This document shows positions 1 to 64,000 of a stretch of DNA of 64,000 nucleotides, piece after piece. Source of the stretch: Pseudobdellovibrionaceae bacterium (GTDB taxonomy: Bacteria > Bdellovibrionota > Bdellovibrionia > Bdellovibrionales > Bdellovibrionaceae); NCBI GenBank assembly GCA_019637955.1, contig JAHBUS010000001.1, positions 806,001 through 870,000 on the forward strand. The letters run 5' to 3'. Below the pieces are notes generated by a model. That model did not search any database. It worked only from the letters and a program-made list of their open reading frames with translations, and had not been told where the DNA came from. The position numbers and the translations under genes were made by a program. Each line of letters opens with the position of its first letter. The stretch's first letter is position 1.

Positions 1-1
1 A

Positions 2-247
2 GAAACGAACACCGTTCGGATCACCATCCAAGAGCGCGTTAAGCGCCGCTCGATGCTGACCACCAAAATCGAGACGTCGACATCGACCGTGAACCTTAAG
101 CTCGCCGGCGTGAAAAAGACCGCGACCGGAAAAGACATTTACGTCAAAAGCGGCGTCATCCTCAAAGTGCGTAACGACGGCGAGGCTCTTCTTGTCGAGA
201 AGCTTCCCGACGGCGACGTCATGTACCGAAGCGTGAGCTGCAATTAA
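2..247 (+). CDS. 3' end of an unidentified gene (5' truncated)
   Basis: An open frame runs from base 2 to the TAA at 245-247 and is open at the window edge, so only the last 81 or so residues are visible. The internal ATG at 53 has no convincing ribosome binding site and is probably not the start. The visible part is basic and beta-rich in character, ends in VSCN, and I recognise no domain. It is most likely the C-terminus of a longer protein that begins upstream. The 163 bp after it hold no clear terminator. The existence of the gene is likely; its function is unknown. Confidence 0.6.
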   Translation, partial: ETNTVRITIQERVKRRSMLTTKIETSTSTVNLKLAGVKKTATGKDIYVKSGVILKVRNDGEALLVEKLPDGDVMYRSVSCN

Positions 248-410
248 ATGAAGGCGGCCTTAGGGCCCCCAAAGAAATTCACAAACATCCCCATTTTATT
301 TTGAGCTGGGTTTTGACTTTGAATGTCGAAACCCTTTTTTCGATGACCGTTTTCCGGATTTCCCCGATGCTCCCCCTTATCGACAGCACATAAGCAGAGG
401 GGGTTTGCGA

Positions 411-1259
411 ATGGGCTTCCGGGGGATTTTGGGTCTTCTGATCGTCGTCTGGTCCGTCCAAGGTGCCGCTAAAGTCAAAGCGGTCATTGGCGGCGTTGCC
501 ATCTCGAGAAACGTCAATATCGCGGCGGTTCTTCCCGAGGCCAAGGGCGACGAAATTCTCATCTCGCGTCCTCAATATGTCATCTCTTACAACACCGAAC
601 GCCGATCGCCCAACTGGGTGGCCTGGCGGCTTGAAGACTCAGACGTCGGACCGCTCACCCGCTCCGGAACTTTTCAGTCCGATCCGGATCTTGAGAAGTA
701 CTTCACCAAGAGCGGCGAAGCGAGCGCTCCCGTCGGCCAGGGCGAGTTTGCCCGCACCTGCCTGGACCGCGGACACCAAGTGCCGTCGAAAGATCGCACC
801 GACTCCGTTAAAAACAATGAAGCCACTTTTTATATGACCAACGTCTTACCGCAAACGCGTTTCATGAACCGCGTTCTGTGGGAGCACCTCGAAAAATACA
901 CGCGCGATCTTGTCAAAAAAGAAGGCAAGAAAGTGTACGTGGTGTCGGGGCCGATTTATGATCAAGACTTTGGCAAGATCGGTCCTCAACAGGACATTCC
1001 CGTCCCTTCGAAGTTTTTTAAAATCTTGTACATTTACGACCGCAACACCAACCCGGCAACCAATCCAGGGGCCCGCGACGTGATCGCGGCGGTCTTTCCC
1101 AATACGAACAGCGATGGCAGCCGTCCGCTGCTCACCAAAGTGTGCGAAGAGATTGATATCGCGGATGGGTTGGGAACCAAAGATGACTGGATGCAGTTCC
1201 GCACCCAGCCCAAAGATCTCGAGACGCTGTCGGGCTTGAGCTTCAAGCCCCGTCCCTAA
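411..1259 (+). CDS. Secreted DNA/RNA non-specific endonuclease (NUC1 family)
   Basis: A predicted 282-residue nuclease of the beta-beta-alpha metal (His-Me) NUC1 family, which hydrolyses DNA and RNA with Mg2+ and is usually extracytoplasmic. The N-terminus has a hydrophobic signal segment (GILGLLIVVWSVQGAA). The catalytic motif DRGHQVPSKDR supplies the general-base His. The downstream stretch NEATFYMTNVLPQ and the Asn/Glu region around NRVLWEHLE match the metal-binding Asn helix of the family. ATG at 411 is preferred over the in-frame TTG at 405 because the purine-rich AGAGGGGG at 396-403 sits 7 nt before the ATG. It may scavenge or degrade nucleic acid outside the cell or in prey; that role is inferred. 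Confidence 0.85.
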   Translation: MGFRGILGLLIVVWSVQGAAKVKAVIGGVAISRNVNIAAVLPEAKGDEILISRPQYVISYNTERRSPNWVAWRLEDSDVGPLTRSGTFQSDPDLEKYFTKSGEASAPVGQGEFARTCLDRGHQVPSKDRTDSVKNNEATFYMTNVLPQTRFMNRVLWEHLEKYTRDLVKKEGKKVYVVSGPIYDQDFGKIGPQQDIPVPSKFFKILYIYDRNTNPATNPGARDVIAAVFPNTNSDGSRPLLTKVCEEIDIADGLGTKDDWMQFRTQPKDLETLSGLSFKPRP

Positions 1260-1268
1260 CTTAAAAAA

Positions 1269-1535
1269 TCAGCGGCGCTGACACGTCAATGTGGATTCGG
1301 AGCCGTCGTTCAACTTGACCGTCACTTCGAGCTCGGGGCCGAACCAGGAGTTGTCGACCAGCTCCACCGAGTCGTCGTCGAACCAGATCTCCAGGTCGCC
1401 ATCGGTCGTCAGCGACACGTGGGCGCTCAAGAGAAGCTCGTCATAGCGGCTCTCGCAGCGGTAGGGGCCTTGGCGGCCTTCGGCGAACGCAAAACCGGCG
1501 ATCATCGTCACGGCCATCAACAGAGCTGTTTTCAT
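1269..1535 (-). CDS. Small secreted protein of unknown function
   Basis: An 88-residue protein with a clear signal peptide (MKTALLMAVTMIAGFAFAEG) and two cysteines that could form a disulfide (YRCESR and LTCQRR). The mature part is acidic and probably all-beta. The ATG at 1533-1535 is chosen because GAAGGAG lies about 7 nt upstream; the longer frame to 1565 lacks a site. It is convergent with the nuclease, with only 9 bp between the two stop codons, and no terminator is visible there. I recognise no family. Export to the periplasm is the only property I would assert. Confidence 0.65.
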   Translation of the reverse strand: MKTALLMAVTMIAGFAFAEGRQGPYRCESRYDELLLSAHVSLTTDGDLEIWFDDDSVELVDNSWFGPELEVTVKLNDGSESTLTCQRR

Positions 1536-1585
1536 CGAAAACTCCTTCGCAAGTGCCCTGGGCATAATTCACGAGCGGACAAAAG

Positions 1586-1620
1586 GCAAAAAAAAGGGCC
1601 GGTTTGCACCAGCCCTTTGA
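1586..1620 (-). terminator. Intrinsic terminator downstream of rpsA
   Basis: Read on the minus strand, arm AAAGGGC (1612-1618), a 12-nt loop, arm GCCCTTT (1593-1599) and then a run of eight T. It lies 80 bp past the rpsA stop codon and just before the start of the small secreted protein gene, so it should end rpsA transcripts. Confidence 0.75.
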
Positions 1621-1647
1621 AAATTCGATATTTTCTCGAAGACGATT

Positions 1648-1677
1648 TAGAGAGGCGCCGAAGGCGCCACGGGTAGA
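1648..1677. repeat. Hairpin repeat family, locus 1 (single unit)
   Basis: One 30-nt unit that begins TAGAGA, carries a perfect 6-bp stem GGCGCC (1654-1659), loop GAA, GGCGCC (1663-1668), and ends ACGGGTAGA, followed by TAG. The same unit occurs as tandem arrays at 31141-31230 and 34901-34988. It lies between the rpsA stop codon and its terminator and would be transcribed in rpsA mRNA. Confidence 0.85.
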
Positions 1678-1680
1678 TAG

Positions 1681-1706
1681 GAACTGATCGGTAATCCGAT
1701 CAGTTC
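1681..1706 (-). other. Perfect 11-bp stem-loop over the rpsA stop codon
   Basis: GAACTGATCGG (1681-1691), loop TAAT, CCGATCAGTTC (1696-1706). The right arm contains the rpsA stop codon (1700-1702) and last codons. There is no U-tract in the minus sense; the hairpin repeat unit follows directly. A similar 9-bp stem-loop with loop TACT sits in the same place at 34992-35013. Confidence 0.7.
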
Positions 1707-3493
1707 TCGTCTTTTTTAGCAGCTTTGAGCTGCTCGGCGAACAGATCACCCAAAGTCGATTTCGAAGTCGAAGTCGCTTTTTTGACGTAATCGTCAACAT
1801 CGGCTTTCGACTCGCGCAGTTTGACCAATTTCGCGGACAAACCGATTTTGCGAGCGTCTTTGTCGATGCTGATGACTTCAGCGCGGACGCTGTCGCCAAC
1901 TTTAACGACGTCTTCAACCTTGTTCACACGGTCAACCGAGAGCTCGGAGATGTGGATCAGGCCTTCGATGTCGGCTTCGAGTTCAACGAACACGCCGAAA
2001 TCAGCGATTTTTGTGACTTTCACGTCATGCTGAGTTCCGACTTGGTATTTCGACTCGATGTTGTGCCAAGGATCGCCCTCGAGCTGTTTTACGCCGAGCG
2101 AGAAACGTTCGTTCTCGATATCAACGCCCAAAACAACCGCGCGGACTTTTTGTCCCTTCGCGAACATTTCGCTGGGGTGATTGACTCGTTTTGTCCACGA
2201 GAAATCAGAGATGTGAACGAGACCGTCGATGCCGTCCTCAACACCGATGAAGACGCCGAAATCGGTGACCGATTTGACTTCGCCTTCAATGATGGTTCCA
2301 GGAGGATACGCCTCTTTCATCTCAACCCAAGGATTGGCTTGGAGCTGTTTCATGCCCAAGCTGATGCGGCGGTTTTCGGTGTCGACTTCCAAAACTTGGA
2401 CTTCAACTTCGTCACCCACGTTCACCACTTGCGAAGGATGTTTCACGCGCTTCGTCCAGCTCATTTCGGAGACGTGGATGAGGCCTTCAACGCCGTCAGC
2501 GAGTTCAACGAACGCACCGTACTCAGCGAGAGAAACGACTTTACCTTTGAGTTTCGCGCTGACAGGGAAGGCCGCTTTCACGGTTTCCCAAGGATCAGGC
2601 TGCAGTTGCTTGAGACCCAAAGACACGCGTTCTTTTTCGTTGTCGAATTTGAGAACTTTGACTTGGATTTCGTCGCCCACATTGATCATCTCGGAAGGGT
2701 GCTTAATGCGGCCCCACGACATGTCAGTGATGTGCAAGAGGCCGTCCATGCCGCCGAGATCGATGAACGCACCGTAATCGGTGATGTTCTTAACGAGACC
2801 GGTAACGACGGAACCTTCTTTGATTTGATCCAAAGTTTGAGTGCGCAGGGTCTCGCGCTCTTCTTCAAGCAAAGCACGGCGAGAGAGAACGATGTTGCCG
2901 CGTTTTTTGTTGAATTTGATAACTTTGAATTTGTACTTCTTGCCGATGTAGATGTCCATGTTGCGAACAGGACGGAGATCGATCTGAGAACCAGGCAAAA
3001 ACGCCGTGACGCCGATATCGACGCTGAGGCCGCCTTTGACTTTGGCAATGACTGTTCCTTCGATGACTTCTTCGTTTTCTGCCGCTTTGGAAATATCGTT
3101 CCACGCACGCATCATGTCCGCTTTGTTTTTCGACAAGCCGATCATGCCGTTTTCGTTTTCGATACGGTCGATCAAAACCTCAACGGTGTCGCCGGGTTTT
3201 ACTGAACGCACGCCATCCACAACGCGGAATTCGTTGATCGGAATGAGGCCTTCAGATTTGTAGTTGATGTCGACCAGAACGTAGTCGCTTTGAACTTCGA
3301 CAACTTTACCAGTGACGATGTCACCGACTTTGAAGTCTTGTTCTTTCATGCTCTCGCTGAAGAGCTTTTCGAAGTCGCCGCCGGCCTTCTCGTTGTTGGT
3401 GCCGGGGTTTGCAGGAACGTCTTTGTCAGCTTGATCGAGAAATGCCAGGACTTTTTGGCGCTCAAGCTGAGCTTTAGATTGTTGGTTACTCAT
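1700..3493 (-). CDS. rpsA: 30S ribosomal protein S1
   Basis: A 597-residue protein with six S1 (OB-fold) RNA-binding repeats, the standard architecture of proteobacterial S1, which recruits mRNA to the 30S subunit. The repeats lie at about residues 55-125, 140-205, 227-295, 313-383, 400-470 and 487-555. The last four carry the typical core (DYGAFIDL, EYGAFVEL, DFGVFIGV, DFGVFVEL, each followed by GL.H.S/T). The first two are divergent, as expected for the ribosome-binding repeats. ATG at 3493 is the likely start; the in-frame TTG at 3499 is closer to GAGGAGG (3506-3512; 6 nt against 12 nt), so the start is slightly uncertain. A sigma70-like promoter lies upstream at 3612-3640. Confidence 0.96.
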   Translation of the reverse strand: MSNQQSKAQLERQKVLAFLDQADKDVPANPGTNNEKAGGDFEKLFSESMKEQDFKVGDIVTGKVVEVQSDYVLVDINYKSEGLIPINEFRVVDGVRSVKPGDTVEVLIDRIENENGMIGLSKNKADMMRAWNDISKAAENEEVIEGTVIAKVKGGLSVDIGVTAFLPGSQIDLRPVRNMDIYIGKKYKFKVIKFNKKRGNIVLSRRALLEEERETLRTQTLDQIKEGSVVTGLVKNITDYGAFIDLGGMDGLLHITDMSWGRIKHPSEMINVGDEIQVKVLKFDNEKERVSLGLKQLQPDPWETVKAAFPVSAKLKGKVVSLAEYGAFVELADGVEGLIHVSEMSWTKRVKHPSQVVNVGDEVEVQVLEVDTENRRISLGMKQLQANPWVEMKEAYPPGTIIEGEVKSVTDFGVFIGVEDGIDGLVHISDFSWTKRVNHPSEMFAKGQKVRAVVLGVDIENERFSLGVKQLEGDPWHNIESKYQVGTQHDVKVTKIADFGVFVELEADIEGLIHISELSVDRVNKVEDVVKVGDSVRAEVISIDKDARKIGLSAKLVKLRESKADVDDYVKKATSTSKSTLGDLFAEQLKAAKKDEN

Positions 3494-3611
3494 ATTCAAA
3501 AAAAACCTCCTCGTGGATTGAAAGTTCGCCGCTTGTCCAAGGCGCGCGGACTCCCTATCCGATTATTTTCCCTGTCGAATTCGGAATTGAATGTCGCAAA
3601 GATTGGAGGTC

Positions 3612-3640
3612 TGAATAACGAGCCTCGCGGCCCAGGTCAA
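3612..3640 (-). promoter_or_regulatory. Candidate sigma70-type promoter for rpsA
   Basis: On the minus strand TTGACC (complement of 3635-3640), a 17-nt spacer and TATTCA (complement of 3612-3617). The -35 box is strong and the -10 box is only a partial match. It lies about 120 bp before the rpsA start, in the 240-bp gap after the fimbrial operon. Confidence 0.4.
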
Positions 3641-3667
3641 AGGAATTTGTCGCTCTCAGAAGGGGGT

Positions 3668-3690
3668 CTGGCGCGCCGGGTGCGCGCCTC
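3668..3690 (-). other. GC-rich inverted repeat after the fimbrial operon
   Basis: GGCGCGC and GCGCGCC arms around a short GC loop, about 50 bp past the stop codon of the SCPU-domain gene. It could end the fimbrial transcript, but there is no good T-tract, so a terminator role is only possible. It also lies upstream of the rpsA promoter candidate. Confidence 0.3.
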
Positions 3691-3737
3691 CCGAAAACTG
3701 TGTTTAAAAGCCATATGTTCGATTTGGCGGCACGCGT

Positions 3738-4658
3738 TCACTCGGTCGAGACCACCGAGAGAGTCACCGTGTCTTTGTAGAGGCCCGAGCTTTTGCCCGT
3801 GAGGCTCCCCGTCACGGTCACCTTGATCGGCAGCCGCAGGCCCCCGGCGGGGCTCACGCCGCTCACCGCGGGCCGGGTGTTGCTCCCCGAGGCGAGAGAA
3901 ATCACCGTCCCGCCCAGTTCGAACGTGTACGCGATCGTGTCGGCCAAAGTGGCGTGCTTGATGCGGCCGCTGTTGGCCGAGGCGATCGTCAGCTGGTAGC
4001 CGGCGTTGTAACCAATCACCAGATCGCAGTTGCGCACGGCTCCTGTCGAGATGTTGCCGAAATCCATCGTTTGCGTGGTGTCGGCGGCGTTGAACGGGCC
4101 TCCGGTTTCGACCAGCGAGAGGTCGATCTTTTTCTGCTGGTTGGTCGTGAGCGTGAGGCCCTGACTTCCCTTTTGATCGTAGTCGCTTAACAGGCCGTCA
4201 TGAAGAGTGGCCGTGAAGGTTTGAAAGTAAAATCCGTAGCGGCTGTATTGGGCTGTGTCCATGGTGGCGTAGTAATTGATGTCGATAAAGGTCGGACCCG
4301 AATTGTCGGGAAAAGAACCCGTGATCACATCGCTCGCGCTCGTCGCGTCTTGACGGCGCTTTAAGATCTGCGTGCGGCCGGCATCTTTGTAGAGCTGAAC
4401 CGGGATCGTTCCCCCACCAATCAAGGCGTCCAAGTGGCGGGCGCTCGCGGCCGAGGCGGTGCCGTAATCGAACGAAATAAAAAAATCGCAGCCGTTGTTG
4501 GGGTTGTTTCGGCTTACGCGAACGGTGAAGGTGGGCGACGTGTTGCCCGCGAGATCATAAGCGGCCGGAAACATCTGCAGCTGTAAATTGTTGCAGCCCT
4601 TCTTCGCCCAGGCCGCGCCCGCCGGGAGCATCATCGCGATCAAAAAAAGAAGCCTCAT
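3738..4658 (-). CDS. SCPU (spore coat U) domain fimbrial subunit, secreted
   Basis: A 306-residue exported protein with a signal peptide (MRLLFLIAMMLPAGAAWA) and a C-terminal region typical of the spore coat protein U domain found in sigma/archaic chaperone-usher fimbriae, ending in ...YKDTVTLSVVSTE, a donor-strand-type terminus. Cysteines at the mature N-terminus (KKGCNN), in NNGCDF and in RNCDLV could form disulfides. Length is about twice that of a simple SCPU subunit, which suggests a two-domain subunit, possibly at the tip. ATG at 4658 is preceded by GAGGAGGG and overlaps the usher stop codon (ATGA), so translation is coupled. The frame runs open upstream to 5222, but that part only overlaps the usher. 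Confidence 0.75.
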   Translation of the reverse strand: MRLLFLIAMMLPAGAAWAKKGCNNLQLQMFPAAYDLAGNTSPTFTVRVSRNNPNNGCDFFISFDYGTASAASARHLDALIGGGTIPVQLYKDAGRTQILKRRQDATSASDVITGSFPDNSGPTFIDINYYATMDTAQYSRYGFYFQTFTATLHDGLLSDYDQKGSQGLTLTTNQQKKIDLSLVETGGPFNAADTTQTMDFGNISTGAVRNCDLVIGYNAGYQLTIASANSGRIKHATLADTIAYTFELGGTVISLASGSNTRPAVSGVSPAGGLRLPIKVTVTGSLTGKSSGLYKDTVTLSVVSTE

Positions 4659-7075
4659 GTGCCCTCCTCGCGTTCGACGGTCATCGGTTTGAGTCTCACC
4701 TCGACGCCCTGACTTTCGGGAAGATCGAGCGTGATCGTCTTGGTGCCGAGATCGCGCAGCTTCAGACGGTACTGACCAGGCGTGAGTTGATCCATCACGA
4801 AGCGGCCTTTGTCGTCCGTGAAGAAGGCATCGGTCACCAAGCGGCCCTTGGCATTGAAGACCTCGCCCGTCACGAAGCGCACGGGTTGGCCTTTCGGATC
4901 CACCAACTCCCCGCGCACGAACAGGCGCTGGGTCAGCCCCAAGTCGACAAACACGAGGCCGCGGTACTTCGGATGCAACTGAAAGAACTCCCGGTCGAGC
5001 GAGTAGCCCAGCGGAAGCGTGGTCGAATCGATTTGCAGCGCGGTCTTTTGATAGGACCCCAAATGCGGGAGCACGAGCGTGTGCTGGCCTTGCATTTCGG
5101 CTTCCGAGAACTCGGAGCCCGGGTTGATCAAGAGTTTTCCCGAGGGCGGAATCTCGCGCGTCGCCAAGAAGGCGCCGGCATCCGGAATGGGACGGCTCCA
5201 ACCGAAGCGGCCCTGCGACCACGACACCGCGGTTTGCAGACCCACCTGCGTTTGATCGCTCTTCACGAAGTCGCCACGGAGGGTTCGGTGCTGCAAAAGA
5301 CCTTCAAAGCGCGAGCCCAGATAATTCAAACGGCCATCCACCAAATCCGAAGGCGCGGCCGAGGACGGATCGCTTTTCTGCCAGGAGACGTCGGCCGAGA
5401 AATCGCCGTTCAATCGGCGCGCGTTCTTATGCACGGCCACGGTGCCCTGCTTGGCCAGGGAGTCGTACAAAACATTCGAAGAGTAAAGACCCGTGCTCTC
5501 GATCCATGTCAGATTGAACAGCCATTGGTCGTCGGCGTTGGCGGCGCGCACGGTGCGGTTGTACGAAATGTCAAAACGCCACTGCGCCCCGAAGCCCATT
5601 TGCAAAAGCCCGCGGTAAAGACGTGCGTCTTCAAATCCGTTCTGTCCCTTTTGGTAGCCGCCGCCGGCGCCCACCGCGAAGCGCTCCAAAAAAGTCGACT
5701 GAAGCATGAGTTCGCCGCGGTAGAGAAAGTCGGTCAGGCTCGGAAGACCGAGACCCACGGGTGCGAACTGCGAACTTCGGTGCTCACCATCTAAAAACAA
5801 GCGGACGCGGCGAAGAAGCCCGTCATCCTGATCGCTCGAGCGAAAGCGCAGGCGCTCGGCGCTGCCGCTCACGTTGTCGCCCGTGGCCGCTTGGTGGCGG
5901 CTGCCCGCGAGGTCGAACTGCCAAACGCCAGGCGCGGTCAGAACGCCGGTCTCAAATCCGGCCAGTGACTGCTGAGCGTAGTTCTGCCCACCCACCCCGA
6001 GGGTCCACTGGTCCGTGACGCCGTAGCGGTGCAAGACAGACACGAAACCGTCTTTATCGTACTCCCGCACGCGGTTCACGCTCTGCCAAGGCCGTCCGGC
6101 GAAATATGAAAAATCATGAATCCCTTTTCCGAGCAGCAGGGAATCGAAGAACAAATCGACTTCAAACTCCTCGCTGGCGCCAAAGTCGTCGGTGATTTTG
6201 ACGTGCACTTTATTGCGGCCGACAAGCAGGGGCAGGTCACGCAAATTAAAGGGCCCCGCCGGCACGCGCAGGCGCGCGATCTGAACTTGATTCACCGAAA
6301 TTTCGAGAAGACTGGGTTTTTGAATCTGGAGCAAGGCCGACCGGCTCGCGGTGGAGGGGCGCGTGGGATCGATGCCGAACTGCTTCGACACGCCCAAGCC
6401 GCCCGAAGCCAATCCACTGAGGTAGCCGCTGGTCGCGGGCATTTGATCGCCGAGACGCACGCGCGTCTGGTACTCCTCGAGGTCGCTGACGATCGAGGTG
6501 TCCCCGCGCTCCCAAGAATTTTGCTCACGGTCCTGATAAAATGCCAAGCTCTCGAACGTCAAAAGACCAAGTCCCTGCACGAACTCCACCTGCCCGCGGG
6601 GAGCGTCCCATCCCGAACCGATGGCTTGATCCGTGCGCGTGTAACCCGCAAGTCCCGACAGATTCAGTCGGCCCGCCCAAGGGTCCGAGGTCAGCTCCAG
6701 ACCCGAGAACGCGCGCGCGGCGACCGAGAGGTCTTGCACCCGCTGCATCTCCAGCGGAATTTGCAAACGCACCTCAAGCGACGTCTCATCGAACTCGGCC
6801 TTCATTCCCAAGCGTCGCAGCTCACTGAGCGGCACTTGCGGCTCGAGCGCAAGCGCCTGCTCCAGGCGCCGCCATTTGTCTTCGCGCATCAGCGGCGCCA
6901 GGACTTGCTGCAAATCACGGCGGCTCATGGCGAAGTCTTTTTGCGGGTCGGTGAAGCTCGCATCGACCTCACCGATCAAAGTTTGATCCGCGACGACGTT
7001 CACGCGAAGGCGCGTCTGCGCCCACGACGTCGATAACGAGAAGAGAACGATGAGAGCGAGCAGGGTCGACGTCAA
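4655..7075 (-). CDS. Outer-membrane fimbrial usher (FimD/PapC family)
   Basis: An 806-residue usher, the outer-membrane beta-barrel that accepts chaperone-subunit complexes and polymerises them into a fibre. A signal peptide (ALIVLFSLSTSWAQ) is followed by an N-terminal periplasmic domain. The barrel includes family-like stretches (PAGPFNLRDLPLLVGRNKV, then DDFG), and a C-terminal carboxypeptidase-regulatory-like domain follows (GQPVRFVTGEVFNAKGRLV, GRFVMDQLTPGQYRLKLRD). The start is TTG at 7075, overlapping the chaperone TGA. The stop overlaps the next ATG. The protein is slightly shorter than FimD, as usual for sigma or archaic ushers. Confidence 0.88.
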   Translation of the reverse strand: MTSTLLALIVLFSLSTSWAQTRLRVNVVADQTLIGEVDASFTDPQKDFAMSRRDLQQVLAPLMREDKWRRLEQALALEPQVPLSELRRLGMKAEFDETSLEVRLQIPLEMQRVQDLSVAARAFSGLELTSDPWAGRLNLSGLAGYTRTDQAIGSGWDAPRGQVEFVQGLGLLTFESLAFYQDREQNSWERGDTSIVSDLEEYQTRVRLGDQMPATSGYLSGLASGGLGVSKQFGIDPTRPSTASRSALLQIQKPSLLEISVNQVQIARLRVPAGPFNLRDLPLLVGRNKVHVKITDDFGASEEFEVDLFFDSLLLGKGIHDFSYFAGRPWQSVNRVREYDKDGFVSVLHRYGVTDQWTLGVGGQNYAQQSLAGFETGVLTAPGVWQFDLAGSRHQAATGDNVSGSAERLRFRSSDQDDGLLRRVRLFLDGEHRSSQFAPVGLGLPSLTDFLYRGELMLQSTFLERFAVGAGGGYQKGQNGFEDARLYRGLLQMGFGAQWRFDISYNRTVRAANADDQWLFNLTWIESTGLYSSNVLYDSLAKQGTVAVHKNARRLNGDFSADVSWQKSDPSSAAPSDLVDGRLNYLGSRFEGLLQHRTLRGDFVKSDQTQVGLQTAVSWSQGRFGWSRPIPDAGAFLATREIPPSGKLLINPGSEFSEAEMQGQHTLVLPHLGSYQKTALQIDSTTLPLGYSLDREFFQLHPKYRGLVFVDLGLTQRLFVRGELVDPKGQPVRFVTGEVFNAKGRLVTDAFFTDDKGRFVMDQLTPGQYRLKLRDLGTKTITLDLPESQGVEVRLKPMTVEREEGT

Positions 7076-7788
7076 GGCTGCGTCTCGATCAGAAGGTCGG
7101 CCTTGATTTTGGATTTGGCCGGAAGATTCTCGGTGGTTTCAAGTTCAAAATCGCGAACGGCGCCCGCGAGCAGGTTTTCGCCGGGCCAGGATTTGTAAGA
7201 GGACTCTTGGAGGTGAATCGTTTCGCCCGCTTCGGTGACGAGCTTGAGTTTGACGTCTTTCATCAAGCGGTGCCCGGTGCCGATGTTGGCGATGGTGATG
7301 ATCAATTTCTTGGGACCGGCCGCCTCGATTTTGCGGACCTCAAGCTTGGCCAACGCCTGAGGCGGCGTCACGTAGAGCGAAGCCACGTATTGAAACAAGA
7401 AGTTGAGCTGCGCCTGTTTTTTCTCGGCCTTGAAATCGACCGGAAGCTGGGTCGCGATCAAGCGGTACGACACCTCACTGGCGACGTCCTTCGTCCCGTT
7501 GTAAGTCACGCGGACGTTGCGCGTGTCGTTCGGCCCCAGCGAGAGCTGCTCGGGAAAGATCGAAAAATCTTTGCTGTCCCGGCGGGTTTCGGCGCCTTTC
7601 GCGTCAATCTCGCGCGTGGTCACTTTGAGCTGAACCGCGATGCGCTCTTGACCGTTGTTTTCGACGCGAAAGACTTTGGAACTTCCGTTTCCGGACGGCG
7701 CAAGCTCGGCGACCATGGGATCGAGGCGAAAGGCCAAAGCAGGCAACGAGATGAGGGCACCAAGGATGAACGCGGCAATCGAAGTCAT
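7072..7788 (-). CDS. Periplasmic fimbrial chaperone (PapD-like)
   Basis: A 238-residue exported protein with signal peptide (MTSIAAFILGALISLPALAF) and two Ig-like domains. The first contains the FRVENNGQERIAVQLKV strand pattern and the LSLGPNDTRNVRVTY segment typical of the G1/F1 region of pilus chaperones. The Arg of the subunit-binding cleft is plausible but I did not place it with certainty. It folds and caps subunits in the periplasm by donor-strand complementation before they pass to the usher, which is encoded immediately downstream with a TTGA stop/start overlap. No strong ribosome binding site is visible before the ATG at 7788. Confidence 0.8.
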   Translation of the reverse strand: MTSIAAFILGALISLPALAFRLDPMVAELAPSGNGSSKVFRVENNGQERIAVQLKVTTREIDAKGAETRRDSKDFSIFPEQLSLGPNDTRNVRVTYNGTKDVASEVSYRLIATQLPVDFKAEKKQAQLNFLFQYVASLYVTPPQALAKLEVRKIEAAGPKKLIITIANIGTGHRLMKDVKLKLVTEAGETIHLQESSYKSWPGENLLAGAVRDFELETTENLPAKSKIKADLLIETQP

Positions 7789-7873
7789 ATCTTTTAAGCG
7801 TACCCAAAAGACCGCTTCGTGGTGAGTCCAAACCGAGGCGACGAAGGAACAGAATTTTTAAGCGCGGGGAATC

Positions 7874-8185
7874 TTAGGGGGCTTCAAAGATCAGGCGTGC
7901 GGGCTCGTTGAAATCTTCGCGCGCGGTCACCCGGCGCTCGGTCAACACCACCGAGGCGGGAGCCCGGGCAAATCGCGTTTGCGAGAGCAGCGGTTGAACG
8001 TAGACTTTGATCGAGGGTTCTTGAGAGGGATCCACCTTGAGAACACCCTCTTGAAGCTTGGCGACCTCATCCACCCGGGGCGGGACCGTTCCCGAAAGCA
8101 CCAAGGTTTGCGAGGAGTTGGCGCGTGCGGGCGGCATCAGCGGCAACATCAGAACGGCCCAAAATAAAAAAGCCCTCATTCTCAT
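7874..8185 (-). CDS. Small secreted protein of the fimbrial operon
   Basis: A 103-residue protein with a signal peptide (RAFLFWAVLMLPLMPPARA) and a short beta-rich mature part (LVLSGTVPPRVDEV) that resembles the first strand of the major subunit (LLIQGVVNVV). It may be a minor subunit or an adaptor; I do not recognise a family. Start is ATG at 8185 or ATG at 8179. Both are buried in the intrinsic terminator at 8161-8194, whose T-tract encodes the signal-peptide residues Phe-Leu-Phe, so expression is probably attenuated relative to the major subunit. An 85-bp gap separates it from the chaperone gene. Confidence 0.6.
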   Translation of the reverse strand: MRMRAFLFWAVLMLPLMPPARANSSQTLVLSGTVPPRVDEVAKLQEGVLKVDPSQEPSIKVYVQPLLSQTRFARAPASVVLTERRVTAREDFNEPARLIFEAP

Positions 8186-8194
8186 GAAGGCTTT
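8161..8194 (-). terminator. Intrinsic terminator overlapping the start codon of the second fimbrial gene
   Basis: Minus sense: AAAGCCTTCAT (8184-8194), loop GAGA, ATGAGGGCTTT (8169-8179), then TTTTATTTT. It is an 11-bp stem with one mismatch and a T-tract. Both possible start codons of the 103-residue gene lie within it. It sits between the major-subunit gene and the rest of the fimbrial operon. Confidence 0.65.
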
Positions 8195-8223
8195 GTCGGC
8201 AGATTTTGCCTAGGACTTAAGGC

Positions 8224-8269
8224 CGCCCGCCCAAGGCCCAGCAAACTGGACCTTGGTGCCGCTGCGGGC
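8224..8269 (-). other. Long imperfect stem-loop after the major subunit gene
   Basis: Outer arms GCCCGC and GCGGGC enclose CCAAGGCCCAG (8231-8241), loop CAAA and CTGGACCTTGG (8246-8256) with one mismatch. There is no T-tract. It lies at the 3' end of the major subunit gene and may protect that mRNA end or act with the following terminator in differential expression. Confidence 0.55.
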
Positions 8270-8746
8270 TCAGTTGGCGACGATCGCGATCGTGATGGTG
8301 TCCTGGTAGGTCCCGGCAACTGCGGTCGAGAGGGCCGTCACGTTGACGTTCACGTTGGAGTTGGCCGTGGTCAGACCCGCCAGCGACGCGACGTTTTTAA
8401 CGGTCTGGGGGGTCGTGGTCAAAGTCACGGCGGCGGCGCCGTTGTAAGAAACCGTGTAGCCGGTCTGCTTGGTGTTATCCACGGTGTGCACCAGTTTGCT
8501 CGCATTGGCCGAAGACATTTGGATTTTATAGCCCGCCAGGTTGTTCGACGTCTCGGCGACCGAAGCCACGAGCTTGTTGGTCTCACCGCCCGTGATGCTC
8601 AGGGTGGTGGCGCTCGCGGTGGGAGTGATCACGATGTCGTTGACGACGTTCACCACGCCTTGAATCAGTAATGTGCCCGAAGAGGCGGCTTGAGCCAGAG
8701 AGGCGGTGGTCATCAGTCCGAGGATCGCGAGTTTGGCCAGTTTCAT
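8270..8746 (-). CDS. Putative major fimbrial subunit
   Basis: A 158-residue exported protein with a signal peptide (MKLAKLAILGLMTTASLAQA) and a mature part rich in Thr, Val, Ala and Asn with alternating hydrophobic residues, as in pilins with an Ig-like fold. It begins with LLIQGVVNVV, a donor-strand-like segment, and ends with YQDTITIAIVAN, matching the terminal strand pattern of the SCPU subunit (YKDTVTLSVV). It is the first gene of the minus-strand chaperone-usher operon and the only one before the internal terminator, as expected for the most abundant subunit. It has no cysteine. Assignment rests on context plus this pattern. Confidence 0.7.
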   Translation of the reverse strand: MKLAKLAILGLMTTASLAQAASSGTLLIQGVVNVVNDIVITPTASATTLSITGGETNKLVASVAETSNNLAGYKIQMSSANASKLVHTVDNTKQTGYTVSYNGAAAVTLTTTPQTVKNVASLAGLTTANSNVNVNVTALSTAVAGTYQDTITIAIVAN

Positions 8747-9109
8747 TTTTTCTCCAGTGGCAACCTAAGTGAAAGTCGCCTTGACGTTGGGGGTTGTTAC
8801 CGAGAACCAGAGCAAAACAGGCTCCCAATCCTGGGAGTGCGAAATGCAAATAAATGGTTAACGACATCGATGGAGTGGATAAAAGTTGGTCACCAGGCCG
8901 CTTCGTGACAACACTGTCATACTCAGATCGTCTATAAGCGGACTTAAATCAAAACGGTCTTAGAGTGACATTTGTGGACCCCACCTGGGGAGTTCGACAG
9001 CCCTCCCGAGACCGCCTCCATTATAAGGCCTCCCGACATTGCGCCAGAATTGCTCTCCTGAACGGGATCGACACAAAGAATGTTCTTTAGAACGAAACGG
9101 GAGAGTTCT
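8747..9109. other. Divergent intergenic region (fimbrial operon / deacetylase)
   Basis: A 363-bp gap that should hold promoters for both directions. I see a small hairpin CTCCCA/TGGGAG (8822-8837) and a 12-bp palindrome GTTCTTTAGAAC (9082-9093) just before the deacetylase start. No convincing gene or complete promoter consensus was recognised. Confidence 0.4.
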
Positions 9110-10009
9110 ATGAAATGGTCTTACTGGGTTGTTGCGCTCGCGATGGTCATGGCTGCTTGTGAAGGCACCAAATCACGAAATTCGGAATCCCACGTGGATC
9201 TGCCAAAAGCAGAGCCCCTTATGGAAGCTCCTCACCTGACGGAAGAACAAGAAGTCGAACAGATCGCACAAATCCGCGAGCAGCAAATGCGCGACGAAGA
9301 GCTTTTCAAACAAGGTCTCGGCGACATCGCCGGCAATGCTTGTAAATACCGCTCTTCCATCGGCGTGCGCGCGCCTCAACGCAAAGTGGTTCTCACGTTC
9401 GATGACGGCCCCGACGCCAACATCACTCCCCGCGTTTTGGACATCTTGAAAAAACACCGCATCAAAGCCACGTTCTTCGTGACGGGCAACAATGCCTCTC
9501 GCCACCAGAACATCTTGAAGCGCGCCGAGGCCGAAGGTCACTTGATCGGCAACCACTCGTGGAACCACTTGAACTTCCACCAGCTCGCGTTCGGTCAGCA
9601 ATCGCAGCAATACGTTTCCACCGAAAACGTGATCCGCCCGTTCCACGGCGGCACGAAGTACTTCCGCTACCCGTTTGGAAACTCGAGCTGCGAAATGAAC
9701 AGCCTGCTGAAATCGCGCGGTTACAATATCGTCGGTTGGCACGTGGACAGCTGTGACTGGGGCTTTGAAGGCACCGGAACGGTTTCGGATAAAAATGCCC
9801 GCATCTGCGGTGTTCGCGCGGCCAACCAATCGAACTTCGTTGCTCACGTGGTCGAAACCACTCGCGCCAAAGGTGGCGGAATTCTCTTGTTCCACGATAT
9901 CCGCCCCCGCGCGATGTCGAAATTGGAGTCGATCATCGAAAACCTCCTGCGCGACGGGTTCGAATTCGTGAATCTCGACGATGCTTCGGTTCAACCGAGC
10001 TTGTTCTAA
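9110..10009 (+). CDS. NodB-type polysaccharide deacetylase lipoprotein
   Basis: A 299-residue lipoprotein (signal MKWSYWVVALAMVMAAC, lipobox Cys near residue 17) with a NodB/CE4 domain at about 85-285. The metal-dependent deacetylase motifs are all visible: TFDDGPD (catalytic and metal Asp), HSWNH (metal His pair), RYPFGNSS, DSCDWGF and LLFHDI. CE4 enzymes remove N-acetyl groups from chitin-type sugars or peptidoglycan; the substrate here is not known. ATG at 9110 is chosen for its GGGAGAG site and lipoprotein signal. The next gene starts 13 bp later and is probably co-transcribed. A second, larger NodB lipoprotein lies at 33250-34806. Confidence 0.88.
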   Translation: MKWSYWVVALAMVMAACEGTKSRNSESHVDLPKAEPLMEAPHLTEEQEVEQIAQIREQQMRDEELFKQGLGDIAGNACKYRSSIGVRAPQRKVVLTFDDGPDANITPRVLDILKKHRIKATFFVTGNNASRHQNILKRAEAEGHLIGNHSWNHLNFHQLAFGQQSQQYVSTENVIRPFHGGTKYFRYPFGNSSCEMNSLLKSRGYNIVGWHVDSCDWGFEGTGTVSDKNARICGVRAANQSNFVAHVVETTRAKGGGILLFHDIRPRAMSKLESIIENLLRDGFEFVNLDDASVQPSLF

Positions 10010-10022
10010 AGAGAAGCTTTCG

Positions 10023-10709
10023 ATGATCGGTCTTGCCGCGATTCTTCAGATTTTCTTCTTCGCCGGCCTGGGATTTGAGACGTTCGCTCAAGCTCAGGTC
10101 CTCGTGCCCGGCGAAGTGAAATACTTCGAAAGTCGAAATGCCAGTGATCAGCCGCTCGACGTGATCGAGATCAACGGGACGATCGCTTATCCGATGGCCG
10201 ATCTCTTTCAGGCCGAGTTGGCCAAAACTCATCAAGGCCGTGCCCTCCTCGTGAGACTCAACTCCCCTGGCGGATCCAACGAACAAGGCAATAAGATCAT
10301 CCAAATGCTGCAAGACAAGCGTCAGGACGGAACCGTTCTCGACACCTCGGTCGAAAATGGAACCGTCTGCGCGAGCATGTGCGTTCCATTGTTTATGCAA
10401 GGACGAAAACGCTATGGCGGCGAAGGTTCGCTCTTCATGTTTCACGGAGCGACCCAACCCTCTTTTTCGAACATCCCGCATCCGCTGGTGACGGAGGACG
10501 TGATTCAAACCATGATCCGAGCCGGAATGAGTTCCGAGTGGATTCAAAAACGTCGACAAGAAGGCGTCTTTTCAAAGCCCGGGGCCTACTGGATCAGTGG
10601 ACGTGAACTCTTTGATCAAAACGCGGGCGTGATTACCAAGCTCATCCCCCGACACGTGGTCGAGGAGCCCTGGACCGCTCCGTTTGACACGAATATCAGA
10701 CCTCGTTAA
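10023..10709 (+). CDS. Periplasmic ClpP/crotonase-fold protein (COG3904-like)
   Basis: A 228-residue protein with an N-terminal signal or anchor (MIGLAAILQIFFFAGLGFETFAQ cut short here) and a ClpP-like fold. The stretch VRLNSPGGSNEQG resembles the oxyanion segment, and NGTVCASMCVPLFMQGRKRY resembles the serine-nucleophile region of predicted periplasmic COG3904 proteins (pattern CASxC followed by a Gly/Arg turn), with FMFHGA after it. It may be a periplasmic serine peptidase, but I cannot place a full catalytic triad. It lies 13 bp after the NodB lipoprotein gene, so the two probably form an operon. It is convergent with the hybrid kinase gene. Confidence 0.6.
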   Translation: MIGLAAILQIFFFAGLGFETFAQAQVLVPGEVKYFESRNASDQPLDVIEINGTIAYPMADLFQAELAKTHQGRALLVRLNSPGGSNEQGNKIIQMLQDKRQDGTVLDTSVENGTVCASMCVPLFMQGRKRYGGEGSLFMFHGATQPSFSNIPHPLVTEDVIQTMIRAGMSSEWIQKRRQEGVFSKPGAYWISGRELFDQNAGVITKLIPRHVVEEPWTAPFDTNIRPR

Positions 10710-10715
10710 AAAATT

Positions 10716-13286
10716 TTAGGACGCTTCGGTGGCCATCGAATCGTCCTCATCCTCGAGCGCGAGGTATTTTTTGAGCGTTTCGATGAGGCGGTCTTTGCGG
10801 ATGGGTTTGGAGAGGAAATCGTTCATACCCGATTCCAAGCAGCGGTCGCGGTCCTCTTTGAACACGTTCGCAGTCAGCGCCACGATCGGAATCTGCGCTT
10901 TCAACTGACTCTTTTCGATTTGACGGATGCGCATGGTGGCTTCAAAGCCATCCATTTCGGGCATCTGACAATCCATCAGTACGAGATCGAACTGCGATTC
11001 GGCCAAAGCTTGGATCGCCTCTTGACCGTTGGACACCGCGCGGCCCTGGAGGCCAAGCTGCTTGAGCAAAGCCAAGATCACGGTCTGATTGACCGAGTTG
11101 TCCTCGGCGATCAGAAGACGGGCTTTCTTGAACAGGTTTTTCTTTCTCTTGGAATCATTGAAAAACCCGGCGGCTTCCGTTTTCACGGCGCTCACGACCA
11201 CATTGAACAGATCGGATTGTTTCACCGGGCACGAGAGGGTCACGGTCCCTTTGAGGGCGGGGATCATGTCTTTCGGAGTTGTCACAACGCTGCCCTTTTC
11301 TTGGATGATCACTGTGCGCAAGTGCGACCGGCGCCCGCTCGCCGACAGGAGGGGGACCGAGTTGAGACCTGAAACGAAGATGATTTCGTTTTCGGGATGC
11401 GCGGACTCTGTTTCGAGAAAATCCGCCATTGAAACCACCCGGGGCGCGAGATCCCAAGCCTTGAGGTAGTCGCAGATGATCGACCTTGATTCCAAATTGT
11501 CTTCGATCACGACGGGGCGCAGGTCGCGCCACTCGGCGAGCGAGTAGTTGTCGGCCAAAGCTCGGCGGTGAGGAACCTCCAGAGGAAGCTCGAACCAAAA
11601 AGTCGTCCCGATGCCCGGGCGGCTATCGAAGCCGATGCGGCCCTCCATCATCTCAACCAGTTTCTTACAAATCGACAGGCCTAAACCGGTTCCGCCATGT
11701 TTGCGGGTGATCGAGATGTCGGCCTGAGTGAAGGGCGTAAAAAGCTTGGCCGCGGCGGCATCGGCGATCCCGATCCCCGAATCCGCGACTTCAAATCGCA
11801 CGTTCAATTTGTCGCCGTTCCATGCCAAGGGAAAACAGCGAACGCCGATCCCTCCGCGCGCGGTAAACTTGAGGGCGTTGCCAAGGAGGTTGAGAAGGAT
11901 CTGGCCGATGCGGCCCCCGTCCCCACGCACGTCCATCGGAATCTGAGGGTCCACGTAAACTTGCAGATCCAAGCCCTTGTTGTACACGCGGCTCGACAAG
12001 AGCTGCGCCTGCGCTTCGACGATCGAAAGCAAAGACACATCGGTGATTTCGAGCTCGATTTTATCCGCTTCGATTTTTGAGTAGTCCAAAATGTCGTTGA
12101 TCAAACCCAAAAGGCTCTCGCCCGAATCTTTGAGGGTCGAGATGTAGCGCGCTTGCGCGGGCGTGGTGTCCATTTCTCCGAGGATGTCGGTGATCCCGAT
12201 GATCGCATTCAAAGGCGTGCGGATTTCGTGGCTCATGCTCGCCAAGAACTGCGATTTGAGCTGCGAGGATTCGACGGCCGAGCGCTCACGGGCTTCGGCG
12301 AGGTTTTTATCCTGAATGATGCCCATTTTCATGGCGACTTCGGCTTTTTTGCGGTCGGTGATATCAAAGATGCAAGTGATCCGAGCGGGCTGGCCTTTGT
12401 ACATGAACCAACGTCCGCGAAGCTCCATCGGGAACACCTGGCCGTCACGGCGCACGCCTAACGTCTCAAATGAAGCATCGGTATTTTGATGCATGCGACG
12501 CGCGAGGAACTCGTGCTCGGCCGGAGGCGCAAAATCGAAGACGCTGAGGCCGCGAACATCGCCGCGCACTTGAAAGATTTCGTGGAACATCGGATTGGCC
12601 TCGATGATACGGCCTTCAGCGTGGATCACGACGCCTTCCATCGAGGCATTGGCAAACGCGCGGATTTGCTCGCGCTGTCCCCACATTTCCCAGATCGAGT
12701 TGCGCTGAGCCTCGATTTGCACCCAAAGAAACGCCAAGTAGACGCCCATGATGGCGGTCAACGCATGCGAATAGTCTGAAGGCGAAAACGCCTGGGAGAC
12801 CAGGAGCGAGGCGAGAATAATCGTCACGAAAGCGCGGGCCAGCTTTCGATCGCAGCCCAAACCGGCCGCCGCGGCAGAACCGATCCCGGCCATTAAGATT
12901 AGCATTTCGGTCGAAGCCAAACTCGCCAGTCCGTTTTTAACGAAAATAAAGCAGGTGAAAGCCGACCAAGTCGTTGCGGACAGCAGAGTGGCCGCGCTGT
13001 AGGCCACGTACCATTGGAAAGGTTTTTCTTGAGAGTGCAACAAGCGGTCCTTGATCAGCATCCAACGGCTGATGTTGAAGACCACGACAAACGAAGAAAA
13101 AGACAACCACTGCCACGTGGGAACATTGTGGCCTGTCAGGATCACGGCAATCAGCATCAAGACGATCTGACCCAAGGCGGACGCGCTTGAATGTTTGACC
13201 AGCAAGGCATTGGTTTCCTGGCGCATGGCCTCGGGCGAGAGCGGCTCGGCCTTGTTGGATCTGATCATTTCAAACAACTTCATCAT
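10716..13286 (-). CDS. Membrane hybrid sensor histidine kinase with PAS and two receiver-like domains
   Basis: 856 residues. About five to six membrane segments (residues 38-190) are followed by a PAS domain (about 205-320), HisKA with phospho-accepting His in FLASMSHEIRTPLNAIIG (near residue 350), HATPase_c (GDGGRIGQILLNLLGNALKF, then GIADAAA and GGTGLGLSICKKL), a degenerate receiver-like region (about 575-700, starting PVVIEDNLESRS, without a clear phospho-acceptor Asp) and a C-terminal receiver (RLLIAEDNSVNQ, LMDCQMPEMDG, ALTAN, Lys in FLSKPI). Such kinases feed a phosphorelay, and an HPt protein is encoded divergently 157 bp away. Start is one of two adjacent ATGs (13286 or 13283). Confidence 0.9.
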   Translation of the reverse strand: MMKLFEMIRSNKAEPLSPEAMRQETNALLVKHSSASALGQIVLMLIAVILTGHNVPTWQWLSFSSFVVVFNISRWMLIKDRLLHSQEKPFQWYVAYSAATLLSATTWSAFTCFIFVKNGLASLASTEMLILMAGIGSAAAAGLGCDRKLARAFVTIILASLLVSQAFSPSDYSHALTAIMGVYLAFLWVQIEAQRNSIWEMWGQREQIRAFANASMEGVVIHAEGRIIEANPMFHEIFQVRGDVRGLSVFDFAPPAEHEFLARRMHQNTDASFETLGVRRDGQVFPMELRGRWFMYKGQPARITCIFDITDRKKAEVAMKMGIIQDKNLAEARERSAVESSQLKSQFLASMSHEIRTPLNAIIGITDILGEMDTTPAQARYISTLKDSGESLLGLINDILDYSKIEADKIELEITDVSLLSIVEAQAQLLSSRVYNKGLDLQVYVDPQIPMDVRGDGGRIGQILLNLLGNALKFTARGGIGVRCFPLAWNGDKLNVRFEVADSGIGIADAAAAKLFTPFTQADISITRKHGGTGLGLSICKKLVEMMEGRIGFDSRPGIGTTFWFELPLEVPHRRALADNYSLAEWRDLRPVVIEDNLESRSIICDYLKAWDLAPRVVSMADFLETESAHPENEIIFVSGLNSVPLLSASGRRSHLRTVIIQEKGSVVTTPKDMIPALKGTVTLSCPVKQSDLFNVVVSAVKTEAAGFFNDSKRKKNLFKKARLLIAEDNSVNQTVILALLKQLGLQGRAVSNGQEAIQALAESQFDLVLMDCQMPEMDGFEATMRIRQIEKSQLKAQIPIVALTANVFKEDRDRCLESGMNDFLSKPIRKDRLIETLKKYLALEDEDDSMATEAS

Positions 13287-13390
13287 GACCTCACAAAAGG
13301 CTTATCGGGTCCAGTCAAGAGGCCCCTAAGGCGCCAGAACCAAAATGGAGATCTTTTCACACGTCGCCTCGACTTCAACATTTGCGCCTT

Positions 13391-13405
13391 AATCACAATG
13401 TGATT
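13391..13405. promoter_or_regulatory. Operator-like inverted repeat between kinase and HPt genes
   Basis: AATCAC, AAT, GTGATT in the divergent promoter region. The arms are a perfect 6-bp inverted repeat in an AT-rich setting. It could bind a dimeric regulator acting on both genes; the protein is unknown. Confidence 0.35.
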
Positions 13406-13442
13406 TAATTGAAGGGTGTTCTAGCAGGTGGAGAGATTGAAG

Positions 13443-13793
13443 ATGGATCAGCTGAAATCATTTAATCCCGAGTCTCTCGCGGAGTTGGTTGAACTCGAGC
13501 GCGATGGCTCACCGGGCTTGATCGCCGATCTCGTGGGCGACTACGTGGCGCAGAGCGGACCGTATTTGCAAAGCATTGATGAATCCGCCCAGTCGGGGGA
13601 TTTCCCGACGCTGGAACGAGCGGCGCACTCTCTCAAATCGAGTTCACGGATCCTTGGGCTTGAGATCACCGGTTGGTTTTGCGAAAAGATCGAGGTGGCG
13701 GCGCGCGGAAAATCCATTGATGCCGGGAGCATCTCGTCGCTCAAGAGCGAAATCGAGGGCGCCATCGCTCAGCTTCGCGCGTTCAAGCCCTGA
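13443..13793 (+). CDS. HPt (histidine phosphotransfer) domain protein
   Basis: A 116-residue soluble protein that is essentially one HPt four-helix domain. The phospho-accepting His is in LERAAHSLKSSSRILG, the standard HPt motif. It should carry phosphate between the receiver of a hybrid kinase and a final response regulator; the divergent hybrid kinase is the obvious partner. ATG at 13443 is preferred over GTG at 13428, because GGTGGAGAG at 13427-13435 gives good spacing to the ATG. It is convergent with the following lipoprotein gene. Confidence 0.85.
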   Translation: MDQLKSFNPESLAELVELERDGSPGLIADLVGDYVAQSGPYLQSIDESAQSGDFPTLERAAHSLKSSSRILGLEITGWFCEKIEVAARGKSIDAGSISSLKSEIEGAIAQLRAFKP

Positions 13794-13813
13794 AGCTGCT
13801 CTTCAAATTGAAA

Positions 13814-15154
13814 TCAAAGATCGAGAACGTTGGTTGAAGACGTCAACGTGAAGTTGAGATCAACGGTCCGGATCCCTTTGGTGCCGGCGGCGATATACAA
13901 CCGACCGGCATAAATTTTAATCCCGAGAAGCCCGATCGTGAGGCTGAAAGAGCCCGACGAGATGTTGTTGGCCGAGGAGCCATCCCCAAAGTTCGTGCGG
14001 CCCACCGACGTGAGCTTCATTTTCGCGCACGAGGAGGTCGGACCGGTGGTGCTGCTCTCAATCTGGTAGATCGAGACCCCGCCCTGCCCGTCCGCGGTCA
14101 CGAGCATGCCCGGAACGGCTGTCACCGCGTTGGTCACGGTCAGTGGCGACGCCAAACCGCTCACGGTGACTTGCGGAATGGTGGTCATCACTTTTCCGTC
14201 GGCAAGGCAGATCACGGACAATCCGCCATTCCCTAAAGTCGCGGCCGCGTAGGTCGAACCGACGGCAATTGTCGATTTGGACTCGGCGATCGACGCCCCC
14301 GTGAGCGGCGTGGTCCAAACCAAAGTTCCGGCTGAATTGTAACGCTCGATTTTGGGAGGTGTTTTGGTTCCGGCGGCCGTGTCACAGTGACCCGTCGTGC
14401 TGGTCGCCGCCAAGCAAGATCCCCCCGTCAGCACCAACCGATCGCCGTTCGAGAGTGTTTTGACGTCGCGGGCGTCGTTCATGCTGATCGAAGTCCCAGG
14501 CGCACCGGTGGTGGCGTTCAGAATTTTCACTCCTGAGTTGTCACCCGTCGTGACGAAGATTCCACCGGTCCCCGGTGCGATGCCGGTGCCGGCGTAGCCG
14601 TCCAGGTCCACTTGAAGGCTCGGCGCTTGCAAGGTCGTTCCCGAAATCGGGAGCTTTTTGAAATGCGCACCGACATTTTCTTTGGCGCCCAAGAGCAAAA
14701 CCGAACTCGTGCTCGAATCGTATACGACGCGGTTCACATCGAAATCGGTGAAGTATTTGGTGGACTGGATCGATGGCAGCAAAAGACCTAAGATTCCGAG
14801 ATGGATGATATCGGTGGCGCCCGCCTGAGGCGTTCCGACCGTATTGTAGGCCGTGTAGGCGTAATTGCCGCTGATCATGATATCCGAGGCGTACGTCTGC
14901 ACGTTCCCTGTGTTGCTCGGTGCCGGAGGCAAAAAATCAAAAGCCAGCGTCAAGCTCAGCGCGGTGGGAGCCGCCATGGTCGACACGCTCGAACCCGAGT
15001 TGGGATACTCGATCACCAAAGGCTGATCATGAAAGAGGATGCGATCCGAGCTGGCACGAGAAATTTCATCGGAGGGAGCGCAGCCCGCAAGCACCATGGC
15101 CGCGGCCACCAGAAGAACCGTGAGTTCGATTTTTGCGTTTTTCAGAGTGCGCAT
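13814..15154 (-). CDS. Lipoprotein, probable beta-propeller, paralog A
   Basis: A 446-residue lipoprotein (signal ending in VLAGC). The mature part contains repeated short stretches typical of WD/YVTN-like propellers (NGDRLVLTGGSCLA, GGLSVICLADGKVM, VPGMLVTADGQGGVSIYQI) and ends with RLYIAAGTKGIRTVDLNF. It is clearly paralogous to the next gene (15313-16602); long blocks such as VTADG..GVS.YQIESSTT and AGTKGIRTVDLNF are shared. The pair probably arose by tandem duplication. Function is unknown; a surface-exposed or periplasmic binding role is possible. No terminator is seen between the copies. Confidence 0.7.
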   Translation of the reverse strand: MRTLKNAKIELTVLLVAAAMVLAGCAPSDEISRASSDRILFHDQPLVIEYPNSGSSVSTMAAPTALSLTLAFDFLPPAPSNTGNVQTYASDIMISGNYAYTAYNTVGTPQAGATDIIHLGILGLLLPSIQSTKYFTDFDVNRVVYDSSTSSVLLLGAKENVGAHFKKLPISGTTLQAPSLQVDLDGYAGTGIAPGTGGIFVTTGDNSGVKILNATTGAPGTSISMNDARDVKTLSNGDRLVLTGGSCLAATSTTGHCDTAAGTKTPPKIERYNSAGTLVWTTPLTGASIAESKSTIAVGSTYAAATLGNGGLSVICLADGKVMTTIPQVTVSGLASPLTVTNAVTAVPGMLVTADGQGGVSIYQIESSTTGPTSSCAKMKLTSVGRTNFGDGSSANNISSGSFSLTIGLLGIKIYAGRLYIAAGTKGIRTVDLNFTLTSSTNVLDL

Positions 15155-15312
15155 GGGCTGTTCCTCCCGACATCTCTAGTATCGGAAATAAATAAGGATT
15201 TAGGGTGGGGATAAATGAGGAAATATCTCCATCCAAAGAGGAGACATCAACCTCAAGATTTGAAGTGGATGTCCCCCCGGGGACTCATATTGAAACGTTA
15301 TATCTTTATTGT

Positions 15313-16602
15313 TTAGAGACTGATGATCGTCGTCGCCGCGGTCAGCTGAAAGTTCAGATCGATCGTGCGAAAGCCTTTGGCACCTGCGGCGGCGTAGATG
15401 CGGCCCGCGTAGATTTGCACGCCAAGAAGTCCGATGCTGGCGGTGAAATTGCCAGACGACACGTTGTTCACCGATGAACCATCGTTGAAGGTGGTAGTGC
15501 CCAGGGCCGTCAGTTTCACTTTTGCGCAAGCCGAGGTCGGGCCGGTGGTGCTGCTCTCGATTTGATACAGCGACACGCCCGCCGCGCCATCGGCGGTCAC
15601 AAGCATGCCGGGGATTGCCGCGACGGCGTTGGTCACGGTCAGTTCAGGTGCGACGCCGCTCAAGGTTCTCGGCGCAACCGTATTCATAATCGCGCCATCG
15701 GCCAAACACAGCATCGAAAGACCGCCATCTCCCAAAGAGGCGGCGGCATAAGTGGAGCCCGAAACGAGAGCCGATTTTGATTGGGCGATCGTCGCTCCCA
15801 CTAGGTCGGTGCTCCAAACGACCACGCCGGCCGAGGTGTAACGGGTCACGCGCGGCGGCGTCTTGGTACCCACCGATGTGTCACAGTTGTTCACGCCACT
15901 GCTCGCCAAACACGAACCGCCCGAGAGAACCAGAAGGTCGCCGTTCGCGAGAACTTTGATATCGCGAGCGTCGTTCACGCTCACCACCGCGGCGACCGCG
16001 CCGCTCGTTGCATTGACGGACTGAACCCCGGCGTTGGCGCCGACCGACGCCACGAGATTGCCTCCGCTCACGGCCAGACCCGTTCCGGCATGACCGACCA
16101 TATCGATTTCAGCCGCGACGGTGCCCAGATTTCCGAGAGAGACGGGAAACTTTTTAATGTGCGCACCAATATCGTTTTTAGCCCCCAGAGCCCAAACGTA
16201 ACCCGCGCTGTAAACGGCGGTGTTCACGTCAAAGTCCGAGAAGTATTTGCTGGAGTCGATGTAAGGAAGAGCGCCCAGCAAACCCAAGTTGATCACGTCC
16301 ACCGCGCCGGCCTGAGGCGCCCCCACGGTGTTGAACGCCGTGTAGGCGTAGTTCCCATTGATGGTGATGTCCGATGCGTAAGTCTGTAGATTGCCCGTGC
16401 TGCTCGCCGCGGGAGGAAGGATGTCAAAAGTGAGCGTCAATCCGAGAGACAGAGGAGCCGCCATCGATGAGGGTCCCGCATTCACTAAATTCAGGGGCAC
16501 ATTTTGCGGAACGATCCGCAGGGCGCTTGAGTTCACCGAATTTGCCGAAGGGGCGCAAGCCGCCAAACCCGTGAGTGCGAACACGAAGATCAGTTTTTTC
16601 AT
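15313..16602 (-). CDS. Lipoprotein, probable beta-propeller, paralog B
   Basis: A 429-residue lipoprotein with signal MKKLIFVFALTGLAACAPS (lipobox LAAC). It is homologous over its full length to the 446-residue neighbour, including the ASDI.I.GNYAYTAFNTVG segment near residue 90, the DARDIKVLANGDLLVLSGG block and the C-terminal AKGFRTIDLNFQL. A Cys pair (SCLAS..NNC) is retained in both copies, suggesting a conserved disulfide. A 158-bp gap with no recognised feature separates the copies. Start at ATG 16602 is preceded by a GGAGGAC-type site. Function is unknown. Confidence 0.7.
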   Translation of the reverse strand: MKKLIFVFALTGLAACAPSANSVNSSALRIVPQNVPLNLVNAGPSSMAAPLSLGLTLTFDILPPAASSTGNLQTYASDITINGNYAYTAFNTVGAPQAGAVDVINLGLLGALPYIDSSKYFSDFDVNTAVYSAGYVWALGAKNDIGAHIKKFPVSLGNLGTVAAEIDMVGHAGTGLAVSGGNLVASVGANAGVQSVNATSGAVAAVVSVNDARDIKVLANGDLLVLSGGSCLASSGVNNCDTSVGTKTPPRVTRYTSAGVVVWSTDLVGATIAQSKSALVSGSTYAAASLGDGGLSMLCLADGAIMNTVAPRTLSGVAPELTVTNAVAAIPGMLVTADGAAGVSLYQIESSTTGPTSACAKVKLTALGTTTFNDGSSVNNVSSGNFTASIGLLGVQIYAGRIYAAAGAKGFRTIDLNFQLTAATTIISL

Positions 16603-16694
16603 TTCCGAAGTCCTCCTACCAGATCTTTATCGGGGAGGAACATGGAGACGGGTGCCGAGCGGAGAAGGTGCTTTCTCCATCCACGAACGAGACG

Positions 16695-18125
16695 TCAGGA
16701 AGCCTTTTTAACGGGCGTGCGAAACCCGGTGCGCTTCATCTTGCCCCAATTGTGACCGCCGCGGAAATAGCGGATGGTTCCTTGGATTCGCCAGAATGAG
16801 ACGATGTATTTAAAGAACAACGTTTCACAGAAGGCCGCGCCGAGGAGAGCTAAGAATTGCAAGGGCTGGCGGTAGCGGCCGAAATAGATTTCTTCGATGA
16901 TGATCGACAGCACCGAGAGCAAGATCGAGTACAACACGCCGGCGAGCAGATACTCACGAACAAGCGACCATTCAAGATAGCCCAGCGAAATTCCCACCGC
17001 CACGACCGCAAGAGAGAACAGCCCGATTACGGGCTCCAGCAACTCCACCATCACCAAATAGGGAAAGGCCAGCAGGCCCAAGAAGCCATAACGGCGATTG
17101 AAGAAGATTTTCTTATAAGACGAAAGCACCTCCATCAAACCACGGTGCCAACGGTCGCGCTGATTGCGCAGGATTTTCAGATCGCGGGGCGCCTCGGTCC
17201 AGCACACCGGGTCCGGAACGAAAACAATCGAGTATTTCTTTTTGTTGCGACGGTAGTGGTCGTGCAGACGCACGATCAGCTCCATGTCCTCCCCGACCGA
17301 ACCTTTGCGGTACCCACCGACCTCCATGATCGCCTTTTTCGAGAACAGGCCAAAGGCGCCCGAGATGATCGTCGTCGCGTTGAAGACGTTCCAACCGGTC
17401 CGGCCGCACAAGAACGAGCGCGTGTACTCAACCACTTGCAAGAGGCCTAAGAAATTATCGGGCAGACGGATCTTGGTGACACGGCCATGCTCAACTTCCG
17501 AACCGTTCACCACACGCACGGTGCCGCCGCAAACGATGGTCTTTTCGGGGTCGGCCAAGAAGGGGCCCGCCACTTTGAGCAGCGCATCTTCTTCAAGTAG
17601 CGAGTCCGAATCCACGCAGCAAACAAGGTCGTAGTCCGACGCCGAGATCCCGATATTGAGCGCGTCGGCCTTGCCGCCGTTCTCCTTGTCGATCACGATC
17701 AAGTTGGGATGCAGCTGCGATTGATAAACCTGGCGCACGCGCGTTTCGCTTAAACTCGAGCGGATCTTACGGCTGATTTTTTGAAGTCGGAACTCGCGTT
17801 CCAACTCCTGAAGCGTGTTGTCTTTCGATCCGTCGTTGACGACGATCACGTTGTAGTCCGGGTACTGAAGAAGCAAAAAGGACTTGATCGACTCAACGAT
17901 CGTGGCCTCCTCATTGTACGCAGGCGCGATGATCGAGATCGGCGGCAGGTAGGCTCCTTGCGCCTTCTGGACGAGATCCACCATGGGCTTGAGCCGAGAC
18001 TGCTTACGGATGGCGTAGACGGCCGACACGAGGAGCAACATGTAAACCGTGTTGGCCCACATGTAATACACGATCGTAAATTCAATGAAGGAGTTCAGCA
18101 TGGTTTCAAAGAAATAGCGGATCAT
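16695..18125 (-). CDS. Membrane glycosyltransferase family 2 (processive, PgaC/IcaA-like)
   Basis: 476 residues. One N-terminal membrane segment (VYMLLLVSAVYAIR) is followed by a cytosolic GT2 domain: ISIIAPAYNEEATI, VVNDGSKDNTL, the DxD-type CVDSDS, GEDMELIVRL (catalytic acid region) and QRDRWHRG (the Q..RW motif of processive enzymes). The C-terminal half has several membrane helices (FLGLLAFPYLVMVELLEPVIG onwards). This layout is that of synthases extruding beta-linked polysaccharide. The ATG at 18125 overlaps the TGA of the HEAT-protein gene. The last gene of a four-gene operon with a receiver, an outer-membrane protein and the HEAT protein; an exopolysaccharide synthesis and export role is inferred. 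Confidence 0.85.
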   Translation of the reverse strand: MIRYFFETMLNSFIEFTIVYYMWANTVYMLLLVSAVYAIRKQSRLKPMVDLVQKAQGAYLPPISIIAPAYNEEATIVESIKSFLLLQYPDYNVIVVNDGSKDNTLQELEREFRLQKISRKIRSSLSETRVRQVYQSQLHPNLIVIDKENGGKADALNIGISASDYDLVCCVDSDSLLEEDALLKVAGPFLADPEKTIVCGGTVRVVNGSEVEHGRVTKIRLPDNFLGLLQVVEYTRSFLCGRTGWNVFNATTIISGAFGLFSKKAIMEVGGYRKGSVGEDMELIVRLHDHYRRNKKKYSIVFVPDPVCWTEAPRDLKILRNQRDRWHRGLMEVLSSYKKIFFNRRYGFLGLLAFPYLVMVELLEPVIGLFSLAVVAVGISLGYLEWSLVREYLLAGVLYSILLSVLSIIIEEIYFGRYRQPLQFLALLGAAFCETLFFKYIVSFWRIQGTIRYFRGGHNWGKMKRTGFRTPVKKAS

Positions 18126-19084
18126 GCGGCTTCCACCTTCTTGAACTTGTTGATCACCGCACGCACGGCCAGATCGCGGTCGCGCGCAAAGGCCCAGGCC
18201 TGCGCGAGCCCCATCGGGATGGCGTACTCGAGCAGCTTGGCACGAACGCGGCCCTCGGGATGCCACGCCAGCTTAAAGAGCTTGAGCATCTGTTCGCGGT
18301 CCAAGGCGTCCATCGTGCTCGTCATGATCAACAGAAGGTCGTCGGTCGACAGCGACGGTTCGCCCGACAGGTACTCAACGACCGCCGGGAGAGCCTCGAT
18401 GCTCTTGGACTGAGCCAAAACCAGGGCGCACTTGTTGCGGGCCTCCGAATCCAACTCGGGATTCATCAGGTAATTCTGCAAGTAATCGGGACCGTTGGCG
18501 GTCATGATGTTTTTCACGATCACCGTCAGCAGGTCCTTCTTTTCGACGATAAAGGGCGGGAGCGCCTCGATGACGGCCGACTGCCCATTTTGCACGGGGA
18601 TCTCGCTCAAGCACAGAAAGGCGGCACTGGCCACCGCCGGGTCGGCATCACGCGAAAGATCTTCGATCATCCGGAAGTAGGAGGTGTCCCTCAAGGCATT
18701 GAGACGGATCAACCCTTCAAGCCGGCGCCACCAAAAGATCGAACGGCACATTTCCAAATCCCCGGAGGTGTAATCGAACTGACGGTAGAGACCGACCAAG
18801 TAGGCTCGCTCGTTGCCGGCCACTTGACCCATCAACTCGACAAGGGCATCACGGAACACCTCGTGCTCAATGGCGCTCGAGAGAGCCATCGATTGTTTGA
18901 CGTCTTCGCCACTGGGCTGCTCCAGAATCGCTTCAAAGAGCTTGGCCGAATAGTCCTCGTGCAAACGTGCTTTCAGGCGGTTTTTTCGTTGCTGCAAAAT
19001 CAAAAAGACGACGGTGTAAACCGTCAAACCCGTCATGAGCATGGTTTCAAAGGCGATGAGTTTTTGAACGGTCACCATGACCAT
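18122..19084 (-). CDS. Membrane-anchored HEAT-repeat protein
   Basis: A 320-residue protein with one N-terminal membrane segment (LIAFETMLMTGLTVYTVVFL) and an alpha-helical solenoid made of HEAT-like repeats (SRDADPAVASAAFLCLSEI, LDSEARNKCALVLAQSKSIE, HPEGRVRAKLLEYAIPMG). HEAT scaffolds of this type are often encoded next to family 2 glycosyltransferases and may organise the synthase. Coupled on both sides: its start lies within the outer-membrane gene (stop 19072) and its stop overlaps the synthase ATG. ATG at 19078 is an alternative start. Function as an assembly scaffold is inferred from context. Confidence 0.75.
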   Translation of the reverse strand: MVMVTVQKLIAFETMLMTGLTVYTVVFLILQQRKNRLKARLHEDYSAKLFEAILEQPSGEDVKQSMALSSAIEHEVFRDALVELMGQVAGNERAYLVGLYRQFDYTSGDLEMCRSIFWWRRLEGLIRLNALRDTSYFRMIEDLSRDADPAVASAAFLCLSEIPVQNGQSAVIEALPPFIVEKKDLLTVIVKNIMTANGPDYLQNYLMNPELDSEARNKCALVLAQSKSIEALPAVVEYLSGEPSLSTDDLLLIMTSTMDALDREQMLKLFKLAWHPEGRVRAKLLEYAIPMGLAQAWAFARDRDLAVRAVINKFKKVEAA

Positions 19085-19821
19085 CCCCCACCACCAAAGA
19101 GGCCGGTTTCAAACCGGCGCTCGCCCCACAGCGTGATGTAACCTGCTTGCAACATCAAGCCCTTGGCTCGGCGCCACTCGATCGACGAAGCGACGGCACG
19201 CATGCGGTTGAAAACGCCGGGATCGACGATCTCTTCACCAACCGTGAAGCTGGTTCGAACCGAGAGCTCCGGCGTGAGCTTCGCACCCGCCAACGTCTCG
19301 ACGCCCGAATGCCAGCCTTCATCTTGAGCCGCGTGGATGCGCGCCTCGAGAAAGAAGCCTTCAAAGTCGCGGCGCTGCCCGATGGAGAATCCGGGAATCA
19401 AATGCGAGGGCGAGGCGTACTGAGCTCCGCGAACGACGATCATCGTGTCCCAGAGACCGTTGACAAGATGGTGCTCGACGGAAGCGCGATCAACGGGCAA
19501 GAACACGGCACCCGGCGTGTGCATCAAGCGGACTTCACCGTATTGCGTATCGCCGACTTTGTAGGCCATCGCGGCGCCGATCGTGGTCTCGTCCAAGAGG
19601 ACGGTACCGAAATCGCGTTTTTCATTTTGAAAGAAAATTTCGAAAGGTCCGGGACCGCCGGCCTCAAAGCTCGTCGCACCCGAGAGCACCTGGCTGCGGT
19701 AAAGATTGGACTCGGCGGCGGCGCTCGTCAGGCTTGAGAAAAGAGGCGCGCTCTGAGCGAACGCGGGCGTGATCACGCAAAAAACGAAAATCAAAAAAAA
19801 GTTTGAAGAACGGCTAACCAT
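19072..19821 (-). CDS. Outer-membrane beta-barrel protein (YaiO-like)
   Basis: A 249-residue exported protein with a signal peptide (FFLIFVFCVITPAFAQS) and a series of amphipathic strands with aromatic girdles ending in Trp (GGGGWSW), consistent with an outer-membrane barrel. The strand pattern and genomic setting resemble YaiO-type proteins seen beside polysaccharide synthases. Start ATG 19821 lies inside the end of the receiver gene (8-bp overlap). It may form or gate the exit for the product of the glycosyltransferase; this is inference. Confidence 0.65.
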   Translation of the reverse strand: MVSRSSNFFLIFVFCVITPAFAQSAPLFSSLTSAAAESNLYRSQVLSGATSFEAGGPGPFEIFFQNEKRDFGTVLLDETTIGAAMAYKVGDTQYGEVRLMHTPGAVFLPVDRASVEHHLVNGLWDTMIVVRGAQYASPSHLIPGFSIGQRRDFEGFFLEARIHAAQDEGWHSGVETLAGAKLTPELSVRTSFTVGEEIVDPGVFNRMRAVASSIEWRRAKGLMLQAGYITLWGERRFETGLFGGGGWSW

Positions 19822-20212
19822 TGCTCACGTTCTGCTGAACGCGGCTCAAGGCTGTCTTTACACGGGCCAAGAAAACGTTGGGGCTAAAAGGTTTGGTGAT
19901 GTAGTCCAAGGCGCCGCAATTGAGCCCACGCAGCACATCTTCGTCGCGCTGCTTTGCGGTCAAGATGATCGAGGGCGGAAGCTTCTGCTCAGAATGCAAT
20001 TTTTCGATCAGTTCAAATCCGGACATTCCGGGCATCAGGACGTCCGTGAGCAGCAAATCGAAGTGCTCACCTTTGCTGATCAAGGCGTAAGCATCCAGTC
20101 CATTCGGAACGTGCACGACGTCGTACCCGTTCTTCTCGAGGAGGACTTTGAGAATTTTCACCACCGTTTCGGTGTCCTCGGCCAACAGAATACGCGTCTT
20201 TGCATTTGCCAT
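19814..20212 (-). CDS. Single-domain response regulator (CheY-like)
   Basis: A 132-residue receiver domain with the acidic pocket (LLAEDTE), the phospho-acceptor Asp in LLLTDVLMPGMSG (near residue 54), the conserved Thr in IILTAKQ and the Lys in DYITKPFSP. No output domain. First gene of the polysaccharide-type operon and coupled to the outer-membrane gene, so it probably signals to that machinery by protein contact, as some single-domain receivers do. The cognate kinase is not identified; the hybrid kinase at 10.7-13.3 kb is one candidate. The 159 bp upstream hold no clear promoter box. Confidence 0.88.
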   Translation of the reverse strand: MANAKTRILLAEDTETVVKILKVLLEKNGYDVVHVPNGLDAYALISKGEHFDLLLTDVLMPGMSGFELIEKLHSEQKLPPSIILTAKQRDEDVLRGLNCGALDYITKPFSPNVFLARVKTALSRVQQNVSNG

Positions 20213-20371
20213 GTCTCATTCTTCGGAAAAATCTCCAGACACCTGAGTGCCGCTTTGAGACGTGAACGCAAAGATCCTCTCAAGTCGTTTGATTGATGAA
20301 AATTTTCATGGACTTGCGTCCGGCCTAGAGCGCATGGATTTATCTACACACACATAACATTGTTTGTATGG

Positions 20372-21301
20372 TCAATAAAATTTCTTTAAGTCGATTCCCG
20401 CGTAGAGCGAAGAGACTTCTTTTTCGTACCCGTTAAATTTGAGTGTCTTAATTCGGGTCGGAAAAATCTTGCCATCCAACACACGTTCGGTGGCTTGGCT
20501 CCAACGGGGATGATCGACCTCGGGGTTCACATTGGCGTAGAATCCATACTCCTTGGGCGCGAGTTGATTCCACAGCGTTTTGGGTTCTTGATCCGTGAAT
20601 TCGATCTTCACGATGGATTTGATGCTCTTAAAGCCATACTTCCAAGGGACCACCAACCGCAGCGGCGCCCCGTTTTGCTTTGGCAGCGGCTTTCCGTAAA
20701 GACCCGTCGCGATCATCGCGAGCGGATGCTGGGCTTCGGCCATCGTCAGCCCTTCGGTGTAGGGCCATGGGTAATAGGGCATTTTCTTGATATTCGGAAA
20801 ATCGTTCGGGTTCGCGTGCGACGTGAAAGCAACGTACTTCGCCGTGCTCTTCGGTTTGAGTTTGGCGATGAGCTTTGAGAGTTCGAAGCCCGTCCAGGGA
20901 ACCACCATCGACCACGCTTCCACGCAGCGAAAACGGTAAACCCGCTCTTCGGTAGGACCGGCCATTTCCATCAGCTCTTCGAGCTTGTAAGTTTTCTTTT
21001 GTTCCACCAACCCTGTCACCTCCACGGTCCAGGGGGATTTGACGGTCCACTTGTCGACGAGGTCTTTGGGGCCGTCCTTCTCGAGACTAAACTCGTAGAA
21101 GTTGTTGTAGCTGGTCGCGAGCTTTTCGGAGGTGAGGGGGCGCGAGGGGTCGTCGACGGCATAGGCGGGATTGGGTTTTCCGAAAACCTGCTGCGGAAGC
21201 CAGCCGCCAAGGCCCGCCGCCGCGATCCAAAGGCTGGAGTGGCCGATAAACCGTCGGCGCTCCTGGTAAATGTGTTCGGGCGTGACTTCAAGCTTCGACA
21301 T
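20372..21301 (-). CDS. msrP: Protein-methionine-sulfoxide reductase catalytic subunit MsrP
   Basis: A 309-residue Tat-exported molybdoenzyme that repairs oxidised methionines in periplasmic proteins. The twin-arginine signal (ERRRFIGHSSLWIAAAGLGG) is followed by the sulfite-oxidase fold; the Mo-ligand Cys lies in the family signature RFRCVEAWSMVVPW. Other family stretches are VAFTSHANP, YPWPYTEGLTMAEA and VPWKYGFKSIKSIVKIEF. ATG at 21301 has GGGAGG upstream; the frame extends to 21346 without a better start. Its partner msrQ is divergent, not downstream as in most genomes. Confidence 0.95.
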   Translation of the reverse strand: MSKLEVTPEHIYQERRRFIGHSSLWIAAAGLGGWLPQQVFGKPNPAYAVDDPSRPLTSEKLATSYNNFYEFSLEKDGPKDLVDKWTVKSPWTVEVTGLVEQKKTYKLEELMEMAGPTEERVYRFRCVEAWSMVVPWTGFELSKLIAKLKPKSTAKYVAFTSHANPNDFPNIKKMPYYPWPYTEGLTMAEAQHPLAMIATGLYGKPLPKQNGAPLRLVVPWKYGFKSIKSIVKIEFTDQEPKTLWNQLAPKEYGFYANVNPEVDHPRWSQATERVLDGKIFPTRIKTLKFNGYEKEVSSLYAGIDLKKFY

Positions 21302-21355
21302 GGGGCCTCCCGCATGAGTCTTCTCAGCGTTCAAGAATCGTGTCATGGTGTCAAC

Positions 21356-21955
21356 ATGACAAAATCGACCTTGATTCGCTGGGTCTTCAGACTCGCGATA
21401 TGGATTTGGGTTCTTTATTGGATCTTAGGGATTTTTTGGCTGGATCTCGGCGCCTCACCCGCGCTGAAGCTCAACCATGAAATGGGGCAGATCACTCTCG
21501 TCTTGCTGACCGTCAATTTGCTCCTCGGCATCTTGATCGATCTTTGGCGTCCCCTCCCCACTTGGCTGCGCTTTGCGATTCAAGAACGCCGGTTCTGGGG
21601 AATTTCGAGCTTTCTGGTTTTAGTTCTGCACGTCTTCTTCTATTTTCTGAACGAGGGCTTTGAACCCAAGGCCTGGACCCAGGTCTTCACCAAAACTTAT
21701 CTCATTCTTGGGGCCCTCGCGTTCGCGATTCTCTTCGTGATGGCGGTCACGTCCAACAACTGGGCGGTCAAAAAACTTCGCGGGCCTCGCTGGAAGCGGC
21801 TTCAACGCATCGTCTATGCCGCTCAAGTTTTGATTCTGCTGCACGTGATTTCGATCGAAAAAGCGGATTTGATCAAATACTCCATCTGGATCGGGGGGCT
21901 TTGCGCTCTGCAAGCCGCGCGCTGGATCGTGGTTTGGAACAGGAGACGCGTTTGA
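21356..21955 (+). CDS. msrQ: Heme-binding membrane subunit MsrQ
   Basis: A 199-residue integral membrane protein with about six helices of the ferric-reductase-like domain, which passes electrons from the cytoplasmic side to MsrP. Heme-ligand histidines are plausible in LVLVLHVFFYF and LILLHVISIEKADL; the RRFWGISSFLVLVLHV stretch is family-like. ATG at 21356 places the first helix right at the N-terminus, as in E. coli MsrQ; a longer start at ATG 21314 cannot be excluded. It is divergent from msrP with only 54 bp between the start codons and is coupled downstream (TTGA overlap) to a DUF4153-type gene. Confidence 0.9.
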   Translation: MTKSTLIRWVFRLAIWIWVLYWILGIFWLDLGASPALKLNHEMGQITLVLLTVNLLLGILIDLWRPLPTWLRFAIQERRFWGISSFLVLVLHVFFYFLNEGFEPKAWTQVFTKTYLILGALAFAILFVMAVTSNNWAVKKLRGPRWKRLQRIVYAAQVLILLHVISIEKADLIKYSIWIGGLCALQAARWIVVWNRRRV

Positions 21956-23757
21956 AAAAATGGGACTGGCGCCGTTCGGGCGAACAGATGGTGGCGGTTT
22001 TAAAGCGCGATTCGCTTTCGGTGCTCAGCTCCGTGGTGGCCTTCGCCGCCTCGACGATCGCGGTTTGGAAAAAAGAAAACGGTTACCAAATTTCGGATGA
22101 GACCTTGCTGTCGTTCGCCTTTGCGGGCGCCGCCGGTATCTCGCTCTTTCTGGCCGTGCGCCTCTGGTCGCGCCAGAAACGCGAGTTCTGGGGACTTTCG
22201 GCCGCCGCGCTCCTGGTATTGGCCGGCTTCGCCTACTTTCATCCGGTTGACGACGGCATTTTGCTCTTCCGTTGGTTTCAATTTTTTCTGATCACGCATC
22301 TTCTCGTGGCGCTCACGCCTTTGCGCGGCCCCGAGGGCGCCATCGACATTGGCAACGACACCGATTTGTGGCGGTTCAACTGGTACATGCTGACCCGCTT
22401 TCTTTTTGGCATCGCGTTCTGCGTCCCGATGGTGCTGGGATTGATGGGCGCTCTCTTTGCGCTCGAACATCTGTTTGAAATCAAAGTCAAAACTCAGGTG
22501 TACGGCACCACGTCCTTCTTCGTGTTTTTTGTCGCCAGCGTCTTTCAGGTGCTTTCGACCATCTCCGACACCCGCGTGGGCAAGCAGTCCGAGACGGTCA
22601 CGCGCGATCTGCGGCGCTTGGTTCAGTTTCTCTTCACACCGCTGGCGCTGGTTTACTTTGCGCTGGTGTATGCCTACGTCGTGAAAATTGCGATGGAAAG
22701 GGCTTGGCCCCAGGGCGTGATCGGCTGGCTCGTCAGCTCGCTCTCCATCGGCGTGTTCTTGATGGCGATTCTGCAACGCCCGCTCGCCGAAAGCGACCTG
22801 CCTCCTTGGATCCGCTCCTTTTGGACCCGCGCCTTTGCGCTGCTGATCTTGCCGCTGATCGTGTTGATGCTCGCGGTTTGGCGCCGTGTGGATGACTACG
22901 GATGGACCTACCCGCGTGTCGCTCTGATGATTCTTTGCCTCTGGGCGCTGGCCCTCAGCCTTCTCAACGCCCGGCGGGTGCGTCCCGCCGCGGCCTGGAT
23001 TCCTCTCACCTTGACCGCGGTCGCACTTTTGACCCTGGTAGGTCCCTTGAGTCCTGATTTTCTCAGCGTGCTTTCGCAAAAAGCGCAGGTGCGCAAGATT
23101 CTCGGCGAAGGAAAACCCGACTTCAAAGCGGAGAAGCGCGTCTCCTCGATCCTGACTTACGTGTGCCGTGAACACGGACACCAGGCGATGCTCAAGCTGG
23201 CCGGCGATCCGGAGGCTTCACTCTGGAAGCGGGGCGAAGCACGGCCCGAGTGCACCGAAGACGATCCCGCCATCCAACGCGCGGTGAAACTTTTGGGCAT
23301 TCAGTTCCGTCTTGAGTGGGGCCCTGATCCCAAAGACGTCACCAATGAATGGTTCGACATCCGCGAAGAAGAAACGTTTGAACATGAATCCGGATCGCTG
23401 CGCTGGGGAACTCTCTCGCTCACGCTTGCCGAAAACAAGTTGATCCAGTCAGTGGCAGCACGAGGTCTGACGTTCGAATACGTCTGCTGCGAACCCAACG
23501 TAGTTCTGATTCAAGGGCGAGCGCGGATCCCGATCGACCTTTCGCCGCTCTTAAAGAAAGAGCAGGCCCAACTAGAAGTCAAAACGCCAAAAGGTCTTTT
23601 GACCCTGTGGTTGAGCCGCGGTCAAGCCAGCCTGGATCGAACCGGCAACAACAAGCTTTACGTGACGGGAGAAATGATTCTGCATTTTGTGTTCTCTCCC
23701 GAGAATCAAAAGGTTCAGCGCAGAGCCCTCAAAACCGAAATCAGAGAGACTCCATGA
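21952..23757 (+). CDS. DUF4153-like polytopic membrane protein
   Basis: A 601-residue protein with about ten to twelve membrane helices in the first 350 residues and a soluble, probably periplasmic C-terminal domain of about 240 residues (from VLSQKAQVRKIL). The membrane half (LWRFNWYMLTRFLFGIAFC, GALFALEHLFEIK) is reminiscent of DUF4153 proteins. TTG at 21952 is chosen because AGGAGA lies 6 nt upstream and it overlaps the msrQ stop codon (TTGA). The following gene starts within its stop codon (ATGA). Function is unknown; co-transcription with msrQ might point to envelope stress, but that is weak. Confidence 0.65.
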   Translation: MKKWDWRRSGEQMVAVLKRDSLSVLSSVVAFAASTIAVWKKENGYQISDETLLSFAFAGAAGISLFLAVRLWSRQKREFWGLSAAALLVLAGFAYFHPVDDGILLFRWFQFFLITHLLVALTPLRGPEGAIDIGNDTDLWRFNWYMLTRFLFGIAFCVPMVLGLMGALFALEHLFEIKVKTQVYGTTSFFVFFVASVFQVLSTISDTRVGKQSETVTRDLRRLVQFLFTPLALVYFALVYAYVVKIAMERAWPQGVIGWLVSSLSIGVFLMAILQRPLAESDLPPWIRSFWTRAFALLILPLIVLMLAVWRRVDDYGWTYPRVALMILCLWALALSLLNARRVRPAAAWIPLTLTAVALLTLVGPLSPDFLSVLSQKAQVRKILGEGKPDFKAEKRVSSILTYVCREHGHQAMLKLAGDPEASLWKRGEARPECTEDDPAIQRAVKLLGIQFRLEWGPDPKDVTNEWFDIREEETFEHESGSLRWGTLSLTLAENKLIQSVAARGLTFEYVCCEPNVVLIQGRARIPIDLSPLLKKEQAQLEVKTPKGLLTLWLSRGQASLDRTGNNKLYVTGEMILHFVFSPENQKVQRRALKTEIRETP

Positions 23758-24401
23758 AACGCGTGAATTGGATCTGGGGATTTGCCGCTGCCGCCGTGGT
23801 CGTCGTTATCTGGGCCGCGCTCTCTGCGAGCAGGATTGGATCGGGCCTTTTTGGCGCGGGCCGTGCCGACGCGATGAAAGTCGAATTCACCTCTTACATG
23901 TCGCAGGTCCGCGGACTGCAGCGCATGGAGCTGGGATCGATTAAAAGCTACGAGGTCTTAACCAAGACGTCAGAGTTTTCGATCCTTTGGGATCTGGTGA
24001 AGCTTCCGGATCTCGTGGTCGAAACACGCCTTCCCGTGCGCTACGTGTATTTCGTCGATTTTAAGGAGCCCTTTCAAATCGATCTCACCGGGGACACCGT
24101 TCGCATCCAGGCGCCCGCTCTGCAAGCGGGAATGCCCGCACCCGACATCTCGGGCTTCGAGATCCGCGTGAAGTCGGGCGGGTTCATGCGCGACAAGTCC
24201 AAAGCCATCGAAGATCTCAAGTCGTCGATCACGCCACTGCTCATGAAGCGCGCCGAAGAAAATAAAACGGCGGTCCGCGAGACCGCCCGGCAAGAACTGG
24301 CGAATTTCTTTTCTGTTTGGCTGCGCTCGCGCGAGGACTTCGGCGCGTACAAAAACGTCAGCGTCACCTTCGCGGATGAACCCACCGCGCCCACGCCTTA
24401 A
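23754..24401 (+). CDS. Single-pass membrane protein of unknown function
   Basis: A 215-residue protein with one N-terminal membrane helix (WIWGFAAAAVVVVIWAAL) and an extracytoplasmic domain. The middle (ILWDLVKLPDLVVETRLPVR followed by DFKEPFQIDLTGDTV) slightly resembles DUF4230 proteins, but I am not sure. The C-terminal third is helical (KRAEENKTAVRETARQELA). ATG at 23754 overlaps the stop of the DUF4153-like gene (ATGA), so the two and msrQ form one unit. Its end overlaps the stop of the convergent gene by 4 bp. Confidence 0.6.
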   Translation: MKRVNWIWGFAAAAVVVVIWAALSASRIGSGLFGAGRADAMKVEFTSYMSQVRGLQRMELGSIKSYEVLTKTSEFSILWDLVKLPDLVVETRLPVRYVYFVDFKEPFQIDLTGDTVRIQAPALQAGMPAPDISGFEIRVKSGGFMRDKSKAIEDLKSSITPLLMKRAEENKTAVRETARQELANFFSVWLRSREDFGAYKNVSVTFADEPTAPTP

Positions 24402-24823
24402 AGCGCCAGCACCATCAGCCTCGAGAAGCGCAAGTACGCGTCGGAGTTTTTGGTCTTCGGGCCAAAGCAGCTTGAGCGCGCCGTGGTCTTCTTGCCTTCG
24501 GCGAGCATCAGGTTGATTTGATGTCGATCACAAGAGGCGGGCACGCGCTCCACCTTGGGAAGTTTCTTGAATTCTTTGATCATGGTCGCCACATCCGCCT
24601 CGCTGATCACGCGTGAACGGGTTTTTCCCATCGAAATCTTCCACGTCCCGTCTTTTTGACGGACGGTTTCGATCACGACTTCTTTTTCTCCGTGCACCGT
24701 GCGCATGCCGATCGCCTGCACGTGGGCCGGGACCGTGCCCTTGGTCGCTTTTTGAGGCGAGGTTTTTGCGAAGGCTCCAACGGAGAAACTGCTCAAAGCC
24801 AAAATCAAGATCAGGTTTTTCAT
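24398..24823 (-). CDS. Secreted protein of unknown function
   Basis: A 141-residue protein with a signal peptide (MKNLILILALSSFSVGAFA). The mature protein is basic, with two cysteines (ASCDRH and SSCFGP) that may pair. No family recognised. The ATG at 24823 shares one base with the stop codon of the upstream metalloprotease gene (TGATG) and is preceded by AAAGGAGA, so the pair is translationally coupled and may act together. The 3' end overlaps the convergent gene by 4 bp, so no terminator fits between them. Confidence 0.6.
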   Translation of the reverse strand: MKNLILILALSSFSVGAFAKTSPQKATKGTVPAHVQAIGMRTVHGEKEVVIETVRQKDGTWKISMGKTRSRVISEADVATMIKEFKKLPKVERVPASCDRHQINLMLAEGKKTTARSSCFGPKTKNSDAYLRFSRLMVLAL

Positions 24824-26325
24824 CAGCGTTCTCCTTTGGGAGTGACCGGCGAACCGTTCGGCGACTGCAGGGGCATCCCCAATCCGCCGGCGGCCGTTTT
24901 GCCGGGTTCACAGTAAACGCGGCCGTCCACCGACGCCGGACAGCCCAGTTGGTTTCGAACCTCGGGCTGCATCAGCAGCAAGTAATCCACGCGGCGAGCT
25001 TGGGTCGGGTGCGTGCCGCCATTGTTTCCTGCTTCGGGTTGCTGACAGTTTCCGCGCCACACGTTGGAGTAACCGTTGCGGAGCTGCTGCTTGGTGAGCT
25101 TGGGGTGGTTGTGCTTCATGTACTCAGGAAGAACCTCGTAAGCCATCCAGTCGCAGAAGGCCTCATTGACCTGATCGCTCTGGCAAAATCCATCGAAGGG
25201 CGCCGCCGGGGCTGCGACTCCCACCCCCATCCCGGGAGTCTGCGCGGTTCCGTAAGTGGGGTAGCTCGTTCCCCCACCGTAGTTGAAAAAGCCGTAATTG
25301 GGGCTCGCCGTCTCCGAATTGGGCTTTGGCAGGCCGATGCCGCCGATGTTCCCGTACGGAAGCGCTCCTCCCCGAGGCGTGCGGTAGGCATTGGCCGAGT
25401 CGGTGCCGCGCAAACAACTTAAGACCGGAATCGGAAAGCGGCTCTCGGCCGTCTCCTGAGTCTCTGTTTTCGCGTAAGCAAAGGGAGCCGCGGGTCCTTG
25501 AGAAATCCGGCAGGGGTCGATCGAGTGCGAGAGTTCGTGGGCGATGGTGTGAACCATTTGGAACTCACTGGTATTGCTGAGCATTGAACCCGAGCAGTAG
25601 GTGAACGTGTTCGAGTTGTTCGTGTAAAAGGCATTGGTGGTCAAGAGATCGGAGATCGTCTCTTGAGAGTTCGCACCTTGAACGCAGGCCGATCCGTTAA
25701 AACGGATGTCGCGGATTTTATCGACCATCTTTTTGCGAACGGCTTCGTCCTGCACCAGCGAAGATACTTTTTTAATGAGAAGCTCGCGAACTCGCGGAAA
25801 CACCTCATCACGGAGCTTCGCCTCGGTCTTTTGCTGGGCGGGATCTTGACGGACCGCCGCGACCACGTCGCGCAGGACCTCTTTGTAAACCGGGGCGTCC
25901 GTGATGTACATCAACATGTCTAGGGGGATCGAAGAGCTGCTCACCGAGCCCGTTCCAAAGAGCGCGCGGCCCATCACATCGGTGGCCGTGTCGGCCAATA
26001 GATCCAAGCACGGTCCATTGGGACTCTCGTCAATCGTGTCGCAGTCGGGATTCATCGAAAGACCGCTCGCGGTTCTGAGGATCCGGCGAAATTGCGCGTT
26101 CTCGGGTTTCTTGAGCGTTTCCAAGAACTTTTCTTTGGCCAGAGCGGGCACTCGGTCCATCATCGTGCGCCCCGTACTCCGATTGGTGGTCGAATTCGTC
26201 GCCGAACCCGTGCCGTCATCGTAAGTGCCGGGCGCGCATGTCAAACGGTGCAAGTCTTCGCAAACTTGGTCCGCGGCCAAAACCGAAAATGGAAAAACCA
26301 TCGCGATCACAAAAGTCTTCATCAT
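24823..26325 (-). CDS. Secreted zinc metallopeptidase, M13 (neprilysin)-like
   Basis: A 500-residue exported protein (signal MMKTFVIAMVFPFSVLAADQ). The gluzincin motif HTIAHELSHSIDP contains HExxH; about 100 residues later NEAFCDWMAYEVL could supply the third ligand, and near the C-terminus THPTQARRVDYLLLMQPEV resembles the conserved Arg region and C-terminal Cys segment of M13 peptidases. The N-terminal half is unlike neprilysin and several hundred residues shorter, so this is a divergent or minimal form. A Gly/Tyr/Pro-rich insert (about residues 330-380) lies between the motifs. Start could also be TTG 26343. Probably acts on extracellular or prey peptides (inference). Confidence 0.65.
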   Translation of the reverse strand: MMKTFVIAMVFPFSVLAADQVCEDLHRLTCAPGTYDDGTGSATNSTTNRSTGRTMMDRVPALAKEKFLETLKKPENAQFRRILRTASGLSMNPDCDTIDESPNGPCLDLLADTATDVMGRALFGTGSVSSSSIPLDMLMYITDAPVYKEVLRDVVAAVRQDPAQQKTEAKLRDEVFPRVRELLIKKVSSLVQDEAVRKKMVDKIRDIRFNGSACVQGANSQETISDLLTTNAFYTNNSNTFTYCSGSMLSNTSEFQMVHTIAHELSHSIDPCRISQGPAAPFAYAKTETQETAESRFPIPVLSCLRGTDSANAYRTPRGGALPYGNIGGIGLPKPNSETASPNYGFFNYGGGTSYPTYGTAQTPGMGVGVAAPAAPFDGFCQSDQVNEAFCDWMAYEVLPEYMKHNHPKLTKQQLRNGYSNVWRGNCQQPEAGNNGGTHPTQARRVDYLLLMQPEVRNQLGCPASVDGRVYCEPGKTAAGGLGMPLQSPNGSPVTPKGER

Positions 26326-26546
26326 ATAGATGAAGAATAACAAATTTTCTTCACGCTTTCATTCGGCGTTCGCGAGGCGCGAATTCTTTTTTTGAGAATG
26401 TTTTGACGCTTTTCTCTCGAGAAACCCGACCAACCTCTTAGGACCTGAGTCTAAAACGCCCCTTTTTGCCTCGGAAAACCCGACTTCGGTTTTAAATCGA
26501 AAGTCCAAATCGTGTGTCGAATAAGCACTTCCGTACTCAAGTCCTG

Positions 26547-26573
26547 TCAATTCCTCTCCTAGCCTGTCGATCA
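26547..26573 (+). promoter_or_regulatory. Candidate sigma28 (FliA-type) promoter of flagellin
   Basis: TCAA (26547-26550), a 15-nt spacer and GTCGATCA (26566-26573), compared with the known sigma28 consensus TAAA-N15-GCCGATAA: 3 of 4 and 6 of 8 matches with exact spacing. The predicted start of transcription near 26580 coincides with the first base of the leader stem-loop. Confidence 0.45.
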
Positions 26574-26579
26574 GTCTCG

Positions 26580-26631
26580 TGTCAGCGAACTCATTTAACT
26601 GTTTGCTCCATTGGAGCAGTGAACGCTGACA
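26580..26631 (+). other. Nested stem-loop at the 5' end of the flagellin leader
   Basis: Outer arms TGTCAGCG (26580-26587) and CGCTGACA (26624-26631), perfect 8 bp, enclose an inner hairpin TGCTCC, ATT, GGAGCA (26604-26618). Position at the expected 5' end of the mRNA suggests a stabilising or regulatory RNA structure. Confidence 0.55.
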
Positions 26632-26856
26632 AGAACAGGGATGAAGGATTCACCCGGGGAAGTTGGTCACTTTCCCGCAAACTTAGAGGAGGCACATCAA
26701 GGAAGAAAAATTTTACTGTGGACAGTAAAAGGCCCACAACAAAAGAGTCGTAAAGGCCACGACTCACAAGGTTCGATGAAGATAAGAAATCTCGCGAACT
26801 CGGCTCGGATGCCGCTCTCGATAAAGAGAGAACAACTCACAAGGAAGGATTTAGTT

Positions 26857-26877
26857 ATGAACAACAAATTTAAATAA
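26857..26877 (+). CDS. Possible six-codon leader peptide before flagellin
   Basis: ATG AAC AAC AAA TTT AAA TAA encodes MNNKFK. It has a very good ribosome binding site (AAGGAAGGA, 26841-26849, 7-nt spacing) and ends 24 nt before the flagellin ATG, which has its own site (GGAGGA). Too short to identify by composition; whether it is translated is unknown. Confidence 0.4.
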   Translation: MNNKFK

Positions 26878-26901
26878 GTTTTTTAATTTAGGAGGAATAT
26901 T

Positions 26902-27735
26902 ATGGGAATGCGTGTAACAACTAACTTGTCTGCGATCAATGCTCAACGTAACTTGGTCGGTAGCCAACGTTCAATCAACAAATCGATGGCACAACTCGCG
27001 AGCGGCAGCCGCATCAATATCGCTGCTGACGACGCTGCGGGTTTGGCGATCTCGGAACGCTTGAAAGCCAGCATCCGTTCGGCTCGTCAAGCCAACCGCA
27101 ATGCCAACGATGGTATCTCGATGGTTCAAACTGCTGAGGGCGGATTGAATGAAATCGGTAACATCGTGACTCGTCTCCGCGAGTTGGGCATCCAGGCCGC
27201 TTCCGATACCGTTGGTGGCGTTGAGCGTGGCTTCCTCGATAAAGAGGTTCAGCAGTTGAAATCTGAGATCCAACGTATCTCGACTTCGACAAAATGGGGA
27301 ACAACCAACCTTTTGGATGGTTCGACTCCCGCGTTTGATTTCCAAGTTGGTATTTACAATAACGCTGAAGAAGACCGCATCACGTTTGCTTCGTCTGAGA
27401 ACAACGCTCAGCTCGATGCACTCGGACTCGCGGGTCTCGACTACACAAGCAAGGAAGGCGCTCAAGAGGCACTCACGCTCTTGGACAACGCCCAAAACTC
27501 GATCAACGGTTCGCGCGCCAATTTGGGTGCTCTCCAGAATCGTCTGACTTCGACTGTTGATAACTTGGGTGTGTTGGAAGAGAATATGTCGGCCGCCAAC
27601 TCTCGAATCCGCGACACTGATGTGGCGATGGCTTCGTCTGAGATGGTTCGCAACAACATCCTGTTGCAGGCTGGTACTTCGACTCTGTCGCAAGCAAACC
27701 AAGTCAATCAATTGGCCCTGAAACTCATCGGCTAA
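26902..27735 (+). CDS. fliC: Flagellin
   Basis: A 277-residue flagellin, the filament subunit. The D0/D1 termini are conserved: MGMRVTTNLSAINAQRNL, INKSMAQLASGSRINIAADD and AGLAISERL at the N-terminus, and the C-terminal coiled coil with AANSRIRDTDVAMASSEMV and QANQVNQLALKLIG. The central variable region is very short, giving a minimal flagellin close to that of other delta-type bacteria. ATG at 26902 has TTAGGAGGA upstream. Codon choice is more uniform than in neighbours, suggesting high expression. No other flagellar structural gene is in the window. A good terminator follows. Confidence 0.97.
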   Translation: MGMRVTTNLSAINAQRNLVGSQRSINKSMAQLASGSRINIAADDAAGLAISERLKASIRSARQANRNANDGISMVQTAEGGLNEIGNIVTRLRELGIQAASDTVGGVERGFLDKEVQQLKSEIQRISTSTKWGTTNLLDGSTPAFDFQVGIYNNAEEDRITFASSENNAQLDALGLAGLDYTSKEGAQEALTLLDNAQNSINGSRANLGALQNRLTSTVDNLGVLEENMSAANSRIRDTDVAMASSEMVRNNILLQAGTSTLSQANQVNQLALKLIG

Positions 27736-27757
27736 TCGATCGTCTCAGCATGACTGG

Positions 27758-27794
27758 AAACCCGGGGCCGCAAGGCTCCGGGTTTTCTTTTTTT
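27758..27794 (+). terminator. Intrinsic terminator of flagellin
   Basis: AAACCCGG (27758-27765) and CCGGGTTT (27778-27785) with an inner GCC/GGC hairpin, followed by a T-rich tract with a single C. Confidence 0.85.
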
Positions 27795-27868
27795 GGGGCT
27801 ACGTCTAGTAGACTTTTTTGAGCGACCAAGACACCATCTGGTAAACAACTCAAACTTGGGGTTCGCTC

Positions 27869-28603
27869 ATGACAAAGTTTTTCGCTCTCTTGACCTTGGT
27901 CCTGTTGACCGCTTCGTGCACCACCGCTCCCAAACCGGCCGCCGTCGCGCAAGTGATTCCGCCGCCCTCTCCCTCGCGCTACCCCGCTTGTGGTGCTGGT
28001 CCCGCCGGGCTGCAGGTTCGCGGCAACGCCGCCTTCGCAAAAACCTTCGTTGGCAAGTCGATCATCTGCAAAATTGGCGACAACTCCTCTTACGGAACGT
28101 TGGGAGAGTTCGCCCTGTACCGATGCATGGGATCTCCCAGTTACTTGAGCCTGCAAACCTACGGGCAAACTCGCATGATTGAGCTCGCCGAGGAGGGCTC
28201 TCAAGGGTCGATCAATCTCACGAGTTCCAATGTTGCCAATGAGGCCCTCATGCCGAGCGAGATGAACCGCGTTCACAATGTCAGCGAAAAAATCAATTGC
28301 GAATTCGCCGAAAGCTTCGCGGGGGACCGATCGAACGTGCTCAACCCTGACGAGTTTTCATGCAGCAAGCAAATCATCCGCGCCATTTGGAGCAAGTTCA
28401 TCGCCGATTACCATTCTAAGAAGCAGGCTTTGGGATTGAATCAGAGCGTCGGTGATTTGAAGTTTGAGATTATCAAAATGCAAAATGGTTCCTACACCGC
28501 ACGAAATCTTTCGATCGATGGTCAGGCATTTCCTTTGGGGACAGGTTCAGCCAAGGTCGAGTCCGGCTGCAAAGTGACGGACGCTCGCGCGGCCATCAAC
28601 TAA
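27869..28603 (+). CDS. Lipoprotein of unknown function
   Basis: A 244-residue lipoprotein with signal MTKFFALLTLVLLTASC and a Pro/Ala-rich linker (TTAPKPAAVAQVIPPPSPS) before the folded part. Six or more cysteines in the mature region (RYPACGAG, IICKIGD, YRCMGSP, INCEFAE, FSCSKQI, SGCKVTD) suggest several disulfides. No family recognised. It stands alone downstream of the flagellin terminator and is convergent with the DUF5648-like lipoprotein gene. Confidence 0.65.
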   Translation: MTKFFALLTLVLLTASCTTAPKPAAVAQVIPPPSPSRYPACGAGPAGLQVRGNAAFAKTFVGKSIICKIGDNSSYGTLGEFALYRCMGSPSYLSLQTYGQTRMIELAEEGSQGSINLTSSNVANEALMPSEMNRVHNVSEKINCEFAESFAGDRSNVLNPDEFSCSKQIIRAIWSKFIADYHSKKQALGLNQSVGDLKFEIIKMQNGSYTARNLSIDGQAFPLGTGSAKVESGCKVTDARAAIN

Positions 28604-28619
28604 CCGTCAATGATTTTGC

Positions 28620-28639
28620 GGGCACCGCCATCGGTGCCC
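28620..28639. terminator. Hairpin between convergent lipoprotein genes
   Basis: GGGCACCG (28620-28627), CCAT, CGGTGCCC (28632-28639), a perfect 8-bp stem. The right arm reaches the stop codon of the minus gene. No long T-tract on either side, so it may be a weak bidirectional terminator or a 3' end protector. Confidence 0.5.
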
Positions 28640-29430
28640 TAGTTGTTCGACGTAAAGACGTAGCCGAACGTTCCCCAGTAGGTGAACCCGGCCGCCGTTC
28701 CTTCCGCGTAGTTGGTGGTCACGATATAGTCCGCAGTCGTGTAGTTATAAAATCCGTACAAGGCGACCGAACCGGAAACTTGCGTCGGGTAAACATACCC
28801 GTAGAGGCTTTCGTACGTCGTGCTCCCGCACGAGCTGGCAACGGTGGCGTAATGCAAATTGCTGCCCGAGATGTAGCAGCGGATCAGCGGCGTCGAGGCC
28901 GTGGTCCCCGCCACGCTCACCACGTAGAACGGAATGCCCTCGTAGGTGTAGCCCATCGACGTCCCTTCGCTGTAGTTGAGCGTAAAGAAATGGCGCCCAT
29001 AGGAGGACGAGTAAAATCGGTAAACCGGCACCGGCGTTCCGCTGCTAGCGCTGGCCGTCGTGGTTGTCGTCGTCGTGCTCGACGTCACATAGATGGCAAA
29101 GTAGGCCATCGATCCGGCGGCGTCGACAACGCGGATCCAAGCCGTGCCGGCGGTGTCCGCGTAAAACGCGCCCACGCTCACCGACCCCACGCCGCTCAAG
29201 AGCGAGTAGGTGTAAGGCGAAGTGCCCCCGCCCGCATTCAGGCTCACCACCGAACCTCCCGGCACCGACATGTTCTCTTCATTGAGCGTGAGCGCCGAAG
29301 TCGAAGACGAGCTCACGCTGCCACTCGAGTCCCCCGCGCCGAGAGAACCGCCCCCACAGTTTTGAAAAGCGGTCAGCGTGGTCAAGAATATCAAGGCCGC
29401 CAAAATCGTCCGAAACGCGCGTTGGTTCAT
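28639..29430 (-). CDS. Lipoprotein with two DUF5648-like domains
   Basis: A 263-residue lipoprotein (signal ending FLTTLTAFQNC) with a Ser/Gly linker, a putative Ig-like module (ALTLNEENMSVPGGSVVSL to about residue 125) and two C-terminal repeats resembling DUF5648: VYRFYSSSYGRHFFTLNYSE followed by YTYEGIPFYV, and LYGFYNYTTADYIVTTNYAE followed by FTYWGTFGYV. In DUF5648 proteins this unit often decorates secreted or surface proteins. ATG at 29430 follows GGGGGGA; the frame extends to 29511 but without a lipoprotein signal. It lies 41 bp after the RAYT gene on the same strand. Confidence 0.65.
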   Translation of the reverse strand: MNQRAFRTILAALIFLTTLTAFQNCGGGSLGAGDSSGSVSSSSTSALTLNEENMSVPGGSVVSLNAGGGTSPYTYSLLSGVGSVSVGAFYADTAGTAWIRVVDAAGSMAYFAIYVTSSTTTTTTTASASSGTPVPVYRFYSSSYGRHFFTLNYSEGTSMGYTYEGIPFYVVSVAGTTASTPLIRCYISGSNLHYATVASSCGSTTYESLYGYVYPTQVSGSVALYGFYNYTTADYIVTTNYAEGTAAGFTYWGTFGYVFTSNN

Positions 29431-29471
29431 GGTCCCCCCGTGTGCAACCAGTTTAGAGAGGGATGTTGGAA

Positions 29472-30008
29472 TCACGATGGATGTCTCAAAGCGGGGCGCG
29501 CTCGGCGCCACGATCCTCTCGTTCGGTTTTTCGCGTAGGATTGTCCGCGCCCTTCGAGCTCATTGAGATGGATGTAGGCCCAAGCGATTCTGAAACCTCG
29601 GAGGCCGCCTTCGACGATTCGGGTGAACGGCCGGAAGTCAAAAAACTTCCTGTCGAGAGCTCTGATTCCGCAAATACGACGGACCATCGTTCCCGTTAGC
29701 ACCCGGATGAAAATGAGGTAGGACGTGCGCGACGAAAACTTCAAAAGAAGATGAATATGGTTGCCGGCATTTCCGGTCTTGATAACGCGCACGCCGTAGC
29801 GCTCCGACATCTGCGCGAGCGTTCGGTCCAAAATTTTTCGGTTTCTTGGTTGCAGAAAACTCCAAGCACCGCGTGCCTGTGAGGACTTAAGAATTAAGTG
29901 GATCGGATGACGGGTCGAAATCGGCCTGGCAACCCGGTTGCGCTTATCTCGCAGAAGCGTCCCTCCAAAGGCGTGATATTTCTTAAATTCTGTTCCCGAA
30001 AACGACAT
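29472..30008 (-). CDS. REP-associated tyrosine transposase (RAYT, Y1/HUH family)
   Basis: A 178-residue IS200-like Y1 transposase domain protein. Visible signatures are the first strand RHPIHLILKSS, the metal-binding HUH pair in GNHIHLLLKFSS, the helix VLTGTMVRRICG, and YIHLNELEG, in which the Tyr matches the catalytic Tyr of the RAYT pattern YIHxNP. No terminal repeats, partner tnpB or second copy are seen, which fits a domesticated RAYT rather than a live insertion sequence. RAYTs process REP hairpins; hairpin repeats lie 1.1 kb and 4.9 kb to the right and at 1.65 kb. Start is uncertain: ATG 30008, ATG 30023 or a codon at 30089. Confidence 0.75.
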   Translation of the reverse strand: MSFSGTEFKKYHAFGGTLLRDKRNRVARPISTRHPIHLILKSSQARGAWSFLQPRNRKILDRTLAQMSERYGVRVIKTGNAGNHIHLLLKFSSRTSYLIFIRVLTGTMVRRICGIRALDRKFFDFRPFTRIVEGGLRGFRIAWAYIHLNELEGRGQSYAKNRTRGSWRRARPALRHPS

Positions 30009-30287
30009 TTGTTTTGCTCTCATGCGGGAGCAGAGCTGCAAGGCCCATTCACCTTTTGCTTGAAATCCATTTGCGCCGCCCGGATTCACCGCACGATCTG
30101 CGGATGGGATCGATGGTCGAAGTTTTCGAATTTTTCGTCGAAGACCACGACAGGCTCCTTGAAGTTGTCCGCAATTTTCACCGAACTGTCGAAGTTGTAT
30201 TCAGAAAAACCAAGTAATTACGATAACTTAGTAAAGACAAATTCACGGCTGTCCGATAGACTAGGTGAAGAATCCAAGGAGGACACC

Positions 30288-31079
30288 ATGACACTCAACT
30301 ACGTAAAGACAGCTCTGATCGCACTCTCGACGCTCTCTCTCATGGCTTGCGGCAAAGGCTTTCAAGCCACCAGCGACGGTCTCTCCTCGGGTTCGAATGG
30401 CAGCCTCGGTTCGGGCGATAGCACCGGAACCGGCGGCGGTGGTACCACCGGTCCCACCGTTGATCAGCAATGGCAATCGGTGAAGACGCAACAAGACGGA
30501 ACCGTGGACGGAGCGACACCTTATAAAGGTTCGCTCCTGATTCAGATCGACAAAGCCCGTCAGGCTGTTGTTTTGATCATGCCCCTTCCCTCGGTGTTTT
30601 TGCTCCCCATGATCAGCTCGATGCCCATTCCTGAGATGCCCGGCGCCTCGGTTGAAATGGTCACCCGCAGCGATGGGTCCATGGCGATGGGTGTCGTGGT
30701 TCCTCTCCATTATTTGGTGAAGGGCTCGAGCTTCTCGAATTACGCCACCCTGCCGAACGGTGAGCCGCTCCCCGGGATGCCTGTGGGTGAGGCGCGCGGC
30801 TTTGCCATCAGCTTCCCGCAAAAACCGAGCTACCGCTTGCACGTTTATATGGCAGTCAATGCGGCTGCCGTGTTCGTCGAGACCCCCGACTTTAAGCTTC
30901 CGGCGGAGGTCTCGCTCATCCCGACGATCGCCTTCCCGATTAAAAACGCCGCGAAAACCCAAGTCGTCGGATATTTCGCTGTTGTTCCCAACCGCGGCAG
31001 CTTCAATAGCGGGGTCTTTGTCTCGTCGCGCCTTCCCGCGAGCGTCGCGATCATGATTGACGAGCTCCTGCAGTACTAA
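30288..31079 (+). CDS. Lipoprotein of unknown function
   Basis: A 263-residue lipoprotein (signal MTLNYVKTALIALSTLSLMAC) with a long Gly/Ser/Thr linker (residues 25-60) and a compact domain rich in Met, Pro and Val (IMPLPSVFLLPMISSMPIPE). A strong AAGGAGG lies 5 nt before ATG 30288; the open frame extends upstream to 29898, but that part is not coding. It stands alone between the RAYT gene and a terminator plus hairpin repeats. No family recognised. Confidence 0.65.
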   Translation: MTLNYVKTALIALSTLSLMACGKGFQATSDGLSSGSNGSLGSGDSTGTGGGGTTGPTVDQQWQSVKTQQDGTVDGATPYKGSLLIQIDKARQAVVLIMPLPSVFLLPMISSMPIPEMPGASVEMVTRSDGSMAMGVVVPLHYLVKGSSFSNYATLPNGEPLPGMPVGEARGFAISFPQKPSYRLHVYMAVNAAAVFVETPDFKLPAEVSLIPTIAFPIKNAAKTQVVGYFAVVPNRGSFNSGVFVSSRLPASVAIMIDELLQY

Positions 31080-31107
31080 GCTCCCCCATCTACACGGTGT
31101 TTCCGAA

Positions 31108-31138
31108 GGGTCTGCCCGAAAATGGCAGGCCCTTTTTT
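31108..31138 (+). terminator. Intrinsic terminator before repeat locus 2
   Basis: GGGTCTGCC (31108-31116), loop CGAAAAT, GGCAGGCCC (31124-31132) with one G-T pair, then TTTTTT. It ends 29 bp past the lipoprotein stop codon and touches the repeat array. Confidence 0.85.
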
Positions 31139-31140
31139 AA

Positions 31141-31230
31141 TAGAGAGGCACCGAAGGCGCCATGGGCAGATAGAGAGGCGCCGAAGGCGCCACGGGCAGA
31201 TAGAGCCGCGCCGAAGGCGCCACGGGAGGA
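31141..31230. repeat. Hairpin repeat family, locus 2 (three tandem 30-nt units)
   Basis: Units at 31141-31170, 31171-31200 and 31201-31230, head to tail with no spacers. The middle one is canonical: TAGAGA, then GGCGCC, GAA, GGCGCC, then ACGGGCAGA. Unit 1 has GGCACC in the left arm (A-C mismatch on this strand, G-T wobble on the other) and ATGGG for ACGGG. Unit 3 starts TAGAGCCG, losing the outermost pair, and ends GGGAGGA. Same orientation as loci 1 and 3. Confidence 0.9.
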
Positions 31231-31353
31231 TCGATCCGAAGCTTTGGCCAAGAAAAAAACACTTGGAGTTTGGCCCCCTCTCCCCTAGCCTAGGAGCATT
31301 CATTTGCCCCAAAAGGGCGCAACTTATTGAATAAAACCACTCGGGGGAATGAC

Positions 31354-31866
31354 ATGGCAAAAAAGAAAAAAGCCGCAAAAAAAGCCGCTCCTAAAGCAAA
31401 AAAGGCCGCTAAAAAATCGGCGCCTAAAGCGAAAAAAGCCGCTCCTAAAAAAGCAGCTAAAAAGACAACCGCAAAAAAAGCGGCGCCCAAAGCGAAGAAG
31501 GCCGCTCCTAAAAAAGCAGCTAAAAAAGCGGCGCCCAAAGCAAAAAAAGCAGCTCCTAAAAAAGCCGCTGCTCCCAAATCGAAAAAAGACACGATGAAAA
31601 AAGCCGCGGCCGTTGCCGGCGCGGGCGCAATTGGCGCAACCGTCATGAAACACGAACCTCTCATGGAAGAAATGGATGAGTTCGGTGATGAAATGGGCGG
31701 CCTCGAAGATATGGAAGCCGATGCGGACGAAGAGTCGGAAGAAGGCGCTGCTGAAGGCACCGAAGTCGAAGAAGACGAAGCCGACGATTCTTTCGAAAAA
31801 TTGGATGACGACGAAGACGATGAAGAAGACGAAGACGCTGATGACGGCGACGAAGGCTACTTCTGA
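31354..31866 (+). CDS. Histone H1-like protein with acidic tail
   Basis: A 170-residue highly bipolar protein. Residues 1-75 are almost only Lys, Ala and Pro in repeats of the type AAPKAKKAAPKKAAKK, as in bacterial histone H1-like and AlgP-type DNA-binding tails. A short hydrophobic stretch (AAAVAGAGAIGATVM) follows, then about 70 residues very rich in Glu and Asp (EEDEADDSFEKLDDDEDD). The basic half should bind DNA or RNA; the acidic half might mask it or mimic nucleic acid. ATG 31354 follows GGGGGAA; TTG 31327 is a less likely start. A bidirectional terminator follows. Confidence 0.75.
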   Translation: MAKKKKAAKKAAPKAKKAAKKSAPKAKKAAPKKAAKKTTAKKAAPKAKKAAPKKAAKKAAPKAKKAAPKKAAAPKSKKDTMKKAAAVAGAGAIGATVMKHEPLMEEMDEFGDEMGGLEDMEADADEESEEGAAEGTEVEEDEADDSFEKLDDDEDDEEDEDADDGDEGYF

Positions 31867-31892
31867 TCGCGCGTCCTGATCTCATTGAGATT

Positions 31893-31923
31893 AAAAAAAC
31901 CCGCTGATGAAGCGGGTTTTTTT
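31893..31923. terminator. Bidirectional intrinsic terminator
   Basis: AAAAAAACCCGCT (31893-31905), GATGA, AGCGGGTTTTTTT (31911-31923). The symmetrical A and T tracts serve both the H1-like gene and the convergent protease gene, whose stop codon starts at 31922. Confidence 0.88.
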
Positions 31924-32833
31924 ATTGGCAGCGGTTGCGACCCATCCAGCGCTGAGCTTGCTCCATGAAGCCCGACGTCGTGATCGCGCGGCCCCCGAAG
32001 GCATCGCCCGCCGCCCGGCGCTGATTGACCACTTGTCCTTGCGAATCTTTGACCGTGATCGCGGTCGCGATGAGGGCGACGATGCTCGCCTCCCCTTTTG
32101 AATTGAATTTCCAAATCGGACCGCCCGAGGCGCCGACGAAGGTGTCGGCACGGTAGGCGGCGACATTGGGGCCACCAAATTGATCCGCCGGCGGCGGCGG
32201 CAAAAATTCGGTCGTGGGATCGCTCGAAAGGCGCTTTCCGTCTTGAACGTCCGAACTGAAGCCCGTGGCTTCATAGCCTTTGAGATTTTTTAGCGTCTCG
32301 GGAGTCTCGAACTGTAAACGCGAGAACCCCAAATCGTCGCCGATGTTGGCGTTGAGGCGCAGAACCGCCCAGTCGCCCGGAATGCCGGGATCGTCACCGA
32401 CGAAGCCCGCATTTGCACTGACCTGCGACGGCGTGCCGCCGACCGGGAGGTATTTAAAATCCCCCGGCGCGCGTGTTTGTCCCGCGAGGTTGTTCAGACA
32501 GTGGCGGGCCGTGACGATGTGACAAGGACTGATGAGCGTGGCCGTGCACTCGGAGTTTTCGCTCTTCAGCTTTCCCATCGTGCGGTAGGGATACACCGCA
32601 TTCACGAGCTGCCGATCATCGTTGCCGTAAATGGCGGCGAGCTTGGTGGGCTTTCCTTTGGCGGAAACGCCCTGGTAAGGATCAAGAATCGGAAGGCTCG
32701 GCAGAAACTCGCCCAGCCGGTCGGAGGCGCTGGGCGCACGCACGGACACCGGGCAGTCGCCCGTGACCGTGCGGCCGTGAGCTCGCGCGGTCAAAACTGT
32801 CATCGCAATGAGGATCAGTGACTTCAGGGGCAT
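31922..32833 (-). CDS. Secreted trypsin-like serine protease
   Basis: A 303-residue exported protease (signal LKSLILIAMTVLTARA) with a chymotrypsin-fold domain of the V8/glutamyl endopeptidase type. The triad is visible: His in IVTARHC, Asp in GDWAVLRL and Ser in GASGGPIW. Cysteines in SECTAT and SPCHIVTARHC fit the His-loop disulfide. ATG at 32833 follows closely after the upstream small protein gene (9-bp gap), so the two are probably co-transcribed. The substrate is unknown; extracellular or prey-directed digestion is plausible. Confidence 0.88.
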   Translation of the reverse strand: MPLKSLILIAMTVLTARAHGRTVTGDCPVSVRAPSASDRLGEFLPSLPILDPYQGVSAKGKPTKLAAIYGNDDRQLVNAVYPYRTMGKLKSENSECTATLISPCHIVTARHCLNNLAGQTRAPGDFKYLPVGGTPSQVSANAGFVGDDPGIPGDWAVLRLNANIGDDLGFSRLQFETPETLKNLKGYEATGFSSDVQDGKRLSSDPTTEFLPPPPADQFGGPNVAAYRADTFVGASGGPIWKFNSKGEASIVALIATAITVKDSQGQVVNQRRAAGDAFGGRAITTSGFMEQAQRWMGRNRCQ

Positions 32834-32842
32834 GCACGTCCG

Positions 32843-33238
32843 TTATTTGCCGTCTTCGGCGGCTCCGTATTTGGCTTTCTCGATCAAAAGCGCCTTCCAA
32901 ACGGGAGAGGCGCAAAGATGCTTGAGGCATTTGGCATCGCAGGCTTGACCCTTCACGGTGGCGAGGAGCTCGTCTTGCGACACATTTTGCGAATCCAATT
33001 TTGCCTGGAGCGCGCGGATCATGGCCGAGAGAGAATCCAAGTTCTCCCCGCAAAGACCTTTGGCCTTGGGCGAACGCACGAGTTTGTCGATCGACTTGGG
33101 GATCTCCACCAAGACATGGCCCAGCTGCTTTTTTTCTTCGGCCGTGGCCGGCTTGGGCGAGGGCGTCGGCCTTGACTGCGCCGAAGCCAAAGACCCCGTC
33201 AACAAAAACGCAAACAGAACGAGCGTTTTGATTTTCAT
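32843..33238 (-). CDS. Small secreted protein of unknown function
   Basis: A 131-residue protein with a signal peptide (MKIKTLVLFAFLLTGSLASA), a Pro/Ser-rich linker and a helical domain with four cysteines (GLCGEN, QACDAKCLKHLCAS) likely to form two disulfides. It lies between the NodB lipoprotein and the protease gene on the same strand, with 9-11 bp gaps, and has GAGGAGGC near its start. An accessory or inhibitor of the downstream protease is conceivable, but nothing in the sequence shows it. Confidence 0.6.
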   Translation of the reverse strand: MKIKTLVLFAFLLTGSLASAQSRPTPSPKPATAEEKKQLGHVLVEIPKSIDKLVRSPKAKGLCGENLDSLSAMIRALQAKLDSQNVSQDELLATVKGQACDAKCLKHLCASPVWKALLIEKAKYGAAEDGK

Positions 33239-33249
33239 GTGGCCTCCTC

Positions 33250-34806
33250 TTAGCGGCGGCAGAAGGTGTTCGCGGGATCACCATTGGTCATGTCCACCGC
33301 TTCACAAAGACTGATCACGCGTCCACCACGCGACTCCAGCTGCTTCAGCGTGGGGATCAGCATTTCGGTGGCCGCCGCGGATTGCGGATGGATATCGTGG
33401 AATAAGATCACGCCCTGGCCCCGCATCTCCATCTGCTGCTGAACGCGGCGGACGATGTCGATCGGACCATTGGGATTGGCCCCTTTATTCCAATCGAGAC
33501 TGTCGACGGCCCAGAAGGCGTGCAGGTAGCCGCGGTCGGCGAGCGACTGGCGAACGGGCATCACGCGCGTGCAAGCGCCGTAGGGGCAGCGGTAGAACTT
33601 GGGTTTGTAACCGTAGGCACGGGTCATGATGCTCTCGGGACGGATGATCTCGTTCTGAATGGCCGAGGCCATGCCGTCATCGCGGACCGCACCGAAGTTG
33701 ATGTGGGTCTGCGAGTGGTTAGCCAGCGTGTGGCCCATCTTTTTTCCGTACTCAACGATCGACGCCAAGTTCGGATTGGCAACGTTCTGTCCGAGCCAGA
33801 AGAAAGTCGCACGGTAACCCGCGCGCTCGAGCGTTTGCATGATCGTCTTGGTGTGAACGCCGTGAGGCCCATCATCGTAAGTCAAAACCCAGTGGCCTTT
33901 GGGGAACGAGCCGCCGACGATATTGCCGTTCGAATTCGTGGCGGGATAAAGCGTGCGGCTTTGCGCGGGCTGGCGCGAAGGATCCATGGTGAGCGCCGCG
34001 AGGTCGCGCTTGATGATGTCGGTTTCACGCTGAAGCTCGGCATCCAACTGCGTGTCGACGCTGGCGTCTTTGACCTTTTCGTTTAAATCCGCGCCGTACT
34101 TTTTGAGAACGGATTGGATCTTCGCACTTGAATTCAAGAACTGATTGTTAAAGGTCCGATCGAACTTTTGAACTTCGCCGCCGCTCGAGACGGTTTGAAA
34201 AGCTTGGTTCGACGCTTGCGCGACGAGATACTCGCGGATGGAGCCCAGCGTGGACTCCATCGCGAAAATATCGGCCGACTGCGTGCGCTCGCTGAGCGCG
34301 CCGTGAATGTTTTGGCGGATCTGATTCAAACGGCGGTAATCGTCTTTGCGTCCTTCTTGCAGAGCTTTTGCCGCATCTTGAAAAAGACGGTCGTACATGA
34401 ACATGACGCGGTTCTCGGTCTGACGGGCGATTTCTTCAGCCGCGTGGATTTTGAGATAGGTCTCGGAGTTGAACATCTCGAGCGCCGTGCCGGGCTGAGG
34501 CTTGGCGCCGCTCGATTTAAATTTTTTGTAAGACTCCCCGAGTTGCTGATCGAACTCGCGCACCAAGCCCGTCGAGCGCGCACTCAAGCGCGACAGGCGG
34601 TCGAACATGTCGCGAAATTCTTTTTGCGGATCCTGCGAGTTCAAAAGATTTTGGTAATCGTTCTCTTGCGTCTGCTCCCACGTCGGTCCCGAGGAATCGG
34701 CCGAAGGCGTTCGCGGCGCTTTGCTCGCGCAGCCAAAGATGAAACTCAAAGATGTGATGGCCAATGCGGCAACCGCCGCGCTTCGAAAGAAAGACGTCTT
34801 CAACAT
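33250..34806 (-). CDS. NodB-type polysaccharide deacetylase lipoprotein, long form
   Basis: A 518-residue lipoprotein (signal ending LSFIFGC). About 250 residues of predicted helix and coiled coil (LSRLSARSTGLVREFDQQLG, AAEEIARQTENRVMFMYDRL) precede a CE4 domain (about 305-500) with VLTYDDGPHG, HSQTH (metal His pair), RCPYGACTR, AVDSLDWN and ILFHDIHPQ. Note YDDGP instead of FDDGP. CE4 enzymes include the peptidoglycan deacetylases that Bdellovibrio uses on prey walls; the substrate here is unproven. The start codon at 34806 follows directly on a terminator whose 3' arm supplies the ribosome binding site. Confidence 0.85.
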   Translation of the reverse strand: MLKTSFFRSAAVAALAITSLSFIFGCASKAPRTPSADSSGPTWEQTQENDYQNLLNSQDPQKEFRDMFDRLSRLSARSTGLVREFDQQLGESYKKFKSSGAKPQPGTALEMFNSETYLKIHAAEEIARQTENRVMFMYDRLFQDAAKALQEGRKDDYRRLNQIRQNIHGALSERTQSADIFAMESTLGSIREYLVAQASNQAFQTVSSGGEVQKFDRTFNNQFLNSSAKIQSVLKKYGADLNEKVKDASVDTQLDAELQRETDIIKRDLAALTMDPSRQPAQSRTLYPATNSNGNIVGGSFPKGHWVLTYDDGPHGVHTKTIMQTLERAGYRATFFWLGQNVANPNLASIVEYGKKMGHTLANHSQTHINFGAVRDDGMASAIQNEIIRPESIMTRAYGYKPKFYRCPYGACTRVMPVRQSLADRGYLHAFWAVDSLDWNKGANPNGPIDIVRRVQQQMEMRGQGVILFHDIHPQSAAATEMLIPTLKQLESRGGRVISLCEAVDMTNGDPANTFCRR

Positions 34807-34808
34807 AT

Positions 34809-34852
34809 AAAAAAAACCCCTTCGTAGACCTCTAGTGTCTCCGAAGGGGTTT
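34809..34852 (-). terminator. Intrinsic terminator overlapping the ribosome binding site of the next gene
   Basis: Minus sense: AAACCCCTTCG (34842-34852), 17-nt loop, CGAAGGGGTTT (34814-34824), then T to 34809 and ATATG, the deacetylase start. The 3' arm includes GAAGGGG, the only visible ribosome binding site for the deacetylase gene. Confidence 0.8.
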
Positions 34853-34900
34853 CATCTTTGATAGTCCAAAATTTCTATCTACCAAGACCAACGTCTGTGA

Positions 34901-34988
34901 TAGAGAGCCGCCGAAGGCGGCCGGGCGGATAGAGGGCCGCCGAAGGCGGCCGGGCGGATAGAGGGCCGCCGAAGGCGGCACGGGCGGA
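34901..34988. repeat. Hairpin repeat family, locus 3 (three tandem units)
   Basis: Units at 34901-34929, 34930-34958 (29 nt each) and 34959-34988 (30 nt). The stem is GCCGCC, GAA, GGCGGC, so the second base pair from the outside is C-G where loci 1 and 2 have G-C, a compensatory double change. Units A and B also change A to C after the stem. Downstream flank is GGATAG, as in the other loci. Confidence 0.9.
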
Positions 34989-34991
34989 TAG

Positions 34992-35013
34992 CGAGAACCG
35001 TACTCGGTTCTCG
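34992..35013 (-). other. Perfect 9-bp stem-loop just after the sigma54 activator gene
   Basis: CGAGAACCG (34992-35000), loop TACT, CGGTTCTCG (35005-35013). It starts 3 nt past the stop codon of the activator gene and is followed in the minus sense by the repeat array. It mirrors the stem-loop at 1681-1706. Confidence 0.7.
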
Positions 35014-35016
35014 TCG

Positions 35017-36075
35017 TTAAACCTTTTCGGGTTTGGAGTGAACCGCGAAACGCTCGAACTCACCGTACTCGTGGAGTTTGTTGTAGAGCGTCTTGATCGT
35101 GATCCCGAGGGCTTGAGCGGCCTGGGTCTTGTTGCCGTCGAAATGCTCGAGGGCCTTCAAGATCCAACGCTTCTCGAGTTCGGAAACGGTGATTTTAGGA
35201 TCGTAGTCACCGGTCTCGTCTTTCATCTCGGGATTGCGGATGTTCTCGGGAAGATCACCCAACATGATCATGTGGCCTTCCGAGAGGATTTGCAGACGCT
35301 CACACACGTTCTGCAGCTCACGGATGTTACCCGGCCAGTCGTAGTTCGACATCACTTTCATCGCTTCTTGATCCATTTGCTTACCGCGGTTCAAGAACTG
35401 GTTCGAACCCATCGACAAGAAGTGGTTGATCAAGGCCGGAATGTCCTCTTTGCGGCGGCGCAAAGGAGGAACTTGGGTCACGATGGTGTTGATACGATAG
35501 AACAAGTCCTCACGGAAATTGCCCATCTGAACTTCTTTTTCAAGATCGCGGTTGGTCGCGCAGATCACGCGAACGTCAACTTTGATCGGATCTTTACCGC
35601 CCACGCGGAAGATTTCGCCTTCTTGCAGGAAGCGCAAGAGTTTGGCCTGGATCGAGGGCGCGAGCTCGCCGATTTCATCGAGGAACAGCGTTCCGCCGTT
35701 CGCGGCTTCGGCCAATCCAAGCTTCTTTGTATAAGCGCCGGTGAACGACCCTTTTTCGTGTCCGAAGAGTTCGCTCTCCAGGAGCGATTCACGAAGGGCA
35801 CCACAGTTGATCGCGACGAAAGCCTTGCCTTTGCGGTTCGAACGTTCGTGGATCGAGTTGGCGATCAGCTCTTTACCCGTGCCGCTCTCGCCCAAGATCA
35901 GGATGTTGGCCTGAGAAGGGGCCACGCGGTCGACGATCTTCATCAACTGAGTCATGCTATCAGACTGATAGACGATCGTGCGCTTCTCGGTCATCGTGTG
36001 AGTGGGCGTTTGCCACATCACTTGTTTTGAATTTTGCGAAGCGGGCAAAATAGGAGCATTGATATCGTTCGACAT
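35017..36075 (-). CDS. Sigma54-dependent transcription activator (AAA+ and Fis-type HTH, no receiver)
   Basis: 352 residues. A short N-terminal tail without any receiver or GAF domain leads into the AAA+ domain (about 40-270): Walker A GESGTGKE, the sigma54-contact loop as GSFTGA (normally GAFTGA), Walker B GGTLFLDEIGE, sensor I ICATNRDL, arginine finger region FREDLFYRI, and WPGNIRELQN. A C-terminal Fis-type HTH follows (NKTQAAQALGITIKTLYNKL). It drives promoter opening by sigma54 RNA polymerase; lacking a sensor domain, it may be constitutive or controlled by a partner. ATG 36075 follows AAAGGTGG. Divergent from xerC. Confidence 0.92.
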   Translation of the reverse strand: MSNDINAPILPASQNSKQVMWQTPTHTMTEKRTIVYQSDSMTQLMKIVDRVAPSQANILILGESGTGKELIANSIHERSNRKGKAFVAINCGALRESLLESELFGHEKGSFTGAYTKKLGLAEAANGGTLFLDEIGELAPSIQAKLLRFLQEGEIFRVGGKDPIKVDVRVICATNRDLEKEVQMGNFREDLFYRINTIVTQVPPLRRRKEDIPALINHFLSMGSNQFLNRGKQMDQEAMKVMSNYDWPGNIRELQNVCERLQILSEGHMIMLGDLPENIRNPEMKDETGDYDPKITVSELEKRWILKALEHFDGNKTQAAQALGITIKTLYNKLHEYGEFERFAVHSKPEKV

Positions 36076-36278
36076 AGGGACCACCTTTCAGTTACGTACA
36101 ACTTTTTGCTGCTCCCTTGGGTGGCCCCCGCCCGACGTCTCGACCCCGACTGGATCAACGTCTCACTTTGGAACGCAGCGTCAACGGGTCCAGTTATATG
36201 TAGAAATGACAGACTTTGCAAGAAAAAAAATGCATGGCGTCATGAAAAAAGGTGCCGGTTTGAGGGGGTTTTGGACCT

Positions 36279-37196
36279 ATGAACCTCCCCCTAGCCATAG
36301 CTAAGTATTTGAAATTCCTAGAATCTGTTGAGCAGGCCTCCCCCCACACCCTGCGAGCCTATAAAAATGACCTCGGGCAGGTTTTTGGGCAGATCCAAGA
36401 GCCCCCGGCTGCCGCCCTCACCGCCCTGTCGGCTCCGGATTGGTTGCTCCAGCGCGCCCGGGAGGCTCAGCGGGCCTGGGGGGAGTTGTCGCCCGCCACC
36501 CGCAACCGCAAGGTCGCAACGCTCAAAAGCTTCTTCAATTATCTCAAGGCCGAGAAGCTCGTGAGTGAAGACCTCGCCGTGAAACTCGCGAGCCCCAAGG
36601 TTCCCAAAAAGCTTCCGCATTTTCTTTCGGCCGATGAGGCCATCTCAGTTCTCAAACTTCTTGAGTCCGAAGCGCGCGAAACTCCCGCACGCCGCCGGGA
36701 CCTGCTCTTATTCTTGCTTCTCTACGGCGCGGGCCTGCGCGTGAGTGAAGCCTGCGCGCTTGAGTGGCGGCACCTTTCCGGCGACTCCCACACCGCCACC
36801 ATCCTCGGCAAAGGAGGCAAAGAGCGCATCATCGCGTTTCCGCCTTCCATCGCGCAGGTGCTACGCAAACCCAAAGGCGCGAGCGGGTCCATCTGGGGCG
36901 AAGACGTTTTAAGCACGCGCACCGCCTACGAGATGATCCGCCAAGCCGGTGCCCGCGCGGGTCTGATGAAGAACTTGCATCCGCACGCGCTCAGACACTC
37001 CTTCGCGACCCACCTTCTCCAGAGCGGAGCTTCGCTGCGCACCTTGCAGGAGCTCTTGGGACACTCGAGCCTGCAAGCGACCGAAAAGTACACGCACCTC
37101 GGACTGAGGGAGCTGGCCCGAGCGATGGAGAACCACCACCCCTTGGGACATGGGAAAACGACTAGACCCGTTTCCAAATCGAATAAAAAAACCTAA
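36279..37196 (+). CDS. xerC: Tyrosine recombinase XerC/XerD
   Basis: A 305-residue site-specific recombinase of the Xer type, which resolves chromosome dimers at dif. The N-terminal SAM-like core-binding domain (1-90, YLKFLESVEQASPHTLRAY) precedes the catalytic domain: Arg in GAGLRVSEA, Lys in LGKGGKERI, HALRHSFATHLL (His-x-x-Arg), GHSSLQATEKY (His and nucleophilic Tyr). Length and lack of phage neighbours favour the housekeeping enzyme over an integrase. Whether it is XerC or XerD cannot be told from this sequence alone. A GAGGGGG site lies rather far (10 nt) from the ATG. Confidence 0.9.
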   Translation: MNLPLAIAKYLKFLESVEQASPHTLRAYKNDLGQVFGQIQEPPAAALTALSAPDWLLQRAREAQRAWGELSPATRNRKVATLKSFFNYLKAEKLVSEDLAVKLASPKVPKKLPHFLSADEAISVLKLLESEARETPARRRDLLLFLLLYGAGLRVSEACALEWRHLSGDSHTATILGKGGKERIIAFPPSIAQVLRKPKGASGSIWGEDVLSTRTAYEMIRQAGARAGLMKNLHPHALRHSFATHLLQSGASLRTLQELLGHSSLQATEKYTHLGLRELARAMENHHPLGHGKTTRPVSKSNKKT

Positions 37197-37407
37197 GTTT
37201 CAATGAACTTAGAAAATGGTGTGATCCTCATCTCCACACGTTTTGGTTGAGATGACATGGCGGGCACCCTCCGATGAGACCGCATCCCGACTTGAGCCGA
37301 GGTGTCTCAAGCCTAGACGAATGTTTGGAATTATCGCCACAACCTCAATATTCAATTAAGAGACACCGAAAAGCTCTGTGGAGACTTGCGAATTTCGCGA
37401 GGAATTT

Positions 37408-40400
37408 ATGGAACTTACAAAGTTTGCGCGCATGAACCCCCTCGGGAGCACGAGACAAGTGACAAGCTTGTTTTTGTCTCTCTTTGCGTCGTCGTCACTG
37501 GTTCTTCTCACCGGTTGTCCGGGAGGAGGAGGCTCTGACTTCGCCGGTCTCGACAACACCAACAAAGGCGCCGACAACGTTCCTTGCAAGATCGATAGCG
37601 AAACTCCCGTTGCCAACTCCCTGAAAGTCGCCGCCGCGAGCGGAACCAAAACTCTCTTTACCATTTCTCCGTCGACCAGCTCCTGCAAAGTTTTTTATTT
37701 CGTGAACGGTGTTCGCGTCAACTCCACCTCGTCGAACTTCATCGAACTCGATTCAACGACTCTTACCGCGGGCGTCAACACGATTCGCGTCGAAGCGAAC
37801 AACTCGCTGGGCTCCGACAACTTCGAATGGCAAGTGACCAAGAACACGCCCCCCACCTGCTCACGAACCAGCCCCACCGCCAGCGCGGTGAACATGGCCG
37901 CGACGGCGAGCCAAGCCTTTACCGTTGGCGGAACGCCCGAAGCGGGAGAAACGCTGTCGTTCCGTTGGCTCCTGGAAGGCTCCACGAACGCCGCTCTTGT
38001 CGAAACTATTTCGGGATCGACCGCGAGCCAAGCCATGTTCACGGCTTCGAGCGCGCTCGTCGGCGTCAAGACGATCAGCGCCGAAGTGTCGGACGGTTAT
38101 GACGTCACGACTTGCAGCTGGTCCGCCAACATCGGTCAAGAGTGTCAACTGACCGCGAAATCGCCGAACGTGTCGTCGATCCGCATGGCCTCGGCCGCGG
38201 GAAGCTCGAACGGGTTCTCGGTCACGGCTTCAACTTCAAGCTGTTTGGTGTCGTGGACCTTGAACGGCGCCGATATGACCGGTAACGGCACCAGCCGCAC
38301 CGTTCAATCGACCGAACTGGGCGTTGGCTCGAACGTTTTGAAAGCCGAAGTGTCGAGTTCTTCGGGGACCACCTCGCAAATTTGGACCGTCGTGAAAAAC
38401 TCGCCTCCGACCTGCGCGCAGTCGCCCTCGGCGACCGGCAACACGATTTCGGCGGGCGCCACCATCAATCTGAACGCCACCATCACCGACGCCAACAACG
38501 ACCCCGTGACCTGGTCTTGGCGACAAAATGGATCGTCGACATCAAGCCCCCCTGTGAGCATTAGCAATGGTTCAGGAACTTCGAACGCCGCGTTCACGCC
38601 CACCTCTTCGCACATTGGGTTCAACTCCTTTGAACTGCGCATGGATGACGGCTACGACACCGCGATTTGCAACTGGAGCGTCCAGGTTTATCCGCAGTGC
38701 TCAATCGGCTCGGTCAGCCCGGCCGGCACCACGACCACGATCCCGAATCTGGGAACCAACTCGAATGCCTTTAGCGTGGTTCCCTCGGACGGAAGCTGCA
38801 ATATTTCTTGGTCCCTGAACGGCATCAACCTGGGCACCAATGCGGCCTTCGTCAATCTGCTCTCTTCGTCGTTTGCGACCAGCAGCAATTTGGCGGTGAC
38901 CGTTTCAAATGCGTCTTCCAGCCAAACGCACACCTGGAACGTCACGAAGAACACGCCGCCCGTTTGCGCGACGTTCAACCCTGTCAACACCGGCACCAAC
39001 TTGGCTGTGTCAACGACACGTGCATTCACCGCCACGCTGACCGACGCCAACGCGGGTCAGTCGCACTCTTATGACTGGCGCCTGGACGGCGCCACCCCGA
39101 GCGCGACGTACTTCACGAGCTCAAACGGAACTCTGTCTTCGACAGGAACCTGGACCGCGCTGAACGCGCAGGTCGGTTCTCACAATCTCACTTTGAACGT
39201 CAATGACGGTTATGATTCGGTGGCTTGCACCTGGCCCGTCGATGTTTTGCGAAACTGCGCGGTCAGCTCGGCCACGCCGTCGGCGAGCAGCCTGCGCGTG
39301 TCGTTCGCCCCCACCACGGTGACCAGCTTCGGGGTCGTTCCGAATGATCCGAGCTGTTCGATCGTTTGGAAACTCAATGGCAGCACCGTTGCCTCGGATG
39401 TGAACTTCCGCGACTTCACCAGCAGCACGCTCACCTCGGGAACCCCCGACACGGTGACCGCCACGCTGACGAACGCCGTCGGCTCGACGACACGTAGCTG
39501 GACGGTCGCGAAAAACTCGCGCCCCGTTTGCTCCTCGCAGAGCCCCAGCGCTTCTGGCAACACGATCAACGTGGGCGGCTCGCAAATCTTTACTGGCAAT
39601 GCCACGGATGCGGAGAGCGATGCCCTGGCCTTCTCGTGGACGTTCAATGGCGCCAACGCCGGCCTTTTCTCGGGCGTGACCAATGCCACCTTCTCTTCAA
39701 GCGCGACGCTCAATGCGGGCTTGGGTCAAGTCGGCAACAATCAAACCGTGGCGCTGACCATGAACGACGGCTACGACTCGACGACCTGTACTTGGGGCGT
39801 TGACGTGGTCGATCCGAACTCGGCCCAAATTATTTCTTGGACGCCGACCCAAGATCCAGCCGTCATTCTCTCGACAGGATCGCAAACGTTCACCGTGAGC
39901 GCGACCGGTACGGGTCTGAGTTACGCTTGGTATCTTGATACCGTTTTGCAATCGAGCAAAACCACCTCGGCCGAAACTTTCGCCAACACCGATATGACCA
40001 TCGGGAATCACGTCATCAAAGTCGTGGTGACCGATACCTACGGAAACACCGCCGAGAAGAGCTTCAATGTGAAGCGCAATGCGGCTCCGAGCAAAACGTC
40101 GTTTATTCCCAACATCGCGGGCGTGACGACTTACAAGCTGAACTACAGCTCGACGATGAATTTTTCGATCGCGGCGACCGACGCCAATGGCGACACGCTC
40201 GCTTACACGTGGACGCTCGACAATGCTTCGAATAGCGCCATCGTCGCGGGCGGCAATCCCTACGAGGCCAGCCTGCAGCCCAACGGCAGCACCCTGCTCT
40301 TGGGACCGCACACGGTGAAAGTCTCGATCAGCGATGGTTACGAGACCACCACGCAGTCGTGGAACGTCATGATCAATATGTTCTCGAACGAATGTAACGA

Positions 40401-43400
40401 TCTCTACAACTCGAGCCCCACGGGCACGGGCGGCGGCCGCGTGTGCACGCTCGTCGGAAATCCGAGCATGGGTCATGGACAGGATATCTACACGGACCCG
40501 ACGCTTCTCAAAGCACGTCCCTATCAGATTATCGAGATCGAAACGAATGTCTTCGTCTTCACCGATCACATCAACCACTCGGTGATCTTGTACAATGCCA
40601 ATCCGAATGGAGCGAACAAGTCTTACTTCGGTCAAACGGTCCCCCCACGAACGGCAAAAGTCGTTCTGGGGAATGGAGCCGCGGGACGCAACAGCGATGC
40701 GTCGTCGCCCGTCGCCGCTTACCAAACCGTCGGCACGGCGCCCACTCAAGTGAGCATGCCGTCCTTTAAACTCAATGAACCGCGCGGAATCGCTTACGAT
40801 TCGACACGAAGTATCCTTTACGTTGCGGATCGGTACAACCGCCGCGTTCTTGCGGTCAATTCCTCCGGAATGGTCTCTCGCGTGTTGGGTCTCACGGCCG
40901 GTGGAAACACACAAAATACGACGACGAATCCCGCCACGGAAACGTTCGGTTACGATCAAGTTTGTTTGGAGCCCATGGGTCTGGCGATCGCGGGCCGCTA
41001 CCTTTATGTGGGTTGTTGGGCTCAGCATGTGATTAAGCGCGTGAATATCGACAATCCCGCCACCACGGCCACTTACGGATTAACCCTCACCGTCGTGGGC
41101 CGACAAAATGGTTCGGGCTCCAACGTCGTTTCACCGATCGGCTCTGTGAGTCCTGACGGCGCCGGCGGCGCAAGCACCGTCGCCGCAACCGGAGCCGTTG
41201 CTTACGCGAACAACGTGATCAACCTTGCTGCCGACGGTGCAGGTCTGATCTATTGGATCGAGCGCGCCGGGAGCAGCCAAGGTCTGCGCTTACGCGCTTA
41301 CAATCCCACCGGCTCACCGGTCACCTTCTACACGACCGCGCCGAACTCGGATCACGTCTCGCTCTCGGGCATCTTCAACTTCCATGCTTTTGATCTGACA
41401 GGCGCTTCGCTGACGTCATCGAGCTTCCAAGCCAACATCGTCAATGCGACGGCGGGCACCTTGGGTGCCGTTGGCGTCACGTCAAATGCCAACTTGGGCG
41501 TGAATGTTTGTCACATGGTCAACACGCGTCTTCTCGATGCGGGCTCCAACCCGATCACCTTGGCCTCACCTCAAGTTGTCGCGATGGCCGTGACCGCGGG
41601 AACCGGCGCCTTCTACTCGGATGCGAGCTGCACCACCGCTTTGCCGAGCAGCCAATTCACGATTCCGGCGGGCGCGAGCCAAGGCTCCGTCTTCGTCAAG
41701 ATGACCGCGGCTTCGGCCTACACCCTGCGTGCCACTGCGGGCGCCGTCAACAACACGTCCTCCGGGACCGTTGTCGCCACGACGACCACGGCCACGACGG
41801 TGCGCCTCACAGCGCCGCCGCGCTTTAAGCCCAATGAATGCGCAATGGTTGAATTGTCGCTCGCCAATGGAACCACCCCCGCCATTTTGGCCGCGGGCCG
41901 CGTGGTCTCGCCCACCACGAACAACTACGGTAGCTTCTATTCGGACGCCTCTTGCACGGCGCAAATTGACCGGGTGACCTTCTCGTCGAGCCAGGCCACT
42001 CAGTTCGCGTACTTCCGTCGAACGGTCACGATCCCCTCGGGATGGACCGGAACGCTCACGGGCTACAACAACTCGGCGGCGGCTTCCTACGGCGAGTACA
42101 CGAACAACGTGCGCATCGGACAAATGCGCTTCGAAGATGGCCAAACAGGTTTGGATATTCTTCGTAACGGATCGACCGGACTTCCCGACGGCTTTGCCTA
42201 CTCAAACCAATCTCAGCACTACGTTTCCTTCATCAACTTGCTTGGCGTGGATCCCGGGCTTGGGGTTGGTGTCTCGTCGCAATCGGCGAATATCATCTTT
42301 GGTCAGTTGAACAACGTGAGTACGCCGACCGATATCACCGGCGGCTACAACGGTGAAGATCAAGCCGCTCTCGGAACCCGCTTGAATCAGCCGACGTCGG
42401 CCAACTTCAATCTGGCGGGCAATCGCATCTTGATCGCCGATTACGTCAACAACCGAGGCCGAACGTACGAGATGGACGCCCAAGGCTTTGCCCGCACGTC
42501 GATCGGTGCGGGACGACAGCGTGACCGCGTCGGCGTGACGACGCTCGACTCGACCGCCGTCGCCCTCGTCAATCCGTACAAGCTGGAGTTCTTCAACAAC
42601 TACATCTATTTCTCCGAGTACGGAAATCACCGCATTCGCCGCACCAACTTAGCCTCGGGCGTGACCGAGGTGATCGCGGGGAACGGAACGACCGGAACTC
42701 CCACCGAGGGGAATGATGCGACCTTCGACAATATGAACAACCCGCGCGGCTTTAAAGTGATCGCTTACCCGTCTACGACGTCGCCAACCAACTACGTTCT
42801 GTTCTATGCCGAGACTTGCCAAGTTCGCGCCGTGAATTTGAGCGGCCCCACGATCAGCAACTTCTTTGGCGTGGGCAACCTGCTTCCCGGAAAAGTGAAA
42901 ACGATCGCGGGTGATACGGCCAACGGCTGTGCGACCTGGTCGACGCTTCCCAATAGCGATGGGATGTCGGCGTTAACAGCTCGTCTTAACGTTCCCGAAG
43001 ATTTGGCGTACATGGATGGCGAACTCTACATCATCTCGGCGTCGGATCACTGTCTGCTGCGCTTGACGACGGATGGCAAATTGTACCGTCCCCAAGGACC
43101 GTCCTCATGCTCGACCACGGCGCCGACGACGAACGATGCAACGATGGACGTCATGCGCACACGCACGCCCAAATCGTTCTCGCCCGACGTGGCGAATCCG
43201 GGCAACTACTTCTTGATCGACCAGTACGGCGACACCACGGGGTTCATCCGTTACATCAACAACTCGCTGGGCCTGGTGTCATTTAAGAACTCGGCCCCGA
43301 TCCCCGTTGCGGGCCGAGCCAATGGCAGCGCGCCTCCCCTCGTGAAAACGGTGTACCAATACAGCGCGACGTCGGGTGCGAGCGGTGTCGGCGGTGTGGC

Positions 43401-43722
43401 GACTTGGGTTCAGACGACCGGCTCCTCGGGAAGCAACGACAAAGTTTGTTGGACCGCTGGCGTCGTCAATGATGGCTCCAACGGTGCTCATGCGATCTAC
43501 TGTGCCAACCGGTTCCAGGACGATGACGGTGCTTTGGCAGCCGGTCCCTCGAACGGCTCAGGAATCCGTGGCGGCGCGCCTCTGGACCGCGAGCAGGAGA
43601 AGATCAGCCGTCTGAACGCGACCTTCTACGCTCCTTACGGGATCGCTTTTGATGATGACGGCAATCTGTACATCTCGGAATACAACAACCATATCATCCG
43701 CATGATTCGACGTTGGTGGTAA
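37408..43722 (+). CDS. Giant lipoprotein with Ig-like tandem modules and an NHL beta-propeller
   Basis: 2,104 residues. A lipoprotein signal (VLLTGC) is followed by about ten alternating 90-residue modules. Type A has a Cys pair around SC.V.W.LNG; type B ends in the motif DGYD...C.W, seen in codons near 38098, 38645, 39205, 39765 and 40333, so the A+B pair repeats every 547-568 bp. From about residue 1000 comes a six-bladed NHL-type propeller (LNEPRGIAYD, ILYVADRYNRRVLAV, NYIYFSEYGNHRIRR, LYIISASDHCLLRL, YGIAFDDDGNLYISEYNNHI), interrupted after blade two by further Ig-like modules (about 41340-42130). Probably a surface-anchored stalk presenting a binding head. ATG 37408 follows GAGGAA. Confidence 0.8.
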   Translation: MELTKFARMNPLGSTRQVTSLFLSLFASSSLVLLTGCPGGGGSDFAGLDNTNKGADNVPCKIDSETPVANSLKVAAASGTKTLFTISPSTSSCKVFYFVNGVRVNSTSSNFIELDSTTLTAGVNTIRVEANNSLGSDNFEWQVTKNTPPTCSRTSPTASAVNMAATASQAFTVGGTPEAGETLSFRWLLEGSTNAALVETISGSTASQAMFTASSALVGVKTISAEVSDGYDVTTCSWSANIGQECQLTAKSPNVSSIRMASAAGSSNGFSVTASTSSCLVSWTLNGADMTGNGTSRTVQSTELGVGSNVLKAEVSSSSGTTSQIWTVVKNSPPTCAQSPSATGNTISAGATINLNATITDANNDPVTWSWRQNGSSTSSPPVSISNGSGTSNAAFTPTSSHIGFNSFELRMDDGYDTAICNWSVQVYPQCSIGSVSPAGTTTTIPNLGTNSNAFSVVPSDGSCNISWSLNGINLGTNAAFVNLLSSSFATSSNLAVTVSNASSSQTHTWNVTKNTPPVCATFNPVNTGTNLAVSTTRAFTATLTDANAGQSHSYDWRLDGATPSATYFTSSNGTLSSTGTWTALNAQVGSHNLTLNVNDGYDSVACTWPVDVLRNCAVSSATPSASSLRVSFAPTTVTSFGVVPNDPSCSIVWKLNGSTVASDVNFRDFTSSTLTSGTPDTVTATLTNAVGSTTRSWTVAKNSRPVCSSQSPSASGNTINVGGSQIFTGNATDAESDALAFSWTFNGANAGLFSGVTNATFSSSATLNAGLGQVGNNQTVALTMNDGYDSTTCTWGVDVVDPNSAQIISWTPTQDPAVILSTGSQTFTVSATGTGLSYAWYLDTVLQSSKTTSAETFANTDMTIGNHVIKVVVTDTYGNTAEKSFNVKRNAAPSKTSFIPNIAGVTTYKLNYSSTMNFSIAATDANGDTLAYTWTLDNASNSAIVAGGNPYEASLQPNGSTLLLGPHTVKVSISDGYETTTQSWNVMINMFSNECNDLYNSSPTGTGGGRVCTLVGNPSMGHGQDIYTDPTLLKARPYQIIEIETNVFVFTDHINHSVILYNANPNGANKSYFGQTVPPRTAKVVLGNGAAGRNSDASSPVAAYQTVGTAPTQVSMPSFKLNEPRGIAYDSTRSILYVADRYNRRVLAVNSSGMVSRVLGLTAGGNTQNTTTNPATETFGYDQVCLEPMGLAIAGRYLYVGCWAQHVIKRVNIDNPATTATYGLTLTVVGRQNGSGSNVVSPIGSVSPDGAGGASTVAATGAVAYANNVINLAADGAGLIYWIERAGSSQGLRLRAYNPTGSPVTFYTTAPNSDHVSLSGIFNFHAFDLTGASLTSSSFQANIVNATAGTLGAVGVTSNANLGVNVCHMVNTRLLDAGSNPITLASPQVVAMAVTAGTGAFYSDASCTTALPSSQFTIPAGASQGSVFVKMTAASAYTLRATAGAVNNTSSGTVVATTTTATTVRLTAPPRFKPNECAMVELSLANGTTPAILAAGRVVSPTTNNYGSFYSDASCTAQIDRVTFSSSQATQFAYFRRTVTIPSGWTGTLTGYNNSAAASYGEYTNNVRIGQMRFEDGQTGLDILRNGSTGLPDGFAYSNQSQHYVSFINLLGVDPGLGVGVSSQSANIIFGQLNNVSTPTDITGGYNGEDQAALGTRLNQPTSANFNLAGNRILIADYVNNRGRTYEMDAQGFARTSIGAGRQRDRVGVTTLDSTAVALVNPYKLEFFNNYIYFSEYGNHRIRRTNLASGVTEVIAGNGTTGTPTEGNDATFDNMNNPRGFKVIAYPSTTSPTNYVLFYAETCQVRAVNLSGPTISNFFGVGNLLPGKVKTIAGDTANGCATWSTLPNSDGMSALTARLNVPEDLAYMDGELYIISASDHCLLRLTTDGKLYRPQGPSSCSTTAPTTNDATMDVMRTRTPKSFSPDVANPGNYFLIDQYGDTTGFIRYINNSLGLVSFKNSAPIPVAGRANGSAPPLVKTVYQYSATSGASGVGGVATWVQTTGSSGSNDKVCWTAGVVNDGSNGAHAIYCANRFQDDDGALAAGPSNGSGIRGGAPLDREQEKISRLNATFYAPYGIAFDDDGNLYISEYNNHIIRMIRRWW

Positions 43723-43723
43723 T

Positions 43724-44176
43724 ATGAAATTGAAAGCACAATTCCAATTCGCGCTGATCTTCGTTATCGCCGCCGGCTGTCTGGGCGGCGCTGGCTGGCT
43801 CTACTTCAAAGGCCGAAAGACCCCGCCTTCGGCCGCCGTGGCCTTTGATGCCAAGGCCTATCAAGACGCCGTGGTCGTCCGGTACCAAGAGAAGTCACAA
43901 TTGATCACCTCGATTTTGCAGCAAATCAAAGTCGAGGATGAGAATATCAAAGGCATCCAGGCGCACATCCCCGGCTGGAAGGCTCTGACCGCGCAAGATG
44001 CGTCGGAGATCGAAGAGCTCAATTCGCATTTGGACACGTGGTTCTCGGGTCACCTTGATCAAGTCCAGTCCAAGATCGGCAAAAATACCGAGCTCAAATC
44101 TCTCATGACAAAGCTGTCCAAACTGGACCAGACCATCTCGGGCGAACGCGCCCGCCTTTTGTCCGCAAAACTCTGA
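43724..44176 (+). CDS. Small membrane-anchored coiled-coil protein
   Basis: A 150-residue protein with one N-terminal membrane segment or signal (FALIFVIAAGCLGGAGWLYF), then a mostly helical extracytoplasmic part with heptad-like spacing (SQLITSILQQIKVEDENIKG, LMTKLSKLDQTISGERARLL). It starts 1 bp after the giant lipoprotein stop codon and is probably translated from the same mRNA, so it may assist that protein. A hairpin follows at 44183-44205. Family not recognised. Confidence 0.6.
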   Translation: MKLKAQFQFALIFVIAAGCLGGAGWLYFKGRKTPPSAAVAFDAKAYQDAVVVRYQEKSQLITSILQQIKVEDENIKGIQAHIPGWKALTAQDASEIEELNSHLDTWFSGHLDQVQSKIGKNTELKSLMTKLSKLDQTISGERARLLSAKL

Positions 44177-44182
44177 CTCAAC

Positions 44183-44205
44183 AGAACTCTCTTTTGGAGA
44201 GTTCT
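44183..44205 (+). terminator. Probable terminator after the giant lipoprotein operon
   Basis: AGAACTCTC (44183-44191), TTTTG, GAGAGTTCT (44197-44205), a perfect 9-bp stem. The following tract (CCATATTTCCC) is only weakly T-rich, so termination may be partial. Confidence 0.6.
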
Positions 44206-44237
44206 CCATATTTCCCTAAGTTCACGCACCCTTATAA

Positions 44238-44296
44238 GTGAGTCGTTCCGAAACTGGACTCACCCGCCCACTCCCGGATGCCGATGACATCGGCAT
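44238..44296 (+). other. Two stem-loops in the leader of the motor operon
   Basis: First GTGAGTC (44238-44244) and GACTCAC (44257-44263). Second ATGCCGAT, GAC, ATCGGCAT (44278-44296), a perfect 8-bp stem that includes the first two bases of the start codon at 44295 and covers the place where a ribosome binding site would be. Confidence 0.55.
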
Positions 44297-44900
44297 GGAA
44301 ACTCAAAAAATTCTCGCAATCTTAACTTTCGCATCGATGATTTCAGCCTGCGCGTCGACCACGTACCGCATTCAATCTTCGCCCTCCGAGGCCGAAGTTG
44401 ATTTCGTTTACAAGAGCGGCACCCGCAAGAGCATGGGAAAAACCCCGCTCTCGTTGAACGCGTCGGAAGCGAATCCCAATAAAGAGTCTTTCCAAATCGA
44501 AGTGCGCAAAGATGGTTTCGACCGCCAAGCGGTTTTCGTTCCTGAGTCCTCGTTCTCGAAAAACCTCGAAGTGAACGTCAACCTCACCGCCGATGCGCGC
44601 TCGGGCGATGCCAAAAAAGGCGATGCTGCGTTTAACGATATCGCCTCTGCGGTTGCCGACGTGCAAAAAGATATTCAAACGAAGAACTACGAAATCGCGC
44701 TCACCAAGCTCAACCGCATGGTTGCGCAGTATCCCAGCGTGTCGACTTTCTACAGCCTGACGGGCAATGTCCACTACCTGGAGCGCCGGCTTGAAAAGGC
44801 ACTGGCCTCTTACAAGCGCGCACTTGAACTGAATCCGAATTCGTCCGAGCTTCAAAAAATTATCGAGAAGCTCGACGGTCTGAATGGGGGATCGCGATGA
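44295..44900 (+). CDS. PEGA and TPR lipoprotein of the Mot/FliFG-like operon
   Basis: A 201-residue lipoprotein (signal ILAILTFASMISAC). The mature N-terminal part is a PEGA-type beta domain (YRIQSSPSEAEVDFVY, then GKTPLSLNA and FQIEVRKDGFDRQ). The C-terminal third has two TPR motifs (NYEIALTKLNRMVAQYPSV, RLEKALASYKRALELNPNS). PEGA domains are common in surface-layer or envelope complexes; TPRs suggest protein contacts. It is the first of five coupled genes and its stop codon overlaps motA (ATGA). ATG 44295 is taken for the lipoprotein signal; the hairpin over the start is unusual. Confidence 0.75.
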   Translation: METQKILAILTFASMISACASTTYRIQSSPSEAEVDFVYKSGTRKSMGKTPLSLNASEANPNKESFQIEVRKDGFDRQAVFVPESSFSKNLEVNVNLTADARSGDAKKGDAAFNDIASAVADVQKDIQTKNYEIALTKLNRMVAQYPSVSTFYSLTGNVHYLERRLEKALASYKRALELNPNSSELQKIIEKLDGLNGGSR

Positions 44901-45682
44901 TCTTACTTCCTGTCTTAATCTTCTTGTCCGGCTTTTTCATGACGGTGGCGATCCGCCATCTCGATCAGTCGGTTTCGAGCTACTACGACTTCGTCGCCTT
45001 GGTGATGGTCGTGGGGGGAACATTCACTCTTGGCGTTGTGCTGCTTCCTTGGGAGTACCGCAAAGACATCGTCACGGCGGTCAAGTTTTTGTTCCGTCCC
45101 GAGAAGCGCCAGTACAAAGATGCGATGCGCGAAGTCCTGCACGTTTTGCAGACCGGGCGCGTGAACGCGTCGATGGGCAACAAATTTCTCTATCAGCGCA
45201 TTTTACAAGATGGGTCCGAGCTCGTTCAGCTGGGCTTCCCCCGCGAACGCCTCGAAGAGGTTCTCTCCGAACGGGTCTTTCACTCGGTGAAGCGTTGGAA
45301 GAAAATCGCCTCTTCGGTGAAAAACTTGGCGAAATACCCTCCCGCGTTCGGTTTGATGGGAACGGTTTTCGGTCTCGTGAATATCATGAAGTCGCTCGCG
45401 GGCGCGGCGGATGCCGGCAAGCTTGGAGTCGAAATGTCGGTCGCTCTCGTCGCGACGATGTACGGTCTTTTGATGGCCAACTTCATCGTCAATCCCATCG
45501 GCGAATTGATTTCGAAGAAGGCCGAAGAAGAAGAAGAGTACGCGCAAGTCGCGATGGAAGCGATTTTGATGTTGAAAGACGAAACTCCCCTGCTCGAATC
45601 GGTTGAGCTTCTCAATTCGCTCGTTCCCGAGGAGCAACGGCAAGGCTTCGCCTCTTTAACCGCGGGAAGTGATGCTGCATGA
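44897..45682 (+). CDS. MotA/PomA-type stator channel subunit
   Basis: 261 residues with the four-helix MotA layout: two N-terminal helices (LLPVLIFLSGFFMTV, DFVALVMVVGGTFTLGVVL), a cytosolic domain (about 55-155) and two C-terminal helices. The conserved prolines of helices three and four are present (KYPPAFGLMGTVFGL and LLMANFIVNPIGELI). The cytosolic segment includes the charged helix LVQLGFPRERLEEVLSER. MotA with MotB forms an ion channel that generates torque on FliG. ATG overlaps the stop of the PEGA/TPR gene. The MotA type (not the three-helix TolQ/ExbB type) separates it from the 55.6-kb homologue. Confidence 0.9.
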   Translation: MILLPVLIFLSGFFMTVAIRHLDQSVSSYYDFVALVMVVGGTFTLGVVLLPWEYRKDIVTAVKFLFRPEKRQYKDAMREVLHVLQTGRVNASMGNKFLYQRILQDGSELVQLGFPRERLEEVLSERVFHSVKRWKKIASSVKNLAKYPPAFGLMGTVFGLVNIMKSLAGAADAGKLGVEMSVALVATMYGLLMANFIVNPIGELISKKAEEEEEYAQVAMEAILMLKDETPLLESVELLNSLVPEEQRQGFASLTAGSDAA

Positions 45683-46359
45683 AGAACCGCCGTCAACGCC
45701 ACATTTCCCATCAGGAAGTCGATAGCGAGGGCTCATGGGCCATCAGCTATGGTGATATGGTGACGTTGCTTTTGACGTTCTTCATCATCTTTTTCACCAC
45801 CGACAAGTTCGAAATGCAGAAGTCGCTGAAGCTCGATGTGTTGGCCAAGCAAGCCAAGATGAGCCGCGACATCGCTTCGGTTGTTGATCAAGCGATGTTC
45901 CCTGACAAGAAACTTCAAGACGAGGTTCATGGCCGCGTCTATCAAGACGGTCAGCGCGTGATCATCGAGTTTTCGGGCGTCTCCTTTTTTAGAAGCGGTC
46001 AGACCGAACTGACAAAGCAGGCCAAAGCCTCCCTGCAAAAGTTCTACGACGTGTACGCGCCTCATATGGGGCAGTACTCGCTGGGAATCCGTTCGTTCAC
46101 CGACACGCGAAAAATCCCGCACAACAAGTACCGTTTCCAAGACAATCTGGAACTCTCGGCCCTGCGCTCGATCTCGGTCATGAGGTTCTTCCAGAAAGCC
46201 GGCGTTCCGCTCTCAAATATGAAATTGAGCGGAAACGGCGAATTGAAACTGAGTGAAAACGATTTAGAAAATATACCGGCTTCGGATCGCAAGCCCTCGT
46301 CCGTGCATGACCTTGCGCGAACGGCAGTTCTGGTGATCGAACCTCGGGGGGACAAATGA
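45679..46359 (+). CDS. MotB-type stator subunit with OmpA-like peptidoglycan-binding domain
   Basis: 226 residues. A short cytosolic N-terminus leads into one membrane helix WAISYGDMVTLLLTFFIIFF, with the ion-carrying Asp at residue 26. A plug or linker region (50-90) follows, then an OmpA/MotB C-terminal domain (100-222) including SFTDTRKIP, NLELSALRSISVMRFF and SGNGE. It anchors the stator to peptidoglycan. Both ends overlap neighbours as ATGA, so stoichiometric expression with MotA and the FliF/FliG-like protein is expected. Confidence 0.9.
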   Translation: MKNRRQRHISHQEVDSEGSWAISYGDMVTLLLTFFIIFFTTDKFEMQKSLKLDVLAKQAKMSRDIASVVDQAMFPDKKLQDEVHGRVYQDGQRVIIEFSGVSFFRSGQTELTKQAKASLQKFYDVYAPHMGQYSLGIRSFTDTRKIPHNKYRFQDNLELSALRSISVMRFFQKAGVPLSNMKLSGNGELKLSENDLENIPASDRKPSSVHDLARTAVLVIEPRGDK

Positions 46360-48056
46360 AACTAGCCATCTTTTTTTCGATTCTGATGTCTTGGGTCCTG
46401 GTGGGCCAAGCTCAGGTCGCCAAACGCCATCCTCGCGTCATGGAACTCGAGCGCATGTTGCAAAACGACGTTCAAACGTCGGTGCGTGACATCCTGCCCG
46501 GTCAGTCCTTTCACGTGAAAGTGATGATCGATCCGCTTCACCGTCAGACGGTCAGCAATGGCGGACGCGAAGCTCTTCCCTACTTTGAAGCCTCGGAAGA
46601 GATCAAAGACGAGTGGGATGATCCGAACCGCAGCGACTTCGAACTCTTGGGCCGCGTGAACCGCATTTCGGTGAAGGCCTACGTGCCCGGAACGCTCTCC
46701 CCCGAACAAGTCACCGAAGTCAAAGCCGCGATCACCAATCGCATTCCCTTCGTTGAAGGACGCGATCTCGTCGAGGTGGAGCAAAAAAATTGGCCCCTGC
46801 CTCCCGACCACAACCGTTACACGTCGTGGATTTTGGGCTTGGGCGTCGTGATGCTCTTGCTCTTGGGCTTGGTCTACTTTGTCGTGTCGTCTTTGGCGAC
46901 CAACCGCATTTCAAAAGCCATCAAGACCATCAAGATCTCGACGGCTGACGGCGGCGGCGCTGGCGGCGGCATGAACGCGGGCTTTGCGCCCGCAGCCGGC
47001 CCTTCGACGCCCCAAACGGGTGGCGGCGGCAGTTTCGGTGATGCCGGACGCGTTCAGATGAACGACACGATCCGCATGACCGAAGTCATCATGGGTCTCG
47101 TTAAAAATTTCGAATCTTCGCACTCGTTCCCGACCCTCGAGGACATGACGACGTTTGAGCAGTACTTCAGCTCGCACCCCCGCTCGGTGGGCGCGCTGCT
47201 GGCCGAGTTTCCCTCGGCGCTGAAGTCAAAAGTCTTCTCGTACAGTTACTCGAACTCTTGGCTCAAAGGCTTGACCGATCCTGGCGATATCGACCCGATC
47301 TCGTTCGAGCTCATGAACAAGTTGGCGCGCTTCGATCGCGCCTCCGAGTCGCATGATTGGAATGAACTTCTCATTCTCTGCTGGCGCCTAGAATCAGCCC
47401 TGCCCGCGTTCTTGAAGCGCCTGGACTCGGCGGACAGCCTTTTGATCTTAAAATCGCTGCCGCAATCCATCGCGATTCAAACCGCTCGCGAACTGATGCC
47501 CGGAGAATGGGCGGCGGTTTTGAAACGCGGCGGTCCCCAGAAAACGCTCTCGCCCGAAACGATCGAGAAGTACAAGAAGATGGCGCTCGAAGCCAAGCCC
47601 TTGCGCGGTCTCGCGGTTCTGAATCAGTACCGCAAAGACGTGGACTTGATTAAGTACCTCAAAGTTTGCGATCCCGTTTTCGAAAAAGAGATCTACGGCG
47701 CGGCTCCGGCCGAGTCGGCTTTAGCTTCGCTGCGTCCTCCTTTCTACCCGGTGTTGGACGCGTCTTCCGATGAGGTGCGCGGCTTTGCCTCGCAAGTTTC
47801 GATCGAAGACTGGTCGTTGGCTCTTTTGAATGTTCCCCGCGCTTTGCGTTCGAACATCGAAAGCACGTTCTCGGACAAGCAAAAGTTCCGCTTGATCGAG
47901 TTGCTCAAACGCTACGACCGCTCGCCCGTGGACGCCGCCGTGATTGGCGAAGCGCGCGAACGTGTCGGCCGTTACTACCGCGACTACACGGCAAGCAAAG
48001 CTCAGGCGCCGACGGCCTCTGAGCCCGCTCCCACAGCGATGGACGAGGCGGCATAA
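46356..48056 (+). CDS. FliF-FliG-like fusion protein (ring-building domain joined to rotor domain)
   Basis: 566 residues. Signal-like first helix (1-19). Residues 35-145 resemble the FliF third ring-building motif region: LERMLQNDVQTSVRDILPG, then LLGRVNRISVKAYVPGTLS and IPFVEGRDLVEVEQ, directly before a membrane helix (157-179), as in FliF. A Gly-rich linker (195-230) leads to a FliG-like part: SHPRSVGALLAEFPSAL (273-289) parallels the FliG EHPQ helix, and FYPVLDASSDEVRGFASQV plus SIEDWSLALLNVPRALRSN (463-500) parallel the FliG C-terminal domain, up to EARERVGRYYRDY. In my alignment Lys and Glu stand where E. coli FliG has R281 and D288. FliF and FliG are normally separate. Coupled to MotB by ATGA. 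Confidence 0.7.
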   Translation: MKLAIFFSILMSWVLVGQAQVAKRHPRVMELERMLQNDVQTSVRDILPGQSFHVKVMIDPLHRQTVSNGGREALPYFEASEEIKDEWDDPNRSDFELLGRVNRISVKAYVPGTLSPEQVTEVKAAITNRIPFVEGRDLVEVEQKNWPLPPDHNRYTSWILGLGVVMLLLLGLVYFVVSSLATNRISKAIKTIKISTADGGGAGGGMNAGFAPAAGPSTPQTGGGGSFGDAGRVQMNDTIRMTEVIMGLVKNFESSHSFPTLEDMTTFEQYFSSHPRSVGALLAEFPSALKSKVFSYSYSNSWLKGLTDPGDIDPISFELMNKLARFDRASESHDWNELLILCWRLESALPAFLKRLDSADSLLILKSLPQSIAIQTARELMPGEWAAVLKRGGPQKTLSPETIEKYKKMALEAKPLRGLAVLNQYRKDVDLIKYLKVCDPVFEKEIYGAAPAESALASLRPPFYPVLDASSDEVRGFASQVSIEDWSLALLNVPRALRSNIESTFSDKQKFRLIELLKRYDRSPVDAAVIGEARERVGRYYRDYTASKAQAPTASEPAPTAMDEAA

Positions 48057-48057
48057 A

Positions 48058-48624
48058 ATGCGATTTTTCGGGCAGCACCTGATTCTTCTTTTTTGTCTTC
48101 TGGCGGCACCCTCAGTGTGGGCTCAAAAAGTCAATTTTGACTTCGGGATGTACTCGATCAAAGCAACCCCGCCAACGGGATCGACCACCGGCGATATTTC
48201 GTTGAGTTCGCCCGGAGCTTACTCGCTCAGTGCCAACTTTGAAATGAAGCAGCCGTTCGAAATCGGCGTGGGCTACACCGTATTTTTCTCGAAAGGAATT
48301 TCGGGAGACATGGGTTTTGGCCCCGATTTCTACCTGTACTACTTTCCGTTCAGCGAAGGCTCCGCGGTTCGCGTGGACACGCCCGCCGTTCAATACCGTG
48401 AAATCCAGCAGTGGCGCCCTTTTGGGTATATGTCGTTCCATCAACGGCAATTCCAATCCGCCCAATCGTCGTATTCGGGCTTTGGCTTCGGCCTTGGAAC
48501 CGAATACCAATACACCGAGCGCATGGCCTTCAGGGGCGTGATCCGCTCGATGAATTTGGCCGGACCGTCTCAGGCCACGTTCAACTACTTCGATACAATC
48601 CTCGGCGTTCAATTGCAGTTCTAA
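48058..48624 (+). CDS. Outer-membrane beta-barrel protein of the Mot/FliFG-like operon
   Basis: 188 residues with a signal peptide (HLILLFCLLAAPSVWAQ) and alternating amphipathic strands ending in aromatic or Phe residues (GVGYTVFFSKGISGDMGFGP, FDTILGVQLQF), typical of a small 8-strand barrel with a C-terminal Phe. It starts 1 bp after the FliF/FliG-like stop codon, so it is part of the same mRNA, and a good terminator follows. It could be the outer-membrane end of a trans-envelope assembly; this is inferred from operon membership only. Confidence 0.7.
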   Translation: MRFFGQHLILLFCLLAAPSVWAQKVNFDFGMYSIKATPPTGSTTGDISLSSPGAYSLSANFEMKQPFEIGVGYTVFFSKGISGDMGFGPDFYLYYFPFSEGSAVRVDTPAVQYREIQQWRPFGYMSFHQRQFQSAQSSYSGFGFGLGTEYQYTERMAFRGVIRSMNLAGPSQATFNYFDTILGVQLQF

Positions 48625-48628
48625 GATG

Positions 48629-48657
48629 AAAACCGTCCCGCTCTGAGACGGTTTTTT
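48629..48657 (+). terminator. Intrinsic terminator of the motor operon
   Basis: AAAACCGTC (48629-48637), loop, GACGGTTTT (48647-48655) plus T. It ends 5-33 bp after the barrel gene. Confidence 0.88.
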
Positions 48658-48717
48658 CATTTCAAGATTGGGTCCCCATACGCCGAAAAGTGTTTAGGAC
48701 AGTTAAAGGAGCTTTGC

Positions 48718-49806
48718 ATGAGAGCGTTTGTAATCACGGTGATTTTCAGCCTTGCTGCCGCCGCTCCGTCGTGGGCTCAAGATGCCAACGGCGTCATGAT
48801 GGTCGTCAAGGGCGACATCAAAGTGACCTCCGGCAAAGACGGCAAGACCGAAGGCGCCAAAGTGGGCCGCAAAGTTTTTGCCGGCGATTCCATCACGGCG
48901 GGCCCCGACTCTCGAGCAAAGGTTGTGATGTCGGATCGCAATATCTTGAACGTCTCCCCCGACTCAAAAATCGTGATCGAGAAATACGCGACCGACGCCA
49001 AGGGCGACTCGAAGAACGTCGAAATCAAAGTTGAGTACGGTAAAGTCCGCGCGCAGATCGAACAGAAATACGACGGCGACAAGAGCAAGTTCAATATTAA
49101 AACTCCCACCGCGGTTGCAGGTGTTCGCGGAACTGACTTTATCACCGGGTTTAATCGAACCACCCGCCAGACTTCAGTCATCACCTTCTCGGGGATGGTC
49201 GCCGTTGGAAACATGGGTCCGAATGGTCAGATCCAGAATGCGGTTTTCGTCAGACCTGGCCAGACGACGAATGTCGGCGTCGGCGCCACGCCCGAAGCTC
49301 CCAAAGCGATGCCGAAAGAAGAGCTGAATCAAATGAACCAAGACTCCGCAGCCGCGGCGCCGGCACCCGCGGCACCGCAAACACAAACGGCGGCACCGGC
49401 TCCCCAAGATCAGCCGAAGCAAGAAAATCAGGCCCCCGCACCGGCTTCGGCCGCGAATGCACCTGCACCTACGTCGAGCGAGCCCAAAAACGATCGCGGT
49501 CCCGCGTCGGTTTCGGGTTCGAACTCCAATCCTCCCGCAACGGCCGCAACTTCGGCTCCCGCCCAAGCAAACGCGCCCGCACCGGCGACGAAAGCTCCTG
49601 AGACTCGCACTCCAGCTTCCGTCGCACCCAGCATGGGACCGATTGTTCTCGATACGGCGGCCCTTCCTCAGGGCAAAGGTCCTAACATTCCCAAGATGCC
49701 CGTGGGCGGAAACAACTTGGTCCCGGTTCCGACGCAGAATCAGTTCGTGAACGAAGTGATTCGCGGTGGCGGCAAGTCCAAAGTCACGATCGAAATTCGC
49801 AAGTAA
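48718..49806 (+). CDS. Secreted FecR-domain protein with Pro/Ala-rich tail
   Basis: 362 residues: signal peptide (FVITVIFSLAAAAPSWAQ), a FecR domain (25-170: VKGDIKV, GRKVFAGDSITAGPDSRAKV, KFNIKTPTAVAGVRGTDF), then about 130 residues of Pro, Ala, Thr, Ser and Gln-rich low-complexity sequence and a short ordered end. In this setting FecR domains occur in periplasmic or surface scaffolds and not in sigma-factor signalling; no sigma factor is nearby. AAGGAG lies 8 nt before ATG 48718. Independent unit between two terminators. Confidence 0.8.
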   Translation: MRAFVITVIFSLAAAAPSWAQDANGVMMVVKGDIKVTSGKDGKTEGAKVGRKVFAGDSITAGPDSRAKVVMSDRNILNVSPDSKIVIEKYATDAKGDSKNVEIKVEYGKVRAQIEQKYDGDKSKFNIKTPTAVAGVRGTDFITGFNRTTRQTSVITFSGMVAVGNMGPNGQIQNAVFVRPGQTTNVGVGATPEAPKAMPKEELNQMNQDSAAAAPAPAAPQTQTAAPAPQDQPKQENQAPAPASAANAPAPTSSEPKNDRGPASVSGSNSNPPATAATSAPAQANAPAPATKAPETRTPASVAPSMGPIVLDTAALPQGKGPNIPKMPVGGNNLVPVPTQNQFVNEVIRGGGKSKVTIEIRK

Positions 49807-49873
49807 GAATCGCAACAATTCCCTACCCGCCGGGAATGGGAATTTCTATAATAAACACAGTCTCGTTTTAGCT

Positions 49874-49900
49874 AAAAGGCACCTTCCGGGTGCCTTTTTT
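49874..49900 (+). terminator. Intrinsic terminator after the FecR-domain gene
   Basis: AAAAGGCACC (49874-49883), TTCCG, GGTGCCTTTTTT (49889-49900). Confidence 0.9.
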
Positions 49901-49933
49901 ATGTCATCAAGCTGATGGCTGAGGAGTTCTGCT

Positions 49934-52009
49934 GTGTTGCGCATCGTTTTGGTTCTCGCTTGCTTACTCCCGATCTCCACCTGGGCCCAAGAGGATGCCC
50001 GCAAATTGAAGCTCGACGGGCGAAAACCGATTCGCCTCGAATACATCGCACCGGCCTGGAACAAAGATCCGCGCAAAAACGACCTCTCCGCCGTGATTAT
50101 TCGAGACTCCCTTTCGGGGCGGGTTGCAAAAGTTGAAATGACGGAGACGTCGGAAAACTCATCCATTTTTGTCGGGATCTATCAAATTAATTTTCAAGCG
50201 GGCGCCGACTCAACCGCGGACATCACTCCCGAGGTCTACATCGCACCCCTGGCCATGATCAACTCGGACCAACACCTCCAGCGCATTTCGAGCTTAATTA
50301 AAGAGAACCTTCTTCTGCGCAAACCCTATTTTTTACGTGTTGAAAAAGGGATTCAGGTGATCTCGGTCTTTGATAGCCGGGCACAAGCGCTGGAAGCCTA
50401 CCAAACTTACTTGAGAAATTCCGGTGGCAAGCCCTTGGTGGACCCCGCCGCCCTTGAAGCTCAACGTCTCGCTCTTAAAAATGCCGAAGAAAAGGCCCGC
50501 CTTGAGCAGGCGGCGGCAGCGGCGGCGGCACGAACAAAAATCGAAGAAGATGAAAAACGCCACCAAGAGGAGCTTCGCAAACGCGAGGCCTTGCTCAATG
50601 AGCAACAGAGGCTGGAACGAAAAGCAAAAGCGGTCAAAATTGCCGAAGAGGCTTTGGAATTTTACAAAAAGGGAGACGCGAAGTCTGCCGAAGACAAGTT
50701 CAATCAGGCGATTGAGTTGGATCCAGAAAATACCAGTTACTCGTTCCAGTACGGCGTGACTCTTTTCAAAAATGATAAGTACAACCGAGCCATCGTCCTC
50801 TTGGACATGGCGACGGGAGAGAATGTCAACGCGAACGAGCGCGACTATTACAAAGCTCTTTCGCACATGAAACTCCAAGAGTATGAAGAGGGTTATAAAA
50901 TCTTCACCAGCTTGGAGTCCCGCAACGACAAAGCGACGTCTTCGCTGGCCGCGTTCTATGCGGGAGTGATCGACTTTCAACGAGAGCGGTTTGATCCGGC
51001 GAAACAGCATTTCGAGTACGTTCTCGACAACTCAACGGATCCCAAAATCGACCAGCAGGCCGAGTCCTACATTGAACAGATCGCCAACGCCAAGCGCTTT
51101 GAGGAAATGCGCAAGAAAAGCGTTATTCTTACTTTCAATCTCGGATTGATGTACGACTCCAATATTTTGTCTGTCTCCGCGGCAAACGCGCCGACGGACT
51201 TGGCTGGATACCGTTGGTCGTATGGAGGCTCCATTGAATACCGTCCTGTATTCTCGGAAAAGCATGAATTCTCGGGAATTCTCAGCGTCTCTGACTTGTA
51301 TTCGACGGATCAGAATTTTAAAGCCAAGACTGAGTTTCAGAATACCGATCCGTTGATCTTCGGGCTTGTTTTTCCTTACAAATGGAAAGGAACGCTTTTC
51401 GACAAACCCGCGCAAGTGGGCCTCACTCCCGGCTACGAGACGATTCAGATGAACGCCGACGGAACTGGCGCGCGTGAAAACATCGTCAACTCGACGATTC
51501 TGAAGGGCGATGGAACCTTCGTGATGCGTGATGACTGGTTCGCGAACTACGCCCTCGAGGTTCGGCGCGACAATTCTCTTCTCAAAGATGTGCCGAGCGA
51601 TGATGTTCAATCTGCCAACAAGATGACCCTGTCGACAACCCAAACCTTCTTTCAAGACAACAAGAAGACCCGCGCCGTGATTGGCGAAGGTTCCTATGCC
51701 ATGAACATGGCCGATGGTAAAAATCAAAAATACAATCGTCTCGAGATCGCCGGCGGCTACCTGATGCCCGCCTTCATGGAGTCGACTCTACTCTCCCGCC
51801 TGAACGCTTCGATGTCGAAGTACCCCGATCATGTCACCGGCCGGGACGACAAGTCGTTGGGATTGACCCTGATTTTGCAAAAACAATGGAGCGAAACTTG
51901 GTCGGGAAATCTGATGGGAGCCTTCAATAAAACGGATTCGACCCTTGAGGGATACACCTACGACAAATTTGTCATCATGGCGGGAGCCACCTGGACCAAC
52001 GCGTTCTAA
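49934..52009 (+). CDS. TPR and outer-membrane beta-barrel protein
   Basis: 691 residues: signal peptide (IVLVLACLLPISTWAQ), a beta domain (25-150), a long charged coiled coil (175-240, with AAAAAAARTKIEEDEKRHQEE), TPR repeats (240-385: AEEALEFYKKGDAKSAEDKF, YNRAIVLLDMATGENVNANE, DPAKQHFEYVLDNSTDPK) and a C-terminal beta-barrel (390-691) ending TWTNAF. This resembles secretins' partner or surface-export proteins with periplasmic TPRs. GTG at 49934 is used because GAGGAG sits 7 nt upstream; TTG 49937 is next. Together with the FecR gene it may form an envelope assembly. Convergent with recO (4-bp overlap). Confidence 0.7.
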   Translation: MLRIVLVLACLLPISTWAQEDARKLKLDGRKPIRLEYIAPAWNKDPRKNDLSAVIIRDSLSGRVAKVEMTETSENSSIFVGIYQINFQAGADSTADITPEVYIAPLAMINSDQHLQRISSLIKENLLLRKPYFLRVEKGIQVISVFDSRAQALEAYQTYLRNSGGKPLVDPAALEAQRLALKNAEEKARLEQAAAAAAARTKIEEDEKRHQEELRKREALLNEQQRLERKAKAVKIAEEALEFYKKGDAKSAEDKFNQAIELDPENTSYSFQYGVTLFKNDKYNRAIVLLDMATGENVNANERDYYKALSHMKLQEYEEGYKIFTSLESRNDKATSSLAAFYAGVIDFQRERFDPAKQHFEYVLDNSTDPKIDQQAESYIEQIANAKRFEEMRKKSVILTFNLGLMYDSNILSVSAANAPTDLAGYRWSYGGSIEYRPVFSEKHEFSGILSVSDLYSTDQNFKAKTEFQNTDPLIFGLVFPYKWKGTLFDKPAQVGLTPGYETIQMNADGTGARENIVNSTILKGDGTFVMRDDWFANYALEVRRDNSLLKDVPSDDVQSANKMTLSTTQTFFQDNKKTRAVIGEGSYAMNMADGKNQKYNRLEIAGGYLMPAFMESTLLSRLNASMSKYPDHVTGRDDKSLGLTLILQKQWSETWSGNLMGAFNKTDSTLEGYTYDKFVIMAGATWTNAF

Positions 52010-52608
52010 AAGCGTTCCGCGGTCTTCAGGTACGTGTCAATCTGGCTGTCGATCCACTTGATTTGCGGCGCGCTGAGAGGCGCCGCGGACTTCGAAGCCA
52101 AATCGCTGAGCGACATCTTCAAATACTCGCCCATCCATGGCTCCACTTCTAAAACGCCTTGGTGGTACAAGAATTTCAATTCAAATTGAGCTTTGGTGGC
52201 GACGGTCGAGGGCGCGGTTTGCAGCGCCCGTAGCGTGTGTCCTAAGAGATCAAAGAGATGATGCGAGTTTTGATCGTTCGGCTGCGCCACCTTGTCGACG
52301 ATCTGGGCCACCTGCAGGGCCGTCTCGAGACGGTCGTACGATGTGCGCAAGCCCTCGAAAGCTTCGATCAGTTTGGCCTCCTCGACCGTCGCAAGCCCAT
52401 CGGCCTTGGCACTTGGTCGGATCACCGCTTCGACGAAATGAGTCGGTTCCAAGACGCCGCCGTTAAAACGTTTCTTGCTTTTCAGCGCTCCGCGCGCCAG
52501 GCACGAGAGCTTACCGCCTTGAGGCGTGAGGGTCTGCAAGATCAAATCCGCTTCCGAGAACTTGGTTCTCTTTAAAATGAAAAAGCGAATCTTCTCCAAA
52601 GCGGCCAT
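52006..52608 (-). CDS. recO: DNA repair protein RecO
   Basis: 200 residues, somewhat shorter than E. coli RecO (242). The N-terminal OB-fold shows FFILKRTKFSEADLILQTLT and GKLSCLARGALKSKKRF, and a helical C-terminal domain follows; the zinc-binding cysteines found in some RecO proteins are absent. RecO with RecR loads RecA at single-strand gaps. The ATG shares one base with the stop of the upstream gene (TGATG), so the unit is translationally coupled. Confidence 0.8.
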   Translation of the reverse strand: MAALEKIRFFILKRTKFSEADLILQTLTPQGGKLSCLARGALKSKKRFNGGVLEPTHFVEAVIRPSAKADGLATVEEAKLIEAFEGLRTSYDRLETALQVAQIVDKVAQPNDQNSHHLFDLLGHTLRALQTAPSTVATKAQFELKFLYHQGVLEVEPWMGEYLKMSLSDLASKSAAPLSAPQIKWIDSQIDTYLKTAERF

Positions 52609-53570
52609 CAGTTGGTCCCGGCTCCAGAAAAGTATTTTTGGACGGCGGGATGACGCAAAGTCTCGATGGACAGAACCACTAAGCCGCGAATCTCATCGGG
52701 CGTGAGCGCGGTTTTCCACCACGAGAGGTCTTGCATCGTCGCGTTCCAACGGCAAAGCTGTGCGGTGTCGGCCCACGCCGGCGCACCTCCCAAAACTTGA
52801 GACTTCCCCGTCAATGTTTCGAGATCCATCAGCACCTGCTCCCCGGCCCGGTTCGTCGAAGTGACGACGGCGCGGTCCCAAACACGGCTGTCGGTGGCAA
52901 GGACCGGCTTAAACCCACCGCCCAAACCGGCTTCGAATTTTTCGACGGCCGCACGGTCCTCCTGATGTGAAGACAAGCGTTCCTTGATTTGAGTTTCGAC
53001 TTCTCGCACGTTCCACGCCTGCCAAGGCGCCATTTGCGGTGGCGTCTTGTAACGAGCGCCCAGAAAAGCCGCGCTCAAGTCCGGTGCGATCGAGCAGAGG
53101 CGAACGCTGTAGGGCTTCAGCCCTTCGGTCGCTTCCAGTTTTCCGTGATGGCTCACGCGAATCGAGAAGATCCGCTTCTGAGTCAAGAGTGTCTCCAGCG
53201 CTTCGAAGGCGAATTTTTCGCCCGTGATGGGATGATCTTCCGGAAAAAAGAACGCGCTGGTCTCCGTTCCGATCGACTCGATGATGCCCTCGGGATTTTG
53301 CAGCGAAGCCACCGCGAAGGTTTTGATCTCGTGATTATCCCGCAAGAGAGGCGCGAGGACGGCCTGCTGACACCAACTCTGCCCCTCGATCACACCGATG
53401 GTTTTTTTGTGGCTCAAGAAGCTCGCGGTCGCATTGAAGGTTTCAAAAAGACCTCCCACCAATCCCTTGGCGACGCGCACCTGAGTGCCGCTCGGACCTG
53501 CAGGAACGTTTTTCAAAACGGCTTCGTTCGCCATCTCCCAAGAATCAGGACGTAAGAAGTCGATTCTCAT
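52608..53570 (-). CDS. Protein of unknown function, coupled to recO
   Basis: 320 residues, soluble by composition, no signal peptide. VPAGPSGTQVRVAKGLVGGL near the N-terminus and SFLSHKKTIGVIEGQSWCQQ are Gly-rich turns that faintly recall fold-type I PLP enzymes, but I do not see a convincing active-site Lys and make no assignment. AAGGAG precedes ATG 53570, which overlaps the stop of the upstream hydrolase-like gene (ATGA). Downstream it overlaps recO by one base. Confidence 0.6.
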   Translation of the reverse strand: MRIDFLRPDSWEMANEAVLKNVPAGPSGTQVRVAKGLVGGLFETFNATASFLSHKKTIGVIEGQSWCQQAVLAPLLRDNHEIKTFAVASLQNPEGIIESIGTETSAFFFPEDHPITGEKFAFEALETLLTQKRIFSIRVSHHGKLEATEGLKPYSVRLCSIAPDLSAAFLGARYKTPPQMAPWQAWNVREVETQIKERLSSHQEDRAAVEKFEAGLGGGFKPVLATDSRVWDRAVVTSTNRAGEQVLMDLETLTGKSQVLGGAPAWADTAQLCRWNATMQDLSWWKTALTPDEIRGLVVLSIETLRHPAVQKYFSGAGTN

Positions 53571-54286
53571 TTGTACTCCTTCAGAGCCGCGTGCCGTCCT
53601 AGAAACCCCATCACATCAGCGCGCATTTTCTCGGCGGCCGAAGCTTCGAAAGACGCTGGCGTTGAGAAGTCCATGAACAGGGCCGTTTTGGCCTCATAAG
53701 TTTTGATTTCGGAGGAGATCTTGGACTGCTTCAAGGCGGATTCAAATGCCGCGATCTCGCGCGCGTTGCCGCTGTTCTTCGGGTAGGCCAAGAAAAGCTT
53801 GGCGCGAATTTTCGCGAGCTCTTGACTCTCGAGCATCGGGTTGGCCGAAACGAGGGCGGCGGCACGCACCGATTTTTGCCCCCGCAGCCAACGTAAGGAG
53901 TGGCTCGCGCCCACACCCCATGACAGCAGGCCAATACGCTCGGGATCGATGCGCGGCTGCCTCAAGGTTTGCGCCAAAGCGGCCTCAAGAATGATCGCGG
54001 TGTTCTCGATCGAGAGCCCGTCACGAAACCGGTTGGCCTCTTTTTCGTCTTTGGGAATTTTTCCTTCAAAAAGATCGATGGCGAGCACGCCGTAACCCGC
54101 CTCCACCCAGCGCTCGATCTCGCGGGTGAAAAAGCTATTCACGCCCCGTTCGGAGGTGACAAGCAAAAGGGCCGGAACACGTTCCCCCTCCTTGGGCCAG
54201 TGCCAACGTGCTTGCGAACCGGCCTCCCGGCCAAAGGCCAGACCAGAAACAAGCAGACTGATGCACAAAAGAAATCGGGCGAACAT
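53567..54286 (-). CDS. Dienelactone-hydrolase-like alpha/beta hydrolase, exported, probably inactive
   Basis: 239 residues with a signal peptide (FARFLLCISLLVSGLAFG) and the DLH/alpha-beta-hydrolase fold: ALLLVTSERGVNSFFTREIE, WVEAGYGVLAIDLFEGKIPK and IDPERIGLLSWGVGAS at the nucleophile elbow. In DLH the elbow reads GFCxGG; here it reads SWGVGA, so the Cys/Ser nucleophile position is Gly. It is therefore probably a pseudoenzyme or uses other residues. ATG 54286 is preferred to TTG 54316 because of the signal peptide. First gene of the unit with the 320-residue protein and recO. Confidence 0.65.
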   Translation of the reverse strand: MFARFLLCISLLVSGLAFGREAGSQARWHWPKEGERVPALLLVTSERGVNSFFTREIERWVEAGYGVLAIDLFEGKIPKDEKEANRFRDGLSIENTAIILEAALAQTLRQPRIDPERIGLLSWGVGASHSLRWLRGQKSVRAAALVSANPMLESQELAKIRAKLFLAYPKNSGNAREIAAFESALKQSKISSEIKTYEAKTALFMDFSTPASFEASAAEKMRADVMGFLGRHAALKEYK

Positions 54287-54315
54287 GCCGTTAGTGTAAA
54301 CTGGAGCTGATGACA

Positions 54316-54570
54316 ATGTCTCGATTTTTCAAGGCTTTCTCGTTTGTGGTTTTCTTAAGCTTGGCGCTCGGCGCCCAGGCGCAGACGCCCGTGAAAAACC
54401 GCATGGATCTGGATGATCTCACCATCAAAGGTGAGCTGCACAATGACGACCGGCTTCTCATCATTTCGCGTCAAAAGAATGAAATGAAAAACTTCGTCAA
54501 GTTCCGCACGAACTACCGCGAGGAGATCTTGCAGCAGCTCCCCAAAACTCAAAAGAAACGAAATTATTGA
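54316..54570 (+). CDS. Small secreted protein next to the Agl/Glt-like operon
   Basis: 84 residues with a signal peptide (FFKAFSFVVFLSLALGAQAQ) and a short basic, charged mature part (MDLDDLTIKGELHNDDRLLI) followed by KFRTNYREEILQQ. GGAG lies 9 nt before ATG 54316; ATG 54310 is an alternative. It starts 29 bp from the divergent hydrolase-like gene and its stop overlaps the 3' end of the convergent ExbD-like gene by 7 bp. An accessory to that machine is possible, but no family is recognised. Confidence 0.6.
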   Translation: MSRFFKAFSFVVFLSLALGAQAQTPVKNRMDLDDLTIKGELHNDDRLLIISRQKNEMKNFVKFRTNYREEILQQLPKTQKKRNY

Positions 54571-55133
54571 ACACCGGTCTCGGTGCCGCTTCCGGTTCCA
54601 CGCACGGCAAAGTTGATTCCCGTCCAACCCTCGCTGATACAGGTTTGCATCACGCGTTTAATATAAACGAGCGGCGTGGTTTCATCGGCTTGAATGTTGA
54701 TCTGCCCTTTGAAAGGCTTATCGGGGCGCTCAACGAGCGCCATCTCTTTCATATTTCTCAAAGCCCGAGAGAGCTGCGGAAGGTTGATGTCATTCTCCGT
54801 CAATGTCACCGGGTTGCTCCCCACCTGCTCGGTTTCAAGGATGACCTGTCCCGATGTCACCGTGATGAGCGGCGCGCTCTCGATGGGACGCGAGTGCTTG
54901 GCTTCGGGAAGCTTGAGCTCTTTGGGAATAAAAAAGATCTCGCCCGTGGCCGAGAAGTTCATCAGCAAGAAGATGACGAGGATCGTGAACATGTCGATCA
55001 TACTCACGAGCGGCAACTCGGGGACGCCGAACTTGTTGCCCCCGCCGCCATGACGGCGCTCTCGCAAGGCCTCGAGGTCGTATTTGGGTCTGATATGGTA
55101 ACCGGGCTTCACCACGGTTTTGCTGCGTTTCAA
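54564..55133 (-). CDS. ExbD/TolR-type subunit of the Agl/Glt-like motor (AglS-like)
   Basis: 189 residues: cytosolic basic N-terminus, one membrane helix with the ion-binding Asp (LVSMIDMFTILVIFLLMNF) and a periplasmic ExbD/TolR domain (KELKLPEAKHSRPI, GQINIQADETTPLVYIKRVM). In Myxococcus, AglR with two ExbD/TolR-like proteins AglQ and AglS powers gliding by proton flow. Here too two such genes follow one channel gene. The last gene of the minus operon; start ATG 55133 is 10 bp past the preceding stop. Confidence 0.85.
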   Translation of the reverse strand: MKRSKTVVKPGYHIRPKYDLEALRERRHGGGGNKFGVPELPLVSMIDMFTILVIFLLMNFSATGEIFFIPKELKLPEAKHSRPIESAPLITVTSGQVILETEQVGSNPVTLTENDINLPQLSRALRNMKEMALVERPDKPFKGQINIQADETTPLVYIKRVMQTCISEGWTGINFAVRGTGSGTETGVQ

Positions 55134-55143
55134 ACCGTGCTCC

Positions 55144-55599
55144 CTAGTGCGTGTTGATCCCGACGTCCGAAAATTCGGCTTCCGCCAAGGCGTCCATCAG
55201 TCCGATCAGATTTTTGTAAGGCGCCTGACTGTCACTATGAAGCGTGACGTCGTGCCGGTCCGGCCAGCGCTGTTTCCAGGTTTGCAAAAGTGCGATCAAG
55301 CTCTGATAGTCGGGCTGGCCACCCATAAATGGAAACGACGACTTTTGTGGCCCCGCCGCGGCCTCAATCCGATCCTGATAAAGAGACACGCTAAAATCCA
55401 CGCGATTGGGATCGGGCGTGCTCGGTGCGGAGGCCGCGTTCGGGTCCGATGCGGTCGTACTCATCGCATCGATCTGCTGCCAAACCGCCGTGATGAGCAA
55501 AAAGCAAATCAGCGTCGACAGCAAATCGATGTACGGAACCAGGTTGAGGTCCGAATTGACGTTTCGCTTATCGCCGCCGCCGACGCCCGAAGCACCCAA
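55144..55599 (-). CDS. ExbD/TolR-type subunit of the Agl/Glt-like motor (AglQ-like)
   Basis: 151 residues: short N-terminus, one membrane helix with Asp in LVPYIDLLSTLICFLLITAV, and a periplasmic domain (FSVSLYQDRIEAA, DVTLHSDSQAPYKNLIGLMD). A Pro/Ser-rich linker lies between (STTASDPNAASAPSTPDPNR). The start is TTG 55599, with AGGGAG at suitable spacing, 12 bp after the channel gene. Pairs with the 189-residue homologue; in characterised TolQR-type motors two D/R subunits pass through five channel subunits. Confidence 0.82.
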   Translation of the reverse strand: MGASGVGGGDKRNVNSDLNLVPYIDLLSTLICFLLITAVWQQIDAMSTTASDPNAASAPSTPDPNRVDFSVSLYQDRIEAAAGPQKSSFPFMGGQPDYQSLIALLQTWKQRWPDRHDVTLHSDSQAPYKNLIGLMDALAEAEFSDVGINTH

Positions 55600-55611
55600 A
55601 GGTCCGCTCCC

Positions 55612-56262
55612 TTACCGATTGAACTTGTCTTTATTGGCCAAAATAAAATTCAGTGTCGTGACCGCCGCTTCGTGCACGTCATCAACGAGCTCCTGCGCGC
55701 GCGTCTGGATAAAACCGTAGGCGGCCAGCAGCGGAATCGCGACCATCAAACCGAAGGCCGTACAGTTCATCGCCATCGAGATGCTCTTTGAAAGCAGCGT
55801 CGCTTTTTCGGCCGGACTCACGCCCGCGACGGCCACGAAGGCGCCAATCAGACCCGCGATGGTTCCAAGCAAGCCCACGAGCGTCGCCAGATTCGAAAGC
55901 AGCGCAAGCAGACTGGTGCGCTTTTCAATGCGCGGGATTTCACGCAATGCCACCGCGTCCATGGCGGTTTGCACCTCTTCAACGTCTTTGTGATTGGCGA
56001 CCGCAAGCAGTCCCGCTTTCACGATGTTGGTAAGAGGGCTGTTCGTCTGCGAACACACCGCGAGGGCGCGCTCCAAGTTTCCGGCCAGGATCTGTTGGTT
56101 CACGCGATTCAAGAAATCGTCTTTCTTGATCGAGCTGGCGGCGGTGATGTAGCGGATCCGCTCAAACGCGACCGCGGCGCCCAAAAACGAAATTCCTAAA
56201 ATCGAAAACATGTACAAAGGTTCAATTGCGAAGTTCTTTAAAATGGACGCGAACAACTCCAT
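55612..56262 (-). CDS. TolQ/ExbB-type channel subunit (AglR-like)
   Basis: 216 residues with three membrane helices: EPLYMFSILGISFLGAAVAF, LLALLSNLATLVGLLGTIAG and CTAFGLMVAIPLLAAYGFIQ. The GLLGTIAGLIGAF and AFGLMVAIP motifs are the MotA/TolQ/ExbB signature. It forms the proton channel with the two ExbD-like partners. ATG 56262 has CGGAG upstream; the longer frame to 56463 would add 67 residues without similarity and overlap the previous gene, so it is not used. A 104-bp gap to the FHA gene carries a stem-loop. Confidence 0.88.
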   Translation of the reverse strand: MELFASILKNFAIEPLYMFSILGISFLGAAVAFERIRYITAASSIKKDDFLNRVNQQILAGNLERALAVCSQTNSPLTNIVKAGLLAVANHKDVEEVQTAMDAVALREIPRIEKRTSLLALLSNLATLVGLLGTIAGLIGAFVAVAGVSPAEKATLLSKSISMAMNCTAFGLMVAIPLLAAYGFIQTRAQELVDDVHEAAVTTLNFILANKDKFNR

Positions 56263-56344
56263 GCCGACTCCGATGTGTGATGAGAACCCTTTTATTCTAT
56301 CGGTGCTTGGAGGCTTCGCCAACTGTGCCGGGACGTCGGCTGGA

Positions 56345-56370
56345 CTAGACCCAGAATGTTCGGGGTCTAG
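56345..56370 (-). other. Stem-loop at the end of the FHA-TonB gene
   Basis: CTAGACCC (56345-56352) and GGGTCTAG (56363-56370), perfect 8-bp arms with a 10-nt loop. The right arm contains the stop codon of the FHA gene. No T-tract, so it may serve as an mRNA processing or stabilising site before the channel genes. Confidence 0.5.
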
Positions 56371-58712
56371 AGACGGCCGAAGGGGAATCCGATCGAAGGC
56401 GATGTGCCTTGGCCGTTTTTCGCTTTGGGGAATTTGATGGACTTCAGAACGCCCTTCACGCATTCACCCAACGAGTCGCCGCCATTGACGGAGTTCTTTT
56501 TAAGGCGCGTGGCGCTCACGTGGCCATCGGGCTCGATGTCCCATTCGAACTCCATACGTCCCGAAAGATTGGGATTCGACAACAGACTTTTTTCGTAACA
56601 ATGCTGAACATCGGGCAAATGTTTCTGCACGACGCGCATCACTTCATCGCGGGTCAAACCATCCGAGACGCCGGTGCCCGCCAGCTGAGGCTGTCCCACG
56701 ACGGCGCCCGCAATGCCGCGGCTTCCGGCTTTACCGGCCAGGCCTTGCGTGCCGTAGCCATTTCCTCCGGTTGAGGCATTGCCTTTGGTTTGAACCCCAC
56801 CCGTTCCGGTGCCGGCCGGAAGGCGTGCGCCGCCCGAAGGAACACCTTGGCCAAACTCCGAAGTCGAGACGGCGCTCGCGCCCTGAGTGGCTTTTCCATT
56901 TTTGCTGATTTGAATATTTTGTTTCGCCGCTGTTTTGTCGTTCGCGGCGCCCACTTCACCCAACGCCGCGAGGGCGCCGAGCGACTCGACCTTCACCGGA
57001 GGAGGCGCGGGCGTCGAGACGACGACGGGTTCAGGATTGGGATTGGGGGCCGGTGACGCGGGTCCCGCCTCCGCACCCTTCGAAGGCTGTTTGCTGGGAG
57101 GACCAGTCACGATTTTTGATGGTCTTTCCGCTTCGGGGCCCTTTTTAGGATTGTTCACCGGTGCGGCCGGGACATCCTTGACGGGCTTTTTGACCACGAT
57201 CGGCCATTTGTTTTGTTTTGCGAGTTGTTTCGGAAGTTCCGTCGGTTTCGGCGGGGTCTTCACGCGCTCCACTACCTTGGGAGGCTTGGGCGGAGGATCC
57301 GGTTTTTTCACGGGCTGAGGTTTCGGCGGCTCGGTTTTCGCCACGGCGGGTGGCGGCGGTGTCGGAACCGGTGCGGGCGTGGGCGCGGGAGTTGGCTCCG
57401 CTTTGGGAACCGGCTCGACCAAGAGACGCGCGTAGCGCTCGGGAACGTTCTTAATCTTGGGAACATTTTTGGGTGCGGGCGCGGTGATGATCAAAAGCGC
57501 GGCAAGAATCGCGTGCACGATCGAAGAGCCGATCAACGCGGCCTTGATGGCGGCATCGGGCTCAACGGGCTTACGCGTGGTGAGCTGAGGCGTCGCCGGG
57601 ATGTAGCGCATGAAGAGCTGCAAACCGTTGCCGAGGTCGATCTGCAAGACCTCTCCGTTTGCAAAGCTCACCACAAAACCCGATCCGCGCGAGCGTGCGA
57701 CCTGCGCACCGAGCAAGCTCTCTTGCCCATACACCTGCCCGTCCGACTTCAGAATCGAAAAGCTCGGACCTTGCGGGATAAAGCAATGACTCGCTTCGAA
57801 GTCGACTTGCGCGAGCTTCCAGCCTTGCGGAAGCGTGGGGATGCGGATCGAAGCCATGCTGCTCGATCCGATGGTGACCTTTTCCGAGGGCTCAAACTCC
57901 TGAACGTCGACGATTTGGTCGTGCCAGAGAACGACGGCTTCCAGACATTTGTGCGCCCCTTTGATCGCGTCGGGGTGCACGCCGGTCATCGACCGGTGCC
58001 GATCGAAAGCTTCCGAAGCTGTTGGCGTCATCACGGCCAGTGCGGGTCCGCTCTGCAGAACGGCCTCGTTCCAACCGCCCGTCGTTTTGCGAGTGGCGGT
58101 CTTGGTTTTTGTCTTAGCGGTCTTCACCGTTTTCGGCGCGCTATTTGAGGTTTGCGTGCGTCGCGAGATCGACGGTTGAGAGGGGCGCGACGTCTGATCC
58201 GGAATGGACGGCATCGACGCCCGGGGCCGGGGCGGCGGCGATGACGACCGCGGCGGAGGAATGAGCGGTGAGATCACCGTGTCCACGGCATCTTGTCCAT
58301 GAGCGCCCGGCTGCGTGTTGCTCAAGAGCTGAATCTCGATGTTGAGCGCGTCGATGACAAAGCTCATTTTCTCGAGGATCGGAAATTTTCCGTTGGCCTC
58401 TCCACCGATGATCAAACCGTTGCGGCTCCCGAGATCCACCAAATAAAAGTGACCGAACTCTTCGATCACTTGGCAGTGCGTGCGCGAGATAAACGGAAAC
58501 TCGAGGATGAGATCGCAGCCCGGCTGGCGCCCCAAAATCACGGGCCCCTTGTCGAAAGCTTTGGTCAAAAGGCGTTCACCGTTTTTTGAAACGGTGATCA
58601 CGATCTGACGGCTAAATGAGGTTTTGGGTGCCTGGCTCACTTGAGGAACTATTCGGAATTTCTTCAGTGAATCTCGAGAGTTCGATGCGCTTTCGTCGCG
58701 ATTACAGGACAC
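56367..58712 (-). CDS. FHA-domain, TonB-like transducer with AgmX/PglI C-terminal domain (GltG-like)
   Basis: 781 residues. An N-terminal cytosolic FHA domain (35-130) binds phosphothreonine: VILGRQPGCDLIL, SRTHCQVIEE, LVDLGSRNGL. A Ser/Pro-rich region and a second FHA-like segment (IGSSSMASIRIPTLP) follow, then one membrane helix (AALIGSSIVHAILAALLII), a Pro/Lys-rich periplasm-spanning stretch as in TonB, and the C-terminal domain (DEVMRVVQKHLPDVQHCYEK, GRMEFEWDIEPDGHV, LKSIKFPKAKNG) typical of AgmX/PglI proteins. It should couple the inner-membrane motor to the outer membrane. Start GTG 58712 overlaps the TPR gene and has only a weak site, so it is uncertain. Confidence 0.85.
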   Translation of the reverse strand: MSCNRDESASNSRDSLKKFRIVPQVSQAPKTSFSRQIVITVSKNGERLLTKAFDKGPVILGRQPGCDLILEFPFISRTHCQVIEEFGHFYLVDLGSRNGLIIGGEANGKFPILEKMSFVIDALNIEIQLLSNTQPGAHGQDAVDTVISPLIPPPRSSSPPPRPRASMPSIPDQTSRPSQPSISRRTQTSNSAPKTVKTAKTKTKTATRKTTGGWNEAVLQSGPALAVMTPTASEAFDRHRSMTGVHPDAIKGAHKCLEAVVLWHDQIVDVQEFEPSEKVTIGSSSMASIRIPTLPQGWKLAQVDFEASHCFIPQGPSFSILKSDGQVYGQESLLGAQVARSRGSGFVVSFANGEVLQIDLGNGLQLFMRYIPATPQLTTRKPVEPDAAIKAALIGSSIVHAILAALLIITAPAPKNVPKIKNVPERYARLLVEPVPKAEPTPAPTPAPVPTPPPPAVAKTEPPKPQPVKKPDPPPKPPKVVERVKTPPKPTELPKQLAKQNKWPIVVKKPVKDVPAAPVNNPKKGPEAERPSKIVTGPPSKQPSKGAEAGPASPAPNPNPEPVVVSTPAPPPVKVESLGALAALGEVGAANDKTAAKQNIQISKNGKATQGASAVSTSEFGQGVPSGGARLPAGTGTGGVQTKGNASTGGNGYGTQGLAGKAGSRGIAGAVVGQPQLAGTGVSDGLTRDEVMRVVQKHLPDVQHCYEKSLLSNPNLSGRMEFEWDIEPDGHVSATRLKKNSVNGGDSLGECVKGVLKSIKFPKAKNGQGTSPSIGFPFGRL

Positions 58713-61700
58713 TCATCCAGGGGTGCAAAAGACCCGTCGGTTTGGCCACCGACTTCAGGCGAGGTGTGATGGCGCGAAGCTTGTTCGCAAAGCCGAATTG
58801 TTTGTACAAAGCCGCAAGTCCGTACACCGCGACTGGCTCTTGGCCTTGCTTGCGCAAAACCTCTTTAAACGTTTGTCCAGCAGCTTCAAGTTCATTCATG
58901 TACATCAAACTCACGCCGACCCAGGCTTTGGCCGAGATCATCTTGGGGTCCAACTCGTAAACACGTTCAAAAATCAACCGCGCCATCGCGTAGTCTTGGC
59001 TTTTTAAGTAAGCTTGGGCCAGCTCCATGAGAGTTTTTGTGTCTTTGGGTTCATCAAAGAGCTTCTCGCGCAGCTTCGCGGCTTCTGGAGGAGCGGCCTC
59101 GCCCGCCTTGGCGAGAATTTTTTCTTCGAGCGATTCGTCGATTAATTCGGTGCCATTGCTCGCGCAGCCCTTCACGAAATTGGTGAACACCTCGGCTTTT
59201 TCGGCGCTTTCGACGCATGTTTTGAAGAATCCCCGAGCTTTGTTGCGGTACTGATTGGCCTGCCCCGCGACGAGCTGCTTGTACTGCGCGACTTGAGCTT
59301 CGTTCAATCCAGCCGGGATCGAGGCCCCTTGCACGAACTGGGCGAACTCTTCTTGCGCGCGTCCCAACTCGTAAAGAGCCGCGATCGTCCAACGGCCATT
59401 GCCATAGCTGATCACTTGGTTCATCTGCGCGGTCATCTTGGCCAGCAGCGCGGACTTCTGCTTCACCAGCTCGCCTTCATCCCCGCCCGTCCCGAGCTTC
59501 ACGCGCTGGTAGGCGAAAAGATCCAGCCCGGCCAGCAGGTACAAGGCATGCGCGGCCATGGTTTTGTCCTCGAAGGTGGTCGCCGAATTCTTGGAGGCTT
59601 GCTGCAAAAAATCGCGGGCTTGATCGAGCAGACCTTGGCGGTAGAACGCCAGGCCCATCCAGTACTGCGACTTCAACGTTGCCGGTGGTTTGGATGACAA
59701 CACTTGCGAGACCGCCGTCCAATCTTGCGCCAGCACCAAAGGCCGCGCGATCTCTTCGGTCGAAGATTTGAGTTCTCGCAAGTCGTCCGAGGCTTCGCGG
59801 AAATCGCCCATCCCTTCGCGCATCAGGACGGCGTTTTTCATCAGACTGGGACTCGCGGGATCGGCGGGGTACTTGCGGGCAAAAATTTCGAAGTACTTCG
59901 AGGCGCGGCGGTAATCGGCGGTGTCGAGGGCCTTTTGACCCATCACGCCCACGACTTCTTTGGCGTACTTCGAATCGGCATGCTTGTTCAAGAGAGTTTC
60001 GCCAGGTTCGTACATTTGCGGATCTTTCTTTTTTCGGAAAGACACGAAGGCCTCGTAAAGAGCCTGATCCCCGAGCGCCGTTCCTTGATACTTCGAAGCG
60101 AAATTGACCAGTTTGCGCGCGTACTCGCGGCTTCGCGGGTCGCCGCCGGAATCTTGAACTTTGCGGAACTCGGCCTGACGGATAATCTCGGTCACATCGC
60201 GCTTGAAACTCAAATCCGTCAAACGTGAATTCGCGATCAGCTCACGCCCCGCCTTGATGAGATTGTCATAATCTTCTCGCTGATTGTAAGAGTCCAAGAT
60301 CAGCTGACCCGCCGAGGTGGCCTCTTTATGAGTCGGGTATTTCTGAATAAAGATTTTGAAGTTCGCGATCGCCGTATCAAAATCGCGCTCATCGTAATAG
60401 GTGCGGCCGATATTGAACTGAATCATGGGATTGGCGGCATCCTGAGGATAGCTCTTCATGTACAGGGAACCCACATCGCGGAACCCGTGCCGGGCCTCGG
60501 CCAAGTCGATCTTCGAAAACTTTTCGGGCTCTTTAAGCGCCAGGGCAAAAGCCTGAATCGCCGAGTCTTGATAGTCTTTTTTGCTGCCTTTGAAAGGCTG
60601 CTTCGAAACGGCCTCGTAGTAGGTGCCGGCACGCGCGTACTGCTTCAAGGCAAAGTGGCTCTCGGCCAAGTTGAGCAAAATGGCCGACGTATAGCGGTTC
60701 TGCGGAAAAACGCCGGCGTACACCTCGAGGGACTCAATCGCGGTTTTGTAATCGGTGTCTTTGCGGGTTGTGCGGGCTTTTTTCTGCACGCGGGTGACGA
60801 TGTCGCGAAGATAAATCTCAAAATTCTTTTCGACTTTGCCAAGCTCGGCGGCGGGCATCGTCGCGGATCCACGCGCCAAGACCAAGGTGTCGCCAATGGG
60901 TTCAGCCAACACCTCGAGCGGCCATTCGCGTTTTGATTTGCGAATCGCTTGGTAAAGAGAATCGAAGGCTGCGATGCGGTCTTCGAGATTGTGCGTGATC
61001 TCAATCAGACGCAGGTAGACCGGGATGGCCTCTTCGATTTTCTCTTTAATGACCAGGCGTTTTCCCAGACGCGAGAGAACTTTGAGAAGACTCACGCGAT
61101 CCGGCACCAGACGTTCAAAGTACCGGAGGGCGTGGGCGCGGTCGGGCGAAAGCACTTTTTGCTCGGAGTAAGGCCAAACCAAAGCGAGCAGGGCGTCGCG
61201 CTTGATGTCCGTTTTCTTGTAGATGTCCGGAAGACCTTCGTTTGAAATTTTGGCGTCGATGGTGACGACGCTTTCGAACGCGATCAGGGCGGGCTCAAAC
61301 TCGCCCGTCCCGACATAACACCATCCCAGTTTGTAACGGGCCAAGGGAATGAAGGGGTTTTGTGGACGCTCGATGATTTTCTGGTAATACTCTTTCGCTA
61401 AGGTGGGCTTTTTTTGCTGATCCAGGAAGAAGTCCCCGATTTGCAACATCGACTCTTCCCAGTACTCGCTCTTCGGGAAATCGCGGGTCAAGCGGGTGTA
61501 GATCTTGACCATCTCTTCATTGCTGCCGAGCTCACGGTATTCGTGAGCCATGAAAAACAGGGCCTTGTCCACGTTGGCGTGACGCGGAAAGTTTTCGGTG
61601 AAACGCTGATAAGTTTCGACGGCCTGGCGTTTCACCTTGGTGGCGTCGGTAAAATCCAGTTCTTCAATCGATTTTTTCGGGTTCTGAGCGCGGTTGATGG

Positions 61701-61923
61701 CGTAAAGATAGCGGCTTTTCTCGGTGTAGAGCTCGGCCAGAACGAAGTAAAGATCCGGAACGAAGCTCACGTCTTTCACTTCTTTCATTTTGGCGCGGGT
61801 GATCTCGATCGACTTGTCGACCTTCGCCATCTCGGCCTTCAGTTCCGGAAGCTTCTTTTCGGGGACCTGGGCACCAACGCCGAGGCTCCAAATCAACATC
61901 AAAGACGCGAAGAGACGCTTCAT
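58702..61923 (-). CDS. Large exported TPR protein of the Agl/Glt-like machine (AgmU/GltD-like)
   Basis: 1,073 residues: signal peptide (MKRLFASLMLIWSLGVGAQ), then almost entirely TPR-like helical repeats. Examples are DKALFFMAHEYRELGSNEEM, AKEYYQKIIERPQNPFIPL, ARAGTYYEAVSKQPFKGSKK, DTAIANFKIFIQKYPTHKEA, RASKYFEIFARKYPADPASP and AMARLIFERVYELDPKMISA. Size, export and neighbours match AgmU/GltD, the periplasmic scaffold of the Myxococcus gliding apparatus. ATG 61923 follows GAAGGGAG and overlaps the stop of the upstream TPR gene (ATGA). Confidence 0.8.
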   Translation of the reverse strand: MKRLFASLMLIWSLGVGAQVPEKKLPELKAEMAKVDKSIEITRAKMKEVKDVSFVPDLYFVLAELYTEKSRYLYAINRAQNPKKSIEELDFTDATKVKRQAVETYQRFTENFPRHANVDKALFFMAHEYRELGSNEEMVKIYTRLTRDFPKSEYWEESMLQIGDFFLDQQKKPTLAKEYYQKIIERPQNPFIPLARYKLGWCYVGTGEFEPALIAFESVVTIDAKISNEGLPDIYKKTDIKRDALLALVWPYSEQKVLSPDRAHALRYFERLVPDRVSLLKVLSRLGKRLVIKEKIEEAIPVYLRLIEITHNLEDRIAAFDSLYQAIRKSKREWPLEVLAEPIGDTLVLARGSATMPAAELGKVEKNFEIYLRDIVTRVQKKARTTRKDTDYKTAIESLEVYAGVFPQNRYTSAILLNLAESHFALKQYARAGTYYEAVSKQPFKGSKKDYQDSAIQAFALALKEPEKFSKIDLAEARHGFRDVGSLYMKSYPQDAANPMIQFNIGRTYYDERDFDTAIANFKIFIQKYPTHKEATSAGQLILDSYNQREDYDNLIKAGRELIANSRLTDLSFKRDVTEIIRQAEFRKVQDSGGDPRSREYARKLVNFASKYQGTALGDQALYEAFVSFRKKKDPQMYEPGETLLNKHADSKYAKEVVGVMGQKALDTADYRRASKYFEIFARKYPADPASPSLMKNAVLMREGMGDFREASDDLRELKSSTEEIARPLVLAQDWTAVSQVLSSKPPATLKSQYWMGLAFYRQGLLDQARDFLQQASKNSATTFEDKTMAAHALYLLAGLDLFAYQRVKLGTGGDEGELVKQKSALLAKMTAQMNQVISYGNGRWTIAALYELGRAQEEFAQFVQGASIPAGLNEAQVAQYKQLVAGQANQYRNKARGFFKTCVESAEKAEVFTNFVKGCASNGTELIDESLEEKILAKAGEAAPPEAAKLREKLFDEPKDTKTLMELAQAYLKSQDYAMARLIFERVYELDPKMISAKAWVGVSLMYMNELEAAGQTFKEVLRKQGQEPVAVYGLAALYKQFGFANKLRAITPRLKSVAKPTGLLHPWMSVL

Positions 61924-63413
61924 CGCGCTCCCTTCGGCGCGCCGGTTCCGCCGGCTTTGCACTGCGAGGACACCAACACCTTCAAAGAATCCAGCTCGTC
62001 GAGCCAGTACTCGTTGGTGAAGGTCCAATACACGCGATCAAACGTCATGTGCGGAACTTCTTCGGATTTATAACCGTCTTCGGTGATGCGCTGAATGCGC
62101 AGGCCATCGACCCGCGATTGGTAGTCCAAGAACGACACCTGATCCGCCCAATCCAAAACCAGATCGCCGACCTCACGGGTCTTTTTGAGCAACTTCCAGT
62201 TCAAGATTTCGTTGAGTTCACGGATCTTGAAATCGTAGCGTTTGGTGAAGCCCGCGAGGGCTTCGTTCTTATCCAAACCTTCGCGTGACCAGATCCGGCG
62301 CTCCTCTTTGAGCTGATTCAAAAAATCGACATGCACCAAGATTCGCGGGTCGAGAACCGACAGGTGAACGATCCCCTGATCTTGCCGTAAATCGCGGCGT
62401 TTGCGAATGGCTTCCATCGACTTTGCGAAACGCTTGTTGAAGTCTTTGGCCACATCGGCGACCGCATCGTAGTAGCAAAGCTCCTTGTAGATCAGCATTT
62501 TAAGAACCGACGCCTCTCCCGATCGGGCCGGTTCAAAGATGGGGGCATCCAGCGCCGCCAGCAGCCCCAACGAACGAGAATAGTCTTTGAGATAGTACTT
62601 GGCCCAAGCACGTTCAAGCAAAACCAAGCCGCGCTCGCGCGCTCCCAGATCCACGCCTTTGAGAATTTTATTGGATTGAACGAAGTCGCCTTTTTCAAAC
62701 ACGAGACGCGCGTATTGGTGGGTGGCTTCCGTGCGCAAAGTTGCCGGCGCCGCTTGATTGGACGAAATCGACGAGAACCGTTCGATGGCGGAATCGATCC
62801 GCCCGGCCGCGACGTCCGCCAGCGCCAGGTTGTACTTCACCTTGAAGTCCCAATAGGATTCTGGCGTGATTTTCTTGTACTCGGCATCGGCCCACTGATC
62901 ATAGCCGCTCAAACGGTTGAACTCGGCATTGACGTAAGCGGTAAAATCGGTCAAGTGCTTGGGCCAGTTGTCCACATCCTGATCCAGGATCAAATCACCC
63001 GTCAACGATTCGAAGTCCGACGGGAACGTTTTGATGATACGTTCGATCTCGGTCAATGCTTGAAACGCCACCTGCGTTCCGGGTTTGGTTTTGGCCAATT
63101 CTCGGTACATCTCGGTCGCGCCGAAATTGAGACCCAGCTGCTTCATCACCCCGGCCATGGCGAGGCGCCCCTCGGCCTGATCGAGCGAATCGCCCTTCGA
63201 ATCGCGGGCCTTTTGATTGCCGATTTTGATCACGTAGGTGTAATTCTTATCGCGCATTCCGTTCTCAACCTCGGACCAAAACAACGTGTCCTGAGGACGA
63301 TAAACGAAGGCCGCTTCCGTGTCGGGGCGGACCAAGGAGGTGCCCGACGATTGGGCCAAGGCTCCCGGGTTCGTGTTCCACAGTAAAATCAACGCGCTCA
63401 ACACCAATTTCAT
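61920..63413 (-). CDS. Exported TPR protein of the Agl/Glt-like machine (GltE-like)
   Basis: 497 residues: signal peptide (MKLVLSALILLWNTNPGALAQ), then helical repeats of the TPR type (WDFKVKYNLALADVAAGRID, SAIERFSSISSNQAAPATLR, FEKGDFVQSNKILKGVDLGA) and a charged C-terminal region (KNEALAGFTKRYDFKIRELN). The mature protein ends with a single Cys (SSQCKAGG). Position between a small barrel gene and the AgmU-like gene, with ATGA overlaps at both ends, matches the gltE-gltD order. No lipobox is seen, so unlike lipoprotein GltE of Myxococcus it appears to be soluble periplasmic. Confidence 0.72.
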   Translation of the reverse strand: MKLVLSALILLWNTNPGALAQSSGTSLVRPDTEAAFVYRPQDTLFWSEVENGMRDKNYTYVIKIGNQKARDSKGDSLDQAEGRLAMAGVMKQLGLNFGATEMYRELAKTKPGTQVAFQALTEIERIIKTFPSDFESLTGDLILDQDVDNWPKHLTDFTAYVNAEFNRLSGYDQWADAEYKKITPESYWDFKVKYNLALADVAAGRIDSAIERFSSISSNQAAPATLRTEATHQYARLVFEKGDFVQSNKILKGVDLGARERGLVLLERAWAKYYLKDYSRSLGLLAALDAPIFEPARSGEASVLKMLIYKELCYYDAVADVAKDFNKRFAKSMEAIRKRRDLRQDQGIVHLSVLDPRILVHVDFLNQLKEERRIWSREGLDKNEALAGFTKRYDFKIRELNEILNWKLLKKTREVGDLVLDWADQVSFLDYQSRVDGLRIQRITEDGYKSEEVPHMTFDRVYWTFTNEYWLDELDSLKVLVSSQCKAGGTGAPKGAR

Positions 63414-64000
63414 TCAAGCTCCAGATCGCCGAACGAAATGGCATAGTTGGCCGAAAGCATGATGTTTGAGCGGATCGAGCGCTCCTCCGAGGCAAAGGAG
63501 TAGTAGCGAATGTCGACGTCGAAAGAGTTGCGCGACTTTAAAAAGAACTTGAGCGCCAAACCGGCGTCCAGAACCGGCACCGTGGTGTTGGTGAACTTCG
63601 CCATTCCGGCACCGATCATGAACGACAGCTGCGAATGGACCATTTCGGAGTTGAACAGAAGACTCTTCATGTAGAAGGGGCTGTACACAAAGTTGGTGGT
63701 GGCTAAGCCTTGAAGGACGGCGAAGTCCTCGGGTTTCTGACCGTAAGAATCGACCAATTCTTTTTTGAGACCGCTGGCGATCTCGGCCGCGCCTTGCGCG
63801 TTGATCACTTCCCAGCCGTAGGTATCACGCGGTTTCCAGGTGTAATTCAGACCCAAGGTCATGTACTTGGAGAAGGAGTTCATCGGCAAATAACCAAGCG
63901 AGAATCCGAACTGGCTCGGAGCTTCGTACTTTTTTTGCATGATCAATTCGGGCGTCGGCAGATCGTAAAGATCTGCCCGCGCCGCGAAAACCATGAGAAT
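63410..64000 (-). CDS. Outer-membrane beta-barrel protein, start of the visible Agl/Glt-like operon (5' truncated)
   Basis: At least 196 residues, cut by the window edge: the frame is open past base 64000, and the visible N-terminus (ILMVFAARADLYDLP) is the end of a signal peptide, so the start lies just outside. The mature part has amphipathic strands (FGFSLGYLPMNSFSKYMTLG, GAGMAKFTNTTVPVLDAGLA, SANYAISFGDLELE) of a small outer-membrane barrel. Coupled to the next gene by ATGA. By position it may be the outer-membrane partner (GltF/H-type role), but sequence alone does not prove which. Confidence 0.7.
   Translation of the reverse strand: MLMVFAARADLYDLPTPELIMQKKYEAPSQFGFSLGYLPMNSFSKYMTLGLNYTWKPRDTYGWEVINAQGAAEIASGLKKELVDSYGQKPEDFAVLQGLATTNFVYSPFYMKSLLFNSEMVHSQLSFMIGAGMAKFTNTTVPVLDAGLALKFFLKSRNSFDVDIRYYSFASEERSIRSNIMLSANYAISFGDLELE

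Follow-up and report, generated by a model that had tools for sequence, protein, structure and literature searches.

A conserved operon of the Bdellovibrionota encodes a putative flagellum-derived, envelope-spanning motor with a one-piece FliF/FliG-like rotor

What kind of machine is encoded by an operon that joins a MotA/MotB pair, known as the ion-driven stator, to a FliF/FliG-like fusion and to outer-membrane proteins? Such an operon lies at 44295-48624 of the window, the 64,000-nucleotide stretch of DNA analysed here, and the question is whether it represents the flagellum of the cell, an accessory to that flagellum or a motor in its own right. All five genes lie on the + strand. The first encodes a lipoprotein (44295..44900; lipobox ISAC) with a TPR match in Pfam (4e-8) and a PEGA domain that stays under the cut-off in the window sequence (0.21, Pfam) and exceeds it in the orthologue at locus L128. 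It is followed by a MotA-like stator subunit (44897..45682; MotA_ExbB, PF01618, 1e-20), a MotB-like stator subunit (45679..46359; MotB_plug, PF13677, 2e-10; OmpA, PF00691, 7e-11), the 566-aa rotor fusion candidate P4 (46356..48056) and an 8-stranded outer-membrane beta-barrel (48058..48624; OMP_b-brl, 0.002, Pfam; AlphaFold pLDDT 92.1). The first four genes are linked by 4-bp ATGA overlaps (lipoprotein/MotA 44897-44900, MotA/MotB 45679-45682, MotB/P4 46356-46359), and a gap of 1 bp separates P4 from the barrel gene (48056/48058).

These coordinates and junctions match those of an initial annotation made from the sequence, and its identification of the lipoprotein, MotA, MotB and the barrel was borne out by the Pfam matches and the AlphaFold barrel. 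The terminator that it placed at the end of the operon corresponds to an intrinsic-terminator-like hairpin 3' of the last gene (48624..48660, + strand; -13.7 kcal/mol, z -3.7, T6 tract), which is absent from the list of a consensus terminator scanner because its loop of about 9 nt exceeds the scanner's limit of 8. Further 3', at 48718-52009, the window holds a FecR-domain protein and then a TPR/outer-membrane protein; the latter also flanks the operon in L114 and, divergently, in L111. On the 5' side, a 150-aa membrane-anchored protein (43724..44176, + strand) is retained in close relatives only, with homologues in the same place only in L024 (G015) and L025 (G019). In agreement with the initial annotation, the ORFs examined around the operon included no recognisable genes for flagellar export, rod or hook.

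The stator genes are of the flagellar type. MotB combines a plug/transmembrane (TM) segment with an OmpA peptidoglycan-binding domain, and its Asp26 (SYGDM) is invariant across 14 orthologues; this channel aspartate together with the OmpA anchor leads us to expect an ion-driven stator fixed to peptidoglycan. The best NCBIfam matches of MotA are flagellar MotA/PomA-type families (75-81 bits, versus 23 for TolQ). Window-type MotA always has Thr156 and Thr187, and the Na+ stator protein PomA carries the equivalent pair, which weakly suggests that sodium may be the ion; MotA2 of Bdellovibrio bacteriovorus HD100 has Ala at the first of these positions. At the other end of the operon, a structure search with the AlphaFold model of the barrel returned OmpA, NspA, OmpX and OmpW as its nearest folds, and the barrel as modelled is too narrow for a rod to pass.

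P4 was modelled by AlphaFold from an alignment of 52 orthologues (A4), with a mean pLDDT of 86.6. The layout consists of a signal peptide (residues 1-19), a split RBM3-like periplasmic domain (26-144, with an insert at 61-100), a TM segment within helix 152-192, a flexible stretch (193-233) and a FliG-like helical array (238-550) in which the FliG-C torque domain occupies about 459-541. The periplasmic domain is predicted to fold as alpha-beta-beta-alpha-beta with its insert between strands 1 and 2, where FliF RBM3 and SpoIIIAG carry an insert as well (PMC4768692). When the model was compared with the PDB by Foldseek, FliG/C-ring structures took ranks 1-12 (best E 7e-4, prob 1.0) and FliF MS-ring/RBM3 structures ranks 13-24 except for a FliG at rank 16 (FliF matches: E 0.03-0.17, prob about 1.0). 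The initial annotation had made its reading depend on FliF or FliG similarity in the 566-residue protein, and ranks 1-24 consist of these two families. The FliG-C domain alone (1qc7) superimposes on P4 with a TM score of 0.83 and an rmsd of 1.7 A.

At the sequence level, Pfam recognised only FliG_C in the window P4 alone, at an E-value of 0.14, and homology was therefore judged through alignments, structure and the HD100-type homologues described below. Pfam FliG_C was found in 21 of 52 members of the P4 family (best 1e-6). Searching all PDB sequences with the P4 profile gave four matches below 0.01, all of them FliG and all at P4 459-541, and hhalign of window-type P4 against a local FliG alignment gave a weak match with FliG-C in register (P 0.038). 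For FliF, hhalign placed RBM3 at the expected position with marginal support (P 0.003-0.007; 0.0065 for window-type P4 against a local FliF alignment), FliF HMM matches in P4 did not rise above the level of shuffled sequences, and the YscJ_FliF Pfam match occurred only at the genome's separate fliF; since the sequence support is marginal, the FliF identity of P4 rests on the fold. P4 is thus FliG-like in fold and sequence and FliF-like in fold. The fusion proposed by the initial annotation stands for an RBM3-type domain and FliG M/C, but not for a whole FliF: a full FliF has RBM1, RBM2, RBM3 and two TMs, and P4 has one split RBM3-type RBM and one TM. Two torque residues of FliG (E. coli numbering) are altered in window-type P4, where R281 is replaced by K and D289 has no acidic counterpart, and this partial loss indicates that the interface has diverged.

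The genome has a flagellar gene set of its own. Separate fliF and fliG genes (2.6e-55 and 1.4e-43) lie on contig C7 together with fliP (1e-83), so that the second fliF/fliG set which the initial annotation had looked for elsewhere in the genome is present. Three further motAB pairs were found, none with the operon's partners nearby. The possibility that the operon is simply the genome's flagellar basal body is ruled out by the separate fliF, fliG and fliP and by these three pairs; the export apparatus, rod and hook that mark a flagellum are not recognised beside the operon, and fliP, fliF and fliG are on C7. The operon's machine may nevertheless share the use of the flagellar export gear. An unrooted MotA tree of small, modest sampling, from which long branches had been removed, placed the MotAs of window-type operons in a clade (99/99) outside the flagellar MotA clade (98/96), which comprises MotA1 and MotA3 of Bdellovibrio bacteriovorus HD100, two window-genome MotAs and two actinobacterial MotAs. 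HD100 MotA2 fell with other operon-type MotAs (82/84), again outside the flagellar clade. An isolated MotA at L214:6905-9038 (G000 C2), adjoined by a 392-aa MotB-like protein with a long coiled coil, groups loosely with HD100 MotA2. Besides the flagellar FliG, most relatives in the Bdellovibrionota possess many extra short FliG_C-only proteins of 150-280 aa (for example L086:7421-8113 and L087:7923-8417, G000 C8).

P4 was detected in 20 of 60 relatives and FliP in 58 of them; flagellated genomes without the operon are the rule, at about two thirds of the flagellated relatives, and this patchiness shows that P4 is dispensable for a flagellum. Across the Bdellovibrionota, 57 of 291 genomes carry P4. 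FliP is present in 54 of these 57 (Fisher p 0.05) and the remaining three assemblies are fragmentary, so that no clear flagellum-less carrier exists among the 57 carriers in these 291 genomes across the phylum; with nearly all carriers flagellated, the distribution does not show independence from the flagellum. A scan of 84,980 species genomes with MotB as the query, which biases it toward window-type operons, returned loci nearly all from the Bdellovibrionota.

The conserved synteny in the Bdellovibrionota that the initial annotation had looked for was found: the five-gene order is the same at every one of the 46 complete named loci, taken as those with all five genes present on a single strand, with an apparent deviation in L127 explained by an over-long start. 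So strict a conservation goes well beyond what chance would produce. A MotA-MotB-P4 cassette that lacks the outer-membrane genes occurs in two spirochaetes, the starfish symbiont COTS27 and G325. The spirochaete cassettes (L175:8738-13017 and L235:5941-10061) encode fusions of 703 and 765 aa and adjoin a UvrD-like helicase.

The conserved system is larger than five genes. The gene set named by the initial annotation was correct, but it overlooked a giant lipoprotein encoded upstream (37378..43722, + strand; a 2114-aa ORF with a likely start at ATG 37432 and the lipobox LTGC), in which Ig-like repeats, discerned by eye, precede NHL beta-propeller repeats (Pfam 2e-7). This protein, a proposed surface partner, is probably surface-exposed. 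Of the 32 loci whose flanks are long enough to judge, 23 have a counterpart no more than 1.5 kb from the operon, on one side or the other and in either orientation, and in the rearranged locus L150 the barrel and lipoprotein genes remain beside the giant protein. Its C-terminal part occurs in 13 of 60 genomes, 12 of which carry P4 (p 1e-6), and among 37 genomes of the window's family the two overlap in 9 of 9 (p 8e-9); shared ancestry weakens these p-values and leaves the pattern itself unaffected. The 9 include G011 and G016, where the giant lipoprotein occupies another contig.

FliG_C searches of the relatives led, by way of proteins of 580-620 aa, to a divergent form of the operon. In genome G036, which we take to be B. 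bacteriovorus HD100, MotA and MotB come first, followed by the PEGA/TPR lipoprotein, the small barrel, a 325-aa membrane protein and then a 577-aa P4 homologue (about 2,913,420-2,915,153, minus strand), which has Pfam matches to FliG_M (1e-7) and FliG_C (5e-10). A profile built from five HD100-type P4 proteins matched FliG-M/C at 4e-14 and window-type P4 end to end at 1e-13, and HD100-type P4 keeps the equivalents of E. coli FliG R281 and D289. This form is present in 6 of 60 relatives. The MotB genes of G036 number exactly three (0.129, 2.919 and 3.171 Mb). From order and strand rather than annotation, the middle one (2.919 Mb) would correspond to bd3020 and its partner to bd3021, that is, to motA2 (motA2/motB2 gene names from PMC11323537). 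HD100 MotAB2, published as flagellar, therefore appears, on this assignment, to sit in a divergent version of the window operon. A HAMP-SpoIIE phosphatase gene faces the MotAB2 operon (L074:7421-14191; HD100 2.913-2.920 Mb). In G005, contig C98 (L219, L220) combines a window-type operon with HD100-type genes; a further MotAB there has its own TPR-like lipoprotein gene nearby.

Taken together, these results make it fairly likely that the product of the operon is a motor derived from the flagellum, driven by ions and spanning the envelope, and distinct from the flagellar basal body. MotA and MotB would form the stator, anchored to peptidoglycan through the OmpA domain of MotB. P4 would act as a one-piece rotor whose RBM3-like domain, single TM and FliG-like array substitute for FliF plus FliG; because a single chain carries an RBM ring domain on the periplasmic side and a FliG torque domain on the cytoplasmic side, it is expected to build a turning ring in the membrane, pushed by MotA at the FliG-C domain. 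Since export gate, rod and hook are all missing, the output must go to envelope partners: torque would pass to an outer-membrane module made of the PEGA/TPR lipoprotein and the small barrel and, in most lineages, to the giant Ig/NHL lipoprotein too. The likeliest use would be to move or work a surface adhesin, for example in gliding or in prey or surface contact.

The same genes might instead serve the polar sheathed flagellum, with extra MotAB stators and with P4, barrel and lipoprotein as added rings or an outer-membrane collar that tunes torque. That nearly all carriers are flagellated (54/57) fits this account, as does the presence in the homologous HD100 operon of MotAB2, a pair named as flagellar stators in the literature. 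All three HD100 motAB products reportedly contribute to motility by the single flagellum (Morehouse et al. 2011, by its title as cited in PMC11323537), and such a swimming role counts as evidence against a separate machine. An accessory role nonetheless seems unlikely to us, because about two thirds of the flagellated relatives manage without the operon, which moreover brings its own FliG-like rotor, keeps a conserved linkage with the giant lipoprotein and has MotAs in a clade that excludes the flagellar ones, including HD100 MotA1 and MotA3. FliL-Bd1076, in addition, binds MotB3 and not MotB2 (PMC11323537).

A non-rotary transducer of the Tol-Pal/Exb/Agl type, in which MotAB pull on a static P4 scaffold that passes force on to the outer membrane, serving adhesin display or envelope upkeep, would suit partners that are outer-membrane proteins and lipoproteins, and the incompletely kept FliG-C torque residues of window-type P4 agree with it. 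MotA and MotB are, however, of flagellar and not TolQ/ExbB type, as the bit scores and the OmpA-domain MotB indicate, and the combination of a FliG-C domain with an MS-ring RBM points to a rotor rather than to a TolA/TonB-like linker; we give this mechanism about one chance in ten. It is very improbable that the locus is a decaying flagellar relic or a chance set of paralogues without joint function. Its components are flagellar paralogues, and Chlamydia retains a FliF-FliG fusion without a flagellum (PMC4768692), but the strict order, overlaps and intact frames across 46 loci, in which P4 identity falls to about 20%, the invariant MotB Asp26 and the co-occurring giant lipoprotein speak against decay. 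Zorya-type defence, which calls for ZorA together with ZorC/ZorD or ZorE, was rejected, as PADLOC gave similarity only at the level of MotB (47 bits) and no match for MotA or P4.

For the rotary envelope motor that we favour, a part in gliding or prey contact of the Bdellovibrionota, bacteria of predatory type, is plausible. In these bacteria the gliding motor, adhesins and force path are unidentified and regarded as a major open challenge (2026 review, PMC13104615), and an earlier proposal for gliding invoked Agl/Glt-like loci such as Bd0828-0838 (PMC3169522). We tentatively entertain a bolder possibility, more doubtful than the motor itself: that the family is the gliding/prey-contact motor of the phylum, that a stator-rotor unit released from the flagellum turns a FliFG ring in the inner membrane and so drives the giant NHL/Ig adhesin via the outer-membrane module, that HD100 MotAB2 belongs here and not to the flagellum, and that the spirochaetes hold the bare MotA-MotB-P4 core. 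Counting against a gliding role are the reported swimming role of all three HD100 motAB pairs and the patchy presence of the P4 homologue even in HD100's genus (3 of 5 genomes). The operon is a new candidate for the gliding motor. It puts in question whether MotAB2 of HD100, a strain open to genetic work, is simply a flagellar stator, and, if the reading is true, the torque unit of the flagellum can operate as a module that needs no export gear.

Compared with known systems, the operon shares with the flagellar motor its stator type, the MotB aspartate and OmpA anchor, a FliG M/C-like torque unit and an RBM3-type domain before the TM. It differs in that P4 has no RBM1 or RBM2 and joins the FliF and FliG parts in one 566-aa chain, in that export apparatus, rod, hook and filament are missing from the operon, and in the presence of a barrel, a lipoprotein, a giant lipoprotein and a MotA clade of its own. 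To our knowledge, FliG-type rotors have been known only from flagella and flagellar relics, and the open-licence literature yielded no account of such a rotor paired with MotAB anywhere but in a flagellum.

The FliF-FliG fusion of Chlamydia is likewise a natural protein in which portions of FliF and FliG are joined. It consists of part of an SctJ-like region and a FliG-M-like region with no RBM3/SpoIIIAG-like domain, and the flagellar genes named for Chlamydia are FliF, FliL and FlhA only, without MotAB (PMC4768692); P4, by contrast, combines RBM3 with FliG-C and invariably has MotAB as neighbours. The 5:2-type motor GldLM of the Bacteroidota type IX secretion system (T9SS) also drives surface adhesin movement, but it is not homologous to MotAB (PMC13104615), and no T9SS ring proteins were recognised in the operon. 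Common to the operon and the AglRQS-Glt system of Myxococcus is a PMF-type motor acting on TPR and beta-barrel envelope proteins with a surface adhesin as output. AglRQS is of the TolQR class and lacks an OmpA-domain MotB, whereas the operon has a MotA-type stator with such a MotB, a FliF/FliG-like rotor found only in the operon, and no Glt or MglA partner recognised among its neighbours. Zorya ZorAB is, like the operon, a MotAB-derived motor outside the flagellum; the operon's MotB has generic similarity only, and its MotA has no ZorA match. The proposed machine is built from known parts; it would work like a flagellar torque unit and yet lacks what defines a flagellum, an Agl-type motor or a Zorya system.
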